Positions 1 to 22,388 of a stretch of 22,388 nt of DNA are shown here, piece after piece. The notes beneath the pieces were generated by a model that had not been told where the DNA came from, made no database searches, and worked only from the letters and a program-made list of their open reading frames with translations. The position numbers and the translations under genes are program-made. The stretch spans positions 1-22,388 of the IMG/VR virus record IMGVR_UViG_3300033993_001478; one strand, written 5' to 3'. Source of the DNA: a virus. Positions within the stretch are counted from its first letter, which is position 1. Every line of letters starts with the position of its first letter.

Positions 1-38
1 GTAAATCCCATCTACGCTTGCTGAGGATTTAGCCCGTA

Positions 39-57
39 CCCCATAACGCGTATGGGG
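39..57. other. Short GC-rich hairpin downstream of the HNH gene
   Basis: Perfect 7-bp inverted repeat CCCCATA/TATGGGG with a 5-nt loop, just past the stop codon of the HNH nuclease on the minus strand. It has no following T-run, so it is a weak terminator candidate at best. It could instead be an RNA processing or regulatory hairpin before the next gene, whose ATG might lie at position 11, too close to the edge to judge. Confidence 0.35.
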
Positions 58-68
58 GGTGTTATGTG

Positions 69-362
69 CTATTTGTCCGATTTGCGTGAATTACACTTGC
101 GACAAAGAACTTGAATGTTTGACCAAACGCTTAATCCACCATCAGCTAACGGTTGGATGTGATCAGCGGTCAAATCTTTTGTGGTCTTACAAATAGAACA
201 CCAAGGTTGGGCTTCTCTTGCTGCCTTAGATAACTTTCGCCATTCAGCATCGTAGCCACGATCTAATCTTGACGGGCGTTTGCGTTCGCGTAATCGCGCA
301 CAACTAAGGCACCGGGTAGCCCGCACAACAACACCACAATCAACGCACGGTCTAGATAGCAT
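69..362 (-). CDS. HNH homing-type endonuclease
   Basis: Small HNH endonuclease of about 97 residues. The N-terminus carries a CxxC plus CxxC zinc knuckle (residues about 6-21). The C-terminal half has the HNH core: a WC..C pair, ADH (first catalytic His), an N in SNIQ, and the closing CRKCN zinc-binding pair. HNH proteins of this size next to terminase genes are known in many phages, where they nick DNA and assist packaging; here the flank that would show a terminase is outside the window. Three consecutive start codons (GTG at 368, ATG at 365 and 362) exist. The AAAGAG motif sits best for 362. The start overlaps the end of the endonuclease VII gene, so the two are probably co-transcribed. 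The family is clear; whether it is a packaging factor or a selfish nuclease is not. Confidence 0.85.
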   Translation of the reverse strand: MLSRPCVDCGVVVRATRCLSCARLRERKRPSRLDRGYDAEWRKLSKAAREAQPWCSICKTTKDLTADHIQPLADGGLSVWSNIQVLCRKCNSRKSDK

Positions 363-726
363 CATCACTCTTTAATAAATAATTAACTGCTTCATTCAAA
401 CTATTGATGTTGTCTTTGAAGTAACCAAGACCAACATTGCATCTCATACATAGCAGCCCACGCACTCGATCTGTTGCGTGGTTGTGATCAACTGCTAATC
501 CGTTCTTGCTTTCCTCAGCATTGACACCACATATAGCGCACGAATAGTTTTGCGCTTGGAGTAACGCTTCATAATCTTCTTTCGGAATATCAGTAATGTT
601 GCGATGCTTACTGCGACAATCACGGCAAACATCGTAGCGACCATCAGGAGTGCGCTTATCATTGTGGAAAGCATCTAAGCCTTTATTCTCTAAACAATTG
701 CGACAACGCTTTGTCTTATTCGTCAT
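352..726 (-). CDS. Recombination endonuclease VII (T4 gp49-like)
   Basis: Holliday-junction and branched-DNA resolving nuclease of the Endonuclease_7 family, about 124 residues. It shows an N-terminal CRNC..CRDC zinc pair and, in the second half, the hallmark CxIC...VDHNHATDRVRGLLC.RCN block, in which the DHxH is the beta-beta-alpha-metal catalytic motif and the four Cys bind structural zinc. In T4 the enzyme debranches replicated DNA before packaging. Reading can be extended upstream to 828, but that extension lies over another small gene in a different frame. The ATG at 726 sits inside the stop region of that gene, as in coupled phage genes, and its protein begins exactly at the conserved zinc domain, so 726 is preferred. 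Confidence 0.9.
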   Translation of the reverse strand: MTNKTKRCRNCLENKGLDAFHNDKRTPDGRYDVCRDCRSKHRNITDIPKEDYEALLQAQNYSCAICGVNAEESKNGLAVDHNHATDRVRGLLCMRCNVGLGYFKDNINSLNEAVNYLLKSDDAI

Positions 727-895
727 CTCTGTCGAAGTCACCAATAGGTTCGGGCATTGATGAGTAGAGTGAGTAAGCGTTAAGAGATGATGTTGAAGCG
801 CGTGATAACAATGTTTCAATAGCATCAAATGAAATCGCTTGGTCGGTGCTTACCTCGGTGCATACATCACCGATTGAAACGCTAATCATTATCAT
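716..895 (-). CDS. Small acidic protein, 59 aa, unknown
   Basis: Unrecognised 59-residue protein starting MIMISVSIGD and ending in an acidic tail (DFDRDDE). Support is positional: a GGAG Shine-Dalgarno 8 nt before the ATG, an ATGA overlap with the gene upstream, and a stop codon that overlaps the start of endonuclease VII. There are no Cys pairs, membrane segment or known motif. A Ser/Thr-rich stretch lies in the centre. Tightly coupled to the nuclease, it may be an accessory factor, but that is inference only. Confidence 0.65.
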   Translation of the reverse strand: MIMISVSIGDVCTEVSTDQAISFDAIETLLSRASTSSLNAYSLYSSMPEPIGDFDRDDE

Positions 896-1041
896 CTGCT
901 TAACTCCAATCGGCTATCAAGTAAGTCATCAATAAACTTATCAACTAAGTGTTTCTTGCTATCAATTGTTGTTTTGCGTGAGGCAATGGCGTGAGCTAAG
1001 GCTTCATCTATCTCTGCAATGGTTTCGGTTTCGTTATCCAT
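892..1041 (-). CDS. Small helical protein, 49 aa, unknown
   Basis: Unrecognised 49-residue protein, strongly charged and predicted helical by eye (MDNETETIAEIDEALAH start, then a KKHLVDKFIDDLLDSRLEL amphipathic stretch). An AGGA ribosome binding site lies about 6 nt before the ATG and the stop codon shares ATGA with the next start. It is the first gene of the leftmost transcript, immediately downstream of a hairpin plus T-run, so its transcription may be attenuated. It could be a small DNA-binding or nuclease-partner protein; no motif proves that. Confidence 0.65.
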   Translation of the reverse strand: MDNETETIAEIDEALAHAIASRKTTIDSKKHLVDKFIDDLLDSRLELSR

Positions 1042-1057
1042 ATCATTCCTGTAAATG

Positions 1058-1088
1058 AAAAAACCTCACCTGTTGGATAACGGTGAGG
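1058..1088 (-). terminator. Rho-independent terminator or attenuator
   Basis: On the minus strand a perfect 7-bp stem CCTCACC/GGTGAGG with an 11-nt loop is followed immediately by six T residues. It either ends the long operon whose last gene stops at 1155, or, because a promoter-like element lies between that stop and the hairpin, works as a leader attenuator for the small gene starting at 1041. Confidence 0.75.
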
Positions 1089-1108
1089 GTAGTGAGTAGA
1101 TAGCGATT

Positions 1109-1152
1109 CCTGTTACACATAGTGTAAGGCATAAAATTGAACCAACTGTCAA
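1109..1152 (-). promoter_or_regulatory. Promoter-like element with palindromic operator
   Basis: A consensus -35 box TTGACA (1152-1147) lies 20 nt before TACACT (1126-1121), a long spacer for a sigma-70-type promoter. The second box is inside a perfect palindrome TTACAC-TAT-GTGTAA (1127-1113). The segment CTTACACTATGTGTA-ACAGG is nearly identical to one at the plus-strand promoter near 10800. A third structure, an 8-bp inverted repeat AACCAACT/AGTTGGTT (1140-1164), spans the stop codon of the upstream gene and the -35 box. Confidence 0.5.
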
Positions 1153-1154
1153 GT

Positions 1155-1916
1155 TTAGTTGGTTTTATCTCTCATCTTGATAATCGCTGCCAAGTCAAAC
1201 AACTTACCCTTTTGCGGTATCTGATTGCCCTTGATGATCTTATACACCGCCCGCTGCGTAATGCCAAGCCATAAAGCAATTGCCTCAATGTCTAAATAGA
1301 ACCGCCGATTGGGATTGCTCATCGCCAAGGCAATCAATCGAATAACACTCCAAGAGTTCTTGCACCCGTGACAGGTCACGCCCTTATCTAAATTCTCAAC
1401 ATCAATCACAACGAACTTCTTGCAATCATCAGTTGGGCAAGGGATGCGCCTTGGTTGCTCTTTGAATTGCTTGGCTGCTGCCATTCCTTTTGAATGTAGC
1501 TCTTTAACTTCATTCGCAAAGTCTTTCGCCCAATCCTGATTCACAATCCAATCAAGGTGAGCAATGTGGAATTGGCAGGTTGCCTCAACCTCTTTGGTTG
1601 TTGTTGATTGCTTGACCATCAGCGCCGGTGGAGTCAATTGCCTTTCCGTTCTAATGATCTGCTCCCAACCGTGAAGGATGGCGATTAACTCAGTTGCCAT
1701 TGAGAAATCCAACGCACTCACATTGATTCCAATTGAACGCTCGGTTGATGGCGAGCCTGAACCTGCTCTGCTTGGCATTAGGTATTCGCCCGCCTTAACC
1801 TGAAGGGCAGGCAACTCAATCAATTGGGATTGTAGGTTGAATCGGCAGGTGAAGCAGGCACCCTCATTGCGAGATGGTCGAAGGCAGATGTTGCAGGTTA
1901 GTTGTTCGGTTTCCAC
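1155..1916 (-). CDS. Zinc-binding protein with C-terminal helix-turn-helix
   Basis: 253-residue putative DNA-binding protein. It has two zinc-ribbon-like Cys sets: C8-x2-C11...C21-x2-C24 at the N-terminus and C160-x4-C165...C182-x2-C185 in the second half. It ends with a MerR/excisionase-like helix-turn-helix (about 207-232, IALWLGITQRAVYKIIKG). The start is a GTG that overlaps the TAG stop of the upstream gene by one base. It is the last gene of the replication operon, next to the primase and another zinc protein, which suggests a replication-linked or regulatory role. Similar zinc/HTH proteins are common hypothetical genes in actinophages; the target is unknown. Confidence 0.8.
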   Translation of the reverse strand: METEQLTCNICLRPSRNEGACFTCRFNLQSQLIELPALQVKAGEYLMPSRAGSGSPSTERSIGINVSALDFSMATELIAILHGWEQIIRTERQLTPPALMVKQSTTTKEVEATCQFHIAHLDWIVNQDWAKDFANEVKELHSKGMAAAKQFKEQPRRIPCPTDDCKKFVVIDVENLDKGVTCHGCKNSWSVIRLIALAMSNPNRRFYLDIEAIALWLGITQRAVYKIIKGNQIPQKGKLFDLAAIIKMRDKTN

Positions 1917-2266
1917 TAGAACGGTATCCCATCGGTTGAAGTAGCTGATTTGGGTGGCAATCCACCATTTTCAAAATAATCGGGCATCTCTTGAGCAAAT
2001 AGCCCGAAGTCACGGCATTGATGCTCGGCAAGCACAATGGGATTCTTTGCCCACATCCTTGCCCCGACCCTTGGCGTTGCCTCAAAGGTTCGCCCTAATC
2101 GGTGGATTTGGTAGGTTCGCAACCCGCCAACTTTGGCTGTAATCTCGGCTAACAAGTTGAGTGGGGTCGGGTCAAGTTTCGTTGGAACTGCGGTAGAGCT
2201 GTAACCAAACCAAATGAGGTTCCCGCAATTTCGGCAATCAATGGCAGAAAATAGATATTGACTCAA
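1916..2266 (-). CDS. Small zinc-finger-like protein, unknown
   Basis: Unrecognised protein, about 116 residues with the chosen TTG start. It has a CxxC pair (C11, C14) near the N-terminus and an HxC pair (H82, C84), a plausible split zinc site, and a low-complexity C-terminus. The frame is open up to a GTG at 2386. The extra 40 residues encoded there lie over direct and inverted repeats, have odd His/Tyr/Arg-rich composition and lack a Shine-Dalgarno, whereas TTG 2266 is preceded by AGGA at 9 nt. The stop overlaps the next GTG by one base. Possible DNA- or RNA-binding role in the replication module by location only. Confidence 0.65.
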   Translation of the reverse strand: MSQYLFSAIDCRNCGNLIWFGYSSTAVPTKLDPTPLNLLAEITAKVGGLRTYQIHRLGRTFEATPRVGARMWAKNPIVLAEHQCRDFGLFAQEMPDYFENGGLPPKSATSTDGIPF

Positions 2267-2292
2267 TTGTTCGTTCCTGTACCGATAATGAT

Positions 2293-2407
2293 GGTGTTCC
2301 TCTTTCCGTATATATACATATACGGAACGGAACGAACACCGATCACGCTCATTTCTGCCTGTGTTCCCTTTTTGAAAAAGGAACACAAAAGGAACGGAAC
2401 GAACACC
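2293..2407. repeat. Repeat cluster downstream of the primase gene (candidate origin or operator)
   Basis: An exact 17-bp direct repeat GGAACGGAACGAACACC occurs at 2324-2340 and 2391-2407, the second copy covering the last base of the primase stop codon. The first copy forms the right arm of a nested inverted repeat: outer arms GGTGTTC (2293-2299)/GAACACC (2334-2340) around a hairpin with perfect 10-bp arms TTCCGTATAT/ATATACGGAA (2304-2327). A further inverted repeat GTGTTCC/GGAACAC spans 2361-2387. The core is AT-rich. This looks like iterons or tandem operators, not coding sequence. Confidence 0.6.
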
Positions 2408-4521
2408 TAGTTTGCCCCCAAATAAGAGATTTTGGCATCAACAAAGTTAAAATGATCTTTGCCGATCTCTGAAATGTAGAGAACAAATGACCTCTCATTG
2501 CCCCTGTTTTCTATCCATCCACCTGCTACCAAATCGCCAATGATGCCGCCAATGGACTCCTTAGAACCTGCCACGCCATCCTGAACCATTCGGCGGGTGC
2601 TGCCAGGGTGATTGTGGATGAACTCAGCTACCTCTTTGAGTTTCTTAAATTCCTTATTGGCCTCGGCTTCATCTTCCCTAAGTGGTACGCCAATGACATA
2701 TTCCATTTGCTGGCGAGTTGAGTCAATGGTGAAGATAGCCGCATCCTGCATACGATCTTTGCCCTTTTGTGGCCCCGCCTTGCTGCGCACATCGCCAATT
2801 CGATCTTTAGTCACTCGCAGGGCAATGGTGCCGATCTTGCCGGGGGCTAACAATTCGATTGGCTCGCATAGGTAGGCAGCTCCATCAATCGTTGCCAACT
2901 TACTTTGCCCGCCGATGGCAAACCGCCCGCGTGTTTCTGCGTTCTTTGTAATGTGGTCAATCAGCACAACGGCTGCGCCTGAGGCTTTTGACACCGTTCT
3001 TGGAAATACTCGCATCCAACGGGTGATTTCGTCATTGTCTTTAGTCTGCCCGCCCCACATTGTCAGGGCTTCGGTTACGCCATCAATAATGACTAAATCC
3101 GACCTGTTAGGTTCAAGAATATCTTGCCAATATGGGTCATTTACATCTCTTGGGCCGTCAGGTCGAATATAGGAGAAGTATTGCAAGAGGTTGGCGCGAC
3201 TCACGCCTAAGGTTTTGAGGCGGTTTACAATGTCAATTGGGTCAGATTCAAAGTCAATATAGATGACTTTCTTATCAATCTTTAACAGTTCAGCGGTAGC
3301 AATTTGAGCAATCCAAGACTTTCCCGACTCAGATTCACCATAAAATGAGTGAACCTTGCCAGGATAAATCAACCCTGCGCCGTCACTTCGCTTTAAGATT
3401 GTGGCTGTCGGCATTTGAAATAAGCCATCAAAGTAATCCTTTAGGGCGATTGGCTTCCAACTTGACTCATCATCGCTTAAATCGGCGGTGGTGACTTGTG
3501 AAGGGGCTTCAATGGCATTTGTTGCCAATAAATTATTGGTAGGTTGTAGCTCTTTGAGTTCTGTTGCCCCGTAGCCAAGATTTCTTAATTGTAAGGCAGC
3601 CTGCTTGAAATCCCCATTGGTGTTCAGGTGAGCGTAAGCGGCAAACTTTGAATAGGAACTTTCAGCTTCAAAGATAGTTGAGGTTGAGAAAACAAAGAGT
3701 TTGTCATTGCCGTTGAAATTGGTGGTAGCAGAGATTCCTTCGTTCTTATTCGGTCTGCGCCAAACTGTTGCCTCACCTTTTTGATAAACCTTTGACCAAC
3801 CAAGGGGCAGCAAGATTTCATCCCAAGTGGTGCGGGCGTTGTAATCATCGCCAGGGCTTAGAGTGCCATCGTGCTTGGCAACTACATCTGCCTGAATAAC
3901 TTGCGCTTTTGGCATCTCATCAAACATTGCAAAGATTTGGTGCAATGCTGCTCTTTCCTGCATCGTGATCTTTGGGATTGACTCAATTGAACCGCCGATT
4001 AGTGTCCAATTGCCACCGTTGGGGTGAGTCAAACCGCCTGATGGCGCGGTGATTGTGAACCCGCCTTCGCTTCGCGTTTCGGCAAACACATCCACGCCGC
4101 CGTTTTCGCCAGGCTTTCGCGCTAACTTAGTGTTGCCAGGGATTTCTCCATCAATTACTCGGTAGAGCCAATGTAATCCGCCTGATGGTGTTATCTCAAC
4201 ATATCCCGCATTTAGGCGCTGCCAAAGTTCGCCTAAGCCTGAGTTGTTGGCAATCTCAGCAATATCAAGGTGCATCTTTTGTGATACTGCTCGACCTTCA
4301 AGCTCTAGCATCTCAAGGTTGCCTGATACCTTGCCCGTGATTACACCGATGCCATCAACATCGTGCTTAAACCAAAGCAATAACTCATCGGCAGTTGGCA
4401 GTTGCTCTTGGTATTTCTGCCAAGATAGGGCAGGGCGCTTGCTTCCGTCATTTGCGACAGGAACAACGCTAATGCCTTCAGCTAAAAAGCGAAGTGCGGT
4501 GGTTAGGGTTGCGTTATTCAT
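2407..4521 (-). CDS. Bifunctional DNA primase/polymerase with RepA/DnaB-like ATPase
   Basis: 704-residue replication protein. Residues about 5-200 form a prim-pol domain: acidic pair in LEMLELEG (about 70-76), SGGLHWLYR (113-121, the family's conserved SGGxH), and DVFAETRSEGGF. Residues about 385-560 are a RecA/RepA-fold ATPase with Walker A GESESGKS (395-402), Walker B DLVIID (475-480) and a DH sensor pair (522-523). The C-terminus looks like a winged helix. Families of this architecture prime and extend DNA and unwind the fork, so this is the phage's main replication enzyme. The first polymerase acidic pair is E-x-E instead of the more usual D-x-D, which may affect metal binding. The start overlaps the end of the Mom-like gene by 8 nt, indicating translational coupling. 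Confidence 0.92.
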   Translation of the reverse strand: MNNATLTTALRFLAEGISVVPVANDGSKRPALSWQKYQEQLPTADELLLWFKHDVDGIGVITGKVSGNLEMLELEGRAVSQKMHLDIAEIANNSGLGELWQRLNAGYVEITPSGGLHWLYRVIDGEIPGNTKLARKPGENGGVDVFAETRSEGGFTITAPSGGLTHPNGGNWTLIGGSIESIPKITMQERAALHQIFAMFDEMPKAQVIQADVVAKHDGTLSPGDDYNARTTWDEILLPLGWSKVYQKGEATVWRRPNKNEGISATTNFNGNDKLFVFSTSTIFEAESSYSKFAAYAHLNTNGDFKQAALQLRNLGYGATELKELQPTNNLLATNAIEAPSQVTTADLSDDESSWKPIALKDYFDGLFQMPTATILKRSDGAGLIYPGKVHSFYGESESGKSWIAQIATAELLKIDKKVIYIDFESDPIDIVNRLKTLGVSRANLLQYFSYIRPDGPRDVNDPYWQDILEPNRSDLVIIDGVTEALTMWGGQTKDNDEITRWMRVFPRTVSKASGAAVVLIDHITKNAETRGRFAIGGQSKLATIDGAAYLCEPIELLAPGKIGTIALRVTKDRIGDVRSKAGPQKGKDRMQDAAIFTIDSTRQQMEYVIGVPLREDEAEANKEFKKLKEVAEFIHNHPGSTRRMVQDGVAGSKESIGGIIGDLVAGGWIENRGNERSFVLYISEIGKDHFNFVDAKISYLGAN

Positions 4522-5101
4522 CTAGTGCCCCCTTTGGATACGGCAAAACCTGGTAACGCAATTTTTCTAATAATTCTAATTTTCGTTTCCCCCTGGCATT
4601 GAAATAAATGTAACGATGCTTTCTTGAGCGTTCCTTGAAGTAAACATTATCTTTGCCAAATTTCTCAACTACTTGTTTATTGGTCAAACCGTTGGCATAG
4701 GTTGCGTGGTGCTGATTCTCTAAACCTTTGACCTTTGGGTCAAGAAACTTGGCGCTTAACCCCGTGTAAATGAAATTAGTTGCCTGGTAAACAACTCCAA
4801 TGTGAGCTTGAGAGCTGTCAGCGTAAGAAACAATGATTTCCCTATCTAATCGCTTAATTGTTCTGCCAATTAGGTAACTTTCACCGTTTTTTGGGATTGA
4901 ATCATCAACCCATAAGCGGTTTAGTTCATAAACATTGAACTTTTCGCTTTCTCCGCAAATACCTTTTAGCAATGTTGAACTTGGGCTTACGCCGTAAGTT
5001 ACAACGCCAACTGGCATCAAACTTGAATAATTGAACAACCCAAAAGCAAAACTAACAGGGCATTTTCGGTGCAGATAGTGTTTTTCAACAACAATATCCA
5101 T
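4514..5101 (-). CDS. mom: Mom-like DNA modification acyltransferase
   Basis: Member of the phage Mu Mom family, GNAT-fold enzymes that hypermodify adenine in phage DNA and protect it from restriction. The signature is clear: YELNRLWVDD (about 58-67), an SYLIGR block, VSYADSSQ (about 91-98, with the conserved Y-A-D) and VYQATNFIYTG (104-114). From the ATG at 5101 it is 195 residues; TTG at 5107 is an alternative, and neither has a good Shine-Dalgarno. Conserved family sequence (EPISYSLA) continues just upstream, so a non-canonical start between 5107 and 5138 is possible. The open frame extends to 5293, but that part lies over a tRNA-like gene and another small gene. With the nearby methyltransferase it suggests layered DNA modification. 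Confidence 0.85.
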   Translation of the reverse strand: MDIVVEKHYLHRKCPVSFAFGLFNYSSLMPVGVVTYGVSPSSTLLKGICGESEKFNVYELNRLWVDDSIPKNGESYLIGRTIKRLDREIIVSYADSSQAHIGVVYQATNFIYTGLSAKFLDPKVKGLENQHHATYANGLTNKQVVEKFGKDNVYFKERSRKHRYIYFNARGKRKLELLEKLRYQVLPYPKGALDE

Positions 5102-5138
5102 TGCCAAGCTGTAAGAAATTGGCTCAATCCAATAATTT

Positions 5139-5214
5139 TGGAGCGATGAGGTCGGAATTGAACCGCCATTTGCAGGTTGGAATACCTGCCGTGTTTCCAT
5201 TACACCATCACCGC
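5139..5214 (-). tRNA. tRNA-Gly (anticodon UCC), atypical
   Basis: 76-nt cloverleaf on the minus strand. The acceptor stem GCGGTGA pairs with TCATCGC (one G-T), the D-stem is GTGT/ACAC with a GG-containing loop, the anticodon stem is GCAGG/CCTGC, the T-loop is TTCAATT, and CCA is encoded after discriminator T. The anticodon reads UCC (glycine, GGA codons). Two deviations stand out: the anticodon loop has 8 nt (TATTCCAA) rather than 7, and the T-stem GGCGG pairs with CCG-A-CC only if the A bulges. It may therefore be a frameshift-type, heavily modified or decaying tRNA. It lies between two protein genes with about 20 nt or more on each side. Confidence 0.72.
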
Positions 5215-5234
5215 AAGTTGCCAACATTATCCTT

Positions 5235-5372
5235 TTACCATTCCAGTGCCATCCAAAAGATGCCAAAGTCAATTGATAGTGTCCATTTATCAATTACAAA
5301 TCCCAAGCCAAAACCTTTCCGCGTTCCAAACGCTAAATAAAAACCATCGCTGATTTTGATTTCTTTTACCAT
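5235..5372 (-). CDS. Small aromatic-rich protein, 45 aa, unknown
   Basis: Unrecognised 45-residue protein rich in Gly and aromatics (FYLAFGTRKGFGLGFVIDKW; ends IFWMALEW). Its ATG shares one base with the stop of the zinc-ribbon gene (TAATG), and it ends about 20 nt before the tRNA. The composition suggests a beta-structured or membrane-associated small protein rather than a classical transmembrane helix. The other frame over the same DNA is the false extension of the Mom-like gene. No function can be assigned. Confidence 0.6.
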   Translation of the reverse strand: MVKEIKISDGFYLAFGTRKGFGLGFVIDKWTLSIDFGIFWMALEW

Positions 5373-5542
5373 TAGTCTTTCCCCCAACCCGTTCCCTTAA
5401 AATGAACGGCAGGTGCCGCCCAAACCCGTTCCATCGCTATCTCGCAATTGCTGCATTTATATTCAATCTCAGCTTCATCAACCTTGCGAAAAATTGGCAT
5501 TACCACTTCGCACTTTGGGCATTTGTAATCAATGATTGGCAA
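5372..5542 (-). CDS. FmdB-like zinc ribbon protein, 56 aa
   Basis: 56-residue zinc ribbon of the FmdB/CxxC_CxxC_SSSS type: YKCPKC at the N-terminus, YKCSNC about 19 residues later, then the tail APAVHFKGTGWGKD that is characteristic of this family in phages and bacteria. The TTG start is supported by AGAAGG 8-10 nt upstream and by the protein beginning right at the ribbon. It overlaps the preceding small gene by 14 nt and the next by one base. FmdB-like proteins are thought to be regulators or metal-binding adaptors; the phage role is unknown. Confidence 0.8.
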   Translation of the reverse strand: MPIIDYKCPKCEVVMPIFRKVDEAEIEYKCSNCEIAMERVWAAPAVHFKGTGWGKD

Positions 5543-5669
5543 GGTAGCCTTCTTTCTTTAATATAGCAACGATCACCTTCGCCATTCGCCAGGGCGTATC
5601 AGGCAAAGATTCTTCATAAGATTTCCAAAGCGCAAAGGCGATGGCACCCTCAAGGCTATCGCGGCTCAA
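5529..5669 (-). CDS. Small basic/helical protein, 46 aa, unknown
   Basis: Unrecognised 46-residue protein (MSRDSLEGAIAFALW start; ends ILKKEGYLANH). The TTG start overlaps the end of the methyltransferase by 14 nt and the stop lies inside the next small gene. The pattern of two amphipathic helices around DTPWRMAKVIVAILKKEGY resembles a small winged-helix-like or partner protein, but nothing diagnostic is visible. Coding is supported by tight packing and sensible composition. Confidence 0.55.
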   Translation of the reverse strand: MSRDSLEGAIAFALWKSYEESLPDTPWRMAKVIVAILKKEGYLANH

Positions 5670-6981
5670 AGTCTAACTCGCCTTCTTTATCTTTAAGGGC
5701 AAATTCAATCCGCGCCTTAGCAATTGGCAAGTATTCGGGAGTTAGCTCAATTCCAACAAAGTTAAATCCTTCATACATCGCAGCTTTGCCGGTCGAACCT
5801 GAACCAAGGAACGGGTCAAGCACAATGCCATTTGGCGGTGTTACAAGGCGCACTAGGTACTGCATCAGCGTTGTTGGTTTAACGGTTGGGTGATAATTTT
5901 GTTTTATCGGGTTGCGATCTTTGAACATTCCTTCACCCGCGTTGCCTAACCCGTGATCATATCCATAACCACTTGAACGCTTAACCTCAAACCCATCAAG
6001 CCCCTCATTGCGATCTTTCTTGCTTGCCTTCGCGCAATAAAAGAATCGGGCGGCGCTGCCGCTGTCATTGAAACCTAATCGCACTTCAGGAAAAGTTGTT
6101 GCAGATTTATTGAGTGCATTTCCGCCATAAACATTTACATTTGCACCACTCTTTTGCGTTGCCATTCCCTTGCTATCAGGAAACAAAGCCACAACCTCAT
6201 CGCTGCCATCGTGAATGAAGTTGGCAGGGAAGCGGCCTGTTGCTTGCGACATTTCACCATTGCGACCTTCGCCTGTTCCAAATCCATAAGTCACGCGCTC
6301 TTTGACACCTAATGATGGTTGCGGAACTGATGGGGGTACGCCTTCAATCCGCGACCCGTCAATGTTCAACCCGCCAGTGCCAAAGGTCAAAACATTATTG
6401 GCAACGGTGCCAATCAACGGCTTACGCGCTAGAACCATTGGTTCGTGCGCGGGCTTGAGTGCGGTGCCCCAGCCTTGCCATTGCTTCGCGGCGGCGGTTG
6501 CGGGGGCGGTGATGTTTATTTCATTTGTACCTGAACCGAAATCAGTTCCACCTTCACCATTTTCAATTCCTGAAACTTTGCCACTCATTGCTGCGCCTGT
6601 GATTCGAGTGCCAACAACCTCACGCACCGCACCCGCTTGCTTATCAATCGCCTTGCTTACATCGTGCGACTTAGGAAATCCTGACCCGTAAACCCACATA
6701 ATCTGATCACGAATTTCAAAGCCCGCATCTTCAATCGCAACTGCCATTCGGTGATAAGTGCGCGACCCTGAAAAGGCAATTAAGTGACCGCCGGGCTTTA
6801 GAACACGCAACGCCTCTTGCCAAACTTCCACATTAAAAGCAATGCCTGATGAATCCCAACTCTTACCCATAAAACCAAGCTCATAAGGTGGGTCGGTGAC
6901 GATGGAATCAATTGAATCAGCTTCCATTGTTTTCATTACCTCAAGGCAGTTGCCTTCAAATAAATTAAAGCGTTCGTTCAC
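5656..6981 (-). CDS. DNA methyltransferase, beta class (N6-adenine or N4-cytosine)
   Basis: 441-residue SAM-dependent DNA methyltransferase. Motif IV DPPY is at 30-33, followed by a specificity region containing VYGSGFPKS, then HPTVKP (364-369) and the SAM-binding motif I DPFLGSGST (389-397). The order IV, target recognition, X/I is that of beta-class enzymes methylating adenine-N6 or cytosine-N4. No restriction endonuclease partner is adjacent, so it is probably an orphan phage methylase shielding the genome or adjusting regulation. Start: the GTG at 6981 is preceded by GGGGGAG at about 4 nt and the protein starts at the conserved FNLFEGNCLEVM. The longer frame to 7029 lies over a tRNA-like structure. 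Confidence 0.92.
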   Translation of the reverse strand: MNERFNLFEGNCLEVMKTMEADSIDSIVTDPPYELGFMGKSWDSSGIAFNVEVWQEALRVLKPGGHLIAFSGSRTYHRMAVAIEDAGFEIRDQIMWVYGSGFPKSHDVSKAIDKQAGAVREVVGTRITGAAMSGKVSGIENGEGGTDFGSGTNEINITAPATAAAKQWQGWGTALKPAHEPMVLARKPLIGTVANNVLTFGTGGLNIDGSRIEGVPPSVPQPSLGVKERVTYGFGTGEGRNGEMSQATGRFPANFIHDGSDEVVALFPDSKGMATQKSGANVNVYGGNALNKSATTFPEVRLGFNDSGSAARFFYCAKASKKDRNEGLDGFEVKRSSGYGYDHGLGNAGEGMFKDRNPIKQNYHPTVKPTTLMQYLVRLVTPPNGIVLDPFLGSGSTGKAAMYEGFNFVGIELTPEYLPIAKARIEFALKDKEGELDFEPR

Positions 6982-7005
6982 ATTCTCCCCCTTTGTTTTG
7001 TAGCC

Positions 7006-7070
7006 GTGAAATGGTTGGAATCGAACCAACTGAAGGCGCTTCCCCCCGCCAACGCAAACCTGCCATTTCG
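7006..7070 (-). other. tRNA-like remnant
   Basis: The 125-nt gap before the methyltransferase holds a perfect T-arm on the minus strand (GTTGG-TTCGATT-CCAAC, 7030-7014) followed by CATTTCA, which pairs with CGAAATG (7070-7064) at 6 of 7 positions, as an acceptor stem would. A GGCG/CGCC stem sits where the anticodon arm should be, but the loop (GGGGGAAG) has no U33 and the D-arm region is only about 13 nt. It is probably a degenerate tRNA or tRNA mimic. The gap also has a 10-bp direct repeat CCCCGCCAAC (7044-7053, 7073-7082). Confidence 0.4.
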
Positions 7071-7106
7071 TTCCCCGCCAACAACGATGAAACGGGGAGA
7101 TTTAGT

Positions 7107-7553
7107 CTATTGCTTTTGTGCGCCTAATTGTGCCAAGAGTGCAGCAACTTCAGGTGTAATTCCTGCGGGTGAATCAACCACCGCAGGGGCAGGGGTATTC
7201 GCCCCGCCAATAAAGGCATTTGCCTTAGCTACTGCCGCGACATCGCCTGTTGCATCATTTAGAATCCAAGGCGCAGACTTACCTGGCTTGGCAACGCCTT
7301 GCCCGATGCGAGCTAGAACTTTTTGCCCAACCTTTGCCTTGAGTGCGTTCTTTAGTGCGACATTGAAGAACAAAACATTGTTATAGGTTTTGTTATTGTC
7401 AAGATCAACAAGATTGACTTCAATTGCATCGGTTTCGCCGTGAACTGTTTGGATTCCAACTTTGTATTCAATTGGTTCGATGATTAGTAAAGCTCCCGCA
7501 AGGTCAGCAACTTTGACACTTTCGGTGGAACTGCTTGGTGCGCTGAATGTCAT
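7107..7553 (-). CDS. Putative single-stranded-DNA-binding-like (OB-fold) protein
   Basis: 148-residue protein with a beta-rich core (LAGALLIIEPIEYKVGIQT, then IEVNLVDLDN, NVLFFNVALKNAL, GQKVLARIGQGVAKPGKSAPWIL) and an Ala/Pro-rich flexible tail ending in AALLAQLGAQKQ. Proteins with this pattern (lead-in G.LLI..P, then QG.AKPG..APW.L) recur in actinophage replication clusters as OB-fold, SSB-like proteins. I recognise the pattern but cannot confirm DNA binding. It lies between the Cas4-like nuclease and the methyltransferase, consistent with a recombination role. The ATG overlaps the stop of the preceding 50-codon gene. Confidence 0.65.
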   Translation of the reverse strand: MTFSAPSSSTESVKVADLAGALLIIEPIEYKVGIQTVHGETDAIEVNLVDLDNNKTYNNVLFFNVALKNALKAKVGQKVLARIGQGVAKPGKSAPWILNDATGDVAAVAKANAFIGGANTPAPAVVDSPAGITPEVAALLAQLGAQKQ

Positions 7554-7702
7554 TTGACATCCCCCGTTTCTGTTTGGGTGTTACTTTGGTTTTGTTGGTT
7601 TTCCAACTCTATTGGTGGCTGAAGTTCAGCCAGTTCTTTCGCTATGTCATTGATTGTTTTTGCGGGAATCCCGCAGGCGCAACCATCGGTGCAGCACATC
7701 AT
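7550..7702 (-). CDS. Small Cys-rich protein, 50 aa, unknown
   Basis: Unrecognised 50-residue protein beginning MMCCTDGCAC, four Cys within ten residues, followed by an acidic, Gln/Asn-rich tail. It is linked by ATGA overlaps both to the nuclease upstream and to the OB-like protein downstream, which strongly suggests translation. The Cys cluster could bind a metal or iron-sulfur cluster. No family recognised. Confidence 0.6.
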   Translation of the reverse strand: MMCCTDGCACGIPAKTINDIAKELAELQPPIELENQQNQSNTQTETGDVK

Positions 7703-8442
7703 TTGGCTTCCGTATCTCCATTACAGGCAACCGATAAATCGGTGCTGAATGGTCTGAAGTAGGGGCAATAATTACAATTCCGCGATGGCACCGCAGGAAT
7801 AACTGCCCACATCGTAGGTGACTTCTCAACATCAACTGTTGAAAGTAATTCATAAACATTATCTAGCCGTTGGAGTGCGCCTATGGCAATTTGCTCATCG
7901 TAAGGGTGAAGTTCCAAATACATATCCGATATTTGACCGCCCGTTGGGAGAAAGGCAAGCCCAACTTGCTTAACTTCGTGACCCTCTTGCGCCTTGCCAT
8001 AGGCGTACAACATAACCTGAATTATCTGTTGTTGGCTCGCACCGCTATTGCGCTTCTCCTTCACATTAGCGGGTGAGGTTGTTTTCCAATCAATGACAAT
8101 TCCGTTTTCCTTATCGTAGAGATCAACTGTCCCGGCAAGATTGACACGAATCTTAACCTTGCTCTCGACCTCAAAGCGATCAGGAAACTTTGCAAAGATG
8201 CCCTCTAAGTGAGAATGAATAGCAGTTCCAACTTGAGCTGCCCAATTGCCCCCACTTGATTCATTCACCTTTTCCCAATCAAGTAATTTATAGGCTAACT
8301 TGCGGGTACATTCTTGCCCCACTTCACTAGGGCCAATGTAAACCTGCTGCGAACGGGGCGAGAAAATACCCGCTTGCGTAATAATCTCGCCCAATTCGAT
8401 TGCAAGCGCCTTACTTGGAGTGTTCAAAGGTGAAAAGGTCAT
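7699..8442 (-). CDS. Cas4/RecB-like Fe-S exonuclease
   Basis: 247-residue PD-(D/E)XK nuclease. Catalytic features: H76 in the GTAIHSHLE motif, D107 (GTVDLYD), D118-x-K120 (IDWKT) and Q142..Y146 (QxxxY). Four cysteines, C45 and C223/C226/C240, are placed as in the 4Fe-4S Cas4/AddB-type nucleases. Such phage enzymes resect DNA ends for recombination or recombination-dependent replication. The protein following in the operon upstream resembles a helper domain of phage exonucleases, and a resolvase is nearby, so this forms a recombination module. There are no CRISPR genes around it, so a CRISPR role is not indicated. Confidence 0.87.
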   Translation of the reverse strand: MTFSPLNTPSKALAIELGEIITQAGIFSPRSQQVYIGPSEVGQECTRKLAYKLLDWEKVNESSGGNWAAQVGTAIHSHLEGIFAKFPDRFEVESKVKIRVNLAGTVDLYDKENGIVIDWKTTSPANVKEKRNSGASQQQIIQVMLYAYGKAQEGHEVKQVGLAFLPTGGQISDMYLELHPYDEQIAIGALQRLDNVYELLSTVDVEKSPTMWAVIPAVPSRNCNYCPYFRPFSTDLSVACNGDTEAK

Positions 8443-8445
8443 CGC

Positions 8446-8763
8446 TTATTCATCATCTCTAACAACGGTGAATCGGCGGGTAGTTGAAACTACTTCAAGC
8501 AAATCAATTACTTGAGCAGGCAGGATTTCTCGCGCCCGCTTGGTATCAAATCGCTTTGATTCAACAACCGACCATCTGACAACAGGGCGATTGCCAAACA
8601 TTCCAACCTGAGAATCGCCAAGGGCAGATTCTAAGTGTGAACGGGCAATGTCAGCTACCTCTTGCCATTCCTTAATCTTTGCCAACGCTGACTTGTATTG
8701 CTCAAGCCACGCATTTGCATCGGCATCAAAATCAACGATGCCTTTTTCTATTTCAACGGTCAC
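8446..8763 (-). CDS. Nuclease-associated helical protein
   Basis: About 105 residues. The helical segment (AWLEQYKSALAKIKEWQEVADIARSHL) followed by a small beta unit (ALGDSQVGMFGNRPVVRWSV) and a C-terminal FDTKRAREILPA helix resembles the C-terminal extension of YqaJ-type phage exonucleases, here as a separate protein next to the Cas4-like nuclease. A helper or DNA-binding role is inferred from this. An ATG at 8790 exists but lacks a Shine-Dalgarno; GTG 8763 has GGGGG 5-6 nt upstream and is preferred. Confidence 0.65.
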   Translation of the reverse strand: MTVEIEKGIVDFDADANAWLEQYKSALAKIKEWQEVADIARSHLESALGDSQVGMFGNRPVVRWSVVESKRFDTKRAREILPAQVIDLLEVVSTTRRFTVVRDDE

Positions 8764-8780
8764 TTTAACCCCCAAAGTTT

Positions 8781-9167
8781 TTAGTACCATCTTTTTTGTT
8801 TGAAATGTTGCCAGGCAGCGCAGGGGCCACCTGAACCATATTTTCTGCCGATGTAAGCAAGGGCAGCAACGGTTTGGGCTACTTCGGATTTACTCCGCTT
8901 CATCCCAAGGTTTTTAATAGTTGAATCTAACAACTGGCCCACCCCTTCGGCTGAGCTGTGAGGATTCTTTTTGTTCATCCACGCGCTTTCTTTGCCCATA
9001 AGCAAACTAAAACACCTGAAATCTTTTTTGGTAAGTAACTCGCGGGCGAGTTCCTTATGATCAACCTGCATCAGAATCGGGCGTTCTTTGTAAATGACCA
9101 ATTCAGGAATGGCAGGTGTTGGATTTATTGCTTGAACCAATAGTGAAGTCACCGTGCTAACCACCAA
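8781..9167 (-). CDS. Lytic transglycosylase-like muralytic protein
   Basis: Compact lysozyme-fold/transglycosylase domain of about 75 residues: FSLLMGKESAW (catalytic-type Glu about residue 60), SSAEGVGQLLDST, a helix QTVAALAYIGRKYGS and a final AWQHF. This fits goose-lysozyme/SLT cleavage of peptidoglycan. The N-terminus is hydrophobic (VVSTVTSLLVQA). The shown start, TTG 9167, truncates a signal-peptide-like segment: the frame stays open upstream with KRVINRIALILVV. An ATC codon at 9212 with AAGGAG 7 nt before it would give a complete signal peptide (143 residues). Placement in the early operon, far from the endolysin, is odd: it may modify the envelope rather than lyse it. Confidence 0.75.
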   Translation of the reverse strand: MVVSTVTSLLVQAINPTPAIPELVIYKERPILMQVDHKELARELLTKKDFRCFSLLMGKESAWMNKKNPHSSAEGVGQLLDSTIKNLGMKRSKSEVAQTVAALAYIGRKYGSGGPCAAWQHFKQKRWY

Positions 9168-9619
9168 GATAAGGGCGATTCGGTTGATGACTCTTTTTGT
9201 GTTTGGTTTGATTGGATTGCTCCTTCTCTAGCCGCCATTTCAACTTGAGACGCAATTTTGTAAACATATTGCGATGAACACTCAAGGGTGATGGCGATTT
9301 CGTTGGCGCTTTTGTTCTCAGATAACATTTGGCGAATTAACATCGCTTTATTTGTCAGCTTAATCTTTCGACCTCTACGGTTGATTGATCGGCGTTGGTC
9401 TGCGGTGTAACCGCCCCAAAATCCGTAAACAATGCGTTTGTCAAGTGCGTACTCCAAACATTCCTCTCTATGGATACAACTCCCGCAGATTTGCTTGAGT
9501 CGGGGCAGGCGTTCTGCCTCATCACGCTTATTGTCCGGAAAGAAATAATCTTTATCGTCAATTTGCGCACATTTGGCTTCGGTAAACTTTGGGGAATCGC
9601 TGAATATGTCAAAGTTCAT
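9149..9619 (-). CDS. WhiB-family regulator fused to a C-terminal HTH
   Basis: 156-residue WhiB-like iron-sulfur protein. Four cluster cysteines lie at C17, C45, C48 and C54 in the canonical C-xn-CxxC-x5-C arrangement, followed by the turn GFWGG (66-70) and a basic RRGRK tail. These are restricted to actinobacteria and their phages and act with sigma factors or DNA. Unusually, a further segment (about 90-126; SANEIAITLECSSQYVYKIAS) looks like a helix-turn-helix. ATG 9619 overlaps the resolvase stop; the AAGGAG next to it is too close, GGAA further upstream is the likely binding site. The 3' end overlaps the transglycosylase frame. Confidence 0.88.
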   Translation of the reverse strand: MNFDIFSDSPKFTEAKCAQIDDKDYFFPDNKRDEAERLPRLKQICGSCIHREECLEYALDKRIVYGFWGGYTADQRRSINRRGRKIKLTNKAMLIRQMLSENKSANEIAITLECSSQYVYKIASQVEMAAREGAIQSNQTQKESSTESPLSWWLAR

Positions 9620-9969
9620 CTCCTTGTTCCGTAGCCTGCTTCTCGAAGTAAATTGGTGATTTGTTCTAGCGACATAATCGCCCACCAATTCGCGGTGTTG
9701 GTGACACCAACGCCGTTAGGTTTTACAACCAAAACGCCAAAGTCTGCTTTAGCGTTTTTGGTTTCCAACTCGGTTTCTTTTAACCAAGCAGGAATCTTAT
9801 ATGTTTTGTGATTCTTAACTTCCCAAGCCAAGGCAGGGGTGCCTGTTATATCGCCAAGATCAAGTGCGCCATTTAGCGCCCTTCTTTCGGCATATGGAAA
9901 ACCGTTATCAATTAAGAATTTGACAACGGCAGTTTCCGCTGAGGTTCCCTTTGCTTTGGCTTTGGACAT
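9616..9969 (-). CDS. Hjc-like Holliday junction resolvase / PD-(D/E)XK nuclease
   Basis: 117-residue small nuclease. It begins AKGTSAETAVVKFL (conserved basic start and Glu12), followed by ALDLGDITG (Asp37 and Asp40), WEVKNHK (Glu50-x-Lys52, the catalytic pair) and a stable C-terminal domain. This is the layout of archaeal-Hjc-like and phage resolvases. It would cut branched DNA during recombination, complementing the Cas4-like nuclease. Its ATG overlaps the stop of the 27-codon gene by one base. Confidence 0.8.
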   Translation of the reverse strand: MSKAKAKGTSAETAVVKFLIDNGFPYAERRALNGALDLGDITGTPALAWEVKNHKTYKIPAWLKETELETKNAKADFGVLVVKPNGVGVTNTANWWAIMSLEQITNLLREAGYGTRR

Positions 9970-10052
9970 TAAATCTCGCCATCGTTATCAGCAAAAATGC
10001 CGACAATCGAAATGATGCTAATAATAATTACAACTAGAGCTAACCAAAACAT
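9969..10052 (-). CDS. Tiny membrane peptide, 27 aa
   Basis: 27-residue peptide consisting of one hydrophobic helix (FWLALVVIIISIISIVGIFA) and an acidic end (DNDGEI). AAGGAAA precedes its ATG by about 10 nt and the stop overlaps the resolvase start (TAATG). Probably inserts in the inner membrane. It may be a regulatory or superinfection-type peptide; the sequence says nothing more. Confidence 0.55.
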   Translation of the reverse strand: MFWLALVVIIISIISIVGIFADNDGEI

Positions 10053-10120
10053 TTGGCGTTTTCCTTTCCGTTCAAGGTCAAGGGTGACACACGCTACACC
10101 ATAAACCTTTGCGCGACACG

Positions 10121-10693
10121 CTAACGGCTAAATTGAATCTCAACCTGAAATGGTGCGCCTGTGTTTACATCAAACTTAGCTGAGAGTTCAAGGGCAGATT
10201 TGATGGCGTTGGTGGCGGTGTCAATGTTCATTGTTTCGCCTACTGCTTCGCCGTAAACATCTGCCATTGAAGTCAGATAGCCAAGGGCGTACGCGCTACC
10301 CGACCCGATGCCGTAGGTGAAATCTATTGATTGCGAAATGCCTAAATCATTGCCAATTTCAAAGATATTGCCATTGAAGGCAAGCAAGTAGGCAAAGCTC
10401 ACGCCTTCTTTTTGGTAATCGTAGCCATTGTCTTTGAACGCCTTGATAATGCTTGGAATCACCTTTCGACCCATAAACCCAACAGGGTCGGTGCCATCGT
10501 AGGCAGGCGGTTTCCAATTATACATAAGCACATCGCCGGGGCGGCAATCTCCGCAGACCCCCAAAAGGTACTTGCCAACCTTGACGATTTTGGGCGTTGA
10601 AGGCGAAATGATGCGTTTGTCACCATCGGTGATTTGGCTGTCAGCTCCAAGGATGGCAAAGCCTTTGCCCTGGTAGCCTGCAATCGTGGTCAT
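10121..10693 (-). CDS. Proteasome/HslV-like N-terminal threonine peptidase
   Basis: 190-residue Ntn hydrolase of the proteasome beta/HslV fold. Met1 is followed directly by Thr2 (MTTIAGYQG), so removal of Met exposes the nucleophile without a propeptide, as in HslV. The other catalytic positions are present: Asp18 (GADSQ, = D17), Lys35 (PKIVKV, = K33), GSGS at 130-133 (S129 region) and KFD with D175 (= D166). Expected to form rings that degrade proteins, but no ATPase (HslU, Mpa) or alpha subunit is visible here, so the partner may be a host one. First gene of the minus-strand operon, possibly translated from a leaderless mRNA. It may instead serve in prohead maturation or protein turnover. 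Confidence 0.85.
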   Translation of the reverse strand: MTTIAGYQGKGFAILGADSQITDGDKRIISPSTPKIVKVGKYLLGVCGDCRPGDVLMYNWKPPAYDGTDPVGFMGRKVIPSIIKAFKDNGYDYQKEGVSFAYLLAFNGNIFEIGNDLGISQSIDFTYGIGSGSAYALGYLTSMADVYGEAVGETMNIDTATNAIKSALELSAKFDVNTGAPFQVEIQFSR

Positions 10694-10700
10694 AGGGGCA

Positions 10701-10706
10701 ATTCTA
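10701..10706 (-). promoter_or_regulatory. -10 box for a probably leaderless mRNA
   Basis: TAGAAT on the minus strand matches the -10 consensus at five of six positions and ends 7 nt before the ATG at 10693, so transcription would start at or near the A of the start codon. No Shine-Dalgarno precedes this ATG. Leaderless mRNAs are frequent in actinobacteria. No clear -35 box is seen. Confidence 0.45.
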
Positions 10707-10796
10707 CCCGTTTGAGGGGTATTTGTGGGGTGGGTAACAGGCGGGAGCAGGTTGGAAATAGGGCAAAAATAATTGCCAAAAATGCTTGGGCGTGTC

Positions 10797-10826
10797 TTGA
10801 CACTATGTATAGACAGGTGCTAGATT
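10797..10826 (+). promoter_or_regulatory. Plus-strand promoter of the small-gene island
   Basis: Consensus TTGACA (10797-10802), an 18-nt spacer and TAGATT (10821-10826), 45 nt before the first ATG of the island. The -35 region sits in the palindrome GTGTC-TT-GACAC (10792-10803) and next to ACACTATGTATAGACAGG (10800-10817), which recurs on the minus strand at 1125-1109. A hairpin TTGGAAA/TTTCCAA (10834-10856) follows in the leader. Confidence 0.6.
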
Positions 10827-10870
10827 TGCCTTATTGGAAAACGAACGGGTTTCCAAGAAACGGAAAAGAA

Positions 10871-11077
10871 ATGAATCTCTTTCAAATCAATCGTGGCAAG
10901 TTCATTAGCACAAATGAAGAATTCCGCATTGAATACTTTATTTACAAAGGTGGCAAGTCAGAGTGGGTAATTTCTCGCAAGAATAATGACGGAAAGTATT
11001 TTTCAGCAGTAGCAGGCGCACCAACACTTGCAGATGCAAAAGCAAAGTATTTTGAAATTGTTAAGGCGGTTGCATAA
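10871..11077 (+). CDS. Small protein, 68 aa, unknown
   Basis: Unrecognised 68-residue protein starting MNLFQINRGKF. It looks like a beta sheet (FRIEYFIYKGG, EWVISRK, KYFSAVAG) followed by one helix (TLADAKAKYFEIVKAV). The frame is open upstream to 10634, over the promoter and the peptidase gene, so that extension is rejected; ATG 10871 has GGAAAAG before it. First gene of the plus-strand island. The stop overlaps the next ATG by one base. Confidence 0.75.
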   Translation: MNLFQINRGKFISTNEEFRIEYFIYKGGKSEWVISRKNNDGKYFSAVAGAPTLADAKAKYFEIVKAVA

Positions 11078-11442
11078 TGACAAAGCTATCAGGAACATTT
11101 TTAGCAGATTGGGAACCTGCTTCCGAAACTTTATATTCGGAAGCAGAACAAGGCGTTGCAGATATTGCTTACATTGCTTTAATTAACAAAATTGATAATG
11201 CTCCAAAAACAAAAAGCGGCAAATTTGGTTTTGTTGTTTCAGTTGAACTTACCGAATACGAAATTGAATTACTAAGAAATGAGGCTAAGTATCGAATGGA
11301 ATTTTGGTCACTTATTTATCAAGACTACAAATCAGATATTGATAAAAATGCTCATAAAGCAGCTAAGAAATTATTTCTTGAACTTGGCGGTGTCATTACA
11401 CAAAAGATGGCAGATCAAATGGGAATTAAGGTGGTTGCATAA
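11077..11442 (+). CDS. Hypothetical protein, 121 aa
   Basis: Unrecognised 121-residue protein. The C-terminal half is strongly helical and charged (IELLRNEAKYRMEFW, KNAHKAAKKLFLELGG); the N-terminal half is mixed. The DNA is visibly richer in A/T than the flanking operons. One-base overlaps with both neighbours indicate a co-translated unit. An interaction role is possible; no known motif. Confidence 0.75.
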   Translation: MTKLSGTFLADWEPASETLYSEAEQGVADIAYIALINKIDNAPKTKSGKFGFVVSVELTEYEIELLRNEAKYRMEFWSLIYQDYKSDIDKNAHKAAKKLFLELGGVITQKMADQMGIKVVA

Positions 11443-11684
11443 TGTTGCACTATTGCACTTGCCTAACTTGCGGCTCTAAGTTTGATGCCGTTGCCAAATT
11501 ACACGAATGTTTCAATTGCTACGAAATAAGAATGGGGTGGAAAGAAATGACTATTTACTACTGTGTGTTTTGCGATAACAAGGTTGGCAATGAGAAAGTC
11601 TGCCTGAACTGTAACGAATATAAAGGCGTTGTCACCGAAGCTGAGTTCAATCAATTCCAACTAGATTATCCGCGTGCAATATGA
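11442..11684 (+). CDS. Tandem zinc-ribbon protein, 80 aa
   Basis: 80-residue protein with eight Cys in two equivalent sets: C7-x2-C10...C23-x2-C26 and C41-x2-C44...C54-x2-C57, apparently a duplicated zinc ribbon. An internal ATG before the second ribbon (residue 36, after GGAAAGAA) could yield a separate single-ribbon protein. Function unknown, but zinc ribbons often bind nucleic acid or protein. Stop and next start share ATGA. Confidence 0.72.
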   Translation: MLHYCTCLTCGSKFDAVAKLHECFNCYEIRMGWKEMTIYYCVFCDNKVGNEKVCLNCNEYKGVVTEAEFNQFQLDYPRAI

Positions 11685-11866
11685 GCGCAATGAAATCGCT
11701 TTACCTTGACCTAACAACAGGCGTTGCCGAAATCAATCAAACTCTTGAGCAGGCATTTGACCTACAAAACGCCACCTTTGAAACAATAGATTTGGCACTT
11801 TGCCAATCAATCATCAATCTAGTTGAGATGCGAAATATGTTAAAAGAAATGGGAGCAGTAAAATGA
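11681..11866 (+). CDS. Small helical protein, 61 aa, unknown
   Basis: Unrecognised 61-residue, largely helical protein (VAEINQTLEQAFDLQ and SIINLVEMRNMLKEMG look amphipathic). Starts and ends in ATGA overlaps with its neighbours. It could form a helical hairpin or dimer. No family recognised. Confidence 0.68.
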   Translation: MSAMKSLYLDLTTGVAEINQTLEQAFDLQNATFETIDLALCQSIINLVEMRNMLKEMGAVK

Positions 11867-12009
11867 GAATGACCCGCAAATGGCGTTTAGTCAGAACCGC
11901 CTTCATCATCGTTGGCGTTTGGTTAGTAATTGAGATCGCGCAAAACCTTTGGTGGACATCTGAAGGTTACTGTTGGGGCGATGCCCTCAAGTGCGTAGGT
12001 GGTCTGTAA
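11863..12009 (+). CDS. Single-pass membrane protein, 48 aa
   Basis: 48 residues: a basic N-terminus (MRMTRKWRLVR), one hydrophobic helix (TAFIIVGVWLVIEIA), then a Trp-rich outer part with two Cys (C37, C44) that could form a disulfide outside the membrane. The positive-inside pattern predicts N-in. ATG shares ATGA with the previous stop and the TAA overlaps the next ATG. Candidate membrane-level interference protein, by inference only. Confidence 0.7.
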   Translation: MRMTRKWRLVRTAFIIVGVWLVIEIAQNLWWTSEGYCWGDALKCVGGL

Positions 12010-12134
12010 TGGTTACCCCGCAACGCTCAATTCGAATCAATGAAGAACTATGGCGCAAAGCCAAAGAGAAAGCTGAAAGCGAAGGCAAGAACATAAGCGA
12101 AGTGATTGTTGCTTACTTAAAAGATTATGCCTAG
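12009..12134 (+). CDS. Ribbon-helix-helix DNA-binding protein, 41 aa
   Basis: 41 residues with the Arc/CopG pattern: a short strand (QRSIRINEELW), helix A (RKAKEKAESEG), then KNISEVIVAYLKDY as helix B. Such proteins dimerise, bind operators through the paired strands and often repress their own promoter. No toxin partner is seen next to it. As last gene of the island it may control the palindromic promoter region upstream at about 10800. TAATG-linked to the membrane protein. Confidence 0.75.
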   Translation: MVTPQRSIRINEELWRKAKEKAESEGKNISEVIVAYLKDYA

Positions 12135-12143
12135 TAAAAGGCG

Positions 12144-12181
12144 AAAGAACCCCCAACAGGAACGGCTGTTGGGGGTTCTTT
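12144..12181. terminator. Bidirectional rho-independent terminator
   Basis: Perfect 16-bp inverted repeat (AAAGAACCCCCAACAG and its complement) with a 6-nt loop, between two converging transcripts: the plus-strand island ending at 12134 and the late operon ending at 12203. T-rich stretches follow on each strand (TTTCTT on plus, TTTCGCCTTTTA on minus). It acts on both sides. Confidence 0.88.
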
Positions 12182-12202
12182 CTTGGGGGTGCGGTGAACG
12201 CA

Positions 12203-13063
12203 CTAAATCTGAAAACTTCGAGCAATTCCTTCTTCAAGCGAAATCTTTGGCGTAAACACTTTGAGCATATTAGTTGGCTCGCCAACTCGGAACATTACAC
12301 CAACAGGCTTGGTTTCATCGGTAACAATCGGCACCCGATGCCCGCTAATATCCATCATCATCTCAGCAAGTTCAATAAAACTCACGGGAACGCCTGAACA
12401 AAGGTTCATAACTTGAACATCATTTTGCGCAGCTACTAAACTGCCCTCAACCACATCGTCAATATGAATGAAATCTCGAACCTGTTTGCCGCTGCCCCAA
12501 ATCTTAAACTCTTTTTCTTGGTTCCAACAACGGCTGACAAATGACGGGAAAGGGTAATCTAAATCTTGGTCTTGACCATAGCCACTAAACGGGCGCAAGA
12601 TAGTGACCTTCAAACCCTCGCGCCTTGCGTACATTGCCAACATCTCACCCGATAATTTTGCCCAACCGTAGCTGAAATCGGGGGTGCGGATTTGGCTTAA
12701 ATCAATGTCTTTTTCTTCCAACATAATTGGCATTTCACCTGTCTGTAAGTAAACAGGATAAGCAGCCGATGAAGAATAATAAATGATTCTGTTCGGGCGG
12801 GTTCTAAGCGCCCATTGAAAGAGATCACTATCAATGGCAAGGTCGGTGGCAACTGCCAAGGGATTACCTTCGATGGTGGCTCTGCCGCCGACTACTGCCG
12901 CAAGGTGAATAACAAGGTCAAAGTGTGTGTCATCTTTAGCAAAGAAATCGCGGGCATCAATGCCGTTGGCAATGTCAATTCCCGTTATATCGTGTTGATC
13001 GCCAAAGGCGCGGTGATAAGCGCGACCTACAAAACCCGCGTTGCCGGTAATCAGAATCTTCAT
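12203..13063 (-). CDS. NAD-dependent sugar-nucleotide epimerase/dehydratase
   Basis: 286-residue extended short-chain dehydrogenase. Rossmann motif GNAGFVG (7-13), a Ser cluster YYSSSAAYP (95-103) holding the catalytic Ser/Thr, Y132-x3-K136, and a substrate domain with RDFIHIDDVV typical of NDP-sugar enzymes. It probably acts on a nucleotide sugar such as GDP- or UDP-linked hexose. Last gene of the late operon, following a glycosyltransferase with a 4-nt overlap, so the two likely make and transfer one sugar, perhaps to virion, phage DNA or the host envelope. Confidence 0.9.
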   Translation of the reverse strand: MKILITGNAGFVGRAYHRAFGDQHDITGIDIANGIDARDFFAKDDTHFDLVIHLAAVVGGRATIEGNPLAVATDLAIDSDLFQWALRTRPNRIIYYSSSAAYPVYLQTGEMPIMLEEKDIDLSQIRTPDFSYGWAKLSGEMLAMYARREGLKVTILRPFSGYGQDQDLDYPFPSFVSRCWNQEKEFKIWGSGKQVRDFIHIDDVVEGSLVAAQNDVQVMNLCSGVPVSFIELAEMMMDISGHRVPIVTDETKPVGVMFRVGEPTNMLKVFTPKISLEEGIARSFQI

Positions 13064-13725
13064 CTAAGCGCCTCAAGAAGTTGCTTATACATAAAAGAAT
13101 TGATGAAGTTGTTGAAAGCATCTCTGTCTGCGGTGTAAACCTCAGCGGCATTAACGGTTTTGTAACCTTCATCCATCTCAGCTTTACCAATTAGCGGATG
13201 GCAATGCTCAATAATGATTTCAGGGCAATAGGTAATCTTGCCCAAATCAGTTCCAAGGCGTAGCCAAAAATTGTCAAGATAAAGGTGGCGCATATTAGGC
13301 GGCACCATCCCGCCAAGGGCGGTGACAATATCCGAAGTCATTGCAATCATTGTTGGTAAGCTCTGACCTTGGAAAAGGTCATTGCCGTAGGCAAGGGCAG
13401 GCGCATCTTGAAGTTTGCTGATCAACTTATCATCCCATTTGTGGGTTCGCGGTCTGTGATCATCGCCCATAAAACAAAGGTATTTGTAATGCTCGGCGTA
13501 TTGTTTCGCCACTTCATTCAGCGGGAAAGCCATCCCGCGAGTGGTGTTTTCAATTAAAATGTAATCAATATCGGTGGCATCGTAGCCCGCAAATTCAAGG
13601 TCATCTTTATCAATGACAAATAACAAATCGGCAGTTGCTTGGGTGTCATTAAAGGCATCGCGCAACGCCTGCGCATTATGAGGCCGCCCGCGTGTGGGAA
13701 CTATAACAAGAAGTTTATCCTTCAC
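13060..13725 (-). CDS. GT-A type glycosyltransferase (family 2-like)
   Basis: 221-residue protein with the opening VIVPTRGRP, a strand ILIEN, then CFMGDDHRP (DDH at 88-90 as the metal/nucleotide-sugar site) and an acidic HLYLDNFWLRLG segment, consistent with a GT-A glycosyltransferase. The frame opens further upstream to 13800 but that lies over the DUF6378 gene; GTG 13725 overlaps that gene's end and gives a start at the conserved strand. Acceptor unknown; the pairing with the epimerase suggests a dedicated sugar modification. Confidence 0.8.
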   Translation of the reverse strand: MKDKLLVIVPTRGRPHNAQALRDAFNDTQATADLLFVIDKDDLEFAGYDATDIDYILIENTTRGMAFPLNEVAKQYAEHYKYLCFMGDDHRPRTHKWDDKLISKLQDAPALAYGNDLFQGQSLPTMIAMTSDIVTALGGMVPPNMRHLYLDNFWLRLGTDLGKITYCPEIIIEHCHPLIGKAEMDEGYKTVNAAEVYTADRDAFNNFINSFMYKQLLEALR

Positions 13726-13984
13726 GATGGGCAATCTCGCCTGCAATGGCAAAGTAGGCAGCGCCATCAATAAAGGAATCAAGATGATCAGGTGACTCAA
13801 TCAACCTGGCAACCTTGACCAATGCCAACATAATCGCGGCTTGGGAAGGTGTAATCTCAGATTCAAGATACACCGACCACAAAGCCGCGATTCGTTGATG
13901 ATTTGTTAGCGGATCACCGTAGTTTTTATTTCGATCACCGTGAGTAAGGCGTGAAGCCTCTTTAAGAATATCCCCCCGAAGCAT
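13715..13984 (-). CDS. DUF6378-type phage protein
   Basis: 89-residue helical protein with the pattern ILKEASRLTHGDRNKNYGDP..NHQRIAALWSVYL, then ITPSQAAIMLALVKVARL and DSFIDGAAYFAIAGEIA. This conserved HGDRNxxYGDP...DxxxDxAxYxA block is common in phages and grouped as DUF6378, sometimes linked to MazG-like/all-alpha pyrophosphohydrolase folds. Actual activity is unproven. Confidence 0.8.
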   Translation of the reverse strand: MLRGDILKEASRLTHGDRNKNYGDPLTNHQRIAALWSVYLESEITPSQAAIMLALVKVARLIESPDHLDSFIDGAAYFAIAGEIAHREG

Positions 13985-13987
13985 TGA

Positions 13988-14182
13988 TTACTTAGAACCT
14001 TTGCCGAATTCTGATGCCTTTGGGTCAAGTGCTTTCAATACAGGGCCAGCAACTGCTGCCAAACCTGCGACAAAATAAGTCTTTAGTGGTTGATCAGGGC
14101 TTGCAAGGTATAGGGCAATAATTGATGCCGCAGCAGCTCGCAAATATGTTTTAACAATTGCTTCGAATTGAACCTTGTTCAT
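13988..14182 (-). CDS. Holin-like membrane protein
   Basis: 64 residues with two hydrophobic stretches (AAAASIIALYLA and YFVAGLAAVAGPVL) joined by a short polar loop, then a charged tail (DPKASEFGKGSK). It follows directly on the endolysin (shared bases at 14182). Size, topology and location fit a phage holin opening the membrane for the CHAP endolysin. Confidence 0.78.
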   Translation of the reverse strand: MNKVQFEAIVKTYLRAAAASIIALYLASPDQPLKTYFVAGLAAVAGPVLKALDPKASEFGKGSK

Positions 14183-14682
14183 TATGACTCCTTAAAGGTT
14201 GGCTTGCCGAATCCTACAATGTGAACCGGCAAAGAGGGTTTCAACTTGCCCCGATTCTTCTTCTTATATGCTCGCACCTTTTCGCAAACTTGACCACCAT
14301 TGCGCTGATCGCCTTTTTTGTCGGGTGCGGTGTTGCCTTCAATTGTGGTGACGGTTCCATCAGCATTGACCTTAGTTACAATCCCAATATGTGAAATGCG
14401 GTCAATTCCATCGTGCGGGAAATCAAAGAACACGCAATCGCCAATTTCAGGTGTAGCTGACTCGGCATCTTGCCATTTATTGTTCTTTTGAAAGGCGGTT
14501 GCCCCTGCAAGTGTTGAAACACAATTAGGGATTTTCACGCCTACTTCTTTGAACACCCAATTAACAAAAGCACCGCACCAAGGTTGGTTTGTCTTTTGAT
14601 ACTTAGTTTGATTCTCTTTCGGGCCTTCAATCAGCCCTAATTCAGCCTTGGCTGTTTCTACGATTTGGTTTCTTTGGTTCAT
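14182..14682 (-). CDS. CHAP-domain endolysin
   Basis: 166-residue cysteine amidase/peptidase: C36 in PWCGAFVNWVF, His98 in ISHIGIV, and EGNT (115-118) completing the active site. The N-terminal helix (QIVETAKAELGLIEGP) is typical of CHAP enzymes. No separate cell-wall-binding domain is visible, so it is a single-domain lysin with a basic C-terminus (KKKNRGKLKP). Sits between a membrane protein and the holin-like gene. Confidence 0.9.
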   Translation of the reverse strand: MNQRNQIVETAKAELGLIEGPKENQTKYQKTNQPWCGAFVNWVFKEVGVKIPNCVSTLAGATAFQKNNKWQDAESATPEIGDCVFFDFPHDGIDRISHIGIVTKVNADGTVTTIEGNTAPDKKGDQRNGGQVCEKVRAYKKKNRGKLKPSLPVHIVGFGKPTFKES

Positions 14683-14881
14683 TTGCTGCCCCCGTAATTA
14701 GTATTTTGTAAATTTCCTCAACCTGGCGTTCAAGTCGAACAACTGAATCTTTTAGCGAACTGCCGGAATTCGGTTTCAATTCGCTTAGGTAATGCTTGAC
14801 CATCCAACGCGTTGCGGTAGCAAATGCGCCAATAATGGTGCAGATAGCCACCGCCATTGTTAGATAATCTTGAGCTGTCAT
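14642..14881 (-). CDS. Membrane protein with coiled coil, holin-cassette type
   Basis: 79 residues: one N-terminal hydrophobic helix (AVAICTIIGAFATATRWMV) and a C-terminal heptad-like region (VVRLERQVEEIYKILITGA). This class of single-pass protein lies before the endolysin in many actinophages and may be a second holin or lysis regulator. It overlaps the endolysin start by about 40 nt. Confidence 0.72.
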   Translation of the reverse strand: MTAQDYLTMAVAICTIIGAFATATRWMVKHYLSELKPNSGSSLKDSVVRLERQVEEIYKILITGAANEPKKPNRRNSQG

Positions 14882-15129
14882 TTCGTAATCACCAACACCT
14901 GCATAGTGCCTGTTCCTGATGAAGTAATGCCATAGATAGGTGATTCGTGATTTTGGAGAACTATCTTGTCACCGTTATCCATTTGATACCCTGTTGATGT
15001 GGTTACATCGGCACCGCCAAGATAAGTTGTGTGCTTTGCGTGAAGGTTTACTTGTTCAGCGCCTGCATCTGCTGCGACTAACAATGTTGGTGAGGTTGTC
15101 ACCGTCACTTGAGCTGAATAAATTGGCAT
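14878..15129 (-). CDS. Small beta-rich virion-associated protein
   Basis: 83 residues, Thr/Gly-rich with alternating strands (VTVTTSPTLLVAADAG, VNLHAKHTTYLGG, KIVLQNHESPIYGITSSG, MQVLVITK). Resembles small beta-sandwich decoration or tail-associated proteins found after fibre genes in actinophages. No precise role can be assigned. Confidence 0.65.
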   Translation of the reverse strand: MPIYSAQVTVTTSPTLLVAADAGAEQVNLHAKHTTYLGGADVTTSTGYQMDNGDKIVLQNHESPIYGITSSGTGTMQVLVITK

Positions 15130-15160
15130 TATTCTCCTAGATTATCCCCGAAAGATTTGG

Positions 15161-15388
15161 TTACTTTGTAAGTGCTGCGATTTCTTCGGCTGATAATCCA
15201 AGGGCAGATAACTTCGCCTGCGCCGATGCCTTAGCATCTGCCGCTGCTGCCTCTACCGCTTCGCGTTCAGCTTGGGCAGTTGCAGCGGCGATGGCATCTA
15301 GTTCGCGCTGTTGGATTTCTTCCGCAGTTAGCGGAACCTCGGTGACTTCGCCTGTTGCGCAGTTTACTTCGATCTTGATGTCTGACAT
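15161..15388 (-). CDS. Small Ala/Glu-rich helical protein
   Basis: 75 residues from the ATG at 15388, which has AAGGAG 6 nt upstream. A short start (IEVNCATGEVTEVPLT) precedes a long Ala/Glu/Gln helix (EEIQQRELDAIAAATAQAEREAVEAAAAD). Similar helical proteins after fibre genes act in tail fibre assembly or as adaptors. The longer frame to 15445 is rejected because it overlaps the preceding gene. Confidence 0.65.
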   Translation of the reverse strand: MSDIKIEVNCATGEVTEVPLTAEEIQQRELDAIAAATAQAEREAVEAAAADAKASAQAKLSALGLSAEEIAALTK

Positions 15389-15398
15389 TTGTTGCTCC

Positions 15399-15908
15399 TT
15401 ATGCGTTTGAGATTCCGTAGAGGGTAAAGGTTGAGTATTGGTCAAAGTTGCCGCCTGTTGAAAATGTCAAAGAAGTAATTGCTGCGGTGCTAGACCAAAG
15501 ACCAGCGGTCATTCCTTGATAAATTCCAGTAGCATTATTTTCATTAGCACCTTCAGAACTTATTGATTTGTAATTTGATGAAGCATAATTTGGAATATAA
15601 ACCTCACCATTACCAAAAACGCTTGCTGTTGCACTACTCGCAGGAAGATAAAATAAATGATTGTAACCAAATGCCGCTTCAGTATAGCTAACAGCGCCGC
15701 CACCAGCATCGCCAAGCCATCTTAAAGTGTAGTTAGTTGATAATCCATTTGGCGCAAATACTAATCCAGCGAACGCACCACCAGCAGTTGCTCTTGCCGA
15801 AACTTTAACTAATAAATCAGTATAAGTCGCAGGGATACTTGAAAAAGTAACGGTAGAAACACCACCTGCTCCAACGGTGTTAGAAGCAATCTTTGTGTAT
15901 GTAGGCAT
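15399..15908 (-). CDS. Tail-tip/fibre protein, paralogue A
   Basis: 169 residues. The N-terminal part has VSTVTFSSIPATYTDL and the C-terminal part GLWSSTAAITSLTF and LYGISNA. These segments are shared with the two following proteins. Beta-rich, Ser/Thr/Gly-heavy, no membrane segment. Probably a small receptor-binding or fibre-tip domain. Confidence 0.72.
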   Translation of the reverse strand: MPTYTKIASNTVGAGGVSTVTFSSIPATYTDLLVKVSARATAGGAFAGLVFAPNGLSTNYTLRWLGDAGGGAVSYTEAAFGYNHLFYLPASSATASVFGNGEVYIPNYASSNYKSISSEGANENNATGIYQGMTAGLWSSTAAITSLTFSTGGNFDQYSTFTLYGISNA

Positions 15909-15919
15909 TTAGTTTCCCC

Positions 15920-16429
15920 TTATGCTGCGGCAATGCCGTAGAGATTGAATGTGCTGCCAGTAATCCAGTTGCCACCGATAGCGTTAACTACTACTTGGTT
16001 GATTGCTTCTGGTGTCTTACGCCACAAGCCAACGATTGCACTTGTGCCTACCGCAGCGTTATTAGAGCGACTCAATACTGTTTTGAAAGTAGTGGTGTTG
16101 GCGTAGTTCATAATGGAAACAATTAGATTAGATGCCGCTAATGTGGTTCCTGTAAAAGAGTTTTCATCTAAACGCATTCCAGTTTGAGATGTACGGCGTG
16201 TGCTTGATGCGGTACTACCATCACCAGCAACGGCAGTAATGCTGTAATTGCTAGTTGTATCACCATTAAATTGCATTGAAACATTTATATTTACACTACC
16301 ACCGCCATTTATTACCAAAACTAAATCAGTAAATGTGGCAGGAATGCTTGAGAATGTTACGCTTGATGCGGCGGTTGCAAGTGTAACTGAACCACCTGTA
16401 ATCCGTGTGTATGTGCTACCTGCTGGCAT
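15920..16429 (-). CDS. Tail-tip/fibre protein, paralogue B
   Basis: 169 residues with SSVTFSSIPATFTDL near the N-terminus and GLWRKTPEAINQVVVN then LYGIAAA at the end, i.e. the same framework as its neighbours. The central region differs most, which would fit different receptor or glycan recognition. Inferred to be a virion tip or decoration protein. Confidence 0.72.
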   Translation of the reverse strand: MPAGSTYTRITGGSVTLATAASSVTFSSIPATFTDLVLVINGGGSVNINVSMQFNGDTTSNYSITAVAGDGSTASSTRRTSQTGMRLDENSFTGTTLAASNLIVSIMNYANTTTFKTVLSRSNNAAVGTSAIVGLWRKTPEAINQVVVNAIGGNWITGSTFNLYGIAAA

Positions 16430-16434
16430 TATCG

Positions 16435-16977
16435 TTACCCCTTAATTCCGTATAAAGCCCAATGACTATTTGCTTGAATCGTTCCGGTGTTTGGGCTTAT
16501 GGTGATTGAGTTAATTGCAGTAGTGTTCATCCACAATCCTGAAACAAATTCAACGCCACCTGAACCATTTGAATCTTGACCCGCTAAACCGCGCATAGTT
16601 TTATATTTATCTGTGTTTTGATAATCAAGAATGTCATAAACTCCGCCAGCAAATGTGCTAGTAGCATTTGGGATACCCCAAGAAGCAACGGTATAAATTT
16701 GATTTTGAGATGCTAGACCAGAAACAGAAGCAGAAGAACCATCGGCACTAATTCTGTGTCGCGCATAGTTTGCGCCATTATCACCGTTAAATGTCCAATA
16801 AAGTCCAGCAAGAGATGAACCTCTAGCAAACCAACGAATTTGCAAATGCTTATATGTTGATGGAATTGAACTAAACACAACAGTTGAAGTGGTTGTGTAA
16901 GGTGTTATTGTCGCAATGCTGTCAAAACTTGTTAGTTTGCCCGAAAGACTAGAGGCGATGATTCCTAAGTTTGGCAT
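16435..16977 (-). CDS. Tail-tip/fibre protein, paralogue C
   Basis: 180 residues from ATG 16977, which overlaps the stop of the fibre protein by one base; the longer frame to 17004 is discarded. Contains VVFSSIPSTYKHL, GLWMNTTAINSITI and LYGIKG, matching paralogues A and B. Its middle, with WTFNGDNGANYARHRI, is distinctive. Presumed tail-tip component. Confidence 0.75.
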   Translation of the reverse strand: MPNLGIIASSLSGKLTSFDSIATITPYTTTSTVVFSSIPSTYKHLQIRWFARGSSLAGLYWTFNGDNGANYARHRISADGSSASVSGLASQNQIYTVASWGIPNATSTFAGGVYDILDYQNTDKYKTMRGLAGQDSNGSGGVEFVSGLWMNTTAINSITISPNTGTIQANSHWALYGIKG

Positions 16978-17687
16978 CAGGCAACATCGCCCGTCACTAA
17001 CCAAGTGTCAGTTGCGATTTTGATGCAAGAAGCAACTGAATTGACCACTCGAAGTTTAGGCGCTGCTGAGGTCGCACCTGTTGAAAGAACAGTTGTTGTG
17101 CCTGAAGTTACGGCCTGAATTGTTGGCTGACCTGCGCCCGTAATCCAAGCAACATTTATTTGAGTTCCAACAGGATAGGCAACGCTTGCATTTGTTGGGA
17201 TTGAAAGTGTCTGCGCTGAGGCGTTGTTTGATGTTACCAACTTGCCGTTATCAGCTAGAACAAAAGTGTAAGTTGTTGAAGTGTTGGCATTGATGCTCAA
17301 GTTCAACTTAGGGTCATTGATTGTTGGCGAAGTTAAAGTCTTATTTGTAAGTGTTTGGGCAGTTGTAAGGTCGGCAGTTACACCTGTGTCAATTGAAACT
17401 GTCACCGCGCCCGATGTGCCGCCACCGCTTAAACCTGTTCCTGCTGTCACGCCTGTAATATCGCCAGGGTTTGAAACATCTGCCCAAGCTGCGCCATCGT
17501 AGTATTGGAAAGCGTTTGTGCCTGTTAAGTAAGAGAACATTCCTTCAGAAAGAACACCTGAAAGGGCGGTTGTGCGAGCAGTAGAATCTGCAAACACCAT
17601 AATAACCTGCTCTTGCAAGTAATTATTTACTTGCGCAGCCGTTAAAACATCTCCGGTATTGAATAAACGGTAGCCCGCACCTGCCAT
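16977..17687 (-). CDS. Tail fibre / minor tail protein
   Basis: 236 residues. An N-terminal module (GYRLFNTGDVLTAAQVNNYLQEQVIMVFADSTART, then FQYYDGAAW) is the usual virion-attachment start of actinophage fibres. A Gly/Thr-rich hinge follows (VTAGTGLSGGGTSG), then TLTNKTLTSPTIN and a beta-rich end. This is the repeat-type fibre shaft known from many phages. Confidence 0.8.
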   Translation of the reverse strand: MAGAGYRLFNTGDVLTAAQVNNYLQEQVIMVFADSTARTTALSGVLSEGMFSYLTGTNAFQYYDGAAWADVSNPGDITGVTAGTGLSGGGTSGAVTVSIDTGVTADLTTAQTLTNKTLTSPTINDPKLNLSINANTSTTYTFVLADNGKLVTSNNASAQTLSIPTNASVAYPVGTQINVAWITGAGQPTIQAVTSGTTTVLSTGATSAAPKLRVVNSVASCIKIATDTWLVTGDVA

Positions 17688-17700
17688 TGTTATCTCCTTG

Positions 17701-18957
17701 TTAGTAACTCAGGATGCCTGAGTCAAGTCTGCCTTGTGAAGTTGTGCTGTCTAAAATAAACGCTTGGATTATAGGTTCAGATGTTAGCAAAATTGTGTTC
17801 CAACTTCGCGGTGTTATATCGTGAGCAATACCTTGAACAAATAACTCACGGGTGACGGTTGAACCGCCGGGTACTGATTTAGTGATGTTGATTAGGTCAA
17901 AAATTTCAGAATTAAGAGCTGCGATGATTCGGGTTTCTGCCGCTTCATCGTAAAGGTTCAAAGTCATTGAATCAATGCGCAAAACTGCATCTTTGCGAGC
18001 CGCTAAGAGCATAACCGCCTGATTGTTTGCCTCTGTGTTGGTTTGAACTAGCAAACCATCTCTAACGCCTGAGTGCAAAAAGTAAGTATCAATTGAGGTT
18101 TGGTCAAAAACATTTTGAGCCGCAAGCCCCAAACCTTGAACCGTAACATCATTGACAATCAAGGTGTCATCGTAGGCGAAGTCAATGCCCTGATAAAAAA
18201 TGCCTGTTCCATCATCGGCGTAAACAACAGGTGTTGAATCTGCCTTCTTGCTGACATCTGAACGGGAAAGGTAATTTACGGTTCCCAAAGAATCAAGATA
18301 GAAAGCGCCAAATTCTGATTTTTCAACTAATTGAATTGCCCCAAGCACATCGCGGTTGGCGGTGCCAGGGTCATTTTGAAGTTCTGAATCGCCTGTTGAA
18401 ATCGCCCGTTGGGATTGAGGCCAATCAACTAAATCAAGAAAGTTGGTAATGCGTGAACCCGACAATTGCCCCGCCGATGCGCCTGCTAAGGTGGTAACGC
18501 TGACATTGTTGAAGAATCGGAATCCATCAACGCATTTGAGGGTTACGCTTGAGGTTTCACTCACGCCAACTTTGAAATTTGTGTCATAGCTTTGAATGTA
18601 GCCTGCAAAAAGTGGGTACTGAACGCCCTCATATTCGCCCCAAATGCGGATTTTACGCAATGGAACTAACTTGCCGTAATAAGGCGATGCCGGGTTGCTT
18701 GGGTTATACGCGCCCGTTGTATCTTCAAGAACAACTGTTGCTGAACCCGCTTCAAACTTGTCCAAGATACGGTTTCGACCACGCCGAATTCCAACGCGCA
18801 AAATGGTGCTTGAGATGTCGGCGCTGTCATCGGCATCAGCTAACTGACCCGTACCAAGTTTGCCTTTGATTGCATCACCTAAAGTGAAAGCGGTTGAAAC
18901 AAATGCGGGGCCATTGGTGAAGTCAATGCTCGCCTTGAGCTGTGGTAAACCTGCCAT
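17701..18957 (-). CDS. Minor tail protein (distal tail/hub-like)
   Basis: 418 residues following the tape measure gene directly (shared bases at 18957). The N-terminal half has RRGRNRILDKFEAGSATV and PYYGKLVPLRKIRIW, followed by YPLFAGYIQSY, the pattern of tail hub/minor tail proteins of actinophages that join the tube to the baseplate. It fits a distal-tail or hub component. Confidence 0.85.
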   Translation of the reverse strand: MAGLPQLKASIDFTNGPAFVSTAFTLGDAIKGKLGTGQLADADDSADISSTILRVGIRRGRNRILDKFEAGSATVVLEDTTGAYNPSNPASPYYGKLVPLRKIRIWGEYEGVQYPLFAGYIQSYDTNFKVGVSETSSVTLKCVDGFRFFNNVSVTTLAGASAGQLSGSRITNFLDLVDWPQSQRAISTGDSELQNDPGTANRDVLGAIQLVEKSEFGAFYLDSLGTVNYLSRSDVSKKADSTPVVYADDGTGIFYQGIDFAYDDTLIVNDVTVQGLGLAAQNVFDQTSIDTYFLHSGVRDGLLVQTNTEANNQAVMLLAARKDAVLRIDSMTLNLYDEAAETRIIAALNSEIFDLINITKSVPGGSTVTRELFVQGIAHDITPRSWNTILLTSEPIIQAFILDSTTSQGRLDSGILSY

Positions 18958-21428
18958 TAGATTGAAATCGCAGACAGGTTGATTGACTTACCCGATTTTT
19001 GAAGTCCAAGAATTTGATCGCGAATTACTGCTACTAAATCGCCTTCGCTGATAACGCTGCCGCCAACATTGATGGTGATGTTTGAACCGCCACCCATTGA
19101 ACCCATTTGTGAAAGCGGAATTACCGCCTCAGGGCCAGCCTCGCCAATTAGAGAAAGAGTTGGTGAAGTTACGATGCCACCTGCTGCTAATGCAAGAATT
19201 GAACCTCTTGGTGGCACATATCTAGGCTCATCATCATTGCCGCCTGTTGGTGGAATTACAGGCAACAATTCAGGTGGAATAACTGGCAATTGTGGAATTA
19301 CAGGTGGTTTGATAACTATTGAATTGGCATTGGCTGCCGCTGCTGCATAAGCAGATAATGCCGCCGATGCTGAAATCCAACCGATTGAAGCGGCATCTGA
19401 ACCATCTGTGATGCTTGGGTCATAAGTGAAGGTGCCTTCGGAAATTTCTTTGTAGGCATCAACGCTACCGTAAGCCAAAAGCCAAGCGCCTTCAGCTTCA
19501 ACAGGTGCGGCAAGTAAACTTGGGTCATAACCAAATTCTTCAAGAATCTTGGCAATGTAGGCTTCAGTTTCCTTTTTAGTCAATCCCCATTGATCGCCAA
19601 GATTTATAACTTCACTTAAATCAATTTTGCCATCATCTGCTGCGGCAAAAACGGCAGCATATTGCAGAACTTGCTTTTCAGTTAAGCTCCACTTTTCCTG
19701 CAACTTGCCAATTTCAGCATCGGATAAAGTGCCATCATTTAGTGCGGCAAAGAAATCAAGGTACTTTGCAGCTTCTTGATAAGTGATGCCCCAAGTTTCA
19801 GCTAAGGCAGCAACTTCCGCTGCGCTGATTTCATTATCACGAACTGAAATAATTGTTTGAACATAAAGTTGCGCGGCGGTGGTAGTAATTCCCCACTTGG
19901 CGGCTAGTAATTCAAACTCAGCAGGCGTGATCTTGGTGTCAGCAAGTGCTGTAAGAATATCGTTATATCGCATTGCTGCTTCGGCGGCTGCGTTGTTCTG
20001 TTCAATTTCAAACTTGCGAGCATTAACAAAGGCAGCAAATCTTGCTTGTTCAGCAATTGCGCCTTGCTTGACTAGATTTAGGCGAGCCGCTTCAAGTTGG
20101 ATTGGGTCGGTTTCACTTGTTGGGGCAGAGCCACTAAGTTTTGCAATTGCTAATTGTAAAAGAAGAAGTTTCTTTTGTTCCTTAGTTAAATTCTTGGTAT
20201 CAACGCCAACTTTGTTCAAACCAACATCTAAACCTTTAAGTGATTTAGTGAAATCGGCAGTTGTGCCTTCCAAACCTTCAAATGAGAAATCTAAGCCTTT
20301 AGTTGTTTGTTCAGCTTTGCTCATCTGATCGTTGATTAACTTGAGCGCCACCATTGCGCCGCCAACAGTTAAAGCAAAAGCAGCAACACCTGCGGCAGCG
20401 GCGGCAACTGAAATTCCACCTGTTGCTGCGGCAGTAGCAGCGGCTGCGCCAAGGGCAGCAGCTCGCATTAACTGAAAAGTTTTTATGATTGTTTGAAGAA
20501 CTTTAACAAAAGCCATTGCTTTAGCGGCTGCAAAAATGCCAGTAAGAAGCACTCCAAGAGCAACGAACACTCCGCGATTTTTGGCAACAAAATCAAAAAC
20601 TTTGAAAACTACAAAACCAAAACCAATAACGGCTTTGATGGCAGTTTGGAAAGTAGCAACTAATTTGCCGCCATTTTCTTCCATCCATTTTTGAACCGCA
20701 GGAATAACTTTTTGGGTGAGTAACTGAAAGAACTTTTCAACGGTCGGAAGCAAGGCATTTCCAAGAGTTTCTTTTGCTTCATCAAAAGCAATGCCAACAC
20801 GCTTCATTCGATATTCAAATGTTGCTGCGCGAACTTCGGCTGAACCCTTAAATTGCTTGGCCAAAATATCAAGAACTTTGCCAAAGTCTTTGCTTTTTAA
20901 TGTTGCTTCATCAATTTTCACGCCCATATTTCTTAGGGCTTTGAAATTGCCTTGATACGCTTTTTGAATCGCTGAAACTGCGCTATCAAGTGAAACTGTT
21001 GCACCTGCTGAAAGGTCAAGGGCAACTGCAAGCAAACCTTGGGCTTGGGCTAAATCTCCAGTTATGCCAGCGAGCTTTGATAGCGCCGGGCGAAGTTCAC
21101 TATCAGCAACACCAAGGGCGCGCTGTAACCTGTCAATGTAGGCTTCAACTGAGGCAATTGCCTCATCGGTAGCGCCAACGGTATTGCGCAAAGAGTTGGC
21201 AAGAAGCGCCTGTGATTTTTGATCTTCAATGGCAGCTTTAACTGAATCAACGCCAATTTTAACCGCAAATGCTGCTGAAGCGGCGGCTGCTAGACCAAAA
21301 GCCTTTGTTGCCTTCTTAGCAAAAGCATCAAACTTTTTGCCTAATCCTGCAATATCTCTTTGAGCTTCTTTAGAGCCTTTCGCGCTGTATTCGCTGACAA
21401 TCCGTGCAACTATTGCTCCAATTGCCAT
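18957..21428 (-). CDS. Tape measure protein with four 34-residue repeats
   Basis: 823 residues, the longest gene. Alanine-rich helical N-terminus (KKFDAFAKKATKAFG), a large transmembrane-like zone (about 265-366), and a C-terminal GEAGPEAVIPLSQM motif typical of phage tape measures. Residues about 496-631 contain four repeats with Trp spaced exactly 34 apart (W512, W546, W580, W614), each WG/WS plus an acidic half-loop such as DDGKIDLSEV. A Pro-rich linker (PPVIPQLPVIPP) follows. It sets tail length and enters the cell on infection. Confidence 0.92.
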   Translation of the reverse strand: MAIGAIVARIVSEYSAKGSKEAQRDIAGLGKKFDAFAKKATKAFGLAAAASAAFAVKIGVDSVKAAIEDQKSQALLANSLRNTVGATDEAIASVEAYIDRLQRALGVADSELRPALSKLAGITGDLAQAQGLLAVALDLSAGATVSLDSAVSAIQKAYQGNFKALRNMGVKIDEATLKSKDFGKVLDILAKQFKGSAEVRAATFEYRMKRVGIAFDEAKETLGNALLPTVEKFFQLLTQKVIPAVQKWMEENGGKLVATFQTAIKAVIGFGFVVFKVFDFVAKNRGVFVALGVLLTGIFAAAKAMAFVKVLQTIIKTFQLMRAAALGAAAATAAATGGISVAAAAAGVAAFALTVGGAMVALKLINDQMSKAEQTTKGLDFSFEGLEGTTADFTKSLKGLDVGLNKVGVDTKNLTKEQKKLLLLQLAIAKLSGSAPTSETDPIQLEAARLNLVKQGAIAEQARFAAFVNARKFEIEQNNAAAEAAMRYNDILTALADTKITPAEFELLAAKWGITTTAAQLYVQTIISVRDNEISAAEVAALAETWGITYQEAAKYLDFFAALNDGTLSDAEIGKLQEKWSLTEKQVLQYAAVFAAADDGKIDLSEVINLGDQWGLTKKETEAYIAKILEEFGYDPSLLAAPVEAEGAWLLAYGSVDAYKEISEGTFTYDPSITDGSDAASIGWISASAALSAYAAAAANANSIVIKPPVIPQLPVIPPELLPVIPPTGGNDDEPRYVPPRGSILALAAGGIVTSPTLSLIGEAGPEAVIPLSQMGSMGGGSNITINVGGSVISEGDLVAVIRDQILGLQKSGKSINLSAISI
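19536..19943 (-). repeat. Four tandem 34-codon repeats inside the tape measure gene
   Basis: Protein-level tandem repeats at residues about 496-631, with the pattern [L/D]xD[G/N]x[I/L]xxxEhxxLxxxW[G/S]hT. Trp residues are exactly 34 apart and the DNA has diverged between units, indicating old duplication. The acidic segment resembles half an EF-hand loop. Confidence 0.85.
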
Positions 21429-21431
21429 TGA

Positions 21432-21989
21432 CTAGCCCTTCTTCTTTGTATCTAAATGTCGCTGAAGTGTTTTTTCTGCATCTTCAAGTGCATCTGCAAT
21501 TTTCTTTTCAATCTCGGCTTTGTTCTTATCAACAACCGACCAAATAAGGCGTGAGGCTTTACTAAACCAATTAAGATTTTGAATAAATTGCCCGCTGCCA
21601 CCTAACCGCCCGCCAACTTCAAAAATAACACCTGCGGCTGATTTGTTGATCAAAGCACCTGCCGAAGTTGTGTAATCAGCTCGAACTTTACCTTTGGCGC
21701 GAGTTGAAACAATACCTGTTTTGATTGCGCCTGTATCCCAAGCAGGCCAACCTTTACCACCGCGAGAAGTTGCGCTTGGATTTGTTGGTTCAACTTTGCG
21801 CCATCCTCGCATTGGTGTATCTGTTTGCGAACTGCCAATTTTATCAACTTTGTTTCGGGCTTCATTTCTTGCCTGGCGAAGTTCAGCAGAAATCACTTTG
21901 TTAAAGCCCTTGACGGCATCTTCATCAAATTTCTTCAATGCCGTCAAGGTTTCTTTAACACCAATCAAGATAATTGCTTTTTCAGCCAT
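21432..21989 (-). CDS. Tail-associated protein between chaperone and tape measure
   Basis: 185 residues, basic and helical at the ends (N: VKETLTALKKFDEDAVKGF; C: AEIEKKIADALEDAEKTLQRHL), with a beta-like core (AAGVIFEVGGRLGGSG). Resembles HK97 gp10-like or tail-completion proteins, though the location next to the chaperone is not the usual place for those. Its ATG overlaps the chaperone-extension stop (TAATG). Confidence 0.62.
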   Translation of the reverse strand: MAEKAIILIGVKETLTALKKFDEDAVKGFNKVISAELRQARNEARNKVDKIGSSQTDTPMRGWRKVEPTNPSATSRGGKGWPAWDTGAIKTGIVSTRAKGKVRADYTTSAGALINKSAAGVIFEVGGRLGGSGQFIQNLNWFSKASRLIWSVVDKNKAEIEKKIADALEDAEKTLQRHLDTKKKG

Positions 21990-22147
21990 TATTTACTCCG
22001 CGCTTTGTTGCGTTCTTTAATGTAGGCAACGATTGCTTCCAAGACACCATCAGGGGCATCAAGTAAAGCCGTTGGAGATAAGCCCGACTCCACCGAAATT
22101 GCTGCTATTGAATAAGTCAGGCTATCTCGGTGGATTCGGAATTTGGG
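21989..22147 (-). CDS. Tail assembly chaperone, frameshifted (GT) extension
   Basis: Open -1 frame entered at the slippery heptamer CCCAAAT (22147-22141) in place of the zero-frame stop at 22117. It adds about 50 residues ending YIKERNKARSK, a small helical extension like the T part of the lambda gpG/gpGT pair. It has no start codon of its own with a ribosome binding site, and this pairing is nearly universal just before the tape measure gene, so it is best read as a frameshift product. Confidence 0.82.
   Translation of the reverse strand, partial: PKFRIHRDSLTYSIAAISVESGLSPTALLDAPDGVLEAIVAYIKERNKARSK
22089..22147 (-). promoter_or_regulatory. Programmed -1 frameshift signal
   Basis: The heptamer C_CCA_AAT in the zero frame fits X_XXY_YYZ. 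After a 6-nt spacer comes a perfect 8-bp stem TCCACCGA/TCGGTGGA (22134-22127 with 22096-22089) with a 30-nt loop that includes the zero-frame stop codon. This layout is standard for -1 frameshifting. Confidence 0.8.
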
Positions 22148-22388
22148 TCTGTAACAATCTCAACTGAAACTAATTCATCAAGAAAACCGTTACCAAATGG
22201 CTTCACAACTTTACCGCTTGCGGCAAGAGCTGCGTGTCCAAGGTAATAGATGTGTTCTAGTTTTTGTTCCTCGCTGAGCAGCTTAGCAAATCCTTTGCCA
22301 AACTTTTGCTCAAACCCAACGATGATTCGGGGAGTCAGCGAAAAGACTCCCTCGAAACCATCGGTTGTTTTAACCTTTATTGATAATC
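22117..22388 (-). CDS. Tail assembly chaperone (G-like), 5' partial
   Basis: The final about 90 residues of a gene that starts beyond the right edge. Sequence such as TTDGFEGVFSLTPRIIVGFEQKFGKGFAKLL and HIYYLGHAALAASGK is typical of actinophage tail assembly chaperones, which coat the tape measure during tail building. Position right before the tape measure gene and the frameshift confirm it. Confidence 0.85.
   Translation of the reverse strand, partial: LSIKVKTTDGFEGVFSLTPRIIVGFEQKFGKGFAKLLSEEQKLEHIYYLGHAALAASGKVVKPFGNGFLDELVSVEIVTDPNSESTEIA

Follow-up and report, generated by a model that had tools for sequence, protein, structure and literature searches.

Proteasome-like enzymes in phages are already known, and a further one is thus not a new kind of finding: two phage proteasome homologues, PPH and AAH, were described in 2021 (PMC8665760). 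In that survey, Fuchs et al. reported no AAA+ partners co-occurring with the new homologues and found the gene context to be uninformative. Regarding Actinobacteria, they were unable to find AAH in any phage specific to this phylum, their Table 1 does not list HslV for it, and some actinobacteria carry proteasome-like proteins (PMC8665760). A further point of reference is BPH, for which mass spectrometry showed that the Met is removed (PMC5777263). BPH has an intact Thr1 that can be labelled by epoxomicin, yet it showed no activity towards standard peptides or casein (PMC5777263). An intact active site is therefore no proof of general peptidase activity.

Identity and active site of the gene

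In the following, the window denotes the whole stretch of 22,388 nucleotides that was analysed, taken from IMG/VR record IMGVR_UViG_3300033993_001478. A first-pass annotation had proposed a proteasome/HslV-like threonine protease at 10121-10693. These coordinates do hold an open reading frame, and its strand is the minus strand: the ATG lies at 10693, the stop ends at 10121, and 190 codons encode a protein of 190 aa, for simplicity called the protease.

10121..10693, minus strand: predicted threonine peptidase of the HslV superfamily, probably AAH-like (Pfam, PHROG, AlphaFold, residue conservation)

Pfam Proteasome (PF00227) matches residues 1-45 of the protease with 31 bits, above the curated cut-off of 22.4, and the PHROG 1040 profile ("peptidase HslV family") spans residues 1-186 (E=6.4e-24). 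Using tblastn, full-length relatives were detected in isolated phages with E values down to 1e-24. The gene is real and intact, and these matches are above chance. An AlphaFold2 model, built as a monomer from 33 viral sequences, showed the expected strands and four helices (pLDDT 88.9, pTM 0.86). When this model was used for fold searches, BPH (E 5e-11, TM 0.71-0.74) and HslV were the best matches in the PDB, and phage proteins either named HslV or unnamed were returned from BFVD. Altogether, sequence and fold predict that this phage gene encodes a threonine peptidase of the proteasome/HslV superfamily.

Alignment to HslV and BPH pointed to Thr2, Asp18, Lys35, Gly48, Ser131, Asp175 and Thr178 as the catalytic or supporting positions. 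In detail, Thr2 is equivalent to Thr1 after Met removal, Asp18 to Asp17, Lys35 to Lys33 (with one extra residue) and Gly48 to Gly47; GSGS is found at residues 130-133, and Asp175/Thr178 correspond to Asp166/Ser169. Thus, all of the equivalents initially proposed (Thr1, Asp17, Lys33, GSGS and Asp166) could be located. The proposed absence of a propeptide was also borne out: the Thr is residue 2, right after Met, so that loss of Met alone exposes the catalytic Thr.

These positions are strictly maintained. Thr2, Asp18, Lys35, Gly48, Asp175 and Thr178 were unchanged in 88 of 88 distinct viral proteins (~35-99% identity), and the position of Ser131 was occupied by Ser in 79 and by Thr in 9 of them. 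These counts were taken from alignment columns and agree with three further alignments (A1-A3). Additionally, dN/dS among close relatives was 0.02-0.15, synonymous change being far in excess of non-synonymous change; the protease is under purifying selection. Homologues lacking Thr2, Asp18 or Lys35 had been named beforehand as an argument against the annotation. As none occurs among the 88 proteins and dN/dS is low, the annotation stands in this respect. In the AlphaFold model, the pore loop (approximately residues 60-69, about 10 residues) lies between the first two helices and is followed by helix H2 (residues 70-88). A W-x-P-P motif in this loop is nearly invariant in the 88-protein alignment.

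Placement within the proteasome family

The superfamily part of the initial assignment was upheld by Pfam, PHROG and fold, whereas membership of HslV or 20S beta proper was not, as judged by curated cut-offs. In the case of HslV, the NCBIfam equivalog models NF003964 and TIGR03692 gave 15.4 of 137 bits and 12.8 of 157.75 bits, respectively. An adjoining HslU is absent, and no AAA_2 match was found in any of 24 phage records, i.e. the window and 23 related ones. HslV and the protease have in common the superfamily, the fold and Thr1/Asp17/Lys33, but the protease lacks the DWRTDR stretch common to the two HslV sequences compared. In the case of 20S beta, the archaeal beta model scored far below its cut-off, there is no propeptide, and one homologue per record was found, with no alpha subunit. 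PPH shares with the protease that it is phage-encoded, belongs to group I and has no known ATPase partner. However, PPH has ~140 aa and no H2, whereas the protease has 190 aa and H2 is present; size and helices therefore rule out PPH as defined in PMC8665760.

BPH and HslV are the closest solved sequences. The active site of BPH (Thr1, Asp17, Lys37, Gly50, Ser139) aligned with the Thr/Asp/Lys/Gly/Ser of the protease, and also in BPH only Met is removed and no ATPase is known. The two differ in the pore loop, which is long and acidic in BPH and of ~10 residues in the protease, and identity is ~20%. In the terms of Fuchs et al., we lean towards placing the protease on the HslV/BPH/AAH side, i.e. 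group I, with an N-terminal Thr nucleophile.

Within this group, "AAH-like" (Fuchs 2021) is probably the best label, set against AAH by means of its description and of proxy homologues. According to the AlphaFold model and the description in PMC8665760, the protease is a compact group I subunit with H1-H4 present and without S12/C-terminal H5, which is the likeness to AAH. The profile of the actinophage group gave 73-77 bits for the Rhizobium and Paraburkholderia homologues, 27 bits for E. coli HslV and 23 bits for a phage protein of 152 aa, similar in size to PPH. In the same way, hhalign of the actinophage group against an alignment of Rhizobium, Paraburkholderia and phage sequences gave 99.8% (E 8e-29); against single sequences rather than alignments, the E values were 1e-7 (152-aa phage protein), 3e-7 (BPH) and 1e-4 (E. 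coli HslV). As the protease is far closer to these alpha/beta-proteobacterial homologues than to HslV or PPH, AAH-like fits best. A difference is that Fuchs et al. found no AAH in actinobacterial phages, whereas relatives of the protease are common in actinophages. The protease may also belong to CPH, another group I family.

In the tree, the actinophage proteins form a group of their own, separate from both HslV/BPH and the proteobacterial-phage group; support at the deep fork is weak. The phage records annotated as PHROG 1040 include those of Vibrio, Aeromonas, Geobacillus and Tenacibaculum phages. The actinophage branch differs by its own W-x-P-P loop and by G-D-x-R after the oxyanion Gly, where TSSFRM or the like is found in the proteobacterial-phage branch. 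Two observations can be added on these relatives. Aeromonas phage 2L372X (L056) carries two adjoining "peptidase HslV family" genes, possibly a paralogous pair. Rhizobium plasmid pCB3090_2 (L168, 1501-2046) encodes a homologue of 181 aa that shares the F/W-K-P-P loop; within the 3.4 kb examined, its neighbours are ordinary metabolic genes and not phage genes.

Operon context and distribution

The protease had been described as the first gene of its operon, a position supported by the order of genes as well as by a conserved -10-like box. The following features could be identified:

10797..10826, plus strand: divergent sigma-70-like promoter TTGACA-18-TAGATT with extended -10, facing a plus-strand cluster of small genes (10/12 matches)
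10701..10706, minus strand: putative -10-like TAGAAT box, conserved, ending 7 nt before the ATG of the protease
9969..10052, minus strand: small 27-aa ORF containing a single hydrophobic stretch (MFWLALVVIIISIISIVGIFADNDGEI; hydrophobicity assessed by eye)
9616..9969, minus strand: RusA-like Holliday junction resolvase, the next annotated gene of the operon (PHROG 244, E=2.7e-26)
9149..9619, minus strand: WhiB-like regulator, an actinophage marker (Pfam Whib, 55 bits)
8781..9167, minus strand: transglycosylase / aggregation-promoting-factor-like protein (PHROG and NCBIfam profiles)
8446..8790, minus strand: conserved protein of the block, phrog_1956, with a weak RecE-like match (PHROG)
7699..8442, minus strand: PD-(D/E)XK exonuclease (Pfam PDDEXK_1; PHROG 1674, E=5.4e-61)
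7107..7553, minus strand: conserved protein, phrog_870 (PHROG)

The 27-aa ORF sits between protease and RusA, is preceded by a Shine-Dalgarno-like GGAAAGGAAA and shares 1 nt with the RusA start. Most of the relatives checked likewise have such a small hydrophobic ORF. For WhiB, the MNFDIF ATG is the probable start; upstream of it there are stops in relatives. In relatives, the protease is followed by the small hydrophobic ORF, RusA (or a different nuclease-like gene), WhiB, the transglycosylase-like gene, phrog_1956, the exonuclease and phrog_870, and this order is kept down to ~60% protease identity. In the group with 47-50% identity, a relative of the exonuclease comes next, ~200 nt beyond the protease.

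A scan based on the exonuclease, thus without selection for the protease, gave 38 loci, of which 29 cover the protease site (counted by hand). The protease was present in 27 of these 29 contigs. The two contigs without it, L158 and L166, belong to the most diverged ones and have another gene at the site, from which it follows that the protease is not strictly essential to this type of phage. In these two regions (L158 1650-3950, L166 1900-5250), the other genes encode mutually related proteins of 130-140 aa (...RDSLFSVFASDSG and ...RENLFSLHLSSSGG).

Regarding promoter signals, 32 of 37 non-redundant upstream regions have a TANNNT box whose end lies 6 nt (22 regions) or 7 nt (10 regions) ahead of the start; at each other offset tested, such a box was found in 0-4 of the 37. 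Because 6-7 nt is a leaderless spacing, this suggests a leaderless protease transcript. In a consensus scan the TAGAAT box was not called as a full sigma-70 promoter, and for this reason the leaderless transcript is something that we infer. The same scan called 3 sigma-70 sites against 1.7 expected, so the divergent TTGACA-18-TAGATT site is weak. Behind it lies the small-gene cluster (10873-11866, plus strand), several members of which are kept in relatives, with 63-100% identity in the closest group.

Elsewhere in the window, a Mom-like gene for DNA modification (PHROG 1384) and a gene for an N6/N4 DNA methylase (4514-5293 and 5656-7029, minus strand) vary between close relatives; the two are likely anti-restriction genes. 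At 5139-5214 on the minus strand, inside the Mom-like ORF, ARAGORN called a 'tRNA-???' whose anticodon has two bases; this is probably a false positive. At 12203-13800 on the minus strand, an epimerase and glycosyltransferase pair is shared with some close relatives; other close relatives have no epimerase and a divergent glycosyltransferase (38-45%).

Relatives of the protease are widespread. A scan of IMG/VR with the single protein returned 42 loci, and a scan with the family pattern at least 556 relatives. Among phage records, tblastn gave 36 matches, some already named "peptidase HslV family", "protease" or "proteasome subunit". Relatives with 34% identity occur in LanE43-AprE7 and AprF5 (OX376640, OX376641), phages isolated on 'Ca. 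Planktophila' (PMC10202952). In the lake phage DSL-LC01 the relative adjoins WhiB, and in Arthrobacter and Microbacterium phages relatives are annotated as "protease". The G+C content is 45% for the window, 44.7-44.8% for E7/F5 and 46.5% for the host of E7/F5. Together with the WhiB gene, this makes a low-GC actinobacterium, probably lake-dwelling, the likely host.

In the case of bacteria, a genome scan with the tight family alignment found no relatives, a WhiB-core scan for a Nanopelagicales genome gave two unrelated MAG contigs only, and plasmid searches gave matches only from Paraburkholderia, Roseibium, Rhizobium and Enterobacter. Nothing useful was found in the literature on proteasomes in Planktophila/acI.

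Possible mode of action

An important question is whether the protease has a partner. The first-pass annotation had seen no ATPase or alpha subunit alongside it in the window, and AAA_2/AAA and proteasome profile searches agree: neither an AAA-family unfoldase nor a further subunit of proteasome type was found in the 22-kb window fragment, and the same holds for related actinophage contigs of 22-36 kb. Each record examined has one proteasome-like gene, hence no alpha subunit. Among the phage records, AAA-family matches were limited to the E7/F5-type records and those of the large phages DSL-LC01 and Pumpernickel. Of these, the match read in detail was that in the E7/F5-type (Planktophila phage) records, which was considered as an unfoldase and rejected, its Walker motif being RecA/DnaB-like.

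On balance, our preference is for an active, ATPase-independent and probably ring-forming threonine peptidase that acts early, for which we infer ring, activity and substrate. The operon promoter in front of the protease would give a leaderless transcript, as the conserved -10 box suggests. Next, host methionine aminopeptidase would strip Met1 and expose the catalytic Thr, similar to the Met removal seen in BPH (PMC5777263). Judging by the fold similarity to BPH and HslV, the subunits may form a homo-oligomeric ring with the active sites facing inward. This ring would admit peptides, unfolded chains or a few specific targets without ATP, an entry proposed because no unfoldase was found in related phages. 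The short pore loop with its W-x-P-P possibly selects targets, and the protease, together with the recombination and WhiB genes that share its operon, could remove or trim host or phage proteins early in infection. A more specific form of this proposal, in which an AAH-type ring protease is an early takeover enzyme of small actinophages that lacks an unfoldase and picks host proteins via the W-x-P-P loop, is tentative and rather doubtful.

Alternatively, the phage ring might dock on a host AAA+ unfoldase (ClpC, ClpX or proteasomal Mpa/ARC) and retarget it, which we regard as unlikely. The AAA_2/AAA searches, which found no unfoldase in the phages, are in its favor, and HslV activity depends on HslU. 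However, no docking feature was found in the protease sequence, docking of the 20S type uses an alpha ring that is absent here, and the same type of protein occurs in phages of very different hosts. As HslV is unlisted for Actinobacteria, HslU in particular is an unlikely partner. The first-pass annotation, too, had suggested that the protease could team up with the host proteasome or Clp machinery, and had named host defence or repressor proteins as possible targets.

Less probable still is a narrow processing enzyme or ligase, connectase-like in spirit, that acts on one or a few specific proteins by cutting or joining them instead of degrading many. The inertness of BPH on generic substrates and the nearly invariant pore-loop motif are consistent with such specificity, but connectase is without the first helix pair, which the protease has, and there is no known substrate motif. 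A role in virion maturation or lysis, as prohead or lysis protease, appears improbable: an endolysin-like CHAP gene (14182-14682) lies a few genes away, but the protease heads a replication/recombination block and not a head, tail or lysis module, and does so in relatives as well. Finally, an inactive decoy subunit poisoning a host proteasome-like ring, for which the proteasome-like proteins of some actinobacteria would offer a target, is hardly credible given catalytic residues that are invariant down to ~35% identity, unexpected for a decoy.

Returning to the ATPase-independent peptidase, we found no report in the literature on the function of any phage proteasome homologue, although these have been known since at least 2021. 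The actinophage branch supplies what had been lacking: its gene has a fixed position, heading a replication/recombination operon, nearly all members of one phage clade retain it, and the active site is strictly maintained. Culturable systems are at hand, namely two Planktophila phages with an isolated host, as well as Arthrobacter and Microbacterium phages with laboratory hosts. This combination of conserved context and culturable phages makes the role of phage proteasome homologues directly testable. If the AAH assignment holds, it fills the gap left by Fuchs et al., who had no actinobacterial phage with AAH, and the takeover reading, if true, would be the first function for this branch of the proteasome family.
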